From assembly GCF_008369915.1 (NCBI RefSeq), contig NZ_VSRN01000001.1:1240001-1304000 (forward strand): a stretch of DNA of 64,000 nt. The letters run 5' to 3'. A program made the translations under genes and the position numbers. Below the pieces are notes generated by a model. That model saw only the letters and a program-made list of their open reading frames with translations. It was not told the origin of the DNA and did no database searches. This document shows positions 1 to 64,000 of the stretch, piece after piece. The DNA comes from Dyadobacter sp. UC 10 (lineage in GTDB: Bacteria > Bacteroidota > Bacteroidia > Cytophagales > Spirosomataceae). Numbering within the stretch: the stretch's first letter is position 1; every line of letters starts with the position of its first letter.

Positions 1-1
1 G

Positions 2-1054
2 CAGAAATTCCTCGCCGGAAAAACAGCGAATGCGGGCCCTTTTATCAGTGAACTTACAGAAGGAATAGGAGGCAGTACCAACCCGAAGGACCTGGAAACT
101 ACACTTCAACTGGTTTACGCGTATTTCACAGCACCCAGAAAAGATGCCGAGCTGGTAAAAGGAATTCTGGCTAATCAAAAAGCTTATCTGGAAAATATGC
201 AGAAGACATTGACACCAGAAAAAGTGTATTCCGACTCATTGAATGCGGTTTTGACCAGTTACAACCCGAAACGTCAACCATTGAAACCGGAGAGTGTAGA
301 CAAAGTCATTCTCGACCGGGCCGTTGAAATGTACAAAGACCGTTTTTCTGACGCTTCTGATTTTGTGTTCACATTCGTAGGTGCATTCAAGGTCGATGCG
401 ATTAAACCGTTACTCGAAAAATACATTGGCAGCCTGCCTTCTACGGAGCGCGACGACGATTTTAAGCACCCGAATATCTATCCTCCAAAAGGAAAAATAG
501 AGAAAACCATCTACAAGGGTTTAGAGCCCAAAAGCCGGGTTACCCTGGTTTCAAGCGGGGAATATGAATATAGTCCCGAAAACAATATCCAGATAGAGGC
601 ATTGCAGGAAGTACTGCAAATCAAGCTGATCGAGGCACTGCGTGAGGAAGAAAGCGGGGTCTATGGAGTAGGAGTTTCAGAATCTGCGGACAAATTTCCG
701 AGTGGGCATTACCGGTTCAGCATCGGTTTCGGCTGCGCGCCGGAGAATGTGGATAAACTGGTGAAACGGACGCAGGAAGAAATCGAGAAGATCAAAAAGA
801 ATGGCGCTGATCCAAAAGACATTGAGAAGTTCGTGGCTGAAACGCAACGCAAAACCGAAATTGCTGTCAAAACCAACAACTTCTGGCTCAACTATCTGGA
901 CGACAATACCTTTCTGGGTGACGATCTGGATGAGATTTTTCAGCAGGATAAGTTACTGAAAACCGTTACCGTTGCCAGTACCAAAGCTGCGGCTGAAAAG
1001 TATTTCAGCGACGATAATTTCATCAAAGTTGTATTGATGCCTGAGAAGAAATAG
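2..1054 (+). CDS. M16-family (insulinase-like) zinc peptidase, C-terminal part
   Basis: The reading frame is open from the window edge, so the gene begins upstream and only about 350 residues are visible. The visible part resembles the C-terminal half of long M16 peptidases: a helical lead-in (KTANAGPFISELTEG), a linker, then the last M16-type domain with SRVTLVSSGEYEY and GVYGVGVSESADKFPSGHYR. The zinc motif HxxEH would lie in the missing N-terminal half. Such proteins in Bacteroidota are usually exported and degrade peptides in the periplasm; location cannot be judged here because the signal region is absent. An ATG at 197 is internal, not a likely start. Confidence 0.8.
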   Translation, partial: QKFLAGKTANAGPFISELTEGIGGSTNPKDLETTLQLVYAYFTAPRKDAELVKGILANQKAYLENMQKTLTPEKVYSDSLNAVLTSYNPKRQPLKPESVDKVILDRAVEMYKDRFSDASDFVFTFVGAFKVDAIKPLLEKYIGSLPSTERDDDFKHPNIYPPKGKIEKTIYKGLEPKSRVTLVSSGEYEYSPENNIQIEALQEVLQIKLIEALREEESGVYGVGVSESADKFPSGHYRFSIGFGCAPENVDKLVKRTQEEIEKIKKNGADPKDIEKFVAETQRKTEIAVKTNNFWLNYLDDNTFLGDDLDEIFQQDKLLKTVTVASTKAAAEKYFSDDNFIKVVLMPEKK

Positions 1055-1067
1055 GCTGAATTAATTT

Positions 1068-1110
1068 AACAATGAGCCCGGAGCAGCTACAAAGCTTCGG
1101 GCTCATTGTT
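1068..1110. terminator. Bidirectional hairpin between M16 peptidase and pncB
   Basis: A perfect 13-bp inverted repeat (AACAATGAGCCCG at 1068-1080, its complement at 1098-1110) with a 17-nt loop separates two convergent genes. The right arm lies inside the last codons of pncB. T-tracts are weak on both sides, so efficiency is uncertain. Confidence 0.6.
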
Positions 1111-2562
1111 TCTCAGTTTCATAATCAGATCGGTTTTCATATCAAACAAATGCTTTTCCAGGCCTACGGGGTAAGTGTGCGGATTGACAAACCGCTTAAT
1201 GCCTTTGTAAAAATGCGCCAGCTGATCCTGGACCCGGGCCCTGGCTTCATGAATGGAAGGCAGGCTGTAAATCAATTGGCCTTTCGCAAAAACGGGCACC
1301 AGCAAATCCTCGAAATGCGTGTTTTCCGCAAATGAGCGGTTTTTAGTAAAGTCGTAGGGATCGACCATCGTAGATTTTCCGATCAGGGGATTTTCAATAT
1401 TGAATATCATATCCGAAACAAACCCTTTACTATCCCTGAACCTTCTGACCTGCTGAATCCCTGGCGTGGAAACCTTGATTGCCTGCTCAGACAGCTTCAA
1501 TTTGTAGTCCCATTCACCCGATTTCGACCGGATCGCAGCAAGCTTGTATACGCCTCCCAATGCAGGCTGATCGTAAGCAGTGACCAGTTTGGTACCAATC
1601 CCCCACACATTGATTTTCGCTCCCTGTATTTTCAGACTGTCCATAATGTACTCGTCGAGATCGTTGCTGGCGACGATATTCGTTTTTTCAAACCCTGCCT
1701 CGTCCAGTAATTTCCGCGATTCTATACTTAGATAAGCCAAATCGCCGGAGTCAAGCCGGATACCTACGAGATCGTAGCCACGTTTTCTCAGTGACTTCCC
1801 CGCCTCGATTGCATGGCGCACCCCTTCCAGCGAATCGTAGGTATCTACCAGCAAAGTGACATTATTGGGCAAATACCTGGAATAGGTTTCAAATGCTTCC
1901 AGCTCGGTATCAAAAGACATCACCCAACTGTGCGCGTGCGTTCCTTTCACCGGAATATCGTACAGTTTCCCCGCAAGCAAATTCGAAGTAGCGTCAAAAC
2001 CGCCGATATAGGCAGCCCGGCTCGCGGTTACACCGCCGTCGGGTCCCTGCGCGCGCCTCAAACCAAATTCCAGCAGCGTATCTTCCTTCGCGACGAGCCG
2101 CATTCTGGCAGCCTTCGTAGCGATAAGCGATTGAAAATTTACGAGGTTCAGCAGCGGCGTTTCCAGTAGCTGGCATTGCAATATCGGCCCCCGAACTCTC
2201 ATTAAAGGTTCGTTTGGAAAAACGACTGTGCCTTCGGGAATCGCATCGATGCTGCATTGCAGTTCCATGTTTTCGAGGTATTCCAGAAAGCCCGGTTCGA
2301 ACAGCCTATGCCCGTCATTTCCCTTCAATGAGCCAATATAACCGAGATCTTCGCGGCTGAAACGGAATTCCTGAATATAGTCGATCACACTATTGAGCCC
2401 GCAGGAAATAGTGAATCCGCCCTGAAACGGATGTTTTCTGAAATAGAGATTAAAAACCGCTTCCTGTTCTGCTTTACGGGCTTTCCAATACCCGTAAGCC
2501 ATCGTAAGCTGGTACAGATCGGTCAGCAGGCTCAGGGATGTATCATACAATTTATTGATCAT
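1087..2562 (-). CDS. pncB: Nicotinate phosphoribosyltransferase
   Basis: The 491-residue protein matches nicotinate phosphoribosyltransferase, which makes nicotinate mononucleotide from nicotinate and PRPP in the Preiss-Handler NAD salvage pathway in the cytoplasm. Seen in the sequence: the N-terminal LTDLYQLTMAYGYW block, FRKHPFQGGF, the central RRAQGPDGG, the conserved KGTHAHSWVMSF with its active-site histidine, and VGIRLDSGDLAYLS. The length is typical of the Firmicutes/Bacteroidota type. The ATG at 2562 directly precedes the conserved N-terminus. It appears monocistronic: a terminator of the upstream exporter gene ends just before it, and its own 3' end overlaps a hairpin shared with the convergent peptidase gene. 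Confidence 0.95.
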   Translation of the reverse strand: MINKLYDTSLSLLTDLYQLTMAYGYWKARKAEQEAVFNLYFRKHPFQGGFTISCGLNSVIDYIQEFRFSREDLGYIGSLKGNDGHRLFEPGFLEYLENMELQCSIDAIPEGTVVFPNEPLMRVRGPILQCQLLETPLLNLVNFQSLIATKAARMRLVAKEDTLLEFGLRRAQGPDGGVTASRAAYIGGFDATSNLLAGKLYDIPVKGTHAHSWVMSFDTELEAFETYSRYLPNNVTLLVDTYDSLEGVRHAIEAGKSLRKRGYDLVGIRLDSGDLAYLSIESRKLLDEAGFEKTNIVASNDLDEYIMDSLKIQGAKINVWGIGTKLVTAYDQPALGGVYKLAAIRSKSGEWDYKLKLSEQAIKVSTPGIQQVRRFRDSKGFVSDMIFNIENPLIGKSTMVDPYDFTKNRSFAENTHFEDLLVPVFAKGQLIYSLPSIHEARARVQDQLAHFYKGIKRFVNPHTYPVGLEKHLFDMKTDLIMKLRNNEPEAL

Positions 2563-2604
2563 TGATCGGCTATCTGTTTGTTATGAAATGCCTAATTAAT
2601 AAAA

Positions 2605-2630
2605 AAAGCCGATTATTTCTAACCGGCTTT
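2605..2630 (-). terminator. Rho-independent terminator of the C39-peptidase exporter gene
   Basis: Read on the minus strand, a 7-bp stem AAAGCCG/CGGCTTT with a 12-nt loop is followed by a run of seven T. It lies 30 nt past the stop codon at 2660 and before pncB. Confidence 0.75.
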
Positions 2631-2659
2631 CCCTTCTGCTGCTGCACGTTTCCCTGCGG

Positions 2660-4921
2660 CTAGTTGACACTTTCAAGCATCGGAAATTGCTGCTTCCACA
2701 TATCGTAATACTTGCCCTTTTTGTTCAAAAGCTTCTTGTGACTACCTTCCTCGATCAGTTTTCCCTGTTCCAAAACTATTATTTTGTCTGCATTCATCAC
2801 GGTACTGAGGCGGTGGGCTATGATAATGATCGTTTTGTCGCGCTTTCTGAGTGCCTGAACTGCGAGCTGAATATGCTGCTCGGATTTCGAATCGAGCGAA
2901 GAAGTGGCTTCGTCTAATATAAGGATCTCCGGGTCGCGGTACAATGCGCGGGCAATTGCCAGCCGCTGCCGCTGCCCGCCTGACAAGCTGGTACCATTTT
3001 CACCGATATAAGTGTTAAAACCATTGGGCAGATTTTCAATAAACTTCATAATATCCAGCTCCTGACAAATAGAAACAATCTTTTTCATATCAGGCTCAAA
3101 TTCCCCCACGGCAATATTGTTGATTACATTTCCGGCAAACAAATGTACATCCTGCGGAACCGCGCTCACCATTTGACGCAAACTGTCATTTGTCAGGTAT
3201 TTAATATCAAAACCCCCGAGCAGGATATTCCCTTTTTCGACTGAATAAATGTTTTGTAGCAAGGCCAGTAACGTAGTTTTTCCGGACCCGCTCTCACCTA
3301 CTACGGCTGTAATTTTGTTTTTAGGAATAACCAGGTCCAGCCCTTCAAAAACGGTAACGCGTGTTCCGTACCTGAAATGTACATTGCGAAACTGGATATC
3401 GCCGATCATGTCCGGCGTCAGTACCGCTTTGTTTTCAATGGATTCCCGCTCAATATCCATGATCTCGAACAATCGGTCGGCTGCGATGCTTGCATCCTGA
3501 ATCGTCCTGTTCATGCCGATCAGACTGGAAACCGGGCCGGTGAAGTAGCCGATAATCGCATAAAATGAGAGCAGTTCTCCCGGGGTAATGATCTTATTTA
3601 AAACAAAAAGAGAACCTGCCCAGAGTAATATGATCGTGAACGCACTCGAAACAAAACCACTGAAATCGCCGATCCAGAGTGAATTGGTATTGGATTCATA
3701 CACCGATTTCAGCATTCCGATAAAAAGGGTTTCGGTACGCATATTGGTGAAATCCTCCAACCCGAAACGTTTGATCGTACTCACGGAATGAATGGATTCG
3801 ACCAGCTGCGCTTCCAGCTCCGCTGAACTTTCCATCAATTTCCGCTGAGTAGTTTTGTTCATTTTATTAGAGAAATAGTAGATGATCGCATACAGCGGCA
3901 CTACGCCCAGCAGGATCAGCGCCAGTTTCCAATAGTACGTGAACATCAGCATAAAAGAAAAAAGCAGGATAAACATGTTGACCGCGAAACCGACCAGTAC
4001 ATCATTGATAAAAACCCTGATCTTTACCGCATCGTTAATCCTCGAGATGATCTCCCCGACGCGCATATTATCGAAAAACTGCTGGGGTAGTCGCAGCAAA
4101 TGCTTGTAGTAACCCAATATCAACCGCGTATCGATCTGCTGGCCGGTTTTGATGGTCAGCAACGTTTTAGCGTGATTGATCACAACCCGGAATAGCAATA
4201 TCATGATCATGATCACGCCCATTAAATTCAGCAGGTTACGGTTGCCCTCCGGCAGCACGTTATCGACAATCTTCTGGAGAAAAATGGAAGTAGATAAGCC
4301 CAGCACCGTGTAAATGATCGCGCCCAGTAAAACCTGCATCAGCACCGATCTGTGCGGTTTTAGCAGGAATATAAAACGCTGTTTTACTGATATTTTCTCA
4401 TTTCCTTCGGTAAAAGTATCGCCCGGCTGGATCATTACCATTACGCCCGTCCAGATGCTTTTGAACTCATCATGACTCATCAGGATCAGCTCGCCGCGTG
4501 CAGGGTCCATTACTTCCACGGTTGAGGCAGTAACACGATATATTACCACATAATGATGCAATATCTGCTTGATTATCACGTGTGCAATGATCGGAACGGG
4601 CACGTGCGGCAACTGGTCAAACTCCACGCGGATACCTTTTGCATTAAACCCAAGCTTTGTGGCTGCTTCAATGATACCAAGGATATTAGTTCCCTTTTTA
4701 TCTGTGGAGGCATATTGCCGGATACGTGCGACCGGGAGAGCAAGCTTGTAATATGCCGCGACCGACGCCAGGCAGGTTGCGCCGCAGTCGGTAAGGTCGT
4801 GCTGCTTCATCACAACATCCTTTAACCGCCGTCCCGAGCTAAATAAAGGGATATTTTCGAAAATATTGTCAGCCAAACGCTTTGCACCATTCCAGGTTTC
4901 AGATAGGTTGCCGGGTTTCAT
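2660..4921 (-). CDS. Peptidase-containing ABC exporter (C39 peptidase + membrane domain + ATPase)
   Basis: This 753-residue protein has the layout of PCAT/bacteriocin-type exporters: an N-terminal C39 cysteine peptidase (about residues 38-160), a six-helix ABC membrane domain (about 185-470) and a C-terminal ATPase (about 510-745). Peptidase residues visible are Q40, C46 in TDCGATCL, H123 in HHYVVIY and D139 in VMDPARG. The ATPase has GESGSGKTT, LSGGQRQR and ILILDEATSSLD, so both enzyme halves look intact. Known members cut the leader after Gly-Gly and export the mature peptide across the inner membrane. Four nucleotides separate it from the upstream adaptor gene, and a gene for a Gly-Gly-leader peptide lies just beyond, which is the obvious substrate. 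The first 37 residues precede the usual family start, so M38 is an alternative start. Confidence 0.93.
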   Translation of the reverse strand: MKPGNLSETWNGAKRLADNIFENIPLFSSGRRLKDVVMKQHDLTDCGATCLASVAAYYKLALPVARIRQYASTDKKGTNILGIIEAATKLGFNAKGIRVEFDQLPHVPVPIIAHVIIKQILHHYVVIYRVTASTVEVMDPARGELILMSHDEFKSIWTGVMVMIQPGDTFTEGNEKISVKQRFIFLLKPHRSVLMQVLLGAIIYTVLGLSTSIFLQKIVDNVLPEGNRNLLNLMGVIMIMILLFRVVINHAKTLLTIKTGQQIDTRLILGYYKHLLRLPQQFFDNMRVGEIISRINDAVKIRVFINDVLVGFAVNMFILLFSFMLMFTYYWKLALILLGVVPLYAIIYYFSNKMNKTTQRKLMESSAELEAQLVESIHSVSTIKRFGLEDFTNMRTETLFIGMLKSVYESNTNSLWIGDFSGFVSSAFTIILLWAGSLFVLNKIITPGELLSFYAIIGYFTGPVSSLIGMNRTIQDASIAADRLFEIMDIERESIENKAVLTPDMIGDIQFRNVHFRYGTRVTVFEGLDLVIPKNKITAVVGESGSGKTTLLALLQNIYSVEKGNILLGGFDIKYLTNDSLRQMVSAVPQDVHLFAGNVINNIAVGEFEPDMKKIVSICQELDIMKFIENLPNGFNTYIGENGTSLSGGQRQRLAIARALYRDPEILILDEATSSLDSKSEQHIQLAVQALRKRDKTIIIIAHRLSTVMNADKIIVLEQGKLIEEGSHKKLLNKKGKYYDMWKQQFPMLESVN

Positions 4922-4925
4922 AGGG

Positions 4926-6140
4926 TCAGTTTAGAGGTGGGGTTTCAGTAGTAGCGACTAGATTGGGGTTCAGCCAATCGTCGGCTTTGTCGTAAAGGAG
5001 CTGGAATAACGTTCTTTCAGTCACCAGAAAACGCGCCTGCAAAGTCATTCCCTTTTTCAACTTACCAACATAGCCATTTTTGAGGGTAAGTGAATTGGCA
5101 TCAAGTTTACACCTTACTTTAAAAAATGGCGGTTCTTTCCCGTTCGTGTACACATCGTTTGAAATCGATATCACCTCTCCTGTGACCAGTCCCCATTGAT
5201 TGTAATCGTATGCATCCACCTGCAGACGGGTTTTGGTGCCCGGCTGGATCAGACCAATATCCTTCGGTAATACATACATTTCGGCTACCATCATTTCATC
5301 GGGCGATATTTCGGCGAGGAATTCATTGGATGAAACGATACTTCCCGGCTGTAACCCTTTGAGCTGCTGGATCGTGCCGCTAATGGGCGCTTTAACAATG
5401 TAAAAATCCTTTTCACGGAGATATTGCTTGTTTTGTGAGCTTAGTTCACGGGTTTTCATCTGCAACTGGGTCAGTTCAGATTCCCAGCGAGCCTCCTCTT
5501 CTTCCATGATCGTTACGATCTTGTTGCTGGCGGTGGCGTGTATAAGTTGGGCGCGGTCAAACTCGGCTTCTGAAATCGCTTTTACATCGTACAGTGTTTT
5601 ATTTCTCGCAAAATCCTTTTCAACGGTCATTAATGTGGTTTTTGCGTCCGTTATTTTTTGCCAGAACAATGCAAAATCCTGCTTATACAAGCCGCTGGTC
5701 AACCCGGGCTTTTTACTCCAGTTATTGGTCCGGCTTAGATGCAGAAGCGTCTTTAAATCTTTGATTTGATTGTCGAAATCGCTTTTTTGCGCGTTTACGA
5801 GTTGATTTTGCTCTTTCAAAATCTCTGACTCAATTTTTAGCAGCGTCTGCCCTTTCACGACCCGCTGGTTTTCCGAAACGAATACCGAATCCAGACGCCC
5901 GCTCACCAGGGCCTTGATCTCGTTGCGGTCGTCGGACGACCGGATAATGCCAGTACTTTTCACACTCACATCCACTACGATCAGGAACAACGATACGAAC
6001 GCGGCAATCATGATCAGCATCGCAAGCTGGTATACGATGTTCGACCGGGTGTTGTGCTCGTGGAAATGATAGTCAGCGGTATGCTGCAATATTTCGGGTG
6101 GGAATATCTTGTTATTGACTGTACTGATCTCGTTTTCCAT
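4926..6140 (-). CDS. HlyD-family periplasmic adaptor of the peptide exporter
   Basis: The 404-residue protein has a short cytoplasmic N-terminus, one membrane helix (about residues 37-60, QLAMLIMIAAFVSLFLIVVD), a lipoyl/barrel half-domain with IKALVSGRLDSVFVSENQRVVKGQTLLKIE, a long helical hairpin (about 110-245) and the second half with YIVKAPISGTIQQLKGLQPGS. This is the standard membrane-fusion adaptor fold that connects an inner-membrane exporter to an outer-membrane channel. It is encoded 4 nt before the C39-peptidase ABC exporter, so both are probably one transcript. No TolC-like gene lies in this locus; the channel must be encoded elsewhere (one TolC-like gene lies at 20.9 kb). The ATG at 6140 gives a proper N-in membrane topology. 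Confidence 0.9.
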   Translation of the reverse strand: MENEISTVNNKIFPPEILQHTADYHFHEHNTRSNIVYQLAMLIMIAAFVSLFLIVVDVSVKSTGIIRSSDDRNEIKALVSGRLDSVFVSENQRVVKGQTLLKIESEILKEQNQLVNAQKSDFDNQIKDLKTLLHLSRTNNWSKKPGLTSGLYKQDFALFWQKITDAKTTLMTVEKDFARNKTLYDVKAISEAEFDRAQLIHATASNKIVTIMEEEEARWESELTQLQMKTRELSSQNKQYLREKDFYIVKAPISGTIQQLKGLQPGSIVSSNEFLAEISPDEMMVAEMYVLPKDIGLIQPGTKTRLQVDAYDYNQWGLVTGEVISISNDVYTNGKEPPFFKVRCKLDANSLTLKNGYVGKLKKGMTLQARFLVTERTLFQLLYDKADDWLNPNLVATTETPPLN

Positions 6141-6185
6141 ACAATTTATGTCCGATTTTCAGAGGTTGCGATTGATGGGAATCTG

Positions 6186-6202
6186 ATCAATTACCATGCC
6201 AA
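6186..6202 (-). promoter_or_regulatory. Sigma-54-like promoter of the HlyD/exporter operon
   Basis: On the minus strand TTGGCATGGTAATTGAT matches the sigma-54 consensus (TTGGCACG-N4-TTGCW) at all but two fixed positions, with the GG-N10-G spacing preserved. It lies 46 nt before the HlyD start. The -12 element reads TTGA rather than TTGC, as in the element upstream of the permease gene at 9.3 kb. Assignment is by eye only. Confidence 0.35.
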
Positions 6203-6215
6203 TAACCTATATATC

Positions 6216-6252
6216 AATATGTTACAAAACAACATTTCGGAATATGTTACAA
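6216..6252. repeat. 12-bp direct repeat upstream of the HlyD gene
   Basis: AATATGTTACAA occurs twice, at 6216-6227 and 6241-6252, 25 bp apart start to start. The pair lies just upstream of the sigma-54-like element of the HlyD/exporter operon and between it and the peptide gene's terminator, so it is a candidate tandem regulator site. Confidence 0.5.
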
Positions 6253-6323
6253 CCTAAGAGAATAATATCAGCGATCTAAAAAGCTGTTTTTATCGTACAG
6301 GGGGACACAGGTTTTGGGCATAA

Positions 6324-6357
6324 AAAAGTGGGGGCGACCGATGCCACCCCCACTTTT
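6324..6357 (-). terminator. Strong terminator after the leader-peptide gene
   Basis: An 11-bp perfect stem (AAAAGTGGGGG / CCCCCACTTTT) with a 12-nt loop and a T-tract on the minus strand. It lies 18 nt past the peptide stop codon and before the HlyD gene, so the peptide mRNA can be made separately from, and in excess of, the exporter mRNA. Confidence 0.85.
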
Positions 6358-6374
6358 ATCCGTCTTTTTCACTG

Positions 6375-6593
6375 TTACTCAGTTATAGAGTTGAAGATCC
6401 CTCCAAGGTCAAGGCCTAAGCCGAACTGTGTTTTTTCTGAGGAACCGTCATCGTCAACTGACTCGTTGCTGAACGCGATTCCCAATGATCCGAAGAGGCC
6501 ACCTGATGAAGAAGAATCGCTGCTGCTTCCAAGTCCTAACAGACCACCATTAATTTCTTTCATTTCTGCGAGATTCAATTCTTGAAATTTCAT
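6375..6593 (-). CDS. Double-glycine-leader secreted peptide (bacteriocin-like precursor)
   Basis: The 72-residue product begins with a leader of the double-glycine type, MKFQELNLAEMKEINGG, with hydrophobic residues at the expected positions before G16-G17. Cleavage there would release a 55-residue peptide. The core is rich in Ser, Gly, Leu and Asp, has no cysteine, only one lysine and about eight acidic residues, so it is strongly acidic, unlike most cationic bacteriocins. It contains two similar segments, GGLFGSLG and GGIFNSIT, hinting at an internal repeat. The gene lies upstream of the HlyD adaptor and C39-peptidase exporter on the same strand, with a terminator in between. The function of the mature peptide (antimicrobial, signal or surface peptide) cannot be told from sequence. 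A second GG at residues 31-32 is a less likely cleavage site. Confidence 0.85.
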   Translation of the reverse strand: MKFQELNLAEMKEINGGLLGLGSSSDSSSSGGLFGSLGIAFSNESVDDDGSSEKTQFGLGLDLGGIFNSITE

Positions 6594-7298
6594 AATGCTT
6601 AAAATTTAATGAAAACTAGCTTACTCTTTCTCAGGTTTTCAGCGCCCCCTGTTTGAACTCATGTTCGCAGTGGAAGTTTAAACTTCTATGCCAAACTCCC
6701 ATTAACACACTGATTATCAAACAACTAAAAAGAGTAAAATACACCTCCAAAGAATATCCAAAGTGATCTCTAGTGGGAAGCGTATCGTATTACACGCGCG
6801 GTTCCTTATATAAAAACGGAGGTTTTGTTAGGAGTAAAAGCGCCGTCGTCCTGTCTGCATTTTGATTTTGTCCTACATATAGATGGAAATGATAGCCTGC
6901 GCGATAAACGATTCTGGCAAGAAACCGGAGCAAGCAATTTCAAGTGTTGATTTTCTCTACAATCGGAGAAATGCGGTCTGCATAAACGCAATTCACACCT
7001 TATCAAAGCACTCAAAAAGCTATCTGATACTGGTATTTTCCACAGACAATGGAGATGTACCGAAACATAGTATGATCAAAAAAACTCATAAAAATAAGGT
7101 AGCCAGAGCTTTCTTATACGGGCAAACGCTTTACTGACTGTCAGGTATTTATTGCAGCTAACGGACCATTCTTTCACCGTAAATCTGATAATTCACTGAC
7201 TTAACAGGAATCTAAATCATCCTCAAATCGATCTGTCTTCCCGCTTTCTGACGTATGTTTCCAAAGCACGCTTTTTACGACACTAAAAATGATGTTAC
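6594..7298. other. Intergenic region between leader-peptide gene and XRE regulator
   Basis: About 700 bp without a convincing gene. It must hold the promoters of the divergent peptide and regulator genes. A 14-bp perfect palindrome, GAAGTTTAAACTTC, sits at 6673-6686, about 80 bp before the peptide start. Short open frames here have no family features, signal peptide or start context and are treated as chance. Confidence 0.5.
6673..6686. promoter_or_regulatory. Perfect 14-bp palindrome upstream of the peptide gene
   Basis: GAAGTTTAAACTTC is fully self-complementary and lies 80 nt upstream of the leader-peptide start. It is a candidate operator, possibly for the small XRE regulator encoded divergently; the link is inference. 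Confidence 0.35.
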
Positions 7299-7556
7299 AT
7301 GGAGCAGACGATAGAGGCAAAAATCAGATCCGTGGCGCTGAACATCCGTAAAATCAGGGAGTATAGGAATTACACACAGGAATACCTCGCGATGAAACTG
7401 GGTATTTCACAAAATGCTTACAGTAAGATTGAGCTTGCCTATACGCGCATTACGCTGGAAAGGTTGATCCAGATTGCGCAAATCCTGGAAGTAGATTCAG
7501 TTGACCTTATTAAAGGTAATCCGGAAGATCTGGTGAGATTGCACACAACAGACTAA
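7299..7556 (+). CDS. Small XRE-family helix-turn-helix regulator
   Basis: The 85-residue protein is almost entirely one Cro/C1-type helix-turn-helix domain (about residues 11-70): IRKIREYRNYTQEYLAMKLGIS, then QNAYSKIELAYTRITLERLIQIAQIL. It should bind DNA as a dimer in the cytoplasm. It has no ligand domain. Divergent placement from the leader-peptide gene makes it a candidate regulator of that locus, but the 700-bp gap leaves this open. It is followed by a strong hairpin shared with the convergent glycyl-tRNA synthetase gene. The ATG at 7299 starts just before the conserved domain. Confidence 0.88.
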   Translation: MEQTIEAKIRSVALNIRKIREYRNYTQEYLAMKLGISQNAYSKIELAYTRITLERLIQIAQILEVDSVDLIKGNPEDLVRLHTTD

Positions 7557-7570
7557 ACATCAACAAACCA

Positions 7571-7603
7571 AAACGGGCTGATTCGCATTGAATCAGCCCG
7601 TTT
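7571..7603. terminator. Bidirectional terminator between XRE regulator and glyQS
   Basis: A perfect 14-bp stem (AAACGGGCTGATTC and its complement) with the 5-nt loop GCATT lies between two convergent genes and is flanked by A/T-rich tracts. Confidence 0.85.
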
Positions 7604-7623
7604 AATGTTTAAGTATTTCGATT

Positions 7624-9108
7624 TCAGATCGCTTCCAGAATACGCTCAATTGCCACCTGGTAACCTATCTTTTCTTTCAACTCACTGATTGCAACGCGCT
7701 CCTGCTCCATTGAATCGCGGTGACGGATCGTTACGGTATCATCTTCCATGGTCTGATAATCCACCGCGATGCAAAACGGCGTTCCGATCAGGTCCTGGCG
7801 GGTATAACGTTTTCCAATCGCCGCTCCATCATCATAAGTTGTTCTAAATGAAGATTTAAGCGAATTCGCGATAGCCTGTGCCTTCTCAGCCAGTCCGTCC
7901 TTTTTAACGAGCGGGAGCACAGCTACTTTAAAAGGCGCCAGTGCCGGGTGCAATTTCAGATAAGTACGCTCTTTCTGGGTTTCGCCTTCACCTACCGTTT
8001 CGACGGTGTATGCATTGCAAAAAGCAGCGAGGAACAGACGGTCCGCACCTACCGAAGTTTCCACCACGTAAGGAATGTAGTTTCCGTAAGGTTTCCCGTT
8101 TTCATCCAGATCGGAGTCGAAATACTGTTGCTTTTTCTTCGATAGCTCCTGGTGATTACGCAGGTCAAAGTCTGTACGCGAGTGGATACCTTCTATTTCC
8201 CGGAAACCAAATGGAAACTGGAATTCAATATCAACTGCTGCGTTGGCGTAATGTGCCAGTTTTTCGTGGTCATGGAATTTCAGCTTGTCTGCGGGTAGTC
8301 CAATCGCCTTATGGAACTTCATGCGCGCCTCTTTCCATGATTCGTACCACGCCATTTCGGTACCGGGACGAATGAAAAACTGCATTTCCATTTGTTCAAA
8401 TTCCCGCATGCGGAAAGTAAATTGCCGCGCCACGATCTCATTTCTGAATGCCTTCCCGATCTGTGCAATCCCAAACGGGACCTTCATCCGTCCGCTTTTT
8501 TGCACATTCAAAAAATTGACAAAAATCCCCTGTGCGGTTTCAGGACGCAAATAGATCATATTCGAATCTTCCGCAACCGAGCCTACCTGCGTGCTGAACA
8601 TCAGGTTAAACTGGCGCACTTCAGTCCAGTTGGTCGTACCCGATACCGGGCATTTGATATTTTCAGAAATGATCAGCTCGCGAACGCCATTGAGATCTTC
8701 GGCACTCAGCAACCGGCCCATTTCCGCAAGCAATTCCTGTGATTTAGCTTCATTACCTTCCGCTGCATACTGCTCTGCTTTGCCTTCGAGCAGCTGATCG
8801 GCACGGTAACGCTTTTTGGAATCCTTATTGTCGATCATAGGATCATTGAACCCATCGACATGGCCTGACGCTTTCCAGGTAAGCGGGTGCATAAAAATGG
8901 CCGCATCGATACCCACGATATTATCGTGAAGCTGCGTCATAGCCTTCCACCAGGCTGCTTTCAGGTTATTTTTAAGTTCGACGCCATTCTGGCCATAATC
9001 ATAAACAGCCTGCAGACCGTCATATATTTCAGAAGAAGGAAAAACGAAGCCGTATTCTTTGGCGTGCCCTACGATGTCTTGTAAAGAGGTAGCGGGTGAT
9101 GGGTTCAT
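7624..9108 (-). CDS. glyQS: Glycyl-tRNA synthetase (single-chain, class II)
   Basis: The 494-residue protein is the eukaryote/archaea-like homodimeric glycyl-tRNA synthetase, which charges tRNA-Gly in the cytoplasm. Visible blocks include YGFVFPSSEIYDGLQAVYDYG near the N-terminus, MHPLTWKASGHVDGFNDPM, the class II motif 2 region FRNEIVARQFTFRMREFEQMEMQFF, motif 3 in ETSVGADRLFLAAF, and the anticodon-binding domain from about residue 390 (KVAVLPLVKKD). Length and domain order are normal. The upstream region to 9315 is shared with a divergent permease gene. Confidence 0.95.
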   Translation of the reverse strand: MNPSPATSLQDIVGHAKEYGFVFPSSEIYDGLQAVYDYGQNGVELKNNLKAAWWKAMTQLHDNIVGIDAAIFMHPLTWKASGHVDGFNDPMIDNKDSKKRYRADQLLEGKAEQYAAEGNEAKSQELLAEMGRLLSAEDLNGVRELIISENIKCPVSGTTNWTEVRQFNLMFSTQVGSVAEDSNMIYLRPETAQGIFVNFLNVQKSGRMKVPFGIAQIGKAFRNEIVARQFTFRMREFEQMEMQFFIRPGTEMAWYESWKEARMKFHKAIGLPADKLKFHDHEKLAHYANAAVDIEFQFPFGFREIEGIHSRTDFDLRNHQELSKKKQQYFDSDLDENGKPYGNYIPYVVETSVGADRLFLAAFCNAYTVETVGEGETQKERTYLKLHPALAPFKVAVLPLVKKDGLAEKAQAIANSLKSSFRTTYDDGAAIGKRYTRQDLIGTPFCIAVDYQTMEDDTVTIRHRDSMEQERVAISELKEKIGYQVAIERILEAI

Positions 9109-9202
9109 TCTGTTAAAAAATCAAAGAGAAATTACTGTTAAAAAATCCTAAATAAGGAAGTTGGTAAAATTAGGTATTTTGACCGGACATACGTAAACCC
9201 AA

Positions 9203-9218
9203 TGTTCGAAACCGGACA
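9203..9218. promoter_or_regulatory. TGTYCG-N4-CGGACA palindrome upstream of permease 1
   Basis: TGTTCGAAACCGGACA is an imperfect palindrome (one mismatch) and closely resembles sites at 20005-20020 and 50935-50950. It lies about 50 bp upstream of a sigma-54-like element. A further half-site, ACCGGACA, occurs at 9182-9189. Confidence 0.45.
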
Positions 9219-9270
9219 AATTATCTGCATTTCTACAATTAACATATTGATTATGAACACTTACCAAGAA

Positions 9271-9285
9271 TGGCATACGTTTTGA
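9271..9285 (+). promoter_or_regulatory. Sigma-54-like promoter of permease 1
   Basis: TGGCAT-N5-TTGA with GG-N10-GA spacing lies 31 nt before the start codon. The -24 half matches well; the -12 half has A for the usual C. Together with the upstream palindrome it suggests activator-dependent transcription. Confidence 0.35.
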
Positions 9286-9315
9286 AACAAAGTAATCAAA
9301 CAAACCTAAACTGCC

Positions 9316-11709
9316 ATGCTGCTCAACTATATCAAAATCAGCTTCCGGAACTTCGGAAAACAAAGGCTTTTCAGCGGCCTCAATATCTTCGGACTGGGTA
9401 TCGGAATGGCGGCGGTTTGGCTGATGGTGCTGTACGTAGCCGACGAGTTGAGCTACGATCGTTTTCACGAAAAAGCAGACCGGATCGTCCGCGTTGCGCA
9501 GCATGTGACGTGGGACGAAAGTAGCTTCAATGTTCCGCTTACCTCGGCGCCGTTCTCTGTTGCATTCAAAAACGATTATCCTGAGATCGAAAATACCGTC
9601 AGGATTAACCCGGAAGGCGGCGGCGCGCTCAAATACGGTAAAAATGAAGTAGTCGCCAATGATATCTATTTCACAGATGCATCTGTTTTCGATGTCTTTT
9701 CTCTTCCGGTACTTTATGGTAATGCGAAAACTGCATTAACGCAGCCGCAAAAGATCGTTTTAACTAAAACACTTGCTGAGAAACTGTTTAAAGACGCTTC
9801 GCTGGCAATCGGAAAAACGGTGATGTTCAGCAATAACTTCCCGAATGTAGTCACTGCGGTTATTGAAGATATCCCTTCTAATTCGCATCTGAAGTTCAGC
9901 GCATTGCGCTCGCTGCCTCCTGATTACACGGCAGGCTGGCAACAATTTGAGTTATATACTTACCTACTTTTGAAGAAGGGTACTGACAGCAAACAGTTTG
10001 AAAAGAAACTCGCAGGCTTTTTCCCAAAATACCTCCGGAAAGAATTGGGCAATGTGAGTTACCAAATGGAGCTTCAACCGCTGACTTCCATTCACCTGCA
10101 TTCACAAATGGAGTTCGAGCTCAGCCCGAATGGAAATGTAAATACTGTTTATGTGTTCTCCGCCATCGCACTGCTGATTCTGCTGATTGCCTGTATTAAC
10201 TATGTTAATCTGTACACAGCCCGCTCCCTGAAACGGATTCGTGAGGTAGGTGTGCGCAAATCCATTGGTTCAGAAAGGTCGCAGCTGATCGGTCAGTTCC
10301 TCACCGAATCATTGATTATGACCATATTATCGGGCATTGTTGCTTTTCTTCTGGTAACCGCCTTCCTGCCGCTCTTCAACCAGCTTGCTGAAAAGTCACT
10401 GACGATTGGTCACCAAAACAATGTACTGAGCGCACTGCTGGCCAGCGCGTTTGTGCTACTTGTCGGGCTGCTGAGCGGCATGTACCCGGCGCTGCGTTTT
10501 TCAGGATTCCGGCCGGTTAATGCATTAAAAGGACAAGTGGGCGGGCAGGTTGGCAGCAACTATTTCCGGAAGTCGCTGGTTGTGTTTCAGTTTTCAGCAA
10601 CGGTAGTGATGATAGCCTGCTCCGCAGTTGTTTACCGCCAGATTCATTTTGTCAACAATAAGGATCTCGGATTTAATAAAAGTCAGGTACTTGTGTTTCA
10701 CATTGACAAAAACGAAGTCCGCAATCAGGTAAGGTCGATCAAAGAGAAACTGTCGCAAAGTCCGTTTATAGAAAGTATCGCGGCTTCGAGTAACCCGATC
10801 GGCACCAACAAGGTGGGGTCTTCGGGGATGTTTATGGAAAAAGAGAATGGAGAAATGACGCAGAGCACACAAATCGTGCAGAAGCTGGCGGTCGACTGGG
10901 ATTTCATCAAGACGATGGAAATCAATCTTTTAGCCGGTCGAAATTTTTTCAACGATTCAGAAGCTGACCTTTCGGCCTCGGCGATGGTGAACGAATCGCT
11001 GGTCAAAAAGCAGGGCTGGACAAATGCGGTGGGCAAAAAGATCAGGTATTTTATTGATGATAAAGGCAATACGAAAGAGGCGCGGATTGTAGGTGTGATC
11101 AGTGATTTTCATACTTACTCTCTTCAGCACAAAATCGAGCCGCTTGTTTTGCAGCTTCCGGCCCCGCAGGATCAGGACAATATATATGTAAGGATCGCAC
11201 CTCAAAAAACGACCGAAGCGCTCGCATTTCTCCGTCAGGCTTACAAGGAATTTGACCCGGAAGCGACACTGGATTTTCACTTTCTGGACGAAAATTTTGC
11301 GCAGCAGTATCAGTCTGAGAAAAGGCAGGGAGATATTATGCTCACGTTTGCAATACTGGCAGTTTTGATCGCCTGCCTTGGTTTATTCGGGCTGGCCGCG
11401 TTTTCCGCAGAGTCACGCACGAAGGAGATCGGTGTGCGTAAAGTGCTCGGCGCGAGTGTTCAGAGCGTGGTTTTGTTATTATCCAAAGACTTTATCAAAC
11501 TGGTTTTGATCGCTATTGTAGTAGGCACTCCCGTTTCTGTGTACGCGATGACGGAGTGGCTGAAAAGCTTCGAATACCGCGAAACACTTTCCTGGTGGAT
11601 CTTCGCCGCAGCCGGTTTAATCGCAATCGTTATCGCATTGCTTACGGTAAGTGCGCAGGCACTGAAATCTGCGTTGATGAATCCGGTGAAGAGTTTGCGA
11701 AGCGAGTAA
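9316..11709 (+). CDS. FtsX/MacB-type ABC transporter permease 1
   Basis: This 797-residue protein has the duplicated layout of large Bacteroidota FtsX-type permeases: an N-terminal membrane helix (about residues 18-42), a MacB-like periplasmic domain, three helices (about 280-410) around the cytoplasmic motif REVGVRKSIGSERSQLIGQF, a fifth helix near 425, a second periplasmic domain and three C-terminal helices with the repeat motif KEIGVRKVLGASVQSVV. It ends in the family-typical MNPVKSLRSE. Such permeases need a separate ATPase; the nearest is at 20.2 kb. Family members act in mechanotransmission or efflux at the envelope; the substrate is unknown. A second permease follows after 100 bp. Confidence 0.92.
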   Translation: MLLNYIKISFRNFGKQRLFSGLNIFGLGIGMAAVWLMVLYVADELSYDRFHEKADRIVRVAQHVTWDESSFNVPLTSAPFSVAFKNDYPEIENTVRINPEGGGALKYGKNEVVANDIYFTDASVFDVFSLPVLYGNAKTALTQPQKIVLTKTLAEKLFKDASLAIGKTVMFSNNFPNVVTAVIEDIPSNSHLKFSALRSLPPDYTAGWQQFELYTYLLLKKGTDSKQFEKKLAGFFPKYLRKELGNVSYQMELQPLTSIHLHSQMEFELSPNGNVNTVYVFSAIALLILLIACINYVNLYTARSLKRIREVGVRKSIGSERSQLIGQFLTESLIMTILSGIVAFLLVTAFLPLFNQLAEKSLTIGHQNNVLSALLASAFVLLVGLLSGMYPALRFSGFRPVNALKGQVGGQVGSNYFRKSLVVFQFSATVVMIACSAVVYRQIHFVNNKDLGFNKSQVLVFHIDKNEVRNQVRSIKEKLSQSPFIESIAASSNPIGTNKVGSSGMFMEKENGEMTQSTQIVQKLAVDWDFIKTMEINLLAGRNFFNDSEADLSASAMVNESLVKKQGWTNAVGKKIRYFIDDKGNTKEARIVGVISDFHTYSLQHKIEPLVLQLPAPQDQDNIYVRIAPQKTTEALAFLRQAYKEFDPEATLDFHFLDENFAQQYQSEKRQGDIMLTFAILAVLIACLGLFGLAAFSAESRTKEIGVRKVLGASVQSVVLLLSKDFIKLVLIAIVVGTPVSVYAMTEWLKSFEYRETLSWWIFAAAGLIAIVIALLTVSAQALKSALMNPVKSLRSE

Positions 11710-11786
11710 GGATAATATGAAATTACACAGTACGTCGCATTCAGGTTAAAAAAAGTTAAACAGACCAATTGCCTCTCTTTCCCGGC

Positions 11787-11794
11787 TATTTTTG
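11787..11794 (+). promoter_or_regulatory. Bacteroidota -7 element before permease 2
   Basis: TATTTTTG fits the TAnnTTTG -7 consensus exactly; no clear -33 TTTG is seen. It lies only 14 nt before the ATG at 11809 and 26 nt before the ATG at 11821, favouring the later start. Confidence 0.35.
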
Positions 11795-11820
11795 TCAAAC
11801 TGACTCAAATGCCGGGATTT

Positions 11821-14223
11821 ATGCTACATAACTACTTCAAGATCGCTTGGCGCAACTTGCTGAAACGCAGGTTTTACTCGCTGCTAACTATACTCGGGCT
11901 GTCTGTCGGGATCACTTTCGCCTATCTCGTCGGCAGTTATGTGTACACAGAGTTGCAGGTGAATTCCAGCTTGCGTAATGCAGATAACCAGTTCATTATC
12001 CGAAGCGAATGGAGAAATCCGGATATGGGAGTCGATCTGGCAACGCTCGGCCCGCTCGGGAAAGCGTTGCGCGACGAATATCCGAATCTGGTAGCGGGTT
12101 ATTACCGCTACGACGGCATTACGGTGGCTGTTTCCAGAGGCGACAAACATTTTCGTGAGGAAGTACAAACGGGCGACTCGACGCTACTCACCATGTACGG
12201 CTTCCCGCTCCTCCACGGCGATGTGAAAACGGCAATGCAGCAGCCGAATTCGGTGGTCATCACACGCGGAAAAGCGCTTAAATATTTTGGTAAAACCGAC
12301 GTTGTGGGTGAAAATCTCACGCTTCATAATTTCATCGGCGGCAAGCAGGAATATGAAGTAACTGCCGTGCTGGAAGATCTCCCCAACAATTCCGTCAATC
12401 ATTTGCTGGGAAATGCTTCCGAAGTTTTCATCCCGCTCAGCTCACTGGATGGCAGGAAAGGTGCGGAAACTAACTGGAATTTCCCCTATATGATCACGTT
12501 TATCCAGCTCCAAAAGGGTGTTAAACCGGCAGATCTTGAAAAACCGATCGCAAGATTACTTGCTACCAATGCCCCGCCGCAGCTGCGGAACAACCTGCGC
12601 GCTTACCTTACTCCGCTAAAAAGCTACTACCGGGAAGCCAATAATGGCCTGGTGCAAAAAATGATTTACACATTATCCGCTATCACCGCATTTATTTTGC
12701 TGATGGCGGTGGTGAATTTTGTAAATATCTCTGTCGCAGGTTCCGCATCCCGATTGAAGGAAATTGGCGTAAGAAAGGCATTGGGAAGTCTTAAAACGCA
12801 GATTATCGGACAGTTTCTGGCCGAGTCCGTACTGCTGGCTGCACTTGCGGGTTTGTTATCCATTGGTTTATATGTACTCGCAAGAGGACATTTCGGTAAT
12901 ATCATCGGCACCGAACTTCCTTCCGTAACCCAACTATCCGGCTGGTCTTTTCTCGTCGTGCCACTCATTGCACTGCTCCTAGGCTTGCTGGCCGGCTCCT
13001 ATCCTGCATTTGTACTATCGGGAATACCTTCCGTTGAGTCGATGAAAGGTAAATTCAAGTCGGTGGGAGAAAACATCGGGTTTCGAAGAATGCTGCTCGC
13101 TGTACAGTTTACGATTGCATTGTTTGTATTTGCGGCGGCGGCGATTGTTTCTCAGCAGGTAGATTATTTTTTTAATAAAAGTCTGGGTTTCCATAAAGAT
13201 GCGCGCGTTACGGTGGCAGTTCCCCGCGACTGGACGCCTGAGGGCCTGGCAAAAATGGAGGCGATCAGGAATGAGTTTAGGCGGATGAAGGAAGTCAGCT
13301 CGGTAAGTCTGTCTTACGAGATACCGAATGGAAATGCGGGCGTAGATTACGGGGTTTATAAGCCTGGCCAGGATTCTTCCAGTGCCACGCACACCAAATT
13401 CCTGGCTACGGATCAGCATTTCGCCGCTACTTACGGCATTCCGCTACTGGCAGGAGATTTCTTTCAAAATTCAGAAACCGCACTGCAAACCGACCGCATC
13501 GTAGTAAACGAAGCATTGGCGAAAGCATTGGGATTCAAAAACCCAGCGGACGCCGTCGGCAGGCAGATCAGGATCCATACTTTTCCTAATCCACTTACAA
13601 TCAATGGCGTAACGACCAACTTTCATTTTGAATCCATGCATAAAGCGATCAAGCCACTGGCATTCTTTCACGTCCGTGGAAGCAATGCATACCGGTTCCT
13701 GACTTTTCACCTGGGATCTGATATGGTCAGATCAATGGCGGCGCTGGAACAGAAATGGCACGAAGTAATGCCAGACGCGCCTTTTGAATACAACTTCATC
13801 GACCAGACATTACAAAAACTATATCAGTCGGAGATCCAGTTAAAGAAAGCCTCGCAACTGGCTACAATCCTCGCAGTTGTAATCGTATTGCTGGGCATTT
13901 CCGGCATGGTATCGCTGAATGTAGCAAGAAGAACGCGCGAGCTGGGAATCCGAAAAGTGCTCGGCGCATCGGAAGTGAGCGTAGTGATGCTTTTTCTAAA
14001 AGAATTTCTGATCGTGATGCTGATCGGAACGCTGATTTCTTTCCCCTCTGCCTTTTTTGTTACGAAAAACTGGCTCCAAAACTACGCCTACCGCATCACG
14101 CCGGGCTGGTTTACATTCGCAGCAATCGGTTGCGGCTTCGCGGTATTGATTGCGTTAATGGTTTGTATGCAAACTTATAAAGCTGCGAGAATGAATCCGG
14201 TGAAGAGTTTGGGGGCGGATTGA
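11821..14223 (+). CDS. FtsX/MacB-type ABC transporter permease 2
   Basis: The protein (800 residues from this start) is a paralogue of the other three large permeases: MLHNYFKIAWRNLLKRRFYS at the N-terminus, a first helix, a MacB-like periplasmic domain, central helices with LKEIGVRKALGSLKTQIIGQF, a second periplasmic domain and final helices with RELGIRKVLGASEVSVV. It ends in MNPVKSLGAD. The ATG at 11821 is preferred over 11809 because the family usually starts ML-NYFKIAWRN and a -7 element lies very close upstream. It is about 110 bp after permease 1 on the same strand. Its partner ATPase and substrate are not known. Confidence 0.9.
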   Translation: MLHNYFKIAWRNLLKRRFYSLLTILGLSVGITFAYLVGSYVYTELQVNSSLRNADNQFIIRSEWRNPDMGVDLATLGPLGKALRDEYPNLVAGYYRYDGITVAVSRGDKHFREEVQTGDSTLLTMYGFPLLHGDVKTAMQQPNSVVITRGKALKYFGKTDVVGENLTLHNFIGGKQEYEVTAVLEDLPNNSVNHLLGNASEVFIPLSSLDGRKGAETNWNFPYMITFIQLQKGVKPADLEKPIARLLATNAPPQLRNNLRAYLTPLKSYYREANNGLVQKMIYTLSAITAFILLMAVVNFVNISVAGSASRLKEIGVRKALGSLKTQIIGQFLAESVLLAALAGLLSIGLYVLARGHFGNIIGTELPSVTQLSGWSFLVVPLIALLLGLLAGSYPAFVLSGIPSVESMKGKFKSVGENIGFRRMLLAVQFTIALFVFAAAAIVSQQVDYFFNKSLGFHKDARVTVAVPRDWTPEGLAKMEAIRNEFRRMKEVSSVSLSYEIPNGNAGVDYGVYKPGQDSSSATHTKFLATDQHFAATYGIPLLAGDFFQNSETALQTDRIVVNEALAKALGFKNPADAVGRQIRIHTFPNPLTINGVTTNFHFESMHKAIKPLAFFHVRGSNAYRFLTFHLGSDMVRSMAALEQKWHEVMPDAPFEYNFIDQTLQKLYQSEIQLKKASQLATILAVVIVLLGISGMVSLNVARRTRELGIRKVLGASEVSVVMLFLKEFLIVMLIGTLISFPSAFFVTKNWLQNYAYRITPGWFTFAAIGCGFAVLIALMVCMQTYKAARMNPVKSLGAD

Positions 14224-14259
14224 AAGTAAAGTACCAAGACTTTAAATTAAAGTTGAGTG

Positions 14260-14673
14260 TTACAATGTCAGCAGATATTGGAGGAATGATTCAAGATCGA
14301 TTACTCGCAATTTCGGGAAAGGATGATTTCGCAGGACTGAAAAGGCTTTATCATTTGTTACTAAGAAATTGCAATTTGTGCAAATTGCGAGATCGACGAA
14401 TTTATTATCGTCGGGATCATTTTCTATTAAATTCCATTTAAAATAAGGTTCTGCGAATACAGTATTGGGAGAAATCGTTAATCGGTGCAGGACTTCATTA
14501 GCAGTATTGGGAGAATAGGTTCTGCTCAGTATTTCTTCGTACTCCAATAAGATTTCGCTGCTGACATACCACTCAAATCTTCCTGTAACAAAGTCAAGGT
14601 AGAGCTGGTAATAGGGACTTTTTGGTGGTACTGAGGCTCGAAGACAATTCGTATCTATTACAACTCTAACCAT
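14260..14673 (-). CDS. PIN-domain toxin
   Basis: The 137-residue product is a PIN-domain protein of the putative toxin-antitoxin type. Acidic residues of the PIN active site are visible in VVIDTNCLR, EYEEILSRTY and DDNKFVDLAI, followed by TNDKAF. Known PIN toxins cleave RNA. The ATG at 14673 overlaps the stop of the antitoxin gene by 8 nt (ATGGTTAG), so the two are translationally coupled; a longer frame to 14694 is possible but would overlap more. Both genes run opposite to permease 2. Confidence 0.85.
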   Translation of the reverse strand: MVRVVIDTNCLRASVPPKSPYYQLYLDFVTGRFEWYVSSEILLEYEEILSRTYSPNTANEVLHRLTISPNTVFAEPYFKWNLIENDPDDNKFVDLAICTNCNFLVTNDKAFSVLRNHPFPKLRVIDLESFLQYLLTL

Positions 14674-14887
14674 TGATACCAAAGCTATCGTCAATCAACA
14701 TTTTGCGATAGTCTTCGGTTGAGTAGTTTTTTTTTGCAAGAACTTTGTCCAGCTCTTTATTCACGCGCTGATCAAAGTAATTCATTAGTAATTCGCGAAC
14801 TTCCAATGCCTCCTCAAAAGTCAGTTTTTGATCAAAAAGGCGCAAAATACTGACTTGCAAGTCGTTTAATGTTTCTCTGTTTTCCAT
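14666..14887 (-). CDS. Antitoxin partner of the PIN toxin
   Basis: A 73-residue, charged, mostly helical protein (EALEVRELLMNYFDQRVNKELDKVLAKKNYS) encoded directly upstream of, and overlapping by 8 nt, a PIN toxin gene. Size and placement fit a type II antitoxin that binds and neutralises the toxin and represses the operon. I see no standard DNA-binding motif, so the assignment rests mainly on context. The ending YRKMLIDDSFGING reads into the toxin start. Confidence 0.75.
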   Translation of the reverse strand: MENRETLNDLQVSILRLFDQKLTFEEALEVRELLMNYFDQRVNKELDKVLAKKNYSTEDYRKMLIDDSFGING

Positions 14888-14944
14888 ATGATAGGTCGAT
14901 ATTAAGTGTGTATGAGGTACAATTTACAAAAATTACGCATTTCC

Positions 14945-16222
14945 TCAACTCAACCGAACCGAAAACAAATCCTTCGAACGGAAATAGATCCAGGTGACTA
15001 CTACGATCGTGAAAACGCCCCCGATCACCACAGACGGGACGGTCCCGAATGCTTTCGCCATGACGCCGGATTCGAAGGCACCGAGCTCGTTGGAGGAGCT
15101 AACGAACATGCCGTTAACGGCCGCGACGCGGCCCCGCATTTCATCGGGCGGGTAAATTTGCAGGATCGTCTGTCGCACAATTACACTTACACTATCAAAA
15201 ACCCCGGTCGCGAAAAGCGCGCCGCAGGAAAGCAGGTAGTTTTCCGACAATGCAAACACGATCGTAAACACACCAAAACCAGCGACAGCAATGAGCATAT
15301 TACGCCAGGCATTGTGCGTGGGCGGATAGTATGCCATTGCAAACATCGTAAGCAGCGAACCGATCGAAGGCGCGGCCCGCAGCAAGCCCAACCCTTCCGG
15401 CCCGACTTTGAGAATATCTTCGGCGAAAACGGGTAAAATCGCCACCACACCTCCGAAAAGTACCGAAAACAAATCCAGGGAAATTGCATAAAGTACTATC
15501 CTTGTGCGGAATACGAATTGAAAACCTTCCTTTAAACTTTCTACGATTGGGGTGGTGATCTTCGGAAATTCAGGGCGGGTCTTGATCATACCCAGCAAAA
15601 CCCAGCAGATCACAAAATTGGCGATCACGATAAGCAAAGTATTGGTCAGGCCGACATAGGCGTATAAAAAACCAGCGATTGCAGGGCCGGTGATAGATCC
15701 TGCCTGCCAGAAAGAGCTACTCCATGTCGACGAATTATGGTAAATCGTCCTGGGTACTAAAAACGGTTTGAGCGAGCTGGACGCGGGAGAATAAAAGCCT
15801 TTGGCAAAACCGATCAATGCGAAAACAGAATAGATCACAATCAAATGCTGCGTTTGCGAAAGTGCATTATAAATACCAGGCTGAAAAGCTGCATACAGGA
15901 TCACCGATCCAAGCAAAATCACAACAAGACTAATATGCATGATCGTGATCTTATTCTTCTGATCGGCAATATGCCCGCCAAACAGGGAGGTGATGATAAA
16001 CGGGATCACCTCAGCCAGCCCGACCAACCCCAGTGCCAGCGGATCGTGCGTCATTTTATACAATTCGTAGCCCACGATCACTTCCTGTATCAGGATCGAT
16101 GCAGAGAAAAGAAAAGTATTTGAAATAAAAAACCGAAAGTCAGAATAGCGGAGCGCTGCGTAAGGATCTTGGGAAGATACTGTTTTCAAATCGGATACGG
16201 TGGTGTTATGTTCAGCTAACAC
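14945..16222 (-). CDS. MFS transporter (MFS_3/EntS-like)
   Basis: A 425-residue membrane protein with about twelve predicted helices and a cytoplasmic N-terminus (PYAALRYSDFRFFISNTFLFS). The motif GGHIADQKNKITI after helix 2 is the MFS loop motif, and KGFYSPASSSLKPFLVP is typical of the EntS-like subgroup. Members export siderophores or drugs; the substrate here is unknown. It lies alone on the minus strand between the toxin-antitoxin pair and the regulator operon. Confidence 0.88.
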   Translation of the reverse strand: MLAEHNTTVSDLKTVSSQDPYAALRYSDFRFFISNTFLFSASILIQEVIVGYELYKMTHDPLALGLVGLAEVIPFIITSLFGGHIADQKNKITIMHISLVVILLGSVILYAAFQPGIYNALSQTQHLIVIYSVFALIGFAKGFYSPASSSLKPFLVPRTIYHNSSTWSSSFWQAGSITGPAIAGFLYAYVGLTNTLLIVIANFVICWVLLGMIKTRPEFPKITTPIVESLKEGFQFVFRTRIVLYAISLDLFSVLFGGVVAILPVFAEDILKVGPEGLGLLRAAPSIGSLLTMFAMAYYPPTHNAWRNMLIAVAGFGVFTIVFALSENYLLSCGALFATGVFDSVSVIVRQTILQIYPPDEMRGRVAAVNGMFVSSSNELGAFESGVMAKAFGTVPSVVIGGVFTIVVVTWIYFRSKDLFSVRLS

Positions 16223-16311
16223 CTCAGACGCGGTATTATGTTCTGTTTTAATTAAAATTTAATAAATTTTGCACTGCCAGCTTCTTTTACATTTCCTTAA
16301 CAAGGTTTTAC

Positions 16312-16327
16312 AGGCATTTTACGTGCA
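16312..16327 (+). promoter_or_regulatory. Possible sigma-54 promoter of the regulator/permease-3 operon
   Basis: AGGCATTTTACGTGCA has GG-N10-GC spacing and GGCAT shared with the elements at 9271 and 6186. It ends 50 nt before the small secreted protein gene. No TGTCCG-type palindrome was found nearby. Confidence 0.25.
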
Positions 16328-16377
16328 GGACTCCGCTCACCGATACATTTGTTTCATTCACAAAAACATCGGAAATT

Positions 16378-16626
16378 ATGAAAAATGCATGGGGTTTAAT
16401 TTGTATGATCCTGCTGGTTGTCACTACTTCCACGGCGCTGCCTTCCGACGAAGCCGCTGATAAGAAGACTGGCAAGCCTGAAACAAAAAAAGCAGTAGTA
16501 CCGGCAAAGGCAGTTGAACCGGCGAAAACTGTAAACTCGGTTAAGAAGCAGATGGTAGTTCCTGCATTCCATTGGTTTGGCCCGGCTTTGGACAAGAAAA
16601 ATCCGTTAAATAAAGACAAATGTTAA
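16378..16626 (+). CDS. Small secreted Lys/Ala/Pro-rich protein
   Basis: The 82-residue product has a signal peptide (MKNAWGLICMILLVVTTSTALP) and a short mature part rich in Lys, Ala, Val and Pro with imperfect repeats (VVPAKAVEPAKTV), ending in a lone cysteine. I do not recognise a family. It lies 4 nt before the membrane-spanning regulator gene and probably starts the same operon, so it may be a partner or ligand of that regulator's periplasmic domain; that is inference. Confidence 0.65.
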   Translation: MKNAWGLICMILLVVTTSTALPSDEAADKKTGKPETKKAVVPAKAVEPAKTVNSVKKQMVVPAFHWFGPALDKKNPLNKDKC

Positions 16627-16630
16627 TCGC

Positions 16631-17557
16631 GTGCAGCTAATGATCATACCCGGCAACAGTTTTGGACTTTTACAAAAACGCCTGCATCGCTGCGTTTGGG
16701 CGCTGGTTGTCCTGTTGCCGGGTATGCAAAGTGCTTTTGCAAATAATGAGTCGGTTCGCTTTGCTGAGCACGTTAATCTAGCCCTGCGCCGCACGGCCCA
16801 CCATTTATTGCTGGAAACTGGTGACTCACTCACGAATATTCCTCCTGTAAAACAAATCGACGCCAATACTTTCGCAGTCCGCGTTGAGAGTCCCGGCGAG
16901 TATGGCGAGCTACCCCAGCTCCTGGAAGAATCCTTCGCAATCCAGAAAATTGACAGAAATTACAATGTCATGATTTTCGACTGCGAGACGGGAGCATTGC
17001 AACTGGGTTACAATATGCTCGATCTGAACCAACCGGGCGGGGTTCCCTGCCAGACCAGAGCAGAAAAATCCGGCTGTTATCTTGTTCAGGTCAGTTTTGA
17101 ACCGGTTTTGCAAAATGCGGCTACTACTGAGCCTTTCAATGCCTGGTGGATATTTCCTTTCGGCACCGGCCTCGCAGGGTTAGGCTTGTTTGCCTGGAAA
17201 CGATCAAGGAACAAGAAAACGAGCCCTTTTGATATTGAAATTGAGACCGTTCCCAAATTTGAAACCACCTTTGGAAACTCTGTTTTCAACAGTCAAAATC
17301 TGTCGCTTACTACCGGGACCGGCCAGCATCAGCTCACATACCGCGAAGCAAAACTGCTTGATTTGTTCGTGCGTCATCGCAACCAGGTACTCGAACGTGA
17401 TTTTATACTCAAATCGGTTTGGGAAGATGAAGGCATCATCGTTGGCCGGAGCGTGGATGTATTTGTGTCCAGACTTAGAAAACTGCTTGCTTCTGATCAA
17501 AGCATCAAAATCTCAGCCATTCACGGTGTAGGCTACAAAATGGAAATCCAGTCCTGA
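16631..17557 (+). CDS. Membrane-spanning regulator with C-terminal OmpR-type winged helix
   Basis: The 308-residue protein has an N-terminal signal/anchor (about residues 18-37), an extracytoplasmic domain (about 38-168) with three cysteines (C118, C140, C149), one membrane helix (about 170-189, WWIFPFGTGLAGLGLFAW) followed by basic residues, and a C-terminal winged helix (about 215-305) with LTYREAKLLDLFVRHRNQVL and VDVFVSRLRKLL. So sensing would be outside and DNA binding inside, in one chain, like ToxR/CadC but in reversed order. It starts with GTG at 16631 or ATG at 16640. It is 4 nt from the small secreted protein gene and 3 nt from permease 3, so the three are an operon. Confidence 0.85.
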   Translation: MQLMIIPGNSFGLLQKRLHRCVWALVVLLPGMQSAFANNESVRFAEHVNLALRRTAHHLLLETGDSLTNIPPVKQIDANTFAVRVESPGEYGELPQLLEESFAIQKIDRNYNVMIFDCETGALQLGYNMLDLNQPGGVPCQTRAEKSGCYLVQVSFEPVLQNAATTEPFNAWWIFPFGTGLAGLGLFAWKRSRNKKTSPFDIEIETVPKFETTFGNSVFNSQNLSLTTGTGQHQLTYREAKLLDLFVRHRNQVLERDFILKSVWEDEGIIVGRSVDVFVSRLRKLLASDQSIKISAIHGVGYKMEIQS

Positions 17558-17560
17558 TCT

Positions 17561-19981
17561 ATGCTTAAGACTTTTCTGAAAATTGCTTTCCGCCACCTCT
17601 GGCGGACCAGGATCTATGCGTTCATCAATATCTCCGGCCTGGCGATCGGGCTGACATGTTTACTGCTTGCGACAATTTACATCCTCGATGAGCAAAGCTT
17701 CGACAGTTTCCATCAAAACAATCCTGATTTATATAGAATAACCACCCGCATTAAAAATGCAGGCAAAAGTGAATCCTCAGGCGGCACAGGCCAGGTGCAG
17801 GGTCCGGCATTTCAGTCTCAAATCCCCGAAATAAGAAACTATGCCCGCATTATGGGGGGCGATATTTACGGTGATATCCGAAACAAAAGCAAGGTATTCA
17901 AACTGCAAATGCTCTTTGTCGACAGCACTTTTTTTGAGGTCTTTACATTCAAAATCCTTTCCGGCAATCAGGATAAAGCATTGCAGGATGTAAACTCCGT
18001 GGTCATTACCAGGCAAACTGCGCTTAAATTCTTCGGAAGACTGGATGTAGTCGGGGAAATACTGCGAATGAGCGCGGATCCTTCGGCGCAACGCCTCGGA
18101 AAGCCGTTGGTGATCACCGCCGTAGTGCAGGATCCGCCAGTCAACTCATCCATCCAGTTTGATGTGCTCTTCCCTTTCAGGTTTTTACAATTATCATTTG
18201 AGGATACCAACTGGTTGAATGCCTATCTAGGCACATTTGTTGTTCTGCAACCCCATGCGAACCTGGAATCAGTAACCCGCAGGCTAGATCAGATCGGCAA
18301 AATAAATGCCCGGGAGCAACTTGGCCAATATGAAAAAGAGCACGGAATCCGGCCGGAAATCAGTTACGGCCTGCAACAGATTACCGATATCCATCTCAAT
18401 CCCCAGGAAATTTCCAACCAGAACCGTGAAGCAGGTGTGATCAATGGCAGCAGGCCGATCTACTCTTTTTTGTTCTTCACTGTCGCAGGTTTCATTCTGT
18501 TCATGGCGAGCATTAATTTCATTAATATCAGCATTTCGGCGTCTGTCCGGCGGGCAAGAGAGATCGGGATCAGAAAGGTGACTGGCTCAAAGCGCGCGGA
18601 GATTTTCCTGCAATTCATTGGAGAATCTGCATTTGTCAGCCTGGCTGCGTGTATTCTGGCCCTATTGATGACCATAGCTTTTCTGCCTATTTTCAATCAG
18701 CTTGCCGGAAAACAGATCGTTACAGGATCGCTGTTTCAATTCAGGCTCCTGGGCTGGCTGGCCTTTATTTTTCTTTTTAACATCCTCTTATCAGGCGCCT
18801 ATCCCGCCTATCTGCTCTCGGGTTTCACACCCGTACAGGTGCTTTACGGGAAACTGCAATTAACAGGGAAACGCGCATCGGGAAGTGTCCTGGTGGTTTT
18901 TCAATTCACAACAGCGATTGTTCTCGGCATTGTTTCACTGGTTTTTTATCTGCAAATGCGGTTTATAAAAACGAAAGACCTGGGTTACAACCCGCAGGAG
19001 GTTGTCAAAGTCGCTATTGCAGGAAGCACAGAATCGCGCTTAATAAGGTCGAATTTTGAATCTAACCTTAAAAACAATCCCGATATAGGACAATTGTCAC
19101 TTACAGGGGAATTCGGGTTGCGGGAAGCGAAGGTAGAAGGAAAGAAATTGGAGAGCTATTATCGGACAGTCGATGAACGGTATTTGGAAATGCTGGAAAT
19201 GCAGTTAAAGACCGGCCGTAATTTCTCACAAAAATTTAAATCTGACCCCGCCAGCGCAGCAATCGTGAATGAAGCATTTGTAAAAGCCGCCGGCCTCGAT
19301 CACCCGGTCGGAAAAATAATTCAGGCAGATTCCCATTTCGGCGAGGCGCCCTTTACAATAATCGGGGTTGTTCAGGACTTCCATTATGCCTCGCTCAAGG
19401 CACGCATCCAGCCTCTGGTCATGCTGATGAGCGACCAGTTCGGCGGGGAAACGTTATTGTTTAAAATCAACCATACTGCACGGGAAAAAGCCCTTTCTGA
19501 TGTCGGAGCTGCATTTCACAGGGTTTTACCCGAAGCAGCATTCAGCTACACTTTTCTCGACGATCTGAATGCAAAAGAATATGATCAGGAAAAAAAGTGG
19601 CAGGTACTGATCAGCTACGCGACGGCAATTTCAGTATTGGTGTGTTGCCTCGGCCTGTTTGGACTCGCACATTTAGCATTGTATCAGCGGACAAAAGAAA
19701 CAGGTATACGGCTCGTTTTGGGTGCGACCGCCCTGGGGATTATCGTGTTATTTTCGAGGGACTTTTTCAAAATAATCGCAATCGCAATCCTCATCGCATG
19801 TCCTGCCGGGTATTATCTGATGAATCTTTGGCTGGGCGATTTCAGCTACCGCATTCCATTCCCGTACTGGGTGTTTCCGATTGCAGGTACAGTTGCGATA
19901 ATCGTTACCTTATTGACAGTGGGTACCATGGGTGCGCGCGCAGCGGCCGTCAATCCGGCGCTATCCCTGCGCTCCGAATAA
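17561..19981 (+). CDS. FtsX/MacB-type ABC transporter permease 3
   Basis: An 806-residue paralogue of the large permease family: N-terminal helix (about 18-42), MacB-like periplasmic domain, central helices with REIGIRKVTGSKRAEIFLQF, second periplasmic domain, and C-terminal helices ending in NPALSLRSE. The cytoplasmic motif of the second half (KETGIRLVLGATALGII) is slightly diverged. It starts 3 nt after the membrane regulator gene, which may control it. The ATPase and TolC-like genes follow after a 223-bp gap that holds a separate regulatory site. Confidence 0.9.
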   Translation: MLKTFLKIAFRHLWRTRIYAFINISGLAIGLTCLLLATIYILDEQSFDSFHQNNPDLYRITTRIKNAGKSESSGGTGQVQGPAFQSQIPEIRNYARIMGGDIYGDIRNKSKVFKLQMLFVDSTFFEVFTFKILSGNQDKALQDVNSVVITRQTALKFFGRLDVVGEILRMSADPSAQRLGKPLVITAVVQDPPVNSSIQFDVLFPFRFLQLSFEDTNWLNAYLGTFVVLQPHANLESVTRRLDQIGKINAREQLGQYEKEHGIRPEISYGLQQITDIHLNPQEISNQNREAGVINGSRPIYSFLFFTVAGFILFMASINFINISISASVRRAREIGIRKVTGSKRAEIFLQFIGESAFVSLAACILALLMTIAFLPIFNQLAGKQIVTGSLFQFRLLGWLAFIFLFNILLSGAYPAYLLSGFTPVQVLYGKLQLTGKRASGSVLVVFQFTTAIVLGIVSLVFYLQMRFIKTKDLGYNPQEVVKVAIAGSTESRLIRSNFESNLKNNPDIGQLSLTGEFGLREAKVEGKKLESYYRTVDERYLEMLEMQLKTGRNFSQKFKSDPASAAIVNEAFVKAAGLDHPVGKIIQADSHFGEAPFTIIGVVQDFHYASLKARIQPLVMLMSDQFGGETLLFKINHTAREKALSDVGAAFHRVLPEAAFSYTFLDDLNAKEYDQEKKWQVLISYATAISVLVCCLGLFGLAHLALYQRTKETGIRLVLGATALGIIVLFSRDFFKIIAIAILIACPAGYYLMNLWLGDFSYRIPFPYWVFPIAGTVAIIVTLLTVGTMGARAAAVNPALSLRSE

Positions 19982-20004
19982 CATTTCGCACTTTCTGAAT
20001 GCTA

Positions 20005-20034
20005 CGTCCGAAACCGTACACATTTGTACGGTTT
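20005..20034. promoter_or_regulatory. TGTCCG-N4-CGGACA-like site overlapping a hairpin
   Basis: CGTCCGAAACCGTACA (20005-20020) matches the site at 9203-9218 at 13 of 16 positions. It overlaps a 9-bp hairpin (AAACCGTAC 20011-20019 with GTACGGTTT 20026-20034), which could alternatively be a weak terminator of permease 3. Confidence 0.4.
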
Positions 20035-20093
20035 TGAACGCCAGCCCCAGCGAAGCATTATTTAAATATCTAATGGACAGCGGTTTATATTTT

Positions 20094-20110
20094 TGGCAAG
20101 GCTTTTTAAA
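20094..20110 (+). promoter_or_regulatory. Possible sigma-54-like element upstream of the ATPase gene
   Basis: TTGGCAAGGCTTTTTAAA keeps the -24 half (TTGGCA-G) but lacks GC at -12. It lies about 75 bp past the palindromic site and 95 bp before the ATPase start. Weak on its own. Confidence 0.2.
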
Positions 20111-20204
20111 ATAGCATTGACATCAGAGACGCCGGTTTATCGGATTTTGTTTTTCAAACAGCTTGTCCGTAATTATAACCTGAAATCTCAAACCCAAACT
20201 TTTT

Positions 20205-20867
20205 ATGATTAAGCTAGAAAAGATATCAAAGTATTACCCGGCAGGATTTGGCAAAACCTACGTTTTGCGTCACATTGATTTACACATTAAGGAAGGTGAA
20301 TTTGTTTCGATTATGGGTCCCTCCGGTTCGGGCAAATCGACCTTGTTACATATCCTGGGCTTGCTCGAAGAACCTTCCGAGGGAGAATATCTTTTCCTCG
20401 ACGAGCCTGTTCAGAAACTTTCTGAAAAGAAACGGACGGAGCTACACCGCCACCATATCGGATTTGTATTCCAGGCATACCATCTGATCGACGAGCTGAC
20501 GGTTTATGAGAACATTGAGACGCCGCTTCTATATAAAGGAACTTCGTCCTCCGAGCGAAAAAGCCGGGTTGCAGAGTTGCTGGACCGTTTCAATATGGTT
20601 GCAAAAAAAGACCTTTTCCCACATCAGTTATCAGGAGGTCAGCAGCAGCTGGTAGGCGTGGCACGTGCCATCGTCCATAACCCAAAAGTGATTTTTGCGG
20701 ATGAACCAACGGGCAACCTGCATTCGGAACAGTCAATCGAGATCATGGAATTATTTCAAAAATTGAATCAGGAAGATAAAGTAACAATTGTACAAGTAAC
20801 TCATTCAGAAACGAATGCCGGATACGGCAATAGGGTTGTCCGCCTGAAAGACGGGTGGTTAGCCTGA
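20205..20867 (+). CDS. MacB/LolD-like ABC transporter ATPase
   Basis: A 220-residue ATP-binding subunit with Walker A GPSGSGKST, Q-loop GFVFQAYHLIDELTVYEN, signature LSGGQQQ, Walker B VIFADEPTG and H-loop VTHSE. It belongs to the group serving FtsX/MacB/LolCE permeases and would power one or more of the nearby permeases at the inner membrane. Two positions are unusual: the signature continues QQQLVGVARA where family members normally have QQQRVAIARA, and the D-loop reads GNLHS instead of GNLDS. It is followed after 15 nt by the TolC-like gene, so these form an operon. Confidence 0.92.
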   Translation: MIKLEKISKYYPAGFGKTYVLRHIDLHIKEGEFVSIMGPSGSGKSTLLHILGLLEEPSEGEYLFLDEPVQKLSEKKRTELHRHHIGFVFQAYHLIDELTVYENIETPLLYKGTSSSERKSRVAELLDRFNMVAKKDLFPHQLSGGQQQLVGVARAIVHNPKVIFADEPTGNLHSEQSIEIMELFQKLNQEDKVTIVQVTHSETNAGYGNRVVRLKDGWLA

Positions 20868-20882
20868 AAATTCTTATTAGCC

Positions 20883-22193
20883 ATGAAACGTATCATTTTA
20901 ATTCTTTGCCTGCTACCGGCACTGACCCAGGCGCAGAACACACTCAGTCTGGCCCAATGTGTGGATCTTCTGATGAAGAACAACCTGACTTATCAGGCCG
21001 GAAACCTTCAGGCCGAGGCAGCACAGGCACAGTTGAGGCAAACTAAGTCGCAGATCCTTCCTCAAATCTCCATCGGCGCAGATCAAAGCATCAATGTCGG
21101 CCGCAGCATCGACCAGTACACCAACGCGTATATAGATGAGGTTTACAGTAATAATGTATTGGGAGTTGGTTTTCAGATGCCGATTTTTCAGGGCCTAAAA
21201 TTGCAGAACCAGATTCGCCAGGGTACATTATTGAAAGAATCGGCCTTGGAAAACAGAACTGCCATTTTAAATAACCAGACGATTTTGCTGATGCAGGGGT
21301 ATGTTAATATCCTCGCAACCAAAGCACTACTGGAAGCAGCCAGCCAGCTGGTACTGTCTTCTCAGGAGCAGGTAGACCGTACCGAAAAGCAGGTAAATGC
21401 GGGTACAGTCGGCGCCAATCTGCTTTACGAAATAAAGGCACAGCTCGCGAACGACAAGTTCGCGGAAGTAACGGCATTGAACAACTATCGGACAGCCAGG
21501 CTAGCGCTTTTTCAGAGAATCAACATTCCGCCGGACGATAAAATCGAGTTTGAACCACTTGCCCCCAAAGACTCTGTGGTAGCTGCTTCGGATGCGCTGG
21601 CACTTTATGAGGAAGCGCGCAGGTCGTTCCCTGAGATCAGGAGCGCTGAGCTTTACCGTCAGAGCTTTGCCTACCAGGTAAAATCCATCAAGGCCGATAA
21701 TTTCCCTTCCCTATCACTGGGCGGCAATATGCGGGCATTTTACGCGACATCAAACAAGGACCTAAGCTACTTCAATCAACTCAATTCGACGCGAAACGGA
21801 TATATTAACCTCGGCCTGAATATTCCCATTATGGGCCGCTGGGTGACCCGTCCCCGCGTGGAGCTGGCCAAGGTACAGGAGCGCCAGGCCCAGAATACGC
21901 TCGATGTCACCAACCAGACCCTCAGACAGGCGATCGAGGTTGCCGTACTTAATTTGAGTGCCATGTCCGACCGGCACATTGCCGCTCAACAGCAAGTCGA
22001 ATCGCTCACTGCATCTTTCGCGATCGTTGAAAGCAAGCTGAACGCGGGAATGGCCAACAGTTTCGAATATACACTAGCAAAAGCAAATCTGGGAAAGGCC
22101 CAGGCCAATGCGATACAGGCAAAATATGATTTTCTAATGCAGCAAAAACTGTTACTATATTATCGCCAGGGTAATTGGCAGGGGGTGTTTTAG
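20883..22193 (+). CDS. TolC-family outer-membrane efflux protein
   Basis: The 436-residue protein has a signal peptide (KRIILILCLLPALTQAQ) and two tandem TolC repeats (about residues 20-225 and 235-435) with SLAQCVDLLMKNNLTYQAGNLQAEAA and the periplasmic-entrance pattern SIGADQSINVGRSIDQYTNAY. It would form a trimeric channel in the outer membrane. It is 15 nt downstream of the MacB-like ATPase gene, so ATPase and channel are co-transcribed; the periplasmic adaptor expected for such a pump is not in this cluster. A terminator follows at 22.36 kb. Confidence 0.92.
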   Translation: MKRIILILCLLPALTQAQNTLSLAQCVDLLMKNNLTYQAGNLQAEAAQAQLRQTKSQILPQISIGADQSINVGRSIDQYTNAYIDEVYSNNVLGVGFQMPIFQGLKLQNQIRQGTLLKESALENRTAILNNQTILLMQGYVNILATKALLEAASQLVLSSQEQVDRTEKQVNAGTVGANLLYEIKAQLANDKFAEVTALNNYRTARLALFQRINIPPDDKIEFEPLAPKDSVVAASDALALYEEARRSFPEIRSAELYRQSFAYQVKSIKADNFPSLSLGGNMRAFYATSNKDLSYFNQLNSTRNGYINLGLNIPIMGRWVTRPRVELAKVQERQAQNTLDVTNQTLRQAIEVAVLNLSAMSDRHIAAQQQVESLTASFAIVESKLNAGMANSFEYTLAKANLGKAQANAIQAKYDFLMQQKLLLYYRQGNWQGVF

Positions 22194-22209
22194 GGGGAGT
22201 GGTCAGCCC

Positions 22210-22308
22210 TTAGCTCTTAGCTGTTGGCTGTTAACTTGTCTGAAATTTAGAACCCGTAAGCATTATCCTAATAAAGCTAAAGGCTAACGGCTAACGGCTA
22301 AAAGCTAA
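22210..22308. repeat. Long imperfect hairpin built of TTAGC-type heptamers
   Basis: The 24-nt arm at 22210-22233 pairs with 22285-22308: 20 Watson-Crick pairs, three G-U and one mismatch, with a 51-nt loop. The right arm is made of near-repeated GCTAACG/GCTAAAA units. It lies between the TolC stop and its terminator and looks like an interspersed intergenic repeat of the kind seen in Bacteroidota genomes. Confidence 0.6.
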
Positions 22309-22361
22309 CAGCCAAAAGCAAAAAAGATCTTGTTAGGTTAAATTTGGTATCGGTAATTTTT

Positions 22362-22395
22362 AAGAGGCAGTCTTCCTGGGATTGCCTCTTTTTTT
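22362..22395 (+). terminator. Terminator after the TolC-like gene
   Basis: Stem AAGAGGCA/TGCCTCTT with a 13-nt loop and an uninterrupted T-run to 22395. It follows the hairpin repeat and closes the ATPase-TolC operon. Confidence 0.75.
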
Positions 22396-22479
22396 ATGGT
22401 TTTTGTTAAATAAAATTAAATAATTCTGAGGTTACTTATTGATCTGTATATTGCCGCTATCTAACTAAAAACGACAGTC

Positions 22480-23160
22480 ATGAGACAACTTCTTCTATTT
22501 GCCTTGCTGGGAACCTGGTTCCTGGTCGGGAATGCTTACGGACAAATTCAAAAAGGAACCGGGTATGTGGGCGGAACAATTAGTTTCGACGGGGAAACTT
22601 CGAGGAGTAAAGAAATCGCCGATCCACTTAATTCCGCCCGGAACACGCGGCATGGAATTGCACCGGAAATACAGTTTGGAAAAATGATCGGCGAGCGAAC
22701 TATGCTTGGCTTGGGTGTCCGCTACAACATGAATTGGAACCGTACGAAGTATGACGAAACTGACATTTCGAGTAGTCAGATATCTCAGGGTATTGCCTTG
22801 CTGCCTTTTATCCGTCAATATAAATCACTGGGAAGCAGCAACTGGTCTGTTTTTCTGCACGGCGAACTCGGACCCCAGTTTCAGTGGATTAAGAAAACCA
22901 ATACACAAGGCAGCACGCCGGAAACAGAACGCAGGGACTTCTGGCAGTATGGCTTGAGCGTTAAGCCGGGAATCGCCTATGTTTCGAGAAAAAACGGCTG
23001 GGCGATCGAAGGTTATGCGGATATCCTTTCCCTGAGCGCCAATTACGTCCCTTCCAAGAATGAAGCTCCCAGTGTCTTTACACTTCAAACCGGCATTGCG
23101 ACGAGCTTTCCTAACGTGATCACACTCCGTGTTGCTAAATATATATTCCCTAAAAACTGA
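22480..23160 (+). CDS. Predicted outer-membrane beta-barrel protein A
   Basis: A 226-residue protein with a signal peptide (MRQLLLFALLGTWFLVGNAYGQ) and alternating hydrophobic stretches typical of small beta-barrels (GLGVRYNMNWNRTKYD, WSVFLHGELGPQFQW, WQYGLSVKPGIAYV), ending in VTLRVAKYIFPKN-like strands. I do not recognise a specific family. It is followed after 5 nt by a second barrel candidate of similar size, so they are probably co-expressed and may be diverged duplicates. Confidence 0.75.
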   Translation: MRQLLLFALLGTWFLVGNAYGQIQKGTGYVGGTISFDGETSRSKEIADPLNSARNTRHGIAPEIQFGKMIGERTMLGLGVRYNMNWNRTKYDETDISSSQISQGIALLPFIRQYKSLGSSNWSVFLHGELGPQFQWIKKTNTQGSTPETERRDFWQYGLSVKPGIAYVSRKNGWAIEGYADILSLSANYVPSKNEAPSVFTLQTGIATSFPNVITLRVAKYIFPKN

Positions 23161-23165
23161 AAGCC

Positions 23166-23861
23166 ATGAAAAATTCCATATTCACATTGATACTGTTGGT
23201 GATATTCAGCAACATCGCCACGGCACAATTCAAAACCGGCGAATCGTTTATCAGCGGCGCCTTTTTTAACAACCTTGTTAACGTAAATGAAACGGGCACG
23301 AATTCTGGCATGAACTCTTATAACCACTATATCGGCCTGTCTATGGGTAAATTTGTCCGTGATAACCGGGCGCTTGGCTGGGGTTTGACGCATAGATTAG
23401 TGATGGAAAACAATAGCTTATCCAGACCCGAGCCGAGACAGCTGAGAGAACTTGGCTTCGGGGTTGAGCGTTTTGCAGAGTTTTACAAGCCGGTAGGTGA
23501 AAAATTTGCACTGTATATCAGGCCTTCGTTGAACCTTGGTTATTCCTTTAAAAATAACAACGCAATCAGTGATAATCAGCTGGTTTATGAAAGCCGGATC
23601 AATTCCATCAATCTAAGTGCGGGCATCAGCGCGGGTGTTACCTGGCGGTTTTCACCTAAATGGGCTATTCAAGGTAGCTTCGCATTTCTCAATCCGTTCA
23701 GCATTGGTTATGGATTCTCGGAGACCGAGTATTTTCAGAACAGATATCCGAACGGCGAAAACGTCAAATATGAGGGAAATTCGGTCACTTATGCATTTTC
23801 TCCAAACATTTCATCCGGTAGTATCGGGTTAGGCCTGCGTTATTTTTATGGAGCCAAATAG
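23166..23861 (+). CDS. Predicted outer-membrane beta-barrel protein B
   Basis: A 231-residue protein with a signal peptide ending in FSNIATAQ and a series of amphipathic strands (FALYIRPSLNLGYSFK, INLSAGISAGVTWRFSPKWAIQG), ending in SIGLGLRYFYGAK, with an aromatic near the C-terminus as in barrels. Same size class and layout as the preceding gene, 5 nt away. Function unknown. A strong terminator follows. Confidence 0.75.
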   Translation: MKNSIFTLILLVIFSNIATAQFKTGESFISGAFFNNLVNVNETGTNSGMNSYNHYIGLSMGKFVRDNRALGWGLTHRLVMENNSLSRPEPRQLRELGFGVERFAEFYKPVGEKFALYIRPSLNLGYSFKNNNAISDNQLVYESRINSINLSAGISAGVTWRFSPKWAIQGSFAFLNPFSIGYGFSETEYFQNRYPNGENVKYEGNSVTYAFSPNISSGSIGLGLRYFYGAK

Positions 23862-23895
23862 AAAAAGATAATTGCGGCAAATACATTAAAAACAC

Positions 23896-23930
23896 AGTGG
23901 ATATGCCTTTTTTGGGCATATCCACTTTTT
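23896..23930 (+). terminator. Strong terminator after the beta-barrel pair
   Basis: A perfect 12-bp stem (AGTGGATATGCC and complement) with a 7-nt loop and a T-run ends 8 nt before the next start codon at 23938. Confidence 0.85.
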
Positions 23931-23937
23931 AGTTAGA

Positions 23938-24633
23938 ATGAAAAAACACTTCCTGCTTATCTTAATTGCCGGACTTACTTCCTGCCACAAGCCCAATTAT
24001 AATAGCATTGATGCTCCCTGGGAGCCTGATTATAAGGTAGACAGATCTGAAAATGCAATCCTGAACTTCGAAAAACAGGACACGGAAAAGATGCCCGCCC
24101 CGGGAGGAATTGTTTTTACAGGAAGCTCTTCATTTACAAAATGGCAGGCAGCCGCGCAGGACCTCGCGCCGCTGCCGATCATCAACCGCGGCTTTGGCGG
24201 CTCCACTTTGCCGGAAGTAATTCATTATGCAGACCGCGCAGTAACTAAATACCAGGCTAAAACCATCGTGATCTATTGCGAGAACGATATGTTTGGCAAG
24301 AAAAAGAAAACACCGGAACAGGTACGCGACGCTTATGTGGCACTCACCAAAAAGATACGGGACAAACAGCCCGACGTTTTGCTTTACGGCGTTTCTTTGA
24401 AGCCTTCTCCCTCACGGTGGGAAAGAAAAGAGGATGTGATTAAAGCCAATAAGCTGATCCGGGATTTTATTGAATCCGACAAAAATCACGAGTATATAGA
24501 CGTGTGGCCGGTGATGCTGAAAAACGGCCGGCCCGACGGCAGCATCTTTACCAGCGACAGTCTGCACATGAATGAAGAGGGTTACCGCAGATGGACACAG
24601 GTTTTTAAGCCTATTCTTCAAAAAACAGCCTAG
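23938..24633 (+). CDS. SGNH/GDSL-type hydrolase lipoprotein
   Basis: The 231-residue product is a predicted lipoprotein (lipobox before C16, AGLTSC) with SGNH-hydrolase blocks: block I FTGSSSFTKW with the serine in a GSS rather than GDS context, block II INRGFGGST, block III CENDMFG, and block V DSLHMNEEGY supplying Asp and His. Such enzymes are esterases or acylhydrolases acting on carbohydrate esters or lipids; the substrate is unknown. The start codon follows a strong terminator by only 8 nt, leaving no room for a promoter between them. Confidence 0.85.
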   Translation: MKKHFLLILIAGLTSCHKPNYNSIDAPWEPDYKVDRSENAILNFEKQDTEKMPAPGGIVFTGSSSFTKWQAAAQDLAPLPIINRGFGGSTLPEVIHYADRAVTKYQAKTIVIYCENDMFGKKKKTPEQVRDAYVALTKKIRDKQPDVLLYGVSLKPSPSRWERKEDVIKANKLIRDFIESDKNHEYIDVWPVMLKNGRPDGSIFTSDSLHMNEEGYRRWTQVFKPILQKTA

Positions 24634-24759
24634 CATTGCCCGGAAAGGGCGATATAACAAACATTTTACAAACAACGACTAAGGGTATTGGTTTTAACGT
24701 AAAGTCACTATATTAACCGAAAAATACATTCCGGGTAAAAAGTGATACAACTTTGAATA

Positions 24760-26103
24760 ATGAAAGTAACAGCGGTTTTTGACATTGGAAGGACTAACAA
24801 AAAGTACGTGCTTTTCAACGAAAAGTATGAGATAGTTAAAGAGTTTGCCGAGTCGTTACCGGAAACCACCGATGAGGATGGCTTCCCGACCGAAGACTGC
24901 GGGTTACTAACCAAATGGGTCCAGGACCGCTGGGCTGAGCTGCTTGCCGATCCGGAATACGATATAAAAGCCGTGAATGTGGCAGGGTATGGTGCAAGTC
25001 TCGTACATCTCGATGCTTCCAACAAGCCGTTGACGCCGCTTTATTCTTATTTAAAGCCTTTTCCTGAGGACCTGCTGAAGCAGTTTTACAGCGCTTACGG
25101 AGACCCGACGAGGCTTTCATTGCAAACCGGCTCGCCGGCAATGGGAATGCTCAACTCGGGAATGCAGCTATATTGGCTGAAACACACCAGACCTGAGATT
25201 TATAGCCAGATTGCCACGACACTCCACCTGCCACAGTATATCCTTTACCTGCTAACAGGCCGAAAAGTGAGCGATTATACCTCGCTGGGCTGTCACACAG
25301 CGTTATGGAGCTTTGAGATGTGGGATTACCACGAATGGGTAAAACAGGAAGGCATTCACAAAAAGCTGGCACCCGTACTGGCTTCTTCGTCGTTTATTTA
25401 CCGCCACGGGGACAAGGGAATCCAGTCCGGATTTGGGCTGCATGACAGTTCGTCGGCATTGATACCTTACAGAATGGCAGTTAAAAAGCCTTTTGTATTG
25501 TTGTCAACGGGTACCTGGTGTATCAATTTCAACTCATTCGCCTCGAAACCGCTCACTTCTTATCAGCTCGAAAGGGATTGTATGAACTATCTCACGCCGG
25601 AAGGAAGTGGCGTGACTGCGTCGAGGCTTTTCCTTGGACGTGAACACGATTTCCAAACAGCCAGGATCGCTGAATATTTTAGGGTCGATGCTGATTTTTA
25701 TAAAAAAGTAGTTTACGATGAAAGCCTGCTGGCAATGGACACGCCGCCATTTTACAGCGCCTGCATGACCGGCAATGGCCCCTTCCCTGAACCTAATACG
25801 CAGGAATGGCAGATAAGCGCATTCGCATCTGCCGAGATTGCCTATCACCATTTACTGAAAGGGCTGACTGAGCTTTTGTTTGTGTCGCTTGACCTGATTG
25901 CAGTGAACGATGTACAGTCAATCTATATTGATGGCGGCTTTGCGAGAAATGAGATTTTCACAAAGCTGATCGCGCGGCATTATCCAAAACATACCGTTTA
26001 CGCAACAGACCTGCCTTATGCGACTTCGCTGGGAGCTTCTTTGCACGTGACCAGACCGCAAAGTTTTGAGTTTTCCGACGAAATAAGGGAGATTAAACTC
26101 TGA
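24760..26103 (+). CDS. FGGY-family carbohydrate kinase
   Basis: The 447-residue protein has the two-lobed FGGY sugar-kinase pattern: N-terminal phosphate loop AVFDIGRTNKKYVLF, LLTGRKVSDYTSLGCHTALW, STGTWCINF, and the C-terminal ATP-site motif YIDGGFARNEIFTKLIA. It should phosphorylate a sugar or sugar alcohol in the cytoplasm, most like the rhamnulokinase/fuculokinase branch, but the substrate is not clear from sequence and no isomerase or aldolase gene lies next to it. It is convergent with recG, 6 nt apart, with no terminator seen between them. Confidence 0.88.
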   Translation: MKVTAVFDIGRTNKKYVLFNEKYEIVKEFAESLPETTDEDGFPTEDCGLLTKWVQDRWAELLADPEYDIKAVNVAGYGASLVHLDASNKPLTPLYSYLKPFPEDLLKQFYSAYGDPTRLSLQTGSPAMGMLNSGMQLYWLKHTRPEIYSQIATTLHLPQYILYLLTGRKVSDYTSLGCHTALWSFEMWDYHEWVKQEGIHKKLAPVLASSSFIYRHGDKGIQSGFGLHDSSSALIPYRMAVKKPFVLLSTGTWCINFNSFASKPLTSYQLERDCMNYLTPEGSGVTASRLFLGREHDFQTARIAEYFRVDADFYKKVVYDESLLAMDTPPFYSACMTGNGPFPEPNTQEWQISAFASAEIAYHHLLKGLTELLFVSLDLIAVNDVQSIYIDGGFARNEIFTKLIARHYPKHTVYATDLPYATSLGASLHVTRPQSFEFSDEIREIKL

Positions 26104-26109
26104 TACTTT

Positions 26110-28230
26110 TCAACTGATCCTACTCCAGTTCGTTTCCTCTTTCTTGAGATTGTCAAGATGCAGCCTGATCGGCTGGTGGGCGGGCTGGAGTAAATCGGGG
26201 TCTCTTCCCAGAATATCTTCCGCCGAGAGACGCGCCGCTTTCAATATTTCACCATCCTGCGCCAGGTTCGCGACAAGGAGATCAACAAGCCCGCTTTGCT
26301 GGGTGCCGGAGATATCTCCCGGACCTCTTAATTGCAGATCAACTTCTGCTATTTCAAAACCATCATTTGTCCGGCACATGGTTTCAATGCGCAATTTCGT
26401 GTCTTTCGAAATTTTATAGTCAGTCATCAGAATACAGTACGATTGCTCCGCCCCACGGCCAACGCGCCCTCTCAGCTGGTGTAATTGGGAAAGACCGAAG
26501 CGTTCTGCGTTTTCAATGACCATCACCGAAGCATTTGGCACATTTACCCCAACCTCTATCACCGTAGTAGCGACCAGGATTTTGGTTTCATGACGGACGA
26601 ACCTGCCCATTTCATAATCTTTGTCCTGAGACTTCATCTTACCGTGAAGAATGCTGAGGGGCACGCCGGGAAAAGACCTGGAAACGCTTTCATATCCGTC
26701 CATGAGATCTTTTAAATCCATTTTTTCAGATTCTTCGATCAACGGATATACCATGTAAATCTGGCGTCCTTTCGCAATTTCTTCTTTAATAAAGCCAAAA
26801 ACAGAAGTTCTGTGCGCGTCGTAGCGATGCACTGTCTTGATCGGTTTTCGCCCCGCCGGAAGCTCGTTGATCGCAGATATGTCCAGATCACCATAAAGTG
26901 TCATCGCCAAAGTCCTTGGAATCGGGGTCGCTGTCATCACCAGCATATGCGGGTAAATGCGCGTATTTTTGGCCCACAGCCGCGCGCGTTGCGCCACCCC
27001 GAAACGGTGCTGCTCATCGATAATGCAAAGCCCGAGGTTTCTGAACTGCACTATATCTTCCAGCAGCGCGTGTGTCCCTACGATAATCTGCATAGAACCG
27101 TCCAGCAATTGCTTGTGTATGACCTCCCGCTCCTTCTTTTTGGTCGATCCGGTGAGCTTGCCAATATTAATGCCCAGCAGTTCGGCGAATTTCTTTAACC
27201 CCTGATAATGCTGATCGGCCAGGATTTCCGTGGGGGCCATTAAGCAGGCTTGCGCATCGTTGTCCAATGCAAAAAGCATACTGATAAAAGCGACGATTGT
27301 TTTCCCCGAGCCTACGTCACCCTGTAACAAGCGGTTCATCTGCTTGCCGGTTTTGAGGTCTTCATGGATTTCATGGAGCACCCTTATTTGTGCATTGGTG
27401 AGCTGAAAAGGGAGAAATTGGTCATAAAACGTTTTAACGAGATTGGTATGACTGAACACCATTCCGGGATATTCCGTCTTGTGCAAAAGCTTGTTCTTGA
27501 TCAGCCGAAACTGATTATAGAATAGCTCTTCAAATTTAAGTCGGCGTTGCGCCTGGTGCAGTGTTTTCTGGCTTTCAGGCAAATGAAAATGCCAGAGTGC
27601 GTCGGCTTTGGAGATGAGCCGGTATTTACGGGTAAGATCTTCCGGAAGTGTCTCCCGGATATGCGACCTGGAAATTTCGAGCAGGCCGCGTATCATTTTA
27701 CTGATCGCACGGCTATCAACAAACTGTCTTCTTAATTTTTCTGTCAGTGGATAAATAGGCTGCCAGTATCCCCCACCCTCATTCTCATGGGTGAGCAAAT
27801 CAATGTCCGGATGCGTAATGCTCCATCTGCCTCCGAAGGACAACGGTTTACCATAAACGATGTATTCCACATTTGGCCGGAGGCTCTTTTGAAACCATGT
27901 AATACTTTGAAACCAAACCAGTTCCATCAATCCGGTGCCATCTGAAAAATAGGCTACCAGCCGCTTCTTGGATCCCTCGCCGATCATTGTAATTTCCCGC
28001 AGACGGCCTTTGATCTGCGCTGCCGGAAGCTGTTCGTTCAGGTCGGAAATTCTGTGAAAAATGGTGCGGTCTTCGTGGCGAAAAGGATAATGCTGGATCA
28101 GATCTCCAAATGTGAAAATACTGAGTTCCTGGTTCAGCAATGCCGCTTTTTGAGGCCCGACGCCTTTCAGAAATTCAATTTTGGTATCGAAAAAACGGGG
28201 CCTTACAGCTGAATTGGTATCCGGTGTCAT
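26110..28230 (-). CDS. recG: ATP-dependent DNA helicase RecG
   Basis: The 706-residue protein has all RecG parts: an N-terminal wedge/OB region (about 15-200, FLKGVGPQKAALLNQEL), Walker A GDVGSGKT, the DEQH box in CIIDEQHRFG, TATPIPRTLAMTLYGDLD, and the C-terminal helicase lobe with QLRGRVGRGAEQSYC. RecG remodels stalled forks and branched recombination intermediates. Length is normal, and it stands alone on the minus strand. Confidence 0.96.
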   Translation of the reverse strand: MTPDTNSAVRPRFFDTKIEFLKGVGPQKAALLNQELSIFTFGDLIQHYPFRHEDRTIFHRISDLNEQLPAAQIKGRLREITMIGEGSKKRLVAYFSDGTGLMELVWFQSITWFQKSLRPNVEYIVYGKPLSFGGRWSITHPDIDLLTHENEGGGYWQPIYPLTEKLRRQFVDSRAISKMIRGLLEISRSHIRETLPEDLTRKYRLISKADALWHFHLPESQKTLHQAQRRLKFEELFYNQFRLIKNKLLHKTEYPGMVFSHTNLVKTFYDQFLPFQLTNAQIRVLHEIHEDLKTGKQMNRLLQGDVGSGKTIVAFISMLFALDNDAQACLMAPTEILADQHYQGLKKFAELLGINIGKLTGSTKKKEREVIHKQLLDGSMQIIVGTHALLEDIVQFRNLGLCIIDEQHRFGVAQRARLWAKNTRIYPHMLVMTATPIPRTLAMTLYGDLDISAINELPAGRKPIKTVHRYDAHRTSVFGFIKEEIAKGRQIYMVYPLIEESEKMDLKDLMDGYESVSRSFPGVPLSILHGKMKSQDKDYEMGRFVRHETKILVATTVIEVGVNVPNASVMVIENAERFGLSQLHQLRGRVGRGAEQSYCILMTDYKISKDTKLRIETMCRTNDGFEIAEVDLQLRGPGDISGTQQSGLVDLLVANLAQDGEILKAARLSAEDILGRDPDLLQPAHQPIRLHLDNLKKEETNWSRIS

Positions 28231-28418
28231 TGTTCAAATATAGCGCCAAATCGTTAGAAACGCGGATTAGACACATTCAATATGTTAATCAAAGTTAATG
28301 GCAGCCTACGCAGCTACTTTCTGAACGGGGTAGCTTGGTTAACAACTTTTCATTTACGTATTTCGTTGAAATTTAAGTTTCCCAATCACCTAATTCAATT
28401 TACTAAAATCAATTTTTT

Positions 28419-28919
28419 ATGAAAACAACATTCTTAGCACTTTTCGTATCCCTGATCACATTGACGTCAGCTTGCGCACAAAGCCCGAGAGTTACCGCAG
28501 ACGGCAAAAATGTAAGTGTTGCTTACGGTCAACCGTCCAAAAAAGGTCGCGTTCTGTTTGGGAAAGAAGGTAGCGAAAGCCTTGAGAAATATGACAAACT
28601 TTGGAGGACCGGTGCCAATGCGTCCACCGAAATCACTTTCAAAAAAGACGGAACATTTGGTGGCAAAAGTGTGAAAGCAGGCACTTACAGCTTGTTCACT
28701 ATTCCTGGCGAAAAGGAATGGTCGGTTATCCTGAACTCAGTTTTAGGTCAGCAAGGCGCTTCTGAATATGAGAAAAATAAAGCCAAAGATGTCCTTAAAG
28801 TAACCGTTCCAGCGAAAAAATATCCTACCTCAGCGGAAAAAATGACTTTCACGGTAAAAGACAACTCCGTGGATTTTCAATGGGATAAAGAAGGATTTTC
28901 GGTTCCTGTGAAGTTCTGA
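28419..28919 (+). CDS. DUF2911-family exported protein
   Basis: A 166-residue protein with a signal peptide or lipobox (LITLTSACAQS) and the DUF2911 pattern: VSVAYGQPSKKGRVLFG, WRTGANASTEITF, AGTYSLFTIPGEKEWSVILN and a final WDKEGFSVPVKF. The family is common in Bacteroidota and of unknown function, probably periplasmic or outer-membrane attached. It is convergent with a repeat lipoprotein gene and ends at a shared hairpin. Confidence 0.9.
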   Translation: MKTTFLALFVSLITLTSACAQSPRVTADGKNVSVAYGQPSKKGRVLFGKEGSESLEKYDKLWRTGANASTEITFKKDGTFGGKSVKAGTYSLFTIPGEKEWSVILNSVLGQQGASEYEKNKAKDVLKVTVPAKKYPTSAEKMTFTVKDNSVDFQWDKEGFSVPVKF

Positions 28920-28932
28920 GGAATTGATAGTT

Positions 28933-28972
28933 AAAAAGCCGGAAGGTGGCTTGGCCAGCTCCCGGCTTTTTT
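28933..28972. terminator. Terminator between DUF2911 and repeat-lipoprotein genes
   Basis: A 10-bp stem (AAAAAGCCGG / CCGGCTTTTT) with an inner GGC/GCC pairing and T-runs in both directions, between two convergent genes. Confidence 0.85.
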
Positions 28973-28973
28973 G

Positions 28974-30074
28974 TTAGTGCACTGGCTCCAAATATATCGC
29001 AGAACCCAGTGCCGGTGATTTACTTGGTATCTCGTGTAATCTATTATTTCGCCAGTAACATACACGATCAAATTGTTGTTGATCCACCGACCCGCCATTG
29101 AAGGAACCGAGCACGTATTCGGTTGCTCCGTTAAAAGCAATATCACTTGCAGCCGTCGATACATTCCCCTTCGACTCTAAAAATATTTTTTCGTTTTCTT
29201 TAATGCATACTGCATTGTCCAGTACGTTTTTCTCGAAAAGTACTTGCCGCCCCACCAGGTATACGTTGCCTAGATTCACCCCCAGATTCCATAAATAAAC
29301 TGAATTTCCTGCTGGTGAAATAAATTCTCCGTTCTTCCAATACCCCGCCTTATAGTACCCGCCATTTGAGGGCCGGTATTCCCCAGCTACGTAAACATCG
29401 GTTCCTCTCACTTCTATACCATACCCATGTCCTAAGGTTTTGGACAAAACTACAATAGAACCATTCTTCCAGTAACAAGCCTTTTCCGAATCCATTCCGG
29501 ACACGTATACGTCCTTTCCGCTGAACGAAATATCACTTGCATAGCCAGTACCGGAAGACAACAAACTCATAGCTCCCTTTGTCCAGATAAATGACTTCGG
29601 ATTACCGTGATCGTCATAGATTTGCCCGACTATATGAATATCCCCATTGAGGACTCCAATCGCTTTAACCGTTCCGTTGTGACCGCAGTCTATAACCTTA
29701 CGATTTCCATTCTCCCAAAAACAAGGTTTACCTTCGTATTCTCCACCAATAATGATCTTTCCGTCCAATACCAGAATATCATTGGCTAATGAGTGGTTAG
29801 TTTCCAGGATATGTACAGTGTCATTCTCCCAATAACATGCATTCCATTTATTATTTGCTACATTAACCGCTCCGGAAATAAGCACGCTAACCGAATCGCA
29901 GGAAGCAGAGCTATCGTGAAAGTCTTCTACCATACCTGGCCTATGCGGTTCAGCCGTATCAGCTGGTGGCAATTCTTCGTTGCAGGATATTAACGTCAGG
30001 TTTAACAGAAAGCACAAACTCATAAACCGGAGCCTGACTAGCCGATTAGGTTGGGAATTTTTAAGTGGTTCCAT
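28974..30074 (-). CDS. Repeat lipoprotein with WxNG units (propeller-like)
   Basis: A 366-residue predicted lipoprotein (LNLTLISCNEE) whose mature part is built of about six to seven units of roughly 45 residues. Each has a [CGS]-[YF]-W-[EKR]-N-[GDN] core followed by a 'dIxvsGxdvYVaGey' strand pair, for example CYWENDTVHILE, CFWENGNRKVID, CYWKNGSIVVLS, GYWKNGEFISPA and CYWRNNRLHEIP. The regular four-strand spacing suggests a beta-propeller. No enzyme motif is seen; the role is unknown, possibly binding at the cell surface. Confidence 0.8.
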   Translation of the reverse strand: MEPLKNSQPNRLVRLRFMSLCFLLNLTLISCNEELPPADTAEPHRPGMVEDFHDSSASCDSVSVLISGAVNVANNKWNACYWENDTVHILETNHSLANDILVLDGKIIIGGEYEGKPCFWENGNRKVIDCGHNGTVKAIGVLNGDIHIVGQIYDDHGNPKSFIWTKGAMSLLSSGTGYASDISFSGKDVYVSGMDSEKACYWKNGSIVVLSKTLGHGYGIEVRGTDVYVAGEYRPSNGGYYKAGYWKNGEFISPAGNSVYLWNLGVNLGNVYLVGRQVLFEKNVLDNAVCIKENEKIFLESKGNVSTAASDIAFNGATEYVLGSFNGGSVDQQQFDRVCYWRNNRLHEIPSKSPALGSAIYLEPVH

Positions 30075-30184
30075 AATGTATTATATTTTAAAACAGAGAA
30101 AAAAACTTAAGCCCTAATTTCAAAACATAACTACTGCGGAAAATTATTTAATTATTTGATGGTAAGTATAGATACCCGAACGGC

Positions 30185-30481
30185 TTATAAATTCTCGCGG
30201 ATCATGTTCTCCAAAACCTGCAAATGCTCGGCGAATGCGGTTTGACCCAGATCGGTGGCTTTGTAAGTAGTGAGGGGTTTCCTGCCTGAGAACTGTTTGT
30301 GGAAGGCAACATATTTGGCCTCTTCAAGTGCTTTCAGGTGTGAGGCAAGATTTCCGTCTGTCAGCTGCAATAAATCCTTCAATTCGTTAAAACTGACAGA
30401 ATCATTCACAACAAGCACTGACATCAGGCCCAGCCGGATCTTACTTTCGAAAACCTTATTAAATTTTTCTAACCATTCCAT
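30185..30481 (-). CDS. Winged-helix transcriptional regulator (HTH_34-like)
   Basis: A 98-residue one-domain winged helix: KIRLGLMSVLVVNDSVSFNELKDLLQLTDGNLASHLKALEEAKYV, then a wing and a C-terminal helix for dimerisation. It belongs to the ArsR/MarR-like PF13601-type regulators. It follows the membrane protein gene by 24 nt on the same strand, so both are likely one transcript, and it may control that operon. Confidence 0.88.
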   Translation of the reverse strand: MEWLEKFNKVFESKIRLGLMSVLVVNDSVSFNELKDLLQLTDGNLASHLKALEEAKYVAFHKQFSGRKPLTTYKATDLGQTAFAEHLQVLENMIRENL

Positions 30482-30505
30482 ATTTACAGATTCCCTCCTC
30501 CGCTG

Positions 30506-31618
30506 CTAATTAGCTGGCATAAATTGCATCGCATCGCGGTTGCGCGTCCACACCGCCTCGTCCCTTAAATTGTTTGCGTGCATTGTCATCACCGATGAAA
30601 CGAGGCCAGTACCAAGCGACACCCAGAAAAAGGTTTTCCAGTTATCTCGATTGCCCGACAGTAGCGAAATCACGGAACCAGCAGATCCGGCAAGTGAAAT
30701 CACCAGGCCAAAACTCCTGACACGACGAGATTTCAAATATAGATTGAGCCCCCTTTCGGAAACCAGAAACTCTTTCGCGAGCGCACGCTGTCCGGAGTAA
30801 ACCACATTGTTTTTGACAAAACCGTTGCCTCCCCGCAGGTAGATCGCCTCCTTATCATACCACCGTACTGCCTGGCTAGTAAGACTGTCGGCCACTACCA
30901 CCTGGCCCTTTCCTTGTATACTTGCTCCCAAAAGCGCTAAAATGACAATGCCTTTAACAAGGGTTTGGCCGCCATGCAATTTTTCCCGGTCATACTTATT
31001 ATGCATGGTAAGCCCGTAAATGATATGCAGCACACCAAACCCGATCGCCCAGAAGATCAGCGAATAACCTGTCATGAACAACGCGAGGCAGCCAATTGCT
31101 ATTTCTGACATTCCCAGATAAAAGAGTTCCGGATAGGTAAACCGGCTTGCATTAACCAGCGCAAGGCCGTAAAACAACAATGTTGCCGGGAATACCAGCC
31201 AGATGAATCCATAATGCAGCATTGCCAGACAAAATACCCCTCCTGTCCCCAGCGGAATGAGCATACTGATCAATAGCCTTTTGGAACTGCCGTTCCACAG
31301 TGTAAGCCCTTTTTTCTGCCCTTTCCGAACCGTCATGAAAATCCCGACCGTCAGAGACAGGACAAGGACAATCAGGCCGTCGACGAACAAAAACCATTTC
31401 AGGCTTTCCCTGGACGAGCCATGGTAGGCACCGAGGGGACTTAATATCTCTGCAAACCAGTCGGTTTTGTACCGCAGGTAAGCTGCTCCCGCGCCGATCA
31501 AGGCAAAAATGCCGGCAAAAACGCCGCTTAACCCACTCAGCGACAAAAACTTGGAAGATCGCTCCATCAAATTGCGGATCTCGTGGAGCGTATGAAGTGA
31601 ATCCTGGTTGGAGTTCAT
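30506..31618 (-). CDS. Multi-pass membrane protein of unknown function
   Basis: A 370-residue protein with a soluble N-terminus (HTLHEIRNLMERSSKFLSLSG) and about seven hydrophobic helices between residues 25 and 235 (for example LSGVFAGIFALIGAGAAYL, LIVLVLSLTVGIFMTV, IGCLALFMTGYSLIFW), then a loop and two more helices. I do not recognise the family. It is co-transcribed with a winged-helix regulator, a pairing often seen for stress-controlled membrane proteins, but the role is unknown. Confidence 0.75.
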   Translation of the reverse strand: MNSNQDSLHTLHEIRNLMERSSKFLSLSGLSGVFAGIFALIGAGAAYLRYKTDWFAEILSPLGAYHGSSRESLKWFLFVDGLIVLVLSLTVGIFMTVRKGQKKGLTLWNGSSKRLLISMLIPLGTGGVFCLAMLHYGFIWLVFPATLLFYGLALVNASRFTYPELFYLGMSEIAIGCLALFMTGYSLIFWAIGFGVLHIIYGLTMHNKYDREKLHGGQTLVKGIVILALLGASIQGKGQVVVADSLTSQAVRWYDKEAIYLRGGNGFVKNNVVYSGQRALAKEFLVSERGLNLYLKSRRVRSFGLVISLAGSAGSVISLLSGNRDNWKTFFWVSLGTGLVSSVMTMHANNLRDEAVWTRNRDAMQFMPAN

Positions 31619-31652
31619 AAAATCAGTTACAAATAGATTACTGGCCTGATAG

Positions 31653-32027
31653 TCAAAACAATAATATAATTTTTGGTATAAAAATAATCCCGCCTGTTAT
31701 CACTGCCGATATCGCCAGGATCAGTACCCCAGCCGCAGCGGTATCTTTCACAACTTTGATAACCGGATGATAGTCTGCCGACACCAGGTCCGCGAGCTTT
31801 TCGATTGAAGTATTAAATGCCTCCGCAGCCCACACCAGGGCGATTTGAATAACAATCACTACCCATTCGATGGGTGAGATGTTGAAGCCCACGCCGGTTA
31901 TCACAACGGCAATGCAGGCAATGAGATGAATCCGCGCATTATTTTCGTACCTGAAAAGGTTGAAGATTCCAGCTCCCGCAAAAGTGAAGCTCCGCAGGGC
32001 CTTACGGATATCGATGGGTCCTTTCAT
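31653..32027 (-). CDS. dgkA: Diacylglycerol/undecaprenol kinase family protein
   Basis: A 124-residue membrane protein with three helices and the DgkA core: EAFNTSIEKLADLVSADYHPVIKVVKDTAAAGVL, where Glu, Asn and Lys/Asp form the ATP and lipid site. Members phosphorylate diacylglycerol or undecaprenol in the inner membrane. The start overlaps the end of the upstream DUF1361 gene by 26 nt, indicating translational coupling. Confidence 0.9.
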   Translation of the reverse strand: MKGPIDIRKALRSFTFAGAGIFNLFRYENNARIHLIACIAVVITGVGFNISPIEWVVIVIQIALVWAAEAFNTSIEKLADLVSADYHPVIKVVKDTAAAGVLILAISAVITGGIIFIPKIILLF

Positions 32028-32679
32028 TTTGTTTTAATTCTGCAAAAATGTGGAACGCAAAGTACAATAACATCAGCACGAACGAAAACGTGACGGTGTG
32101 TTTTATAGCAAGAGGGTTCTGTGCACTTTCGAAAATACCACGGATCAGCGACCCCGGCTGGGTCAGGATATCCCAGCTGTTCCACCTTCCGTACCGGCCC
32201 AGATAAACGCCGAAACCGCTCAGTACCATAGCAAACAATATCCACGCCCAGGCAAGTTGTTCATTCCAGCGCTTCGTAACAATCCGGTGCACGATCCTGA
32301 CGCTGTACAGGCCCGTCAAAAAGCCGGCAACTGAGAAGATAAAGATCATGAGTGAATCGTACCAGATCATATTGTCATCAATTCCGCGCAGATGTTTCAG
32401 ATCGGTGATAATGTAGGGGGCATTGGGAAAAAACAATAGCCAAACGAATAAACAGGTTATCAGAAACCAAAACGGCGCTTTTTTCCTGCGTTCCATTTCC
32501 CAGACACCTTTGATGAAGATCAGCGGAACCCAGGCCAGGAAGAGGTTCCAGGCGAGGAAAATGAAACCCCAGTCGTGAATCAGGATTCTGATCAGCAGGA
32601 GGGTCATCGCGGCGGACGAGACAAATGCGAGCAATGCAACTTTCTGATTGCTTTGGAGGTAGCGAGCCAGTTTTTCCAT
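32002..32679 (-). CDS. DUF1361 membrane protein
   Basis: About 225 residues with seven predicted helices. Conserved features of DUF1361 are FFPNAPYIITDLKHLRGI, WYDSLM, GVYLGRYGRWNSWDI and the C-terminal HTVTFSFVLMLLYFAF. Function unknown. The ATG at 32679 (MEKLARYLQSN) is preferred over 32718, whose extra residues are not family-like. It overlaps dgkA by 26 nt. Confidence 0.85.
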   Translation of the reverse strand: MEKLARYLQSNQKVALLAFVSSAAMTLLLIRILIHDWGFIFLAWNLFLAWVPLIFIKGVWEMERRKKAPFWFLITCLFVWLLFFPNAPYIITDLKHLRGIDDNMIWYDSLMIFIFSVAGFLTGLYSVRIVHRIVTKRWNEQLAWAWILFAMVLSGFGVYLGRYGRWNSWDILTQPGSLIRGIFESAQNPLAIKHTVTFSFVLMLLYFAFHIFAELKQNERTHRYP

Positions 32680-32778
32680 TGAATTATTTAGAAATAATAA
32701 AAGTACTTTGAAATACAAAGTAAGTTACAAAAAAGCAACTGGCAATGCTTCTGAAAGAAATTTGCAAAATTTTAGATA

Positions 32779-33690
32779 TTACTTTTTATTATTTTCCTGA
32801 AAAGCCTTCATCATGGCCCATTCCCGGCCGGCAGTAGGCGCTTTAAAGCTCTCGAGGCAGCCACGATCTTGCAGCGTTATGTAGCAGGTCTTTCCATTTT
32901 TGCCCCCGAAGCAAATATTGGATACCTTTTTACCGATTGTTTGAATGGTTTGAATCACTTTTCCTTCCGGTGACAGAATAGCCACTTCACCTTTTCCGTG
33001 ACGGGTGATGTATAAGTTTCCGTCCACATCACAGCGCATTCCGTCCATTCCTCCGTCTTCGAAATGATGCAGCAGCTTTTTATTGCTTAATGTCCCGTCT
33101 GCTGCGAGGTCAAAAGACCAGACATTCCGCTGAACGCTTTCATTCACATACAATTTCTTTTCATCCGGACTTACATCAATTCCATTGGTAGTGCCCATAT
33201 TTTCTGCCACGAGCCTGGTTTTCCCCTCGGGCGATACGTGCCAGATCTGCCCGGTACCATCCTTCCAATTAGGATCTGAACAGAAGATGTGCCCGGCGGC
33301 GGTAATAGCCAAATCATTTGGCTGATTCATTTTAGGCTCATTGGCAAATACGGATACGTCTTTTGTGATCAGATCTACCTTTAGAATATTGTGGCCTGTG
33401 AAATCGGCTACGTAGAAAGTATTTTTATCAGCGAATCGGATCCCATTTCCGGTGCTGCCTTTAGGTAATGTCACAAAAAAACTGGCGTTACCCTTTTTAT
33501 TCATGATCGCAATCGTACCGTCCCGGGCGAAATTGACAGCATATACATTTCCCTCGCTATCCACAGCCGGGCCTTCGCAGTTGTTAGTAAATTCGCCCTG
33601 ATTGGAAAATTTCTTACTTTTTACCTGACCAACAGCGGATTGTCCGATCATGAGCAACATTGTGACGAGCAGAGGGAAAGATTTATTCAT
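32779..33690 (-). CDS. SMP-30/gluconolactonase-like secreted protein
   Basis: About 303 residues from MNKSFPLLVTMLLMIGQSAVGQ, a clear signal peptide, followed by a six-bladed propeller of the SMP-30/gluconolactonase type: NCEGPAVDSEGNVYAVNF, QPNDLAITAAGHIFCSDPNW, NMGTTNGIDVSPDEKKLYVNES and DGMRCDVDGNLYITRHGKG. Metal-ligand positions (the early Glu, the Asn after TT and the later Asp) look present. Members hydrolyse sugar lactones or related esters. The start at 33690 places the gene 17 nt after the redoxin gene, in one operon. Confidence 0.88.
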   Translation of the reverse strand: MNKSFPLLVTMLLMIGQSAVGQVKSKKFSNQGEFTNNCEGPAVDSEGNVYAVNFARDGTIAIMNKKGNASFFVTLPKGSTGNGIRFADKNTFYVADFTGHNILKVDLITKDVSVFANEPKMNQPNDLAITAAGHIFCSDPNWKDGTGQIWHVSPEGKTRLVAENMGTTNGIDVSPDEKKLYVNESVQRNVWSFDLAADGTLSNKKLLHHFEDGGMDGMRCDVDGNLYITRHGKGEVAILSPEGKVIQTIQTIGKKVSNICFGGKNGKTCYITLQDRGCLESFKAPTAGREWAMMKAFQENNKK

Positions 33691-33707
33691 ATAAATATTT
33701 ACAACAA

Positions 33708-34361
33708 TTACTGATTTTTCCATTTGATTGCGCAACCAACCGGCTTGGTGACTGTGGTTACAACGGGCTTTCCGCCAAGCAGGTTACTTACTGCTTCTTC
33801 TACATATAGCTTGGTGACACCGCCGGCATCCTGCGGATTATCGTCGATCATGCCGATATAACGAACGACAAACTTTGCACCACTTTTCTGGATTACGAAC
33901 ACTTGCGGCATGCGGCTTACGCCGAACGCTTTCGCAACCTGCTGCGAATCATCTACAAGGTATGGATAACTATAATTTTTTGCCAGTGCCCGCTCTTTCA
34001 TTTTGTCAAAAGAATCATCCGGATGCGTACCCGGATCACTGGGATTGATCGCGACGACTGGAAATCCCTGAGATGAAAACTTGTTATTCAGCGCAATGAT
34101 ACGGTCTTCATAAGCTTTTGCAAAAGGACAGTGATTGCTGGTAAAAACGACAACGACTCCCTTCACATTGGCATAATCCGCCAGCGACACCATACTACCG
34201 TTGGTATTTTTCAATCTGAAACCAGCCACTGCATCCCCGATCTGATAGCTTGCCTGGGGGCGCAGGGAGGTACGTTCCTCCGGATCTTCCAACGCGCCGG
34301 CATTTAAACTCTTAGTTAATCCTACACATAGAATCAGAGAAACCCATAAACGAATTTTCAT
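33708..34361 (-). CDS. Exported thioredoxin-fold redoxin
   Basis: About 217 residues with a signal peptide (MKIRLWVSLILCVGLTKSLNAG) and an AhpC/TSA-like thioredoxin fold: GFRLKNTNGSMVSLADYANVKGVVVVFTSNHCPFAKAYEDRI, then the cis-proline region VSRMPQVFVI. The active site is CPFA with one cysteine rather than CxxC, so it is a one-cysteine redoxin, not a classical thioredoxin. It precedes the SMP-30-like gene by 17 nt and is probably co-transcribed. The ATG at 34361 fits the signal peptide better than 34382. Confidence 0.85.
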   Translation of the reverse strand: MKIRLWVSLILCVGLTKSLNAGALEDPEERTSLRPQASYQIGDAVAGFRLKNTNGSMVSLADYANVKGVVVVFTSNHCPFAKAYEDRIIALNNKFSSQGFPVVAINPSDPGTHPDDSFDKMKERALAKNYSYPYLVDDSQQVAKAFGVSRMPQVFVIQKSGAKFVVRYIGMIDDNPQDAGGVTKLYVEEAVSNLLGGKPVVTTVTKPVGCAIKWKNQ

Positions 34362-34382
34362 ATTGTCCCTTTTAATGTTCAA

Positions 34383-34711
34383 TCTATGGTTAGACGTATA
34401 TTTAACCCGGAAGTAACAATCCCGGATGTTAAAGTTTGTTAAGCTAATAAATCCAGCCCATTCTCAAAACGCTTCCCGCCCCGCTATTTATATAAACCAC
34501 CTCTCGGAGCTACGTGGCTGGCTCCTAAGGACGGCAGCGGTCCCGGGTTTAACATAAAGACAATCAATGCGTCAGTTTCCCTATTCACACTTTTAATAAT
34601 CCGCAGGTGCCACCGGAACGGGCCCTAATATTATTCCTAAAATATTGTGTTTCTGTAATTAGCTACTTATCTTTGCACCTCATTTTGAATCAGTATATCT
34701 AATTAATTAAC
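34383..34711. other. Intergenic region upstream of rplU
   Basis: About 330 bp between divergent genes. It holds the rplU promoter (34644-34675) and a somewhat GC-richer stretch near 34470-34640 with a small hairpin (GGAGC/GCTCC near 34505-34530). No gene or known RNA is recognised. Confidence 0.5.
34644..34675 (+). promoter_or_regulatory. Bacteroidota-type promoter of rplU-rpmA
   Basis: ATTG (34644-34647) as a near -33 TTTG, 20 bp spacing, then TATCTTTG (34668-34675), an exact TAnnTTTG -7. The start codon is 36 nt further, leaving a short leader. Confidence 0.6.
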
Positions 34712-35023
34712 ATGTACGCAATCGTAGAAATCGCAGGTCAGCAATTTAAGGTTGAAAAGGGTCGCGAAATCTTCACGCATAGGCTTGAAGGTGACGTGAA
34801 CGCTGCACTTGTATTTGACAAAGTCCTTCTCGTTGATAACGGAGGCACAGTACAGGTAGGGCTGCCGACAGTGGCAGGCGCCTCAGTAAAAGCAACTGTT
34901 CTTGAACACCTGAAAGGTGAGAAAGTAATCGTCTTCAAGAAAAAAAGACGTAAAGGTTACAGGGTTAAGAATGGTCACCGTCAGTATTTGACCAAAATCA
35001 GCATTGATGATATCGTAGCTTAA
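34712..35023 (+). CDS. rplU: Ribosomal protein L21 (bL21)
   Basis: The 103-residue protein is L21 of the large ribosomal subunit: [20 protein letters not shown] at the N-terminus, FDKVLLVDN, and the C-terminal 23S-binding segment [20 protein letters not shown]. Length is standard. It is followed after 74 nt by rpmA, the usual pair. Confidence 0.97.
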
Positions 35024-35097
35024 TGCTGCTTTTCTTTTTCGGCAACGGAAATCAATGTTTGTTCAATCAGGAAATAACAATTAATAGTTAAGATATC

Positions 35098-35382
35098 ATG
35101 GCACATAAGAAAGGTGTAGGTAGCTCGAAAAACGGACGTGAATCGGAAAGCAAGCGTCTGGGAGTAAAATTATTCGGTGGTCAGGTTGCCAAAGCAGGAA
35201 ATATCCTTGTTCGTCAGCGTGGTACCAAACACAACCCTGGCAAAAACGTGGGTATCGGTCGCGACCATACTTTGTTTGCATTGGTTGATGGCAATGTAGT
35301 TTTCCGTAAAACCCGCGAAAACAGATCTTACGTTCACATCGAACCGATCGCAGTTGCTGCTGAAACTACTGCGGAAGCGTAA
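35098..35382 (+). CDS. rpmA: Ribosomal protein L27 (bL27)
   Basis: The 94-residue protein begins [20 protein letters not shown] and contains [23 protein letters not shown], the signature of L27, whose N-terminus reaches the peptidyl-transferase centre. No cleavable N-terminal extension is present. It is cotranscribed with rplU and followed by a terminator. Confidence 0.97.
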
Positions 35383-35400
35383 TTTCATTCAAAGCATTTT

Positions 35401-35435
35401 AAAACCCGCCGGACCACGTGTCTTGCGGGTTTTTT
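35401..35435 (+). terminator. Terminator of rplU-rpmA
   Basis: Stem AAAACCCGC/GCGGGTTTT with a 15-nt loop followed by a T-run, 19 nt past the rpmA stop. Confidence 0.85.
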
Positions 35436-35508
35436 CATTTCCGCAAAACCAAAACGACACTTTGCTTGTTTGCCCTTCATATAAGTCATTCCCATTATTT
35501 CAGCTGAC

Positions 35509-36105
35509 ATGTTAACACGTCCCGTTTTTGTTTATACCGAGTTAAGCCCAAACCCTAACTCTATGAAGTTCGTCCTGAACTTCGAGCTGGTTCCGGACGG
35601 GCTTTCCTTTGATTACCCTTCTCTGGAAGCCGCATTGGAAGCTGGCAAAGCTTCACCGCTGGCCTCAGACCTTTTCCAGTTTCCACACGTGAAACGCGTG
35701 TTTATCGCGAGTAATTTTATAACGATTTCAAAAGACGATAGCATTGCCTGGGAAGAGGTTCTAAGAGATACAAAACAGTTTATCAAGATCTACTTTGAAG
35801 AAAACCATCCGGTTTTTGAACAACAAACAATTGATAAAAATACACTGATCGTCGATTCCCGCGATTCTGATACCGTTCAAAAAATTAAGGCAGCGCTCGA
35901 CCAGTACGTCCGCCCGGCGGTAGAATCCGATGGAGGAGCTATTAATTTTCACTCTTTCGATGAAGAATCGGGCAGGGTAAAAGTATTGCTGCAAGGCTCT
36001 TGCAGTGGCTGCCCTTCGTCGACCCTCACATTGAAAGCCGGTATTGAGAACCTTCTCACCAGAATGGTCCCTGATGTAAAGGAAGTAGTTGCCGAAGGAG
36101 TTTAA
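35509..36105 (+). CDS. Nfu/NifU-type iron-sulfur carrier
   Basis: A 198-residue protein with an Nfu N-terminal domain (about 5-90, YTELSPNPNSMKFVLN) and a NifU C-terminal domain (about 120-195) carrying the cluster-binding CxxC in GSCSGCPSS (C165, C168). It would carry and deliver 4Fe-4S clusters in the cytoplasm. The N-terminal Nfu domain is typical of Bacteroidota, alphaproteobacterial and mitochondrial Nfu. It is monocistronic, with a terminator following. Confidence 0.93.
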   Translation: MLTRPVFVYTELSPNPNSMKFVLNFELVPDGLSFDYPSLEAALEAGKASPLASDLFQFPHVKRVFIASNFITISKDDSIAWEEVLRDTKQFIKIYFEENHPVFEQQTIDKNTLIVDSRDSDTVQKIKAALDQYVRPAVESDGGAINFHSFDEESGRVKVLLQGSCSGCPSSTLTLKAGIENLLTRMVPDVKEVVAEGV

Positions 36106-36125
36106 ATAGGTTTGGTCATCTAGCG

Positions 36126-36161
36126 AGAAACCCTGTCAAGCGGCGGGGTTTCTTTTTTTTT
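36126..36161 (+). terminator. Terminator of the Nfu gene
   Basis: Stem AGAAACCC/GGGTTTCT followed by a run of T to 36161. It lies 25 nt before the next gene starts. Confidence 0.8.
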
Positions 36162-36185
36162 AATGTTTTTTGTTAGTTTCAGGGC

Positions 36186-37298
36186 ATGAAGCAGCTGCTG
36201 CATCGGTTTATTGAGCAAATAGAGAGCCTGCAATCCAAAGGCAACGAAATTTTTCCTGCCGGCATATTTCCCGCAGAAAGAGTCAACCCAATCATCGGTT
36301 ACCGGCGTCCGGACACGACTATCTTCTTTTCTGCGATCAGCTGTTTCACTTTGAAATCGATCCGCTCTTATGCTGACGACGATACCAAGGCCCGCATCGA
36401 TCGCATTTGCGAAAGCATTATTGCCAATTACCCCGATTTCAGGAATAAGGACGATTTGAAAACCTACAATTTCTGGAAAACAAAACCTTCAAGACATTTC
36501 CCAAACGGGCGTATTTTCCACCGTTATGAGCATTTCCGTATCCCCGACGATGTGGATGACACTGCCTTCATCTACCTCACCACGGAACGATCGACAGCAG
36601 AGTTGATTTGGCTGAAAGAAAAACTGGGAATGCATTCCAACGGAGCAAAACAGTGGATCCGAAACACGTACCCTGAGTACCGTCAACTGAAAGCCTACTC
36701 TACCTGGTTTGGGAAAAACATGTACGTAGAGTTTGATGTGTGTGTACTGAGCAATTTGATGTACTGCCTATTAGACTCTCAACTACCTTTAAATCAACAT
36801 GATGACGATAGTTTTGAATATATCCGCTCGGTAATTGCAACAGACCGCTACTTGCGCGTGCCTTTTCGATGCGCACACCAATATCCGCGCACGCCGCTTG
36901 TTATTTACCATGTTGCGCGTCTCATTGCCCGATTTTCCCCACCAGCTTTGCAGCCTGTCAGAGAAAAACTGATTCTCGATACGCAGAAACTGCTCAGTTC
37001 GGGCATTTCTGATATGGACAAGGTGATCCTGTCTACCTCTCTGATCAGGCTCGGTGTAAAAACCGTTCGGGTGCCGGTGGAAAACTTTACCAGTAAAACT
37101 TTCGACGGGTTTGTTTTTTTTATAGCAGGCCTGCTCACAGCATATGAACATCCGCTGCTTTACAAATTATCAGCACTTCCGATATTTCATATGCACTGGA
37201 TTTGCGAGGCGCACTGCTGGACATTACTTGCTGAGTATGAAACGTTGTGGAACCTGTCTGAGAATGGCGGATCCGATTTTAAAACAAAATACGATTGA
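36186..37298 (+). CDS. Unknown 370-residue protein with a DVDDTA motif
   Basis: No family is recognised with confidence. It is soluble, without a signal peptide, and rich in helices. At residues 121-127 it has PDDVDDTAF, identical in form to the DxDD-T-A acid motif of class II terpene cyclases. The helical flanks (TERSTAELIWLKEKLG, YEHFRIP) and length would fit part of an alpha-barrel cyclase-like fold, but full class II cyclases are longer and QW repeats are not obvious. It is followed after 5 nt by a 2Fe-2S flavin reductase gene, so the two are probably co-expressed. Cyclase activity is speculation. Confidence 0.75.
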   Translation: MKQLLHRFIEQIESLQSKGNEIFPAGIFPAERVNPIIGYRRPDTTIFFSAISCFTLKSIRSYADDDTKARIDRICESIIANYPDFRNKDDLKTYNFWKTKPSRHFPNGRIFHRYEHFRIPDDVDDTAFIYLTTERSTAELIWLKEKLGMHSNGAKQWIRNTYPEYRQLKAYSTWFGKNMYVEFDVCVLSNLMYCLLDSQLPLNQHDDDSFEYIRSVIATDRYLRVPFRCAHQYPRTPLVIYHVARLIARFSPPALQPVREKLILDTQKLLSSGISDMDKVILSTSLIRLGVKTVRVPVENFTSKTFDGFVFFIAGLLTAYEHPLLYKLSALPIFHMHWICEAHCWTLLAEYETLWNLSENGGSDFKTKYD

Positions 37299-37303
37299 CC
37301 GGC

Positions 37304-38356
37304 ATGTCAGATTCAACGATATTATTACGTGTTCGACAAATTATCCGGGAAGGTGACGAAGCGAAGACTTTCGTTTTTGAAAGAAAAGACGGAGACCCAC
37401 TGATATACAAGGCAGGGCAATTTCTAACATTCATTATTGATCTGCACGGTCATGAGGTTCGCCGCTCCTACTCGATGAGCTCTGCGCCTGAAGTTGATCC
37501 TTATCCGGCCATTACGGTCAAGCGTGTCCCCAATGGCGAGATTTCCAGATTCTGGATTGATCGGGTGCAGGAAGGTGACATTTTCACAACCCTGTTTCCT
37601 TCCGGCCGCTTCGTACTGGACGATACACTACCTACTGAACATGATATAGTTTTGATTGGAGCCGGGAGTGGCATTACTCCTCTTTTTTCTATTTTAAAAC
37701 AATCATTAACCTCCAAAATAAAAACCCATATCACGCTGATCTACGCCAGCAGGAATATAAAAAACACGCTCTTCTGGCACCAGATCCTAAAATGGCAGCA
37801 CGATTTCCCTGCCAGATTTAATGTCGTCCACATACATAGTCAGCCTTCGGACGATTGGAATGGTATTCGCGGCAGGATCAATAATACGCGGCTGGAACAG
37901 CTTGTACTGAATTCGTTAAAATTTGAGAAAACACAAGCCCGTTTTTTTATATGCGGCCCGTTTGACCTGATGCGCTCGGCGGAAATCACGCTTCACTTTA
38001 TGGGTTTTTCCAAAGAACAGATCAGGAAAGAGAATTTCGTGATTGCCTCCCCTCCGCCTCCGCCGCCAGTTTCTTATCCTCACAACATTATAGTAAACTT
38101 CCGATCGCAACTGCACCGGTTACACGTCCCCGCCCACGCAACCGTGCTGGACGCCGCTCTTGCACAGGGCATTCAGTTACCTTACAGTTGCAAAGGGGGC
38201 CGGTGTTCGACATGTGCTGGCATTTGCAAAAACGGGAAGGTCCATATGAGTGTCAACGAGGTATTAACCGACAAAGATCTCGAGGAGGGTTGGATCCTGA
38301 CGTGCTCATCTTATGTAGACAGTGACGATGTTGTAATCGAAATCCCACTTGCATGA
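37304..38356 (+). CDS. PaaE-like ferredoxin:NAD(P)H oxidoreductase
   Basis: About 350 residues with three domains in the order of phenylacetate-CoA oxygenase reductase and HCP reductase: FAD domain (RRSYSMSSAP), NAD(P) domain (IGAGSGITPLFSILK, FICGPFDLM), and a C-terminal plant-type 2Fe-2S domain with four cysteines (CKGGRCSTCAGIC, then TCSSY). It would pass electrons from NAD(P)H via FAD and 2Fe-2S to an oxygenase or similar partner. No oxygenase gene is nearby; the neighbour is the DVDDTA protein. The ATG at 37304 is preferred over a TTG at 37295 that overlaps the upstream stop. Confidence 0.92.
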   Translation: MSDSTILLRVRQIIREGDEAKTFVFERKDGDPLIYKAGQFLTFIIDLHGHEVRRSYSMSSAPEVDPYPAITVKRVPNGEISRFWIDRVQEGDIFTTLFPSGRFVLDDTLPTEHDIVLIGAGSGITPLFSILKQSLTSKIKTHITLIYASRNIKNTLFWHQILKWQHDFPARFNVVHIHSQPSDDWNGIRGRINNTRLEQLVLNSLKFEKTQARFFICGPFDLMRSAEITLHFMGFSKEQIRKENFVIASPPPPPPVSYPHNIIVNFRSQLHRLHVPAHATVLDAALAQGIQLPYSCKGGRCSTCAGICKNGKVHMSVNEVLTDKDLEEGWILTCSSYVDSDDVVIEIPLA

Positions 38357-38360
38357 AATA

Positions 38361-38391
38361 AAAAAGCGCACGTCTATGACGTACGCTTTTT
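38361..38391 (+). terminator. Terminator of the oxidoreductase gene
   Basis: Stem AAAAAGCG/CGCTTTTT with an inner ACGTC/GACGT pairing, ending in a T-run, just after the stop at 38356. Confidence 0.85.
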
Positions 38392-38579
38392 CAGGATTTA
38401 GGATTAGTGGGTACTTACAATAATTAACGTGGAAAAGGTTAAAGGTGTTTTTAGGTTATTAAGAGTAAGGAAAAGTCTGCTAAATCTTTAAGGTTACATT
38501 CAGGAATCTCAGCATACTGGCGTCAATATTTCTACGGCTAAACTGCAAAACGCAAGAATAATCTTTCAATGCTTAAAGG

Positions 38580-38601
38580 TTTTACAAAATTAGTTGTAAA
38601 A
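38580..38601. promoter_or_regulatory. Inverted repeat TTTTACAA-N6-TTGTAAAA
   Basis: Perfect 8-bp arms with a 6-nt spacer in the long gap before the LacI-type gene. A candidate operator; regulator unknown. Confidence 0.35.
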
Positions 38602-38796
38602 TTAAATTAACAAAGCAATTTTACATGAAAAGTGCTCGAACACGCATTAGAATTTGCTTAGCGTTATCGTACACGATTTGCAATTTCACCTGAGTATCAA
38701 AGCGAATAAAACGATACAGCATGCAGGTAATTCAGATTTTATTACAAATGGGCTCGGGAAAATATCACCACCGGGCTTGAACGTATACAATAATAA

Positions 38797-38827
38797 TTCG
38801 GGCAAGCCATGTTAATCACTACTTTTG
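38797..38827 (+). promoter_or_regulatory. Bacteroidota-type promoter of the LacI-type gene
   Basis: TTCG (near TTTG) at 38797-38800, 19 bp spacing, then TACTTTTG (38820-38827), an exact TAnnTTTG -7. The GTG start is 36 nt downstream. Confidence 0.5.
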
Positions 38828-38863
38828 CATGCTTTTAGAAAGAGCAATGACCTTTAACCGATT

Positions 38864-39928
38864 GTGAAAAAGAAAATTGTAAGAATAAAAGATATTGCGG
38901 AAAGAGCGCAGACTTCGAAGGGAACGGTAGACCGGGTGCTCCATAACCGGGGACGGGTAGCCGACGACGTGAGAGAACGAATTCTGAGCATTATCAAAGA
39001 GCTGAACTACGAGCCCAACTTTATAGCGCAGTCCCTAAAGTCGCAGCGTACCTACAATCTGGCTGTTCTTGTCCCCGACCCGGAGCTGGATCCTTACTGG
39101 CAAGCGCCGAAACTGGGGCTCGAAAAAGCGGAGAAAGAGCTGAGACAATATGGCCTGTCCATCACACAGTTTAATTTCGATCCACACGATGACCAGTCAT
39201 TTATCGCAAGGGCACATGAAGTGACTGCTGAAAAACCCGATGGATTATTGATTGCACCCGTATTTTATAAAGAAGCGCTACCGTTTTTCAAAGAATGGTA
39301 TGAAATGGAAATCCCCTATGTACTGTTCAATACCCAGATTGAACATGTAAATCCCTTGTGTTACATCGGACAGGATTCTTATCGCAGTGGGTCGCTTGCG
39401 GCGAAGATTTTAAGTTTTGGCTTGCAATCGTCAGGCTCTATTCTCGTTGCTCATATTAACGAAGACATATCCAATTCGGCTCACCTGATCACAAAGGAAG
39501 AAGGGTTTAAGGATTATTTCAAAAATCACAGCAGCGAGAATAACTTCCAAATCATCAGCAGAGAAATCCATTTTCCGGAGACCTCAAGCCCGGACGCTGA
39601 GCTGGATGAAATCCGGGCACAATATCCTGATCTCAATGCCATTTATGTTACTAATTCAAAAGCATTCGAAGTAGCCGCCTATCTTGAAAAAAGAAATTTG
39701 AAACAGATCAAACTCGTTGGCTATGATCTGGTTGAGCGAAATCTGGATTACCTTAAAAAGGAAATAATCCACTTCCTGATCAACCAAAATCCGCTAGGCC
39801 AGGGTTATTGGGGTATTCACCAGCTTGCCAACCACCTCGTTTTTAAAAAGGAAGTAGCTCCCATCAAGTTCCTGCCACTGGATATCATTACGAAGGAAAA
39901 TCTGGACTACTACCTCGATCCGCAATAG
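38864..39928 (+). CDS. LacI-family transcriptional regulator
   Basis: A 354-residue protein with an N-terminal LacI helix-turn-helix (about residues 6-55, VRIKDIAERAQTSKGTVDRVLHNRGRVADDVRERI, hinge ELNYEPNFIAQSL) and a periplasmic-binding-like effector domain (about 65-350) with QDSYRSGSLAAKIL and ITKEEGFKDYF. It should bind an operator as a dimer and respond to a sugar or related ligand, unknown here. It starts at GTG 38864. No transport or catabolic genes adjoin it. Confidence 0.92.
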   Translation: MKKKIVRIKDIAERAQTSKGTVDRVLHNRGRVADDVRERILSIIKELNYEPNFIAQSLKSQRTYNLAVLVPDPELDPYWQAPKLGLEKAEKELRQYGLSITQFNFDPHDDQSFIARAHEVTAEKPDGLLIAPVFYKEALPFFKEWYEMEIPYVLFNTQIEHVNPLCYIGQDSYRSGSLAAKILSFGLQSSGSILVAHINEDISNSAHLITKEEGFKDYFKNHSSENNFQIISREIHFPETSSPDAELDEIRAQYPDLNAIYVTNSKAFEVAAYLEKRNLKQIKLVGYDLVERNLDYLKKEIIHFLINQNPLGQGYWGIHQLANHLVFKKEVAPIKFLPLDIITKENLDYYLDPQ

Positions 39929-39939
39929 AACCTGCCCTG

Positions 39940-42537
39940 TTACAGGTCACCAAACTGGCTGTACATTTCTTTCAGTTTTGGCTCAGTTTCCTTTGCACGG
40001 ATGTCTTTTCTCAGTGCAGATACGCCCTGGATGTCGGTCAGCAGGCCAAGTGCCTGAAATGCACCGAAACGAACAAAATAGGAGGAATTGTCCCGCGCAA
40101 GCCGTTCCAACACCGGAATGCTTTGCCGCTGGATATCCTGTTTTGATTTGATGAGATACTTACCAAAAACCTGCAGAAAGTTATACTTCTCAGTTGGCTT
40201 CATGGCTTTCATCTTGTCGAGAAACCAGCCAAATCGTTCAGGTTGCGCCAGGCCGGCGTAGTAATTCGCAACGGAAGTTACTATCGCGTCATTCGGGGAA
40301 TTTTCAAACTCGGCTGCTATTGCACTCGCATCGTTGGGTTGAGACATCAGGTATTTCTCAATCGCAACCGAAACTACCTGATAGGAACTATCACTTAATG
40401 CTCCCTTGAAAATACTGTCGCTATTGTTATCACCAAAAGAAGCCAGGGTAATGATCGCTTCTGAACGTACCTGCGGATGCGGGTCCGTGCGGGCCAGGGT
40501 TTGAATTTTCTTTTCAATGTCTGCGAAACCCGCCCCGGCGTACTCGGCGAAATTACTGACAGCCATTTGCCGGAACTTCCAGAACGGATCGTCCATGGCT
40601 TTTTCAAGTATATTTTTCACCGTACTATCTGCCAGTCCCCCTTCCAGCTGGGAAATCGCATCATACTTATGCAAGAACCGGTCGCTGTTCAGGTACTGGA
40701 ACTCCATTTCCAGGCGGTTCTTTTCGTGCTCGACAACTCCCAGTAACTGCGCGTCGGAATCAAATACAACCAGGTCGGGCTTTTTGGCGGCCGGAAATTC
40801 GAGTGTCTGGTTAACCTTGTCAATCAGCACATTATATTGATTTTTCTTTCCGCTCACCCAAACATCCACCTTCACCGGCAGGCGATAAACCGTAGTAGCA
40901 ACCGTATCCTGTGCCTGTTTGATCTTCAACAATACTTTTCCGCTATTAGCAACGTATTCCTGCTGGATCTTTAAAGAAGGGTGCCCCGGCCTGTGAAACC
41001 ACTGATCGAAAAACCAATTCAAATCCTCACCGGTGACCTTCTCAAATGCTGTTCTCAGATCATCGATCTCGGCCGTCCCAAATGCATTTTTACGCAGATA
41101 ATATTTCAGGGAAGCGAAGAATGCGTCGTCACCAACGTACGATCTCAACATATGAAGTATTCTGCCGCCCTTTGCATAGGAATGGCTGTCGAACATATTT
41201 TCGCGATCCTTATAAAAATAGCGGATCATAGGAACCTGCTTGGTCTCAGATTCCAGCATATACGACCTCATCTCCTGCAGATTACCCCAATCTGCCTGAT
41301 ACTTCCCGTCATTGTACTCACTCCACAAATACTCGGAATAGTTTGCAAATGACTCATTAAGAGGTAGCTGCCCCCATTCTTCGCACGTAACATAATCACC
41401 GAACCAATGGTGAGCCAGCTCGTGCGCAATTACAGCGTCCGAATTCCCGTCAACCAGCGAGCGGGCGTCATTTTGCACACCTTCCTCGTGAACGGTCGCA
41501 GTAGTATTTTCCATTGCCCCCGCCACAAAATCTCTGACAGCAACCTGCGCATACTTTTCCCAGGGAAATTCGACACCAAAAATATTGGAGAAAAAGCCTA
41601 CCATCTCCGGCGTGCGGCCAAAGATAGCGTGCGCGTCAGGACCATATTTCGGCTCAACATAATAGCTCAGCTCCATTCCGTTGGGCATCATATCTTTTGC
41701 CACCACAAAATCCCCGACGGCCATCATGGTCAGATAAGGAGCGTGGGGTAATGTCTGTTTCCAATGATCCGTTCGGGTTCCTCTTTTCCCTTCCGTTTGT
41801 GAAACCAGCAGGCCGTTGGACAGGGTTTTAAAAGTACTGTCAACCGTTATATAAATGTCCTGCGTAAACTTCTGATTAGGTGCATCAATGGTAGGAAACC
41901 AGCACGAACTACCTTCTGTTTCACCCTGCGTCCATATTTGCCGTGGCTTACCTTCATCAAGTCCGTCAGCATTAATAAAATATAACCCCTTGTCCGTCTG
42001 ACTGTCGTCGGGTTTGTTCCGTGGGACTTCATTAGGTTTGGCAACATAGTCTATTTTGACAAGCAAGGTATCGTTCCTTGAATAATCCTTTTCCAGTTTG
42101 ACGATCAGCTTCCTTTTGTCTTCATAAGTAAAATTCAGCTTCTTCGTCACTTTGCCGGCAATTTCCTCAGAACTTAAAGATCCGTAGTCGCCGACAGTGT
42201 CCAGCATCGAAACACCTTTGATATCAAATCCTTTTGCATCAAGTTCAAGTGTATTCTGCGGCTTGAAGTGCGGCTTAAACATGATGATGGCAGATGCAGG
42301 GACCTGCTGCCTGGCCCAGTCGAACTGTACATCCAGGCGGGTGTAGAGAATATCCGACTTTGTGGTCCGCTCGGGCCTGTAAGGTCCTTTTTTAGTAACT
42401 GCGCCGGGATTTCTCCTGTAAACGGTATCAGAAGGAAAACTTCCCGCGGCCGCGCTGTATGTGACAGGTATAAATAGAATTAAACCAAAAACGGTGAAGA
42501 TCAATCGGCGCAAAAAAATGGTATTGTAACCGGCCAT
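39940..42537 (-). CDS. M1-family zinc aminopeptidase with HEAT-like C-terminus
   Basis: About 865 residues with a signal peptide (AGYNTIFLRRLIFTVFGLIL...). The catalytic domain has GAMENTTATVHEEG and HELAHHWFGDY plus the third zinc ligand Glu in LNESFANYSEY, so the site looks complete. The C-terminal 250 residues are HEAT/armadillo-like (PHPQVRSEAIITLASFGD, SSYFVRFGAFQALGLL). It would cleave N-terminal residues from peptides in the periplasm or outside. The ATG at 42537 fits the signal peptide; an open frame continues upstream to 42726 over the next gene but is not needed. Confidence 0.93.
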   Translation of the reverse strand: MAGYNTIFLRRLIFTVFGLILFIPVTYSAAAGSFPSDTVYRRNPGAVTKKGPYRPERTTKSDILYTRLDVQFDWARQQVPASAIIMFKPHFKPQNTLELDAKGFDIKGVSMLDTVGDYGSLSSEEIAGKVTKKLNFTYEDKRKLIVKLEKDYSRNDTLLVKIDYVAKPNEVPRNKPDDSQTDKGLYFINADGLDEGKPRQIWTQGETEGSSCWFPTIDAPNQKFTQDIYITVDSTFKTLSNGLLVSQTEGKRGTRTDHWKQTLPHAPYLTMMAVGDFVVAKDMMPNGMELSYYVEPKYGPDAHAIFGRTPEMVGFFSNIFGVEFPWEKYAQVAVRDFVAGAMENTTATVHEEGVQNDARSLVDGNSDAVIAHELAHHWFGDYVTCEEWGQLPLNESFANYSEYLWSEYNDGKYQADWGNLQEMRSYMLESETKQVPMIRYFYKDRENMFDSHSYAKGGRILHMLRSYVGDDAFFASLKYYLRKNAFGTAEIDDLRTAFEKVTGEDLNWFFDQWFHRPGHPSLKIQQEYVANSGKVLLKIKQAQDTVATTVYRLPVKVDVWVSGKKNQYNVLIDKVNQTLEFPAAKKPDLVVFDSDAQLLGVVEHEKNRLEMEFQYLNSDRFLHKYDAISQLEGGLADSTVKNILEKAMDDPFWKFRQMAVSNFAEYAGAGFADIEKKIQTLARTDPHPQVRSEAIITLASFGDNNSDSIFKGALSDSSYQVVSVAIEKYLMSQPNDASAIAAEFENSPNDAIVTSVANYYAGLAQPERFGWFLDKMKAMKPTEKYNFLQVFGKYLIKSKQDIQRQSIPVLERLARDNSSYFVRFGAFQALGLLTDIQGVSALRKDIRAKETEPKLKEMYSQFGDL

Positions 42538-42617
42538 ATCTGCATTAAGATTGTGTGCTAGTAAGTAAGTCAAATTCTTTGGATTTAATGAACGATGCGT
42601 GGCTGCCTCAAAAGCGG

Positions 42618-43844
42618 TTACACTCTCAGGATCAATCCTGCCTCTGCGGCACGCCGGGCAGGAATGTAGGATACAACCATAGTTATCATAACGACAATAA
42701 CGCCCGTATAGAGTATATCTTCCCATATTAATTTAACGGGATAAGCATCAACCAGTGAGGTTGTCATCCCCATCGAAACAAAACCGTATTTTATCTGTAA
42801 CCAGCAAATCAAAATTCCACCCAAAAGGCCCGCAATCGCGCCGGAAAGCGCGACTATTGCCCCTTCCGCCAAAAATATCCGCCGGATTAGCCCCGGGCTT
42901 GCGCCCAGCGCGTAAAGCATTGATACATCTTTTTTCTTTTCAATAGCCAGCATGCTTAATGAAAAGAAAATGTTGATTGCCGCAACTAAAATAATCAGGG
43001 AAAGGGTTACTCCCACAAAAAGCTTTTCCATTTTGATGGCCCTCAAAAGATCTGCGTTCAGCGAGTCGCGGTCTTTCACTACAAACCTGCTCCCTAGTAC
43101 TGCAGATAATTGTTCACTTACTTCCTGCTCCGAAAATCCAGGCTTCACATTGATTTCCAGTGCCGACCGGTCTCCACGGTACTGCATCAGCGAATCCACC
43201 AGCGCTACCGGCGCAATCACGTAGTCATCGTACCGGGTTTCGATAAAAAAAACGCCCCCCGGCCGCAGTGCCAGCTGATTGAATGCCTCCGGGGAAGCCA
43301 GATTGAGTAGCTTGGTATTCGTCTTGGGATACAAAAATTCAAGCGGAACAGTAATGTCTTCCAACGCGATCGAAAGCGCATTCCGGATCCCCTCCGACAC
43401 GATCGCATAGGGAGTTCCGTTCATTCCGTACAGTTTCAGCGAGCCCTCAATGAGTGCAGTATCCAACCTGCCTTGCTCCTCGAAACTATAATCAACACCT
43501 TTCAAACGAACGATTGTCTGCTGATTCCCGTATCGTGCAAGTGCATTGTCTTCTATGATCTGCGTTACTAACCGAACACCAGTTACTTTCTTTATATCGC
43601 CGAGAATCGCATCCGTTATTTCAAAGCGCTTTCCCGCGGCTGGGGTAACTTTTACATCTGCATCAAAAGTCTTAAAGATCTTCCGGTTGAGCTCCTCCAT
43701 TCCATTAAAAACAGACAATACCACAACCATCGCCATAGTGCCAACCGCTACGCCGGTCATGGCGATACGGGCGATCAGGCTGATAAAACTTCGTTTGTTA
43801 CGCGAGAAAAAGTATCGAACTGCAATTCGGTACGAAAGATCCAT
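42618..43844 (-). CDS. LolC/LolE-like FtsX-family permease
   Basis: A 408-residue protein with four membrane helices: one after the N-terminus (about 23-48), a periplasmic MacB-like domain (to about 265), then three helices near 275-300, 320-350 and 370-395. KKKDVSMLYALGASPGLIRRIF and the N-terminal RYFFSRNKRSFISLI fit LolC/E. Members extract lipoproteins from the inner membrane with LolD. It is only half the size of the four large permeases and follows rbfA on the same strand by 18 nt, as is common in this phylum. Confidence 0.9.
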   Translation of the reverse strand: MDLSYRIAVRYFFSRNKRSFISLIARIAMTGVAVGTMAMVVVLSVFNGMEELNRKIFKTFDADVKVTPAAGKRFEITDAILGDIKKVTGVRLVTQIIEDNALARYGNQQTIVRLKGVDYSFEEQGRLDTALIEGSLKLYGMNGTPYAIVSEGIRNALSIALEDITVPLEFLYPKTNTKLLNLASPEAFNQLALRPGGVFFIETRYDDYVIAPVALVDSLMQYRGDRSALEINVKPGFSEQEVSEQLSAVLGSRFVVKDRDSLNADLLRAIKMEKLFVGVTLSLIILVAAINIFFSLSMLAIEKKKDVSMLYALGASPGLIRRIFLAEGAIVALSGAIAGLLGGILICWLQIKYGFVSMGMTTSLVDAYPVKLIWEDILYTGVIVVMITMVVSYIPARRAAEAGLILRV

Positions 43845-43862
43845 GACAGGAAGGATTAGAAA

Positions 43863-44246
43863 TTAGTTTACTCCCTCTTCCTCGTCCGGTCCCGGCGGAG
43901 GTATCACAAGATCTGAGAATAACAGTTCCATTTTAGCGGCGTATTCCGCTGTATCGTCCAGATAAAATTGTAGATGCGGAACAATGCGCAGCTGATGGCG
44001 CACGCGCTCTGCCAGTTTCTGACGAATGAACCGGGTATTTTCTTTGACTGAATCCAGCAATATAGTCTTATTCTTTTCAGGCAAAAAGCTAAGGTAAGCC
44101 CTGGCAATGCTTAAATCAGGAGTGACACGCACCGCCGTAATCGTAACGATCGACCCGCTGACAAGATGCTGTGCATCTTTCTGAAAAATCTCTCCCAGGT
44201 CTTTCTGGATTTGCCTGCCTACTTTCTGTTGTCTTTTCGATTCCAT
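43863..44246 (-). CDS. rbfA: Ribosome-binding factor A
   Basis: A 127-residue RbfA: RQQKVGRQIQKDLGEIFQKD, ITAVRVTPDLSIARAYLSFL and ELRIVPHLQFYLDDT-like core (LRIVPHLQFYLDD). It binds the 30S subunit during 16S rRNA maturation and cold adaptation. It is the first gene of a minus-strand pair with the LolC/E-like permease. A possible -7 TAAGTTTG lies on the minus strand at 44318-44325. Confidence 0.93.
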   Translation of the reverse strand: MESKRQQKVGRQIQKDLGEIFQKDAQHLVSGSIVTITAVRVTPDLSIARAYLSFLPEKNKTILLDSVKENTRFIRQKLAERVRHQLRIVPHLQFYLDDTAEYAAKMELLFSDLVIPPPGPDEEEGVN

Positions 44247-44380
44247 GAGTTATTTCATTATCGGAGAAGGGTTCGCACGCTGCATATCGGCCTCTCTGCT
44301 TCTCAGTTTGAGATATGCAAACTTACATTCCCAAATCATCCTTCCACGTTTCCCAACTAAATACAAATATCCGCACTTAT

Positions 44381-44413
44381 TTTGTTTTTGTAGAATGCAG
44401 CGTTGTAATTTCG
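44381..44413 (+). promoter_or_regulatory. Bacteroidota-type promoter before the multi-TM protein
   Basis: TTTG (44381-44384), 21 bp spacing, TAATTTCG (44406-44413), one mismatch from TAnnTTTG. The TTG start codon is 40 nt downstream. Confidence 0.45.
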
Positions 44414-44452
44414 TAAAAGTTATTCCCGTAAGTTACATAATCCGCATACTAC

Positions 44453-45865
44453 TTGCTTAGTTTTTTCCGAGTCAACGCAAGGTATCAGACCATCAGCCTG
44501 GTAGTATTCTTCCTGCTGCTCCGCCTGCCGTTCTTTCTGGGGGGATCTCCCCTATTGATCCCAGAACTGAGCTGGATGCTTGTTGGCGAGCAGATGGGTC
44601 GTGGCTTTATGCTTTACCGGGATGTGTGGGACAATGTCAGCCCATTTTCCGGGCTCACTTACTGGCTGATCGACAGCCTGTTCGGACGTACACAGTGGGT
44701 TTACCAGATCGCTGCCATCACTGTATCGCTAGTCCAGATATTGTATTTCAACTACGTAATCCACTCTCGTGAAGTTTTTCCTGAACGCACGTTTTTGCCC
44801 GGCGCACTCTACGCGCTTTTTCTAAATATTTCCTTTGATATGGGTACGTTGTCACCCATGCTGATGGCCAATACTTTTCTTCTGTTTGCTTTCGGTTCAA
44901 TTGTCAAAATCCTTGTCAGGCGGGAAGTGACCACGCAGGTTTTCGAAATGGGGCTATACGTTGGGATAGCCACATTGTTCTACTTGCCTGCCTCGTTATT
45001 TGTTGTCTGGGCGTTTCTTGCACTGCTTTTTTATACAGGCTCCACATTCAGGCATCACTTGCTTGGTCTCTTCGGATCTATTTTTCCATTGATGATGGTT
45101 GTCCTGTTTTTCTATCTGAACAACGGGATCGAAAGCCTCAACAGAAACCTGCTTACATCGGTTTTCCAGGTAAAACAATACAATCTCAATGATTTTTCAT
45201 CGCTGCTCGCCTCGCTGCTGCTCCCGCTCGGATTCGGTATCATGGGGTTTATGAGGATATTTACTACGCTCCGGTTTGTCAACTATCAGACCCGCATTCA
45301 GCAGGTTATGGCGCTATGGTTCATCGTGGCAGTTTTCACGATTCCTTTAATGCAGTTCCTGGCACCAATGCAGTTTGTGATCTTCGTTCCTCCTGCCGCA
45401 TTTTTTGCAACGCATTATTTCCAGAGTTTCAAGAAAAACAGCTGGGCCGACGAGCTGCAATTCACATTAATGGGCGCAGTCATTATTTTGATCCAATACC
45501 AGGGTTTGAGGGGCATCATACCAGGTATTTCAATGGGAAAGCTCGAAAACCTGAGGGCCAGGCAGGCTAATCTTCCCGAGCAGATTACCGGAAAGCGGAT
45601 ACTGGTACTCGGCAGCCACTCAGGAGAATACATCGATAACTTCACCGCCACACCATACCTGAACTGGGAGCTCGCCAGTTACGATTTAAGAAATCTCGAC
45701 AACTTCGACAGTGTGATCCACGTTTACGATAATTTCAAAAAAGACCCCCCGGATTATGTGATCGACAAGGTCAATATGATGCCGAAGCTGCTTGGAAGGG
45801 TCCCGGCCCTCAAAAGTCAATATGAGCCGAGTCCCTGGAAAGGCATTTATCAGCGCATTAACTAG
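44453..45865 (+). CDS. Multi-pass membrane protein, DUF6427-like
   Basis: A 470-residue protein with about eleven helices and an N-terminus MLSFFRVNARYQTISLVVFFLLLRLPFFLGG. It resembles the Bacteroidota DUF6427 group and more loosely GT-C-type membrane proteins (the early loop GFMLYRDVWDNVSPFSGLTYW is the region where such enzymes carry an acidic motif). The C-terminal 100 residues are soluble. Function unknown. It starts with TTG at 44453, and its stop overlaps the convergent rpiB by 4 nt. Confidence 0.78.
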   Translation: MLSFFRVNARYQTISLVVFFLLLRLPFFLGGSPLLIPELSWMLVGEQMGRGFMLYRDVWDNVSPFSGLTYWLIDSLFGRTQWVYQIAAITVSLVQILYFNYVIHSREVFPERTFLPGALYALFLNISFDMGTLSPMLMANTFLLFAFGSIVKILVRREVTTQVFEMGLYVGIATLFYLPASLFVVWAFLALLFYTGSTFRHHLLGLFGSIFPLMMVVLFFYLNNGIESLNRNLLTSVFQVKQYNLNDFSSLLASLLLPLGFGIMGFMRIFTTLRFVNYQTRIQQVMALWFIVAVFTIPLMQFLAPMQFVIFVPPAAFFATHYFQSFKKNSWADELQFTLMGAVIILIQYQGLRGIIPGISMGKLENLRARQANLPEQITGKRILVLGSHSGEYIDNFTATPYLNWELASYDLRNLDNFDSVIHVYDNFKKDPPDYVIDKVNMMPKLLGRVPALKSQYEPSPWKGIYQRIN

Positions 45866-46293
45866 CAGGAAATTTTATCAACCCGTGTCTGGTGCCGGCC
45901 GCCTTCGAATTCAGTAGCCAAAAATGCTTCCAGGCTGGCCAGAGCAGTTTCCAGCTCAATGAACCGGACAGGGAAACAAATCACATTTGAATCATTATGC
46001 TGGCGCGCAAGCGGGGCAAGAGGAATGTCCCAAACCAGCGCGGCCCGGATTCCCTGGTGTTTATTAGCTGTAATGCAAACTCCCTGCCCGCTTCCACAGA
46101 GCAAAACGCCTTTTTCGTACGCTCCGCTTTCCACAGCGCTCGCCACAGGGTGGGCAAAATCGGCGTAGTCCGCAGAATCAGCACTGTAAGTCCCGAAATC
46201 CTTCGTTTCGAAACCATTAGCGTTCAGCCATTCAATAATGGGTTCTTTGTATGGAAATCCGGCGTGATCTGAGCCAATAGCAATTTTTCTCAT
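45862..46293 (-). CDS. rpiB: Ribose-5-phosphate isomerase B
   Basis: A 143-residue RpiB/LacAB-family enzyme: KIAIGSDHAGFPYKEPI at the N-terminus, active-site cysteine in GVLLCGSGQGVCITANK, and ALVWDIPLAPLARQHNDSNV. It interconverts ribose-5-phosphate and ribulose-5-phosphate in the pentose phosphate pathway. It ends 4 nt into the convergent upstream membrane protein gene. Confidence 0.94.
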   Translation of the reverse strand: MRKIAIGSDHAGFPYKEPIIEWLNANGFETKDFGTYSADSADYADFAHPVASAVESGAYEKGVLLCGSGQGVCITANKHQGIRAALVWDIPLAPLARQHNDSNVICFPVRFIELETALASLEAFLATEFEGGRHQTRVDKISC

Positions 46294-46422
46294 TACTTTT
46301 CTGTTAATTAAAGCCCGTCTCGTTTACGACGTGCAGGTTATTGAAAAACGTCGCTATTTTATGGACGCTGACATTACAAAAATACCACTATCTCGTTTAA
46401 CAATTAAATGGAGTAAAAGAAT

Positions 46423-47193
46423 ATGAGTGAAGAAAAAAAGCCAACCAATGCAGAGTTAGTCGATGTATCCCTTCTCAATCCTGCCGTTCCCGAAGATGAA
46501 ATAAGGATTAAGGAAGCATTTGAAGATAGAAACTGGAACGAAATAAAAAGTGCTGATTCCTGGGTTATATTCAAAGTAATGGCCGAGTTTGTTGAAGGAT
46601 TTGATAAACTGGCCAAAATAGGCCCCTGTGTTTCCCTGTTCGGATCAGCCCGAACATTACCTGATAATCCGCATTATAAAACAGCCGAAGAAATTGCCGC
46701 CAAGCTTGTCAGGCATGGCTATGGCGTGATCACCGGCGGTGGGCCGGGTATCATGGAAGCGGGTAACAAAGGTGCATTCGAACAAGGCGGTAAGTCGGTC
46801 GGGTTGAATATCAAACTACCTTTTGAGCAACACAGCAACATTTACATTGACCACGATAAGAGCATCAACTTTGACTTCTTCTTCGTGCGCAAGGTGATGT
46901 TTGTGAAATATTCACAAGGGTTTGTGGTTATGCCGGGCGGATTTGGTACGCTGGATGAGCTTTTTGAAGCGATGACACTCATTCAAACCAAGAAAATCGG
47001 CCGGTTCCCTATTGTTCTCGTAGGCAGCTCGTACTGGTCCGGCCTGCTCGACTGGATCAAGGGTACCATGCTGACAGAGAGAAATATTAACCCGGAAGAC
47101 CTTAAACTCATCAGTCTAGTGGACACGCCCGACGAAGCGGTTAAGGTGATCGATACTTTCTATTCCAAATATCTGCTAAAACCAAACTTCTGA
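46423..47193 (+). CDS. LOG-family (TIGR00730) phosphoribohydrolase
   Basis: A 256-residue Rossmann-fold LOG-family protein with GGGPGIMEAGN and the catalytic PGGFGTLDE motif. Members cleave ribose-5-phosphate from nucleoside monophosphates, as in cytokinin activation or nucleotide salvage. The first 60 residues (mostly acidic) form an extension before the conserved core CVSLFGSART. It is convergent with the helix-hairpin-helix gene, 6 nt apart. Confidence 0.92.
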   Translation: MSEEKKPTNAELVDVSLLNPAVPEDEIRIKEAFEDRNWNEIKSADSWVIFKVMAEFVEGFDKLAKIGPCVSLFGSARTLPDNPHYKTAEEIAAKLVRHGYGVITGGGPGIMEAGNKGAFEQGGKSVGLNIKLPFEQHSNIYIDHDKSINFDFFFVRKVMFVKYSQGFVVMPGGFGTLDELFEAMTLIQTKKIGRFPIVLVGSSYWSGLLDWIKGTMLTERNINPEDLKLISLVDTPDEAVKVIDTFYSKYLLKPNF

Positions 47194-47199
47194 TGGTTA

Positions 47200-48174
47200 C
47201 TAGTCTTCAAACGATAGGTAGGGAGTTAATTTTTCTATCAGCTTTTCGTCCAGCACCCTGATTTTCCGCAGGTCGTCGCTGTTGCTGAACTTTCCATGCT
47301 GGTTTCGATAATTGATGATTATGGAAACCAGCTTTTTATTTTTCAAATAGCTATGACTGCCAAGTTCCTCAGCAGTAGCTGTATTAATCCGGATTTTCCT
47401 GATCGGGCCCGCTATGTCGGCGTACCTGTGCAGTTCCGACAAGGCCAGAGAGTCCAGACCGAAGATTTCCGCAAACTGGTCTTTGGAATAAAAACCGCCA
47501 AGCCCGTCGCGAAACTTCAGTATCCTCATGGAAAGCTTCGTCCCGATTCCTTTAAGTTTCACCAGGTGTGTTGTATCGGCTGCATTAATATCGAAAGAAG
47601 CCACCGCAGGTTTCCCGGAACGCAAACTTGTGGTATTAGAAGGCTGGTCGGGAGTTTTTGTACTTAATTTTTCTTTAAGGTTGGTGACCTGGGAAGCCGG
47701 CAGCACTATATAATTTTCGAGCTTTTGGTAAAGATCGGAAGGGAAATCATAGATATTGAGCAGGTCCTCTTTTTTCCTGAATTTGCCTCCTTTCGATCTG
47801 AATTTATCGATCCTCCTGGCAAGAAAAAGCGGTATTCCCACTCCGTTGAGCTCGTTAACCGTAGCAGTATTCGGGTCAAATCGGACGAGTTTGACCGTCA
47901 TTCCAGGCTTTGCCTCAAAATTGCGTTTCGGGAATTTTCGCCTGTTTTGCTGTTTTAACGCATTTTCGCTTTCAATTTTCGCAACGATACTATCCAGTTT
48001 CTGCTCCGTCAAAGGTTCGGAACCTGGTGGCAGCACGGGTAGGATATACCTCCTGAAAATGAATGGGGTCCAGATCAGTACCACACAAAGTACGATCAGC
48101 GCCAATGCGCCACGCGCTTCCTTCCTGGAAACGCCGAAGTAGTCCTGAAAAAGGATTACAATTTTTTTAAACAT
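47200..48174 (-). CDS. Membrane-anchored triple helix-hairpin-helix protein (ComEA-like)
   Basis: About 324 residues: a short cytoplasmic start with FGVSRKEARG, one membrane helix (about 24-48, LALIVLCVVLIWTPFIF), a charged linker, and three helix-hairpin-helix units, each with an NTAT/NAAD-type lead and a GIG-like turn (DPNTATVNELNGVGIPLFLA, DINAADTTHLVKLKGIGTKL, INTATAEELG). ComEA-like proteins bind DNA outside the inner membrane during uptake; three units is typical of Bacteroidota versions. The ATG at 48174 or 48180 can serve. An IS element now lies 80 bp upstream of the start. Confidence 0.88.
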   Translation of the reverse strand: MFKKIVILFQDYFGVSRKEARGALALIVLCVVLIWTPFIFRRYILPVLPPGSEPLTEQKLDSIVAKIESENALKQQNRRKFPKRNFEAKPGMTVKLVRFDPNTATVNELNGVGIPLFLARRIDKFRSKGGKFRKKEDLLNIYDFPSDLYQKLENYIVLPASQVTNLKEKLSTKTPDQPSNTTSLRSGKPAVASFDINAADTTHLVKLKGIGTKLSMRILKFRDGLGGFYSKDQFAEIFGLDSLALSELHRYADIAGPIRKIRINTATAEELGSHSYLKNKKLVSIIINYRNQHGKFSNSDDLRKIRVLDEKLIEKLTPYLSFED

Positions 48175-48302
48175 AGTCAAGAGAGTCAGATTTCTCTTTT
48201 GACGTCACAATCGGTAATTGGTATCAGATATTTATAAATAAAAAAAACGCCACACTTACTGCACTGCCCCCCAAAAGTTAGACACTTCTTGGGGGTATTT
48301 TT

Positions 48303-48821
48303 ATGGGTAAAAACAGAAAACACAGTGCAGAGTTGAGGTTAGCGGTTGTAAAATCTTATTTAGGCGGAGGTGGTATTAATGAATTGGCCAGACGCTTTGG
48401 GATTACTAGGTCCTGTATACAGAAATGGGTGGGACACTATAAACAAGGCGGCGGTTCAAGTCTTTTGCCGCAATACGGGCGCGATTACACAATAGAATTT
48501 AAGCAACAAGTTGTGTTCGCTTATCAGAAACAGGGTTTATCTTTGAATGAGTGCTGCTTCAAATTTAAAATACCCAGTAAAAGTACTTTACATGTTTGGG
48601 TCCGGCAGTATGAGCAGTTTGGTATAGATGGTTTTAGCACGGCCCGTGGCAGGCCCAGGTCTATGAAAAACAAACCCAAGATCATAAAAACATACGGTCC
48701 ATTGACCCGGTTAGAGCAGCTCGAAAACGAAAACCTGCGCCTGAGGGCAGAAAATGACTTGCTAAAAAAGTTGGATGCCTTAATCCGCCAGAAGGAAGCT
48801 GCGCAAAAGAAAAAGCGTTGA
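48303..48821 (+). CDS. IS3-family transposase OrfA
   Basis: The 172-residue OrfA has two helix-turn-helix units (about 8-55, LRLAVVKSYLGGGGINELARRFGITRSCIQKWV; and about 65-115) and a C-terminal coiled coil (LEQLENENLRLRAENDLLKKLD). This is the DNA-binding part of an IS150-like transposase. It ends at an A-rich stretch; its stop overlaps the OrfB TTG start (TTGA). Confidence 0.93.
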   Translation: MGKNRKHSAELRLAVVKSYLGGGGINELARRFGITRSCIQKWVGHYKQGGGSSLLPQYGRDYTIEFKQQVVFAYQKQGLSLNECCFKFKIPSKSTLHVWVRQYEQFGIDGFSTARGRPRSMKNKPKIIKTYGPLTRLEQLENENLRLRAENDLLKKLDALIRQKEAAQKKKR

Positions 48822-49660
48822 CAATCCATGGGTTAAGGCAGAAATATCCGCTTGAATTGCTTTTGGAGCTCTTTGAAATACCCAGGAGCAATTTCTACTA
48901 CCATATTAAAAATAGCGCTCAGGCCAGCAAGTATAAGGAGGCGAAAAAGCAGATCAGGCAAGTTTACGATCGGCATAAGGGAAGGTTCGGCTACCGTCGC
49001 ATCACAATGATGATCAGGAAGATGGGCAGCGAGCTCAACCATAAAACGGTCTTAAAGCTGATGAAGTCCATGGGCCTGAAATCGTTGATCCGTCTCAAAA
49101 GGTACCGCTCTTACAAAGGCCAGACAGGCAGGGTTGCGCCCAATATTCTCAACAGGGATTTTAAATCTGAAAAACCATCACAGAAATGGGCGACGGATGT
49201 CTCCGAGTTCAGGGTGAAAGACAAAAAACTTTTTCTGTCTCCTATTATTGACCTGTTTAATGGAGAAATCATCAGTTACAACCTGTCCGAATCAGCTAAT
49301 TTTAAGCAAGTAACACAAATGCTCGAAACGGCATTTAAAAAGATCAATAAGCCAGAAAATCTGGTACTGCATTCCGACCAGGGCTGGCAATACCAAATGA
49401 GTAAATATCAAAAAATACTTGAATCGAAGGGTATTATCCAAAGCATGTCCAGAAAAGGCAACTGCCTGGACAATGCGATTATTGAAAACTTTTTTGGCAC
49501 CATTAAATCAGAGTTGTTCTACCTGAACAAATACCAAAGCACCGACCAGCTGAAAGAAGACATCAAGGAATATATCGACTACTACAACAACGACAGGATC
49601 AGGCTTAATTTAAATGGAATGAGCCCGGCACAATACCGGGCTCATCACACTAATCGTTAA
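48818..49660 (+). CDS. IS3-family transposase OrfB (DDE catalytic)
   Basis: The 280-residue OrfB has an HTH_21 region (GRFGYRRITMMIRKMG) and an rve integrase core with D127 (WATDVSEF), D187 (LHSDQGWQY) and E223 (IIENFFG), so the DDE triad is intact. It lies in the -1 frame relative to OrfA, which is open upstream across AAAAGAAAAAG, so an OrfAB fusion by -1 slippage is possible; coupled start at TTG is the alternative. Confidence 0.93.
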   Translation: MTIHGLRQKYPLELLLELFEIPRSNFYYHIKNSAQASKYKEAKKQIRQVYDRHKGRFGYRRITMMIRKMGSELNHKTVLKLMKSMGLKSLIRLKRYRSYKGQTGRVAPNILNRDFKSEKPSQKWATDVSEFRVKDKKLFLSPIIDLFNGEIISYNLSESANFKQVTQMLETAFKKINKPENLVLHSDQGWQYQMSKYQKILESKGIIQSMSRKGNCLDNAIIENFFGTIKSELFYLNKYQSTDQLKEDIKEYIDYYNNDRIRLNLNGMSPAQYRAHHTNR

Positions 49661-49732
49661 ATTATAAAACGTCCAACTTTTGGGGTTCAGTCCATACACG
49701 TGACGTTTTTTCGGGGTGAGTCGTTTCGGTTT

Positions 49733-50773
49733 TTACTGGTTGACGTAAACGCTGCCTGCGCTTGCCGACAGCCTTACAGGGATTCCTCCGCCATTCATTG
49801 TTCCGCTCACATGTTCCTTTTCGGCACGTCCGTTGAAATTTTTCAAAGGGATATTGACCTTATTTCCACGCAGGTTCAAATCCATACCGGCGTCCATGGG
49901 CATGGTAACCCGCACACTACCGGCCGAGGTAGAAATATCGACATATTTGCCAAGCTTTGTTAACTCTACCTCCACACTACCCGCGCTTGTACTTGCCTTT
50001 ATGCTGCCCGAAACGTTAGCCAATCGCACAGAACCTCCCGAAGTGCCGGTATCCAGTGCCCCACTGATATTGTCGCCTTTAACACTTCCTCCGCTGGTAT
50101 GGGCCGCAATATCCCCATCAATATTATTGAGCTGAATGCTGCCGCCGGAAGTATTCAGTTCTATTTTTCCTTTCAATTCCATTGCTTTGATACTTCCGCC
50201 GCTGGTCTGCAGATTGATCTGATCGCGGCAGTTTGCCACATCAATGCTACCTCCCGAAGTACGACCACGGATCAGCCCGTTAAGATCATCGACTTTCAGA
50301 CTACCTCCGCTGGTACTGAAATTTTGCTCGCCGGTAAGGGAAGCGATTTTAATGCTGCCGCCGCTGGTTTTAAGATTTGTAGCCACATTTCTGGGCGCAA
50401 AAACCTTGAACCCGATCGAGACACTTTTATCATTCCACTTTACTCCATTCTTCCTTTTCGCCGTGGCCACCACCGTATTTCCTTCGGTACCGATCAAAAT
50501 GTCAAAATCTTCCAGCCTGTCCTCAATTTCCTCTTTCGACAGTTCTTTCTTTCCATTCCAGTTGTTGGGCCGTACGTACATGTCAACCCGGAAGCCGTCA
50601 CTTTGCCCGCCTGTTACTGCAATGGAGCCGCCAGAAGTTTCTACTTTCAGTTCTTTCAGAGATGCATTTGTGAATTTTTTGCTTACGTAAGGCTTTTCAT
50701 CGTCGGACTGGCCGTTCACCGCTATATTTAAAAGCAGGGTCAGCGCAGCCAGGAGTAAAGTTTTTGTTTTCAT
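49733..50773 (-). CDS. DUF4097 beta-helix exported protein
   Basis: A 346-residue protein with a signal peptide (KTKTLLLAALTLLLNIAVNGQ) and a right-handed beta-helix-like domain (about 40-340) made of a dozen ~19-residue units with the consensus TSGGS(I/V)-x5-G, late units having TSAGSV. DUF4097 proteins in this phylum are surface or periplasmic and of unknown role, often under stress-type control. A perfect TGTCCG-type palindrome lies 160 bp upstream. The IS inserted 35 bp past its stop. Confidence 0.88.
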   Translation of the reverse strand: MKTKTLLLAALTLLLNIAVNGQSDDEKPYVSKKFTNASLKELKVETSGGSIAVTGGQSDGFRVDMYVRPNNWNGKKELSKEEIEDRLEDFDILIGTEGNTVVATAKRKNGVKWNDKSVSIGFKVFAPRNVATNLKTSGGSIKIASLTGEQNFSTSGGSLKVDDLNGLIRGRTSGGSIDVANCRDQINLQTSGGSIKAMELKGKIELNTSGGSIQLNNIDGDIAAHTSGGSVKGDNISGALDTGTSGGSVRLANVSGSIKASTSAGSVEVELTKLGKYVDISTSAGSVRVTMPMDAGMDLNLRGNKVNIPLKNFNGRAEKEHVSGTMNGGGIPVRLSASAGSVYVNQ

Positions 50774-50933
50774 GATCTGTCAATTTGTTTTTTCAATGAT
50801 GTTAAAACAGGGAGATAAGTTGCGTGGAAAATGCATTTGGTCTGATCTTATTCAATGTCCTCCTTTGAAATAATTACCAAAGAATAAAGCCAGTTTATAC
50901 TGCGCTGACTAACAGAAGATTACCAAATACAAC

Positions 50934-50951
50934 ATGTCCGCTTTCGGACAT
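50934..50951. promoter_or_regulatory. Perfect palindrome ATGTCCG-N4-CGGACAT
   Basis: An 18-bp palindrome with arms ATGTCCG/CGGACAT and spacer CTTT lies between the divergent DUF4097 gene (161 bp) and the 75-residue gene (86 bp). It matches the sites upstream of permease 1 and the ABC ATPase. On the DUF4097 side a weak TGGC...TTTG element follows at about 50877-50892 (minus strand). Confidence 0.55.
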
Positions 50952-51036
50952 CTCATACAGATGAAATCATAAGTAGTCCGCTCTCTGTTTAATACAGGAA
51001 CGATTTTTTCAATTCCATAAACAAATTCAAGATTTT

Positions 51037-51264
51037 ATGAAAACGTATCAGATTGAGGTAGTTGACGAGGCAGATACTGACCTTGTATGGAAAATCCTGC
51101 AAACGCTTGAACAAAGGGGCCTGATTACGGTAAAAAGCGGAAAGCTCTTCGAATCAGAAAAAGCGACACCTGCCACAGAGGAGCAGGTTCAGGAAATTAT
51201 TGAAGAAGCTGAACTCGGCCCTTACTATTCCGAGAAGGAAGCAAAGGACATTCTGAATTTGTAA
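51037..51264 (+). CDS. Small acidic protein, antitoxin-like
   Basis: A 75-residue, strongly acidic protein (MKTYQIEVVDEADTDLVWKILQTLEQRGLIT...). Its size, N-terminal strand-helix part and charged helical C-terminus resemble small type II antitoxin-like proteins, but no toxin gene lies next to it: the neighbour is a convergent lipoprotein 2 nt away. Function unknown; it may be regulated from the palindrome 86 bp upstream. Confidence 0.6.
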   Translation: MKTYQIEVVDEADTDLVWKILQTLEQRGLITVKSGKLFESEKATPATEEQVQEIIEEAELGPYYSEKEAKDILNL

Positions 51265-51266
51265 GT

Positions 51267-51623
51267 TTATTTTTTGCGGATTGAGATCACCTTAATTTCA
51301 TCGAAAGTTGCATTTCGTTCCCAGCCGCATTTTACTGAGGATTTGTTACCTGTCTGGCTGTATTTCAAATGCACAGGGGTGAAGCTGTAATAACTATTTA
51401 TTTCTCCCAGCTCATCTTCTATTTTTTGAATGGAGCCTTTGTCAGGCAATACTGAATAGGTACTGTCGGCAGATTTAATGCTGAAATGCCAGGAGCAGCC
51501 GTCGGCAGCAAGCATATTTGTCCAGGTGGCATCTGCTTCCAATATCTGTTCACTTGGTATTTTGTCTTCGTCATGGCAGCCTATCCAGGCCAGCAATCCA
51601 AAAAGTACGATCAGCGTTTTCAT
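51267..51623 (-). CDS. Small lipoprotein of unknown function
   Basis: A 118-residue predicted lipoprotein (MKTLIVLFGLLAWIGC, lipid on C16) with a mature part of beta-rich, ordinary composition and two further cysteines (GCSW and KCGWE) that could pair. No family recognised. It lies between the acidic small gene and the beta-glucosidase gene on the minus strand; the latter ends upstream of it. Confidence 0.75.
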   Translation of the reverse strand: MKTLIVLFGLLAWIGCHDEDKIPSEQILEADATWTNMLAADGCSWHFSIKSADSTYSVLPDKGSIQKIEDELGEINSYYSFTPVHLKYSQTGNKSSVKCGWERNATFDEIKVISIRKK

Positions 51624-51687
51624 TTGATTTTCGGTTTACAGCTTTGTCAGAAGACGCGAGATTGATTTTATTGGTTGCAACTGCCGA

Positions 51688-53082
51688 TCAGGTATTTAGA
51701 AAAGCTTTAAACCAGTTACCTGAGTTTTTGATGATGCGTTTCTGCGTTTTAAAATCTACAAATACCAGGCCGAACCGCGCGAGATAACCTTCTGCCCACT
51801 CAAAATTGTCCATCAGCGTCCAGGCAAAATAACCCTTTACACGCATCCCCTCTTTTCGGGCCTTCAAAATTGCTTTTAGATACTGCTGAAAGTAACGCGT
51901 ACGCTCCGGGTCCTCTACTTTTCCGTCCTTTTCAGCATCTTCGAAAGCGGCCCCGTTTTCAGACACAACAATGTCCCGGATGCCCTGATAAGCGGAAAAC
52001 TGCTGCAAGATTTTAAACATTCCCCCGGGATCAATTTCCCAGCCCATACTGGTAACCTCAACTTTTCGAAGGCTCGCCGGCACTTCCTTTAACCAGATCA
52101 CCGGCGCCAGATAGGAATGCCTGACTACAACACTAAAGTAATTTTGCAGTCCGATGAAGTCGAAGTCAAACTGCAGCTTTTCAAGGTCGCCGGGTTTCAT
52201 GTATCTATTCAATTTCAGCAAATAAGGAAAAGCATCTGCCGGATAACCCATGCCAAGTGCGGGCTCGACAAAAAGTCTGTTCATCAAAGCGTCGGCCCGC
52301 TTCGCAGCCCGCAGATCTGCCGCGCTGCCGCTGTTGGGGTACACATAAGAACAGGACACAGCAGTACCGATATAGGCGTAAGGCACCGCTGCCCGGAGAA
52401 TTCTGCCGCCCTCTGCCTGACATAACGCGAGATGGTGCACGACCGGCAGAAAATTCCACAGTCCTTTTTTCCCCGGTGCATGCAAACCGGTTGTGTAGCC
52501 AAGACCAGCCACAGCCATCGGCTCATTAAGAACAATCCATGAGCGCACCCGGTCACCGAAAGCCTGCGCGCAAATCAGGGTATAGTCAGAAAACCATTTT
52601 ACAATCTCCCTGTTTTTCCAGCCGCCCCGGTCTTCCAGGGCCTGTGGCAGGTCCCAGTGATAAAGCGTGATCCAGGGCTCAATGCCGAGTTTGAGACATT
52701 TGTCGATCAGCCTGTTATAAAATGCTACTCCCTTGCTATTCACTTCCCCGGTTCCCTGCGGCAGGATACGAGACCACGAGATCGAAAACCGGAATTCTTT
52801 GAAACCCATTTCTCTGACCAGTTCCAGGTCACTTTCGTAATGATTATAAAAATCGCAGGCCACATCCGCATGCTGCCCAAGCTTGATCTTACCTTTCTTT
52901 TTCGAGAAAGTATCCCAGATACAATCGCCCCGGCCATCTGTATTTACCGCCCCCTCAATCTGATAGGCACTGGTAGCAACTCCCCAGTGAAAATCACTCC
53001 CAAAATCTCCACGGGAAATTTTGTCAGGGCTAGATGTCTCTTCTTCGGAAACTTCACAAATCTGATTGGCAGGCACTGGCAA
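51688..53082 (-). CDS. GH1 beta-glucosidase
   Basis: A 464-residue glycoside hydrolase family 1 enzyme: FHWGVATSAYQIEGAVNTDGRG, YHWDLPQALED, acid/base Glu187 in VLNEPMA and nucleophile Glu375 in VVSENGAA, and the end WTLMDNFEWAEGY. It hydrolyses beta-glucosides or related glycosides by a retaining mechanism. No signal peptide is seen, so it is probably cytoplasmic. The start is TTG at 53082 (or GTG at 53076); no ATG precedes the conserved domain. No sugar transporter adjoins it. Confidence 0.93.
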   Translation of the reverse strand: MPVPANQICEVSEEETSSPDKISRGDFGSDFHWGVATSAYQIEGAVNTDGRGDCIWDTFSKKKGKIKLGQHADVACDFYNHYESDLELVREMGFKEFRFSISWSRILPQGTGEVNSKGVAFYNRLIDKCLKLGIEPWITLYHWDLPQALEDRGGWKNREIVKWFSDYTLICAQAFGDRVRSWIVLNEPMAVAGLGYTTGLHAPGKKGLWNFLPVVHHLALCQAEGGRILRAAVPYAYIGTAVSCSYVYPNSGSAADLRAAKRADALMNRLFVEPALGMGYPADAFPYLLKLNRYMKPGDLEKLQFDFDFIGLQNYFSVVVRHSYLAPVIWLKEVPASLRKVEVTSMGWEIDPGGMFKILQQFSAYQGIRDIVVSENGAAFEDAEKDGKVEDPERTRYFQQYLKAILKARKEGMRVKGYFAWTLMDNFEWAEGYLARFGLVFVDFKTQKRIIKNSGNWFKAFLNT

Positions 53083-53123
53083 ATTGAAGCTGGTTTTTGC
53101 TGAAAGTTATAAACATAATACAG

Positions 53124-53158
53124 AAAAACCCTTCATCCGCAAAGGACAAAGGGTTTTT
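53124..53158 (-). terminator. Terminator of the T9SS cargo protein gene
   Basis: Stem AAAAACCCTT/AAGGGTTTTT with a 15-nt loop; on the minus strand it follows the stop at 53187 by about 28 nt and ends in T-runs. Confidence 0.8.
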
Positions 53159-53186
53159 CAATTGACAAAAGGGTCTTAAAACTGGC

Positions 53187-55643
53187 TTAGCGAACTACCA
53201 GGATTTTCCGGGCAATTAATCCATCGTTTACTTTCACAAAGTAAGTTCCTTGAACCAATCGCGTCAAATCCACTTCATTAGCAGAATCCGGCTTGGTATT
53301 CAGGACCAATACACCATTCTGATTGTAAACCTTCACATTGCTGATCTGCTGCTTGCTGTCAAACTTGATACGATCAACAACCGGGTTCGGGTAGATTCTC
53401 ATCTGCTCTTCACCGCTGAATTTCACACTCTTGATCGAGCTATAAGCGAATGTACCGTCCGCATCGACCATTTTAAGCCTGTACAGGTTGACTGCGAAAG
53501 GATTAGTGTGCGTATAGGTGTAAGTTACATCATCAGTACTTTCACCCTGTGCCTGGATCGTCGCAAGTATTGTCCATTTTTTACCATCTTCGCTATGCTG
53601 AACGTCGAAGTGATCAGAGTTACTTTCGAACGTGGTTGTCCACGCAAGTGAAGTAGTGCTGCCTTCTTTTTTGGCGTTGAAAGAAGAAAGTGTTACAGGA
53701 AGCGGAGGTCCTGAGAATGTAAGGCAGGTACCGTCAATCGCCAGGTAATTTTCTGATTGTGATCCCTGAACCCGAACCACTTCTGTACCCGGAGGAACCG
53801 CCCCTGCCAATGTATATCTCTGCATTCCCCATGGGTCTGAATTAACCAGCTTGTCTACCTCCTGTGTAAGGGTGCCGAGTACTTTGCTCGATCCGTCCAG
53901 GAATACGATTTCAACTTTCTGGTTTCTATTTTCTAACACTGCGGCCCAGAAGATCAATGTGACTGTGTTACCGTAAGACGGCAGCATTGTCACATTCTGG
54001 CTGAAACTCGATTCACCCGAAAGAATGAGACTCTTAACGCCACAGACTGCGATAGTAGCATCTGCTACGACGTTTCCTGTTTTAGACCAGTTCGACATAC
54101 CATCCTCGAAGCTGGCGTTTGTCAGCTTGTTGTTGTTACATGTCTCACAGGTTGGCGTTGGCGGAGGCGTAATGCCCATACATACACCGTCTATTTTGAA
54201 ATAGTTGCCACCTGAGATCACAGAGAAACGCACTTTGCCCGCACCAATAGGCGCCGTGGCCGAAAGGCTGTATTCCTGCAATTGATGCTGCTGAGTAACC
54301 TTGTAATCCATCTGCTTGGTGTTGTTTCCGTCCACTGGGATCGGGATCAATACGCCGGCACTGGTGTAGAATTCAAGTTTGAACTCATGGTTGAGATTGG
54401 TGTCGTGCGTGCCTCCGAATACTTTCAGTGTCACTTTGCTGCCTGGTGTCAGATTTACTTCCTGATAAATGGTGCCCGAGCCTGTGATTAATCCATTTTT
54501 GTAGCCACAAACACTGTAAGGCGGCTCGCTGATAAAATTAGTTCCTGAAAATTTCGACCAGTGATCCGTTCCAGATTCAAAGCTTCCGTTTTTGATCGCA
54601 TTCTGATCGTCTGGGCAGCCGCAATCCGATGGTGGAGGTGTTGAAATTTTCATACATGCTACGTCCACTTTGAAATAATTGCCGTTTGAATAAGCCGAAA
54701 GCCGAACCTTCGCCGCACCACTTGGAGCCTTGCCTGAAAGTGTATACTCCTGTAATTTGTGGTATTGGGTCACTTCGTAATTCATTTTGACAACTACATT
54801 GTGATTCCCGTCAATTTTCTGTCCCGAGCTGTTATAGAATGTAAGCCAGAATTCGTGTGTTTTGTCACTATCATGCGTACCGCCGAAAACTTTTACACTT
54901 ACGTCTGCACCTTGAGTAACCGCTACTTCCTGATAGATAGTACCAGCGCCATTGATCACTCCATTTTTGTATCCGCACTGGCTGTATTTGGTATCTGTAC
55001 CGAAATTTGTATCGCCTATTTTCGACCAGTTTGCTGTGCCTGATTCAAAGCTTCCGTTTTTCAACGCATTTTCAGAATCCGGGCAACCGCAGTCTGCCGG
55101 TGCTGGTGGCGTCACCGTCATGCAAGCCACATCGAACTTGAAGTAATCACCGCCGGAAACAATATACAGAACAACTTTCGCCGCATTTGCCGGAGCAGTG
55201 ATTGAGGCAGTGTATTGTTTCAGTTTGCTATTAGTTACCTTGTAATTCATGTCAATAACAACCTGATTGTCGTTTCCTTCGATCAGCTGGTTACCGCTTG
55301 TATAGAAGAGAAGTTTAAACTGATGGTTTTTTTCTGGCTTGTGGGTACCTCCGTAAATGGAAAGATCGACTTCACTGCCCCCGGCCAGATCGACTACCTG
55401 ATAAACAGTGCCCGATCCATTGATAACACCATTTTTCTCGCCGCACATGTTATACGACTGGTTGATAGCGAAGTCGGTGCCATTTGTCTTACTCCAATTA
55501 TTAGTTCCGGATTCAAAACTCCCGTTCTTCAGCGCATTTTCCGAATCCTTGCAACCGCAGTCGCCGCCGGTCATACCAAATCCCGGGCCACCGAGCCCCA
55601 GACTTAGCATTAACAACATAACCAGTACTGTAAAATTTTTCAT
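53187..55643 (-). CDS. Secreted multi-repeat protein with T9SS type A sorting domain
   Basis: An 818-residue exported protein: signal peptide, then three close copies (about 145 residues each) and one diverged copy of a beta-sandwich unit starting DCGCxDSENALKNGSFESG with NWSK, typical of carbohydrate-binding-like (CBM4/9-type) modules, then a fibronectin-like linker (LPVTLSSFNAKKEG...) and a C-terminal T9SS sorting domain of about 75 residues (MRIYPNPVVDRIKF ... GTYFVKVNDG). It would be exported through the outer membrane and attached to the surface or released. Paired cysteines (CGC) head each unit. A -7 element lies at 55701-55708. Confidence 0.92.
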   Translation of the reverse strand: MKNFTVLVMLLMLSLGLGGPGFGMTGGDCGCKDSENALKNGSFESGTNNWSKTNGTDFAINQSYNMCGEKNGVINGSGTVYQVVDLAGGSEVDLSIYGGTHKPEKNHQFKLLFYTSGNQLIEGNDNQVVIDMNYKVTNSKLKQYTASITAPANAAKVVLYIVSGGDYFKFDVACMTVTPPAPADCGCPDSENALKNGSFESGTANWSKIGDTNFGTDTKYSQCGYKNGVINGAGTIYQEVAVTQGADVSVKVFGGTHDSDKTHEFWLTFYNSSGQKIDGNHNVVVKMNYEVTQYHKLQEYTLSGKAPSGAAKVRLSAYSNGNYFKVDVACMKISTPPPSDCGCPDDQNAIKNGSFESGTDHWSKFSGTNFISEPPYSVCGYKNGLITGSGTIYQEVNLTPGSKVTLKVFGGTHDTNLNHEFKLEFYTSAGVLIPIPVDGNNTKQMDYKVTQQHQLQEYSLSATAPIGAGKVRFSVISGGNYFKIDGVCMGITPPPTPTCETCNNNKLTNASFEDGMSNWSKTGNVVADATIAVCGVKSLILSGESSFSQNVTMLPSYGNTVTLIFWAAVLENRNQKVEIVFLDGSSKVLGTLTQEVDKLVNSDPWGMQRYTLAGAVPPGTEVVRVQGSQSENYLAIDGTCLTFSGPPLPVTLSSFNAKKEGSTTSLAWTTTFESNSDHFDVQHSEDGKKWTILATIQAQGESTDDVTYTYTHTNPFAVNLYRLKMVDADGTFAYSSIKSVKFSGEEQMRIYPNPVVDRIKFDSKQQISNVKVYNQNGVLVLNTKPDSANEVDLTRLVQGTYFVKVNDGLIARKILVVR

Positions 55644-56423
55644 AACGTGATTGATTTTTAAACGATTAGCTTAACACTGTAAGTCAACAAAATGTAGCGA
55701 CAAATGTACAGTTGCGGATCGTTTAAAAATATCACTTTTTTTATATTACAATTTAAATTAAACTATATTTACGTAAAAATTTAAAGTATTATTACATCGT
55801 AAAAACAAAGTTATTCTACGTTTCATAACGCATTAAATTGCTATTATTCAAGTATTTATAAAAATATCGCCAGCAAAAATGCTTCTACTATTTCGTACCA
55901 GCAGTTACAAATAGTAATATAACTATTTAAATATAGCGCTTGGCCTGAATAGATTTACTCAGCAGACCGGGCAGCTAATTGCTGAAAGTTAATTCTCTGG
56001 ATTTAAAGCCATAAACGCTCTGGCCAGCCAGATACCTCACTGCTGGGAAAACGTTTCTAAAACTTTAATGAGAAAAAATGCGATAAAAAGAAGTAAAATT
56101 ATTTCCACCGAAAATGGCGGAGGCTGACGTGTAATATGGAGATCAGTAGTTTTTCAAAAGACAGATGTAACACCCTCTGCTCTTGAGGAAAAATGTGGAT
56201 AACCGTTAACTAAAATTGAAGAATTTCGACAAATATTTTTTGTTAAAAATTCAACTACTACAACTATTACACGGCCTTATTGTGCAATTCCAGATTTATA
56301 TTTCAACATTTTCACAATTTAATACACAGAATTTGGAATTCGGAAGCGTAGATCTTTCTCCCGTATCACACGATCCGGCTAGTTACACAAGGATGAAAAG
56401 GATGTTTGAAACCGGAAACCTGG
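55644..56423. other. Long AT-rich intergenic region
   Basis: About 780 bp between two minus-strand genes. It holds a promoter element for the T9SS protein gene (TACATTTG, minus strand, 55701-55708) and a single perfect DnaA-box sequence TGTGGATAA at 56194-56202. A 95-codon frame at 56216-56503 runs antisense into the sigma-factor gene and is judged chance. No RNA or gene is recognised. Confidence 0.5.
55701..55708 (-). promoter_or_regulatory. Bacteroidota -7 element of the T9SS protein gene
   Basis: On the minus strand TACATTTG is an exact TAnnTTTG, about 58 nt before the start codon. A good -33 TTTG at the right spacing is not seen. Confidence 0.4.
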
Positions 56424-57005
56424 TCAGGCGGCTTTCAGGCTTGGAACGTGAACAGCGAAAACTTCACGTAGCTCTTGTAATGCTTTGCGAATGCGGGACT
56501 TAACCGTGCCGATTGGTAAACAAAGGTATCCGGACGCTTCTTCATGCGTATACCCTTGAAAATAAACCAGGTCGATCAATGTTCTGCGTTCGAGGGGAAG
56601 CGCCTCGACGATCGCTTTCAGGTCGATAGTAGCGTGCGCCGGATGCAATGCGAGGGATGAATGAACTTCATCCTCCCCGATCGCCTGCAGTTTTACAAAC
56701 CGCCCCAACTTAACTTCAACCCTGAATTTGTCAATGGCTGTATTGCGGGCCACATTCAATAGCCAGGTAAACAGCGTTCCTTTTTCCGAATTATAACTGC
56801 CAATATTTTTCCAGATCTTGACAAAAGTGTCCTGTAGAACATCAGCGGCGGTTTCCTCGCTTTTCACGATTTTAAGGATAATTCCGTAAAGAGGGGCGGA
56901 ATAATTGTCGTATAAATAATCAAACGCAGGACGGCTATTATTTTTTAGCAGGGATACCAGCTCCGGCTCCGCATACTCCGCCTTTTTGTTCATATTAGCC
57001 TTCAT
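56424..57005 (-). CDS. ECF-type RNA polymerase sigma factor
   Basis: A 193-residue sigma factor with region 2 (about 25-95, FDYLYDNYSAPLYGIILKIV, AADVLQDTFVKIWKNI) and region 4 (about 125-185, TLIDLVYFQGYTHEEASGYLCLPIGTVKSRI). It would direct RNA polymerase to its own regulon. ATG at 57005 or 56990. No anti-sigma factor gene follows, which is unusual; the next gene downstream encodes the T9SS protein after a 780-bp gap. Confidence 0.92.
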   Translation of the reverse strand: MKANMNKKAEYAEPELVSLLKNNSRPAFDYLYDNYSAPLYGIILKIVKSEETAADVLQDTFVKIWKNIGSYNSEKGTLFTWLLNVARNTAIDKFRVEVKLGRFVKLQAIGEDEVHSSLALHPAHATIDLKAIVEALPLERRTLIDLVYFQGYTHEEASGYLCLPIGTVKSRIRKALQELREVFAVHVPSLKAA

Positions 57006-57210
57006 GGTCGTCTTGATTATTAATAGCGATTTGTCAGGTTACGATGGTCAGATTATCAATTTCATTCCAGCGACTTGTCCGGAAAATTTTGTGTATTTTC
57101 CGCGCGTTTTGAGGATTCCACAATTTCGTGGAGCAGCTTGTAATAAGCCCATTCCACAAACCGGGATTGGCCATATGAGATAAGATCAAAAATTAAAAAC
57201 GGTTATAACC

Positions 57211-58530
57211 ATGTTTAAAAAGAATCTGCTTCCGGTACTGATTTCTACATTGCTCATTTCATGCAGCTTGTCAGATAGAAATTCGGGTAGTGATCCGGAC
57301 ATCGATAAGCTTGCTGCGGATTATGTGCGGCTCGGCCTTACCATCGGCCTGTATGATAGCGATTTTGTTGACGCATATTACGGCCCGGATTCTCTCAAGC
57401 CACTCACTTCAAAATCCGTCACATTTCCTAAACAGCAATTGCTGCAAAAAGCCGCTGTCCTGAAAGACCAGCTTTCCGCACTGGCTGCCAAGTCACCGGA
57501 CGATACCCTTGGGCAGCGCGCCAGCTGGCTCGTTTCTCAGCTCACTGCCTTTGAAAGGCGGATCAGGGTTTTCTCCAATGAGCAAGTGCCTTTCGATATG
57601 GAGTCTAAAGATTTGTTTGATGCCACTGCGCCGGTGTATACCGAGCAGCATTTCAGGGATCTTATTTCCAGGCTTGAAAGCCTGCTCCCGGGTAGAGGTA
57701 CCCTCCCGGACCGCTATCAGCAGATGGCAAGCCGGTTTCTTATTCCTAAAAGTAAAATTGATACGGTTTTCCAGGCCGCGATCGCAGAGGCTCGTAAACG
57801 TACCCTGGCCCATTATCAGCTTCCAGCCAATGAAACATTCAGGCTTGAATATGTGACAGACAAGCCCTGGTCGGGTTACAACTGGTACAAAGGCAACTAT
57901 AACAGCCTGATCCAGATCAATGTGAGCCAGCCTATATTCATTGAGCGCGCAATCGACCTGGCTTGTCACGAGGGGTATCCGGGGCACCATGTATATAATG
58001 CAATGCTGGAAAAGGTGCTTTTCCGAGACCGCGGCTGGGTTGAAGTTTCACTTTACCCGCTATTCAGTCCACAGTCGCTCATTGCGGAAGGCAGTGCCAA
58101 CTACGGGATTTCGGTCGCATTTCCGGGCAATGAGCAGGAGCAGTTCTGCAAGGATATCTTGCTGCCGCTGGCCGGGTTAGATACTACCGGCACAGCCGCT
58201 TATTTTAAAGTATTGTCCATTAAATCCGGCCTGGGCTATGCCAGAAATGAGGTGGCGCGGGGTCTGCTGAGCAACAAAATGACTGAGAAAGAAGCGCTTC
58301 GCTGGCTTACGGATTATTGCCTGCTTACCGGCAAGGGCGCGAGCGATTATTTGAGGTTTATAAAAAAATACCGGAGCTATGTCATCAACTACAATTACGG
58401 CCAGGACCTGGTAAAGCAATATATCGAATTGCAGGGAGGTACCGCTGATGCGCCCGAGCACCGGTGGAAACTTTTTGAAGCATTAATTAGTAAACAATCA
58501 AGAGCAAGTGAACTCTTGAAAAAGCATTGA
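57211..58530 (+). CDS. DUF885-family metallopeptidase lipoprotein
   Basis: A 439-residue predicted lipoprotein (LISTLLISCSLSD) of the DUF885 group. The likely zinc motif is HEGYPGHH in LACHEGYPGHHVYNAML, with a further acidic residue in AEGSANYG. The PGHH form is characteristic of DUF885. Members are thought to be peptidases with substrates mostly unknown. It is the first gene of an operon with a GNAT (8 nt gap) and a CBM9-like gene. Confidence 0.85.
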   Translation: MFKKNLLPVLISTLLISCSLSDRNSGSDPDIDKLAADYVRLGLTIGLYDSDFVDAYYGPDSLKPLTSKSVTFPKQQLLQKAAVLKDQLSALAAKSPDDTLGQRASWLVSQLTAFERRIRVFSNEQVPFDMESKDLFDATAPVYTEQHFRDLISRLESLLPGRGTLPDRYQQMASRFLIPKSKIDTVFQAAIAEARKRTLAHYQLPANETFRLEYVTDKPWSGYNWYKGNYNSLIQINVSQPIFIERAIDLACHEGYPGHHVYNAMLEKVLFRDRGWVEVSLYPLFSPQSLIAEGSANYGISVAFPGNEQEQFCKDILLPLAGLDTTGTAAYFKVLSIKSGLGYARNEVARGLLSNKMTEKEALRWLTDYCLLTGKGASDYLRFIKKYRSYVINYNYGQDLVKQYIELQGGTADAPEHRWKLFEALISKQSRASELLKKH

Positions 58531-58538
58531 AGTGACCC

Positions 58539-59009
58539 ATGTTTACAATTATTGAAGCTAGTAAAGACGAGCACTACCGGGCAGGTGGGTATTTATTTAA
58601 AGAATATGCTGATTCTCTCGATTTTACGTTGGCTTTCCAGCGTTTTGAGGACGAATTGACAATATTGCCCAAAATGTACGGCCCACCGGATGGTGCGCTG
58701 CTGCTGGTCGCGAACGAAGGGAAGTTTGTAGGAGCTGCCGGCCTGCGCAGGATTGAAAACGACGTCACCTGTGAAGTTAAACGCATGTTTATCCAACCCG
58801 GTTTTCAGGGTACCGGAATGGGTAAAGCATTGATGAATGCATTGATACAAAAGGCGCAACAACTTGGATACCAGACGATCAAACTGGATACGCTTGGACC
58901 CAAGATGCCCGCCGCAGTCAACCTATACAAATCCTTCGGGTTCGTCGAAACAGTTCCTTACAATTTTAATCCGCACGAGGGAGTGCTATATTTTGAAAAA
59001 CAGCTATAA
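58539..59009 (+). CDS. GNAT N-acetyltransferase
   Basis: A 156-residue acetyltransferase with the acetyl-CoA loop QPGFQGTGMGKALM and the following strand-helix GYQTIKLDTLGPKMPAAVNLYKSFGF. It would transfer an acetyl group to a small molecule or protein amine; substrate unknown. It starts 8 nt after the DUF885 gene, and its last codons overlap the TTG start of the next gene by 17 nt. Confidence 0.92.
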   Translation: MFTIIEASKDEHYRAGGYLFKEYADSLDFTLAFQRFEDELTILPKMYGPPDGALLLVANEGKFVGAAGLRRIENDVTCEVKRMFIQPGFQGTGMGKALMNALIQKAQQLGYQTIKLDTLGPKMPAAVNLYKSFGFVETVPYNFNPHEGVLYFEKQL

Positions 59010-59850
59010 AACAGCCCTGCTTCTTTCCTCAGCTATCTTCTCCATTGCCTGCGAAAAAAGTATGGCACAGGCGCCATCAAAGCCTAAAACCTATGTGTGC
59101 TATCAGCCTGACAGAAAAATAACGATCGACGGAAAGCTGAACGAAGGATCATGGAAGAAAGCAGCCTGGACCTCACAGTTTGAAGATATTGAAGGCAACA
59201 AAAAGCCGCGGCCCACGCAGGAGACGCGCGCAAAAATGCTTTGGGACAACGATTATCTTTATGTTGCGGCGGTGATCGAGGAAGAGCACATCTGGGCTTA
59301 CCAGGATAAAAAGGACCAGATCGTTTACCTCGAAAATGATTTTGAGGTTTTCATAGATCCGGATGGAGATACTGAAAATTATTATGAGTTGGAAATCAAT
59401 GCACTGAATAACATTTTCGATCTTTTCCTGCCTAAGACTTATAGGAATGGCGGAAGGGCGAAGATCAAATGGGACATCAAAGACCTCAAATCCGCGGTTA
59501 CCATTGACGGTACAATTAATAATGCATCAGACCGCGACAAAAGATGGACCGTAGAAATTGCCATTCCTTTTGCAAGCCTTTCCACTGAAACTGTCCCCGC
59601 CTTAATTCCTGAAAACGATTCTGAATGGCGCATTAACTTTTCAAGGGTCAATTGGCAGCACGAGATATCTGAGGATGGTAAGTATAGCCGAAAGCGTGAT
59701 CCGGAAACGGGGAAGATTATTCCTGAATACAATTGGGTATGGTCGCCGCAGGGGATTATTAATATGCACTACCCGGAGTACTGGGGGTTTCTGCACTTCA
59801 AATCAAAACGGGTCAGCCAATCAAAAACTGCTGAAACCGCCCGAAATTAA
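58993..59850 (+). CDS. Exported CBM9-like carbohydrate-binding protein
   Basis: About 285 residues from a TTG start at 58993: signal peptide (KNSYKTALLLSSAIFSIAC, possible lipobox) and one CBM9-like domain with KITIDGKLNEGSWKKAAWT, ARAKMLWDNDYLYVAAVIEE-type strands and FEVFIDPDGDTENYYELEINALN, ending ...WGFLHF. CBM9-like proteins bind sugar chain ends; in this phylum many are stand-alone with unclear roles. The frame extends upstream over the GNAT gene, but only the TTG gives a signal peptide. Confidence 0.85.
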   Translation: MKNSYKTALLLSSAIFSIACEKSMAQAPSKPKTYVCYQPDRKITIDGKLNEGSWKKAAWTSQFEDIEGNKKPRPTQETRAKMLWDNDYLYVAAVIEEEHIWAYQDKKDQIVYLENDFEVFIDPDGDTENYYELEINALNNIFDLFLPKTYRNGGRAKIKWDIKDLKSAVTIDGTINNASDRDKRWTVEIAIPFASLSTETVPALIPENDSEWRINFSRVNWQHEISEDGKYSRKRDPETGKIIPEYNWVWSPQGIINMHYPEYWGFLHFKSKRVSQSKTAETARN

Positions 59851-59856
59851 ATTATT

Positions 59857-59901
59857 ATGCAGCATTCCTTACACAAAAATGATACGTAAAGAATGCTGCA
59901 T
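59857..59901. terminator. Hairpin between CBM9-like and AztD-like genes
   Basis: An 11-bp stem ATGCAGCATTC/GAATGCTGCAT with a 23-nt loop lies between convergent genes; T-tracts are short. Confidence 0.55.
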
Positions 59902-59908
59902 TTATCTC

Positions 59909-61111
59909 TTAATGACCCTCACTGGATTCCAGCCCCAGGATTGCAAGCCTGTAAGGCGTTGCCGAAACTTTGATTTTTTGCTTCTTTGACAGATCCTGCG
60001 TACTGATCTGCAATATTTCTCCCGACTTGGGCTGTGTAATATAAATGTACCGGGCAGTTGCCTCCAATTGAGGCTTTTGTGTTTCATCTTTGGCCACCGC
60101 AGAAATAACCGATCCGCTCGTTTTCACTGAATTGGTAACAAGATCGATAACCTGGACTTCGCCCGAGTGCATCAAAACGACCAGGTTCTTCCCTGCATAG
60201 TCGACCTTCGCCTGCATAATGTCTGCATTTTGTGCGGCTGGCGTAACTGTACTTTTGTCAATATCAATCAGATAAGCGCCTTTGCTGGCTGTGAATCCTA
60301 TGAACTTTCCAGCGCCGCCCGCTTCCAGTATCGAACCGAACCATGCCTCTCCGAAGTCAGCCGGATGTGCGATCAATTTCTGCGTTCCGCTTTGATCTAC
60401 TACCAGGATTCCGCTCGCAGAGCCGAATACGGAAACTTTTCCGTTAGTAGCATTTCCATGGATACCCTTTGTCTGGATTGTCGAAGCGTGAACCGTCTTT
60501 CCGGAGGCATCAATTATTTTAACCCGCTCCGGCAAGCTGCCTGCAACCGAACCATCCTTTTCGGTGATCGCATAGCTACCATTATCAAACTTGGTCATCG
60601 CACCGTGATGCGCGACATTACCCGCATTGATCAGCTTCATTTTTGCACCGGCAGTGTGAAAATCTGCCTGAACTGCTGTGCTCAGCGTGCCATCGCCATC
60701 ATTGAAAGTAATGATCTCATCACCTTTGCTCTTGAAATGAGTAGGTCTGTTGCCATCCCCGATCAGCGCACCGAATTTTGGGGTTCCTTTCACATCCACA
60801 TGGTCACCATGCCCTTCCAGGCCGGTGTCGAAAAGTTGTACGCTATTATTTGCTCCATTCACAAGCGCACCGAAACGTCCAGCCTCAGTACCGTACAAGG
60901 CGGATTTGGGAAATTTTGCTTCAAACTTTTCAGCTGCAAGCTTTTGCGGGTCAATCAGCGAGAGCTCGCTGGTCAGCTCATCATTGACGAGGATCCTGAT
61001 AAACTTGAACTCCTGTTCAACGACCGGCTCGATCGGGTTTTCTTTGCCATTCTCGCAGGCAGTTACCGCGAATGCGGTAATCAAAACAATTTTGAATAAA
61101 TGCTTCTTCAT
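59909..61111 (-). CDS. AztD-like zinc-binding lipoprotein (metallochaperone family)
   Basis: A 400-residue predicted lipoprotein (ITAFAVTACEN, C19) built as a seven-bladed-propeller-like repeat. It resembles the periplasmic zinc metallochaperone AztD: GHGDHVDVKG with His101 and His104, LIGDGNRPTHFKSKGDEIITFNDG with His125, AGNVAHHGAMT, and a late IYITQPKSGEILQI strand. AztD passes zinc to a substrate-binding protein of an ABC importer; no importer gene lies here. Upstream is a large palindromic operator of a Fur/Zur type. Identity is by pattern only. Confidence 0.7.
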   Translation of the reverse strand: MKKHLFKIVLITAFAVTACENGKENPIEPVVEQEFKFIRILVNDELTSELSLIDPQKLAAEKFEAKFPKSALYGTEAGRFGALVNGANNSVQLFDTGLEGHGDHVDVKGTPKFGALIGDGNRPTHFKSKGDEIITFNDGDGTLSTAVQADFHTAGAKMKLINAGNVAHHGAMTKFDNGSYAITEKDGSVAGSLPERVKIIDASGKTVHASTIQTKGIHGNATNGKVSVFGSASGILVVDQSGTQKLIAHPADFGEAWFGSILEAGGAGKFIGFTASKGAYLIDIDKSTVTPAAQNADIMQAKVDYAGKNLVVLMHSGEVQVIDLVTNSVKTSGSVISAVAKDETQKPQLEATARYIYITQPKSGEILQISTQDLSKKQKIKVSATPYRLAILGLESSEGH

Positions 61112-61125
61112 AAAAAATCTTTAAA

Positions 61126-61178
61126 TGCATCGATGTTGCAAATATAATCGCAAGATTAATAAATGCAACATTGATGCA
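61126..61178. promoter_or_regulatory. 53-bp nested palindrome upstream of the AztD-like gene
   Basis: Two 15-bp boxes face each other: TGCATCGATGTTGCA (61126-61140) and TGCAACATTGATGCA (61164-61178); between them lies TAATC-N4-GATTA (61145-61158). Each box has 7-1-7 form, as Fur-family sites do, with one conserved half TGTTGCA/TGCAACA. The left box lies 14 bp upstream of the AztD-like start codon (61111), so bound protein would block transcription. A Zur regulator is the best guess. Confidence 0.6.
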
Positions 61179-61208
61179 AATAAAGATTTCAGTGAATTTT
61201 AGTAGTTG

Positions 61209-61496
61209 TCAGGCGATAGCTTCCCTCAGTAAGTTTCTGCTTTCTTTTTTAACAAACGTAATCGGCACAAACTCATCGTTAGGCGCTCCGATGTAGTAAA
61301 CGGTCCATTCCGGGTCGTGGTGCGATAACATTTCACTGATACAGTCGGCGCGGTGTGCAACCGGGTTGGAGCAATCTTCCCAATAAAACAGCTCGACCCG
61401 ATAAAAAAGGTTTTGTTTGATTCCGTTAATAGTCACCTCAACTTTAATCTCCTGCTTACCTTGAAGCGGCGGGATAGGAATGGCAATGTGGCTCAT
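61209..61496 (-). CDS. Unknown 95-residue protein
   Basis: A small protein without signal peptide: MSHIAIPIPPLQGKQEIKVEVTINGIKQNLFYRVELFYWED, with two cysteines (C42 region CSNP and CISE) and several His (HRAD, SHHDPEW). I do not recognise the family. It lies on the same strand upstream of the AztD-like gene (about 100 bp), with the palindromic operator in between, so operator-bound regulation may separate the two. Confidence 0.65.
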   Translation of the reverse strand: MSHIAIPIPPLQGKQEIKVEVTINGIKQNLFYRVELFYWEDCSNPVAHRADCISEMLSHHDPEWTVYYIGAPNDEFVPITFVKKESRNLLREAIA

Positions 61497-61560
61497 GAGA
61501 TTGTTTTATTAAAGTTCAATACTAAAATATAGCGATCGGTGGTTTACATAAGGCCGCTTT

Positions 61561-63960
61561 CTATTCGGCCCGCAGGGCTTTGACAGGATTCATTAATGCC
61601 GCTTTGATACTCTGAAAACTGATCGTAAGAAGCGCGACAATAATCGCCATTGCGCCGGCAGTCAGAAAAATACCCCACTCCATATCGATGCGATAGGCAA
61701 AATCCCGGAGCCAGGTGGTAACCGCCCACCAGGCAATGGGCGAAGCGATCAGAATCGAAATTAACACAAGCCGGATAAAATCGCCCGATAATAAGGCTAC
61801 AATACCGGCCACCGAAGCGCCCATTACTTTTCTTACACCAATCTCCTTGAACCTACGTTCTGCTGAATACGAAGCCAGGCCGAACAGTCCGAGGCAGGAT
61901 ATAAATATGGCCAATGCAGCCAGCACACCTACTATTTCACTCACCTGGCTGTCGGCGCGATACAGTTCGGCAAAATGTTCGTCGAGGAAAGAATAAGTAA
62001 ATGGCTGATCAGGAACAATCTTTTCCCAGATTGCTTTGATGGCAGCAACCGATTCTTTCGTCTGTGCACCCCTTATTTTGACCGACATTTCGGAGTACCC
62101 CCAGTCCTTCTGATTGAACAGGCAAAGCGTCTCAACCTTGTGATGCAGGGAATTGAAATTGAAATCTTCCGAAATACCTACGATCGTCGACAGGGAATCC
62201 ATACCGCCAAAACCGAAACGCTTTCCGATCAGCGTTTGCATGGTGAGCGTCGGCTCTTCTTCTAACAGTTTTTTAGCGAGAGATTTGTTGATGATGTACG
62301 TTTTTGCATTATCAGCCACACTATTTGTAAAGTTTCGACCGGCGATCAGTTTGATCTTGTACAATGTGAGATAATCGGGATCTACCACAACCTGCGACGA
62401 TGCGATCGATTTCAAAGGGCCTGTTCCCTGAAATCGCACACCGGTCTGGTGAAAATTATTTCCGAGCCGCTGCTGTGAACCGGTCACTGCGGCGATTTGT
62501 GGTGCAGCCAGTAACTCTTGTTTCAGCGCCTCATATTTTGAGTCCGATTTGGAGTCAAGTGGAACGATCACCACCTGTTCCTTGTCAAACCCCGGATTTT
62601 TATCGGTCATAAACCGGAGTTGCCTCACCGCAAATCCAGTTGCGATAATCAGGAACACCGCGCTGGTAAATTGGGTGATCACCAGCACATTCCTGAATGT
62701 ACCCTTACCAGTCCGCAATGTTCCTTTCAAAACCTTTACCGGCTCGAAAGAAGAAAGAAATGCTGCAGGGTACAAACCCGAAAAAATACCGATCAACACC
62801 GTTCCAGCCACAATGATCAGGAGCAGTCCGGGATTTGAAAAAAAGGAGAAATCGAGCTTGCGCTGACTGAAATTTGCCACCGGAGAAATTACCAGTTTAA
62901 CGATTGCCAGTGCAAGTATCAATGCTATAAAGCACAGGAAAACGGATTCGCCTATAAACTGGGCCGATAACTGAAACCGCTGCGCACCGATCGATTTTCT
63001 GATACCCACCTCTTTTGCCCGCCCCGAAGACCGTGCCGTGGAAAGGTTCATGAAATTCACACAGGCTATAACGAGCACAATGATCGCGATGACGGAGAAG
63101 ATATAAGTATACTTCTGATCAAATTTTTGATAGTTAATGTAGTCGTGGGTAATATCTGTTGATTTGGCGTGAATGTCCTTCATCGGTTGCAGGAACAATT
63201 CATAAAATTTCCAGCCATCTCCCTTCATATGCTTTTGCAGAAACGAAGGAAATTTCTTTTCAAGCGCTGCGACATTCGTACCCTTTGCAAGTTCCAGGTA
63301 GGTTACCAGCCAGTTGCCACCCCAGTTATCCATAAAGTCGGGCCGGACAATGGTACTAAAAGAAAATAGCGCGTCGAACTGCAGATGTGAGTTTGCCGGG
63401 ACGTTTTCCATGATCCCGGTTACCTTCATCGCAAGGGTATCGCTGCCGTAATGGTGGATCGTTTGCCCGATCGGGTCTTCTTCTCCAAAAATACGTGCTG
63501 CACTGGCCCTTGATAATACCACGCTGTTTGGCTCTTTGAGCACATTCTGTTTTTCACCTTCCATGAGGGTGAAGTCGAACATGCTGAAAAAATTCTGATC
63601 TGTCCACAAGATTGTCGGCAGCTCTACTTTTTTTTCACCCTTCGTGATCATCAGATCTCTCGAGGCGTTAATGCGTACAAAGTTGAGTATCTCGGGAAAA
63701 TCCTGCTTCAAAGTCGGCCCCATCGGAAACATGGAGAGTGCAACTTTTTGAGGCGCGACCATTCCTTCAAACTTCTGTACTTCATCGAGCCGATAAAGGT
63801 TTCTGCTATGGATTTTATCGAAACCCTTCTCGTAAAAAACGAACAACATAATCACGATACAGGCAGCCATACCGACCGCCAGCCCTATGATGTTAATAGC
63901 CGAAAAAACTTTGTTCTTCCAGATATTACGAAAGGCGATTTTGAGATAGTTTTTCAGCAT
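61561..63960 (-). CDS. FtsX/MacB-type ABC transporter permease 4
   Basis: A 799-residue paralogue of the permeases at 9.3, 11.8 and 17.6 kb: MLKNYLKIAFRNIWKNKVFS at the start, N-terminal helix, MacB-like periplasmic domain, central helices with AKEVGIRKSIGAQRFQLSAQF, second domain, and C-terminal helices with FKEIGVRKVMGASVAGIV, ending MNPVKALRAE. The upstream region runs off the window, so its promoter is not seen. No ATPase adjoins it here; the MacB-like ATPase at 20.2 kb or another could serve it. Confidence 0.92.
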   Translation of the reverse strand: MLKNYLKIAFRNIWKNKVFSAINIIGLAVGMAACIVIMLFVFYEKGFDKIHSRNLYRLDEVQKFEGMVAPQKVALSMFPMGPTLKQDFPEILNFVRINASRDLMITKGEKKVELPTILWTDQNFFSMFDFTLMEGEKQNVLKEPNSVVLSRASAARIFGEEDPIGQTIHHYGSDTLAMKVTGIMENVPANSHLQFDALFSFSTIVRPDFMDNWGGNWLVTYLELAKGTNVAALEKKFPSFLQKHMKGDGWKFYELFLQPMKDIHAKSTDITHDYINYQKFDQKYTYIFSVIAIIVLVIACVNFMNLSTARSSGRAKEVGIRKSIGAQRFQLSAQFIGESVFLCFIALILALAIVKLVISPVANFSQRKLDFSFFSNPGLLLIIVAGTVLIGIFSGLYPAAFLSSFEPVKVLKGTLRTGKGTFRNVLVITQFTSAVFLIIATGFAVRQLRFMTDKNPGFDKEQVVIVPLDSKSDSKYEALKQELLAAPQIAAVTGSQQRLGNNFHQTGVRFQGTGPLKSIASSQVVVDPDYLTLYKIKLIAGRNFTNSVADNAKTYIINKSLAKKLLEEEPTLTMQTLIGKRFGFGGMDSLSTIVGISEDFNFNSLHHKVETLCLFNQKDWGYSEMSVKIRGAQTKESVAAIKAIWEKIVPDQPFTYSFLDEHFAELYRADSQVSEIVGVLAALAIFISCLGLFGLASYSAERRFKEIGVRKVMGASVAGIVALLSGDFIRLVLISILIASPIAWWAVTTWLRDFAYRIDMEWGIFLTAGAMAIIVALLTISFQSIKAALMNPVKALRAE

Positions 63961-64000
63961 GCGACTGTTGTAAAGGAGTTGAAAGCAGAAACAACCCGCA

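Follow-up and report, generated by a model that had tools for sequence, protein, structure and literature searches.

A transmembrane one-component regulator with an RprX-type sensor, an RprY-type winged helix and a predicted TTWACA operator in Dyadobacter

The window analysed here, a stretch of 64,000 nucleotides from Dyadobacter sp. UC 10, encodes a 308-aa transmembrane regulator that is a member of a family common to many Bacteroidota, not an isolated oddity. The explanation that we favor, and consider probable, is that this protein is a self-activating, membrane-anchored one-component regulator, which joins an RprX-type sensor to an RprY-type winged helix, reads an operator made of TTWACA repeats, and has a small regulon. 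An envelope signal would alter the sensor dimer, the winged helices would then bind head-to-tail to the TTWACA repeats at 16285-16323, and transcription would start from a -7 promoter element (TAnnTTTG) at a fixed position. The genes under control would be the regulator's own operon (an exported partner, the regulator itself and, here, an ADOP-type permease), together with a few unlinked genes whose products are exported or lie in the membrane. The features of the locus are as follows, in window coordinates.

16285..16323, plus strand: predicted operator, direct repeats TTTTACA, TTAACA, TTTTACA and TTTTACG (cores at 16286, 16297, 16307 and 16318)
16344..16351, plus strand: predicted -7 promoter element of the Bacteroidota type, TACATTTG, which fits TAnnTTTG; distance to the operator start 59 bp
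16378..16626, plus strand: gene for the 82-aa exported partner, a reduced version of an exported protein of ~150 aa; ends in Cys
16631..17557, plus strand: gene for the transmembrane regulator, 308 aa; GTG start, in-frame alternative ATG at 16640
16742..17116, plus strand: RprX-type periplasmic sensor domain of the regulator, residues 38-162 (~125 aa)
16982-16984, 17048-17050 and 17075-17077, plus strand: sensor cysteines C118, C140 and C149
17132..17197, plus strand: transmembrane helix, about residues 168-189, then KRSRNKK
17261..17548, plus strand: OmpR/RprY-type winged helix, residues 211-306
17561..19981, plus strand: gene for the ADOP-type MacB/FtsX permease, 806 aa, last in the tight cluster

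The first-pass annotation had described a cluster of three open reading frames separated by gaps of 4 nt and 3 nt, and the coordinates that we re-derived are identical. Elsewhere in the window, on the minus strand at 14260-14887, lies what looks by eye like a PIN-type nuclease (144 aa), with a small protein of 73 aa encoded upstream of it; the two may form a toxin-antitoxin pair.

The sole Pfam domain of the regulator is Trans_reg_C (PF00486; residues 234-304, E 3e-17), and histidine kinase and receiver domains are absent by Pfam. Its AlphaFold model consists of an N-terminal helix (11-32), an alpha/beta domain (~39-156), a second helix (168-194) and a winged helix (211-306), the last of which was matched by Foldseek to domains of ToxR, CadC and PhoB. 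Pfam and AlphaFold thus agree with the architecture initially read from the sequence, namely a signal or anchor, an extracytoplasmic domain (with three cysteines, which are indeed present), one membrane helix and a C-terminal OmpR-type winged helix. The predicted topology, with the sensor outside and the winged helix inside, is a consistent arrangement because KRSRNKK follows the second helix (positive inside) and because eight relatives of the regulator (L107, L108, L110, L113, L114, L116, L127 and L129) have a lipobox-like N-terminus (e.g. LLSC, LISC). In these eight the sensor may be both lipid-anchored and membrane-spanning, i.e. part of a lipoprotein transcription factor. The hydrophobic segment after the sensor is kept in the aligned relatives, which together with the predicted topology supports the earlier idea of a one-protein envelope sensor with the ToxR order reversed.

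Searching the host genome with a profile of the sensor domain returned two matches only, the regulator gene (1.6e-51) and an RprX kinase (2.6e-10); RprX proteins of other genomes matched at about 1e-9 to 1e-15. This kinase (L070:5533-6786) forms an RprXY pair with an OmpR-type regulator (L070:4850-5611), the gene of the former overlapping the start of that of the latter, and in other genomes the sensor-matched kinases adjoin an rprY-type gene, with one exception. For the regulator's winged helix, the best NCBIfam model is RprY. A winged-helix tree grouped 22 of the 23 family members, with RprY and four other regulators as the sister clade; since the family lies beside these and is not nested inside, the tree gave no support for descent from RprY itself. 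Judged by sequence, then, each half of the regulator has its two-component relatives within the same genome, and the protein has the appearance of a two-component system condensed into a single chain.

Of 46 aligned members of the family, 41 have both C118 and C149 and five have neither; none has one of the two alone, a pattern from which a disulfide is predicted. The same alignment shows no variation at C140, R143, R53 and D65, and RprX retains only the equivalent of C118. The predicted C118-C149 disulfide might take part in sensing, and control by redox through these cysteines would be an attractive mode of action. A specific version would be a thiol-based envelope sensor, in which the C118-C149 disulfide and C140 answer the periplasmic redox or folding state and the terminal Cys of the Dyadobacter partner docks on the sensor by a mixed disulfide; we regard this version as doubtful. 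The sensor domain modelled alone gave a confident fold (pLDDT 87.5, pTM 0.82), and comparing it with the PDB by Foldseek and VIA-align returned no confident match, so no class of ligand could be named. On the question of a PDC/Cache fold, the best Foldseek match had an E of 0.11 and the best VIA-align match a Z of 6.5, the latter within noise, and kinase sensors scored only Z 4.2-4.5.

Relatives of near full length occur in 40 of the 48 Dyadobacter genomes and in 85 of 121 genomes of the host's family, as well as in named Dyadobacter and in Aquimarina. A sample of 395 genomes from the phylum shows them in further orders and families of the class as well, which is a lower bound as few candidates were scored per genome. 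In this sample the lengths of open reading frames matching the sensor profile are bimodal, with the regulator family at ~280-325 aa and the RprX kinases at ~414-451 aa. Paralogues also exist: one locus (L157, G033:C30:613700-617800) carries a second regulator transcribed away from a BNR-propeller-like gene, the intervening DNA holding a perfect operator, and further paralogues are present in G001 and G463. In another genome (G006:C1:4039760-4040580) the coding sequence of the regulator is divided between two frames, open for 169 and 173 aa, and may be a broken copy. This split relative, and the resemblance of the sensor and winged helix to two-component parts, would fit a vestigial arrangement, the decayed remnant of a two-component system without function. 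We consider such a reading extremely improbable given the regulator's dN/dS of about 0.1-0.2 (purifying selection), its wide distribution, its invariant residues and the conserved operator.

That predicted operator consists of TTWACA direct repeats 10-11 bp apart, upstream of the operon, in the layout TTTTACA-N5-TTAACA-N3-TTTTACA-N4-TTTTACG (core spacing of 11, 10 and 11 bp). With at most one mismatch it was found in 39/40 Dyadobacter genomes that have the regulator versus 1/8 of those without (Fisher 8.5e-7), and in 73/85 versus 1/36 genomes of the family (Fisher 5e-19), both P values overstating independence because the genomes are related. Twelve family genomes have the regulator and no operator within one mismatch. 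In other genera, operator-like repeats (up to three mismatches) lie just upstream of the regulator at 10 of 32 loci versus 1 of 597 control windows, the single control window with such repeats being the start of the L104 operon. We also considered whether the repeats could be bound by another OmpR-type protein, such as RprY or a paralogue, the membrane protein being merely one of the genes regulated. The winged helices of RprY and of four regulators in the host genome are similar and may read similar DNA, but RprX is present in all eight Dyadobacter genomes that lack the regulator, and seven of these lack the operator. RprX thus persists without the regulator while the operator is mostly gone, so it is the membrane protein, rather than RprXY, that the operator tracks. 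This argues against RprY as the operator's owner, as does the adjacency of operator-like repeats to the regulator in distant genera, and we judge binding by another protein to be quite unlikely. Our preferred reading is that the repeats at 16285-16323 are the regulator's predicted binding site, to which it would bind directly.

The promoter element is placed with the same regularity. At 28 of 28 related sites TAnnTTTG lies at nearly the same distance from the operator start, 59 bp in 26 of them and 60 bp in the other two, and the searched stretch contained it at no further position. Between the repeats and the gene the sequence of related loci has diverged and the position of TAnnTTTG has been kept. 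The element is also at 59 or 60 bp in 13 of 20 secondary sites (18 of 20 with one base relaxed) and in all four sites from other genera. The repeats stop about 20 bp before it, near the -33 region, where an activator of the PhoB/OmpR type usually sits. We therefore infer activation by the regulator rather than repression. The same protein and operator could instead keep the operon repressed until an envelope signal relieves it, which we think unlikely, since a repressor needs no fixed spacing and the fixed distance seen here is that of an activator box of this class. What speaks for repression is that the operator adjoins the promoter, and that Rsp of Neisseria is described as a repressor of pilA (PMC10269533).

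All searches for a regulon within genomes were pattern searches. Across the 6.9 Mb of the host genome, a single site matches the three-repeat pattern perfectly. Allowing up to three mismatches yielded seven sites, four of which fall inside open reading frames without a -7 element; a reversed-pattern control gives about as many matches at two to three mismatches, so these four are what background leads one to expect. The three intergenic sites precede the regulator's own operon, the gene at L135 and the gene at C1:6458131. The L135 site (two mismatches, imperfect -7 element) belongs to what appears by eye to be a serine hydrolase of the beta-lactamase fold, and the C1:6458131 site (three mismatches, perfect -7 element) stands before a second ADOP-type permease gene. 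These two are only suggestive as members of the regulon.

Operators unlinked to the regulator in other Dyadobacter precede genes that, named by sequence similarity, encode FKBP-type proteins, Reg_prop proteins, BNR propellers, c10 exported proteins and ADOP permeases (the last at loci L144 and L153). In distant genera the neighbors of the regulator itself are genes for FKBP, YceI, propeller, serine hydrolase and c10 proteins. That the same families are reached by position in distant genera and by operator in Dyadobacter is the strongest independent support for the link between regulator and operator. The regulator very probably acts on its own operon as well as on a small number of exported or membrane protein genes elsewhere in the genome.

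The small protein encoded before the regulator had been noted as a tiny exported product tied to it, and this was borne out. It is not an orphan novelty, for in most Dyadobacter the upstream gene encodes an exported protein of ~150 aa, of which the window's lineage keeps only the signal peptide and the tail (..PxFHWFGP....KDKC) with a Lys/Ala/Pro linker between them. The 82-aa gene has a dN/dS of about 0.2-0.3, indicating purifying selection. Comparison of the partner with Pfam gave no match. A GldM-like C-terminal fold, which we had considered for the longer form, found no support in Pfam, and a profile search of solved structures gave only a few chance or designed-repeat-protein matches. In some relatives a second exported gene precedes the partner, and hhalign finds a weak similarity between the two (E 1e-4, probability 55). 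By a home-made hydropathy rule, upstream neighbors were exported in 24/32 versus 68/211 cases.

The large FtsX permease reported downstream was likewise recovered, with Pfam matches to MacB_PCD and FtsX; its nearest relatives are the duplicated permeases of the ADOP type. The gene adjoins the regulator intact in 12 of 29 other Dyadobacter loci, as a remnant in 3, and not at all in 14, and it seldom does so outside the host's family. An obligate partnership was thus ruled out, and this patchiness indicates that the regulator does not exist for the permease. Permeases of this type are numerous in the genome. About nineteen ADOP-type MacB/FtsX genes lie on the minus strand from window position 62047-63903 onward (C1:1302047-1353433 of the host genome), and the whole genome has 72 MacB_PCD matches. 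At 20205-20867 the window also encodes an ABC ATPase whose closest models are DarD/LolD; it is 97-100% identical among Dyadobacter, the adjoining genes having diverged, and may serve many permeases that have no ATPase of their own.

The first-pass annotation had further proposed that the operon holds the sensor's candidate ligand and target. Stated in full, the exported partner would be a ligand or co-sensor (cf. ToxS for ToxR) and the adjacent permease a dedicated target, more an addition to our preferred explanation than an alternative to it. A Cys-terminal partner is encoded directly upstream of the regulator in 29/29 other Dyadobacter loci, and the partner may contact the sensor. The partner differs from genus to genus, though, and is mostly lost in the window's lineage, and it could equally be just another regulated gene. 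As for the target, the operators before ADOP permease genes at unlinked loci lend some support to permeases as targets, but a dedicated target is contradicted by the 17 of 29 loci in which the permease is missing or broken. Taken as a whole, the proposal seems to us unlikely. What carries the functional argument is the operator, the kinship with RprX/RprY and the regulon beyond this locus.

If our preferred explanation of a self-activating regulator is right, its predicted operator, promoter and regulon are now defined to the base pair across many genomes. Both a route from two proteins to one and the action of a membrane-tethered winged helix on its promoter become directly testable in bacteria that can be cultured in the laboratory, and the operator link offers an initial clue to function for several families of exported Bacteroidota proteins that had no assigned role. 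In the mainly open-access literature on Bacteroidota that we searched, we found no described family with such a domain order, operator and regulon. The kind of protein, a membrane-anchored one-component regulator made of two-component parts, is already known; the family, operator and regulon are undescribed within that literature.

A transmembrane transcription regulator is defined as a single protein that holds a DNA-binding domain together with one or more transmembrane regions; such regulators are numerous, and their origin from two-component systems has been suggested (PMC10269533). By Pfam, AlphaFold and its aligned relatives, the protein described here is one. Within the Bacteroidota its counterpart is RprX/RprY, with a homologous periplasmic sensor and a homologous OmpR-type winged helix. 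It differs from that pair in being one protein instead of two, without kinase and receiver, in having C140 and C149, both missing from RprX, and in an operator that is absent from 7/8 relatives with RprX but without the regulator. The 806-aa permease aligns along the entire ADOP model (TIGR03434) and, with a score of 224 against a curated cut-off of 622, is a distant relative falling below it. Rsp of Neisseria gonorrhoeae, which unites the PilS sensor and the PilR DNA-binding domain in one protein (PMC10269533), likewise has a kinase's membrane sensor at its N-terminus and a response regulator's DNA-binding domain at its C-terminus. By its description, Rsp uses other sensor and DNA-binding families, whereas the present family is Bacteroidota-wide and has a conserved operator. 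ToxR, CadC and TcpP are likewise single proteins that cross the membrane with one helix and carry a periplasmic sensor and an OmpR-type winged helix, and ToxR and TcpP have an adjoining gene for a periplasmic partner (ToxS, TcpH). The sensor of the Dyadobacter regulator is of the RprX type, in contrast, and its partner is without a Pfam match. In ToxR and CadC the winged helix is N-terminal, followed by the membrane helix and a C-terminal periplasmic domain; in the Dyadobacter regulator this order is reversed, with the winged helix (211-306) after the membrane helix.
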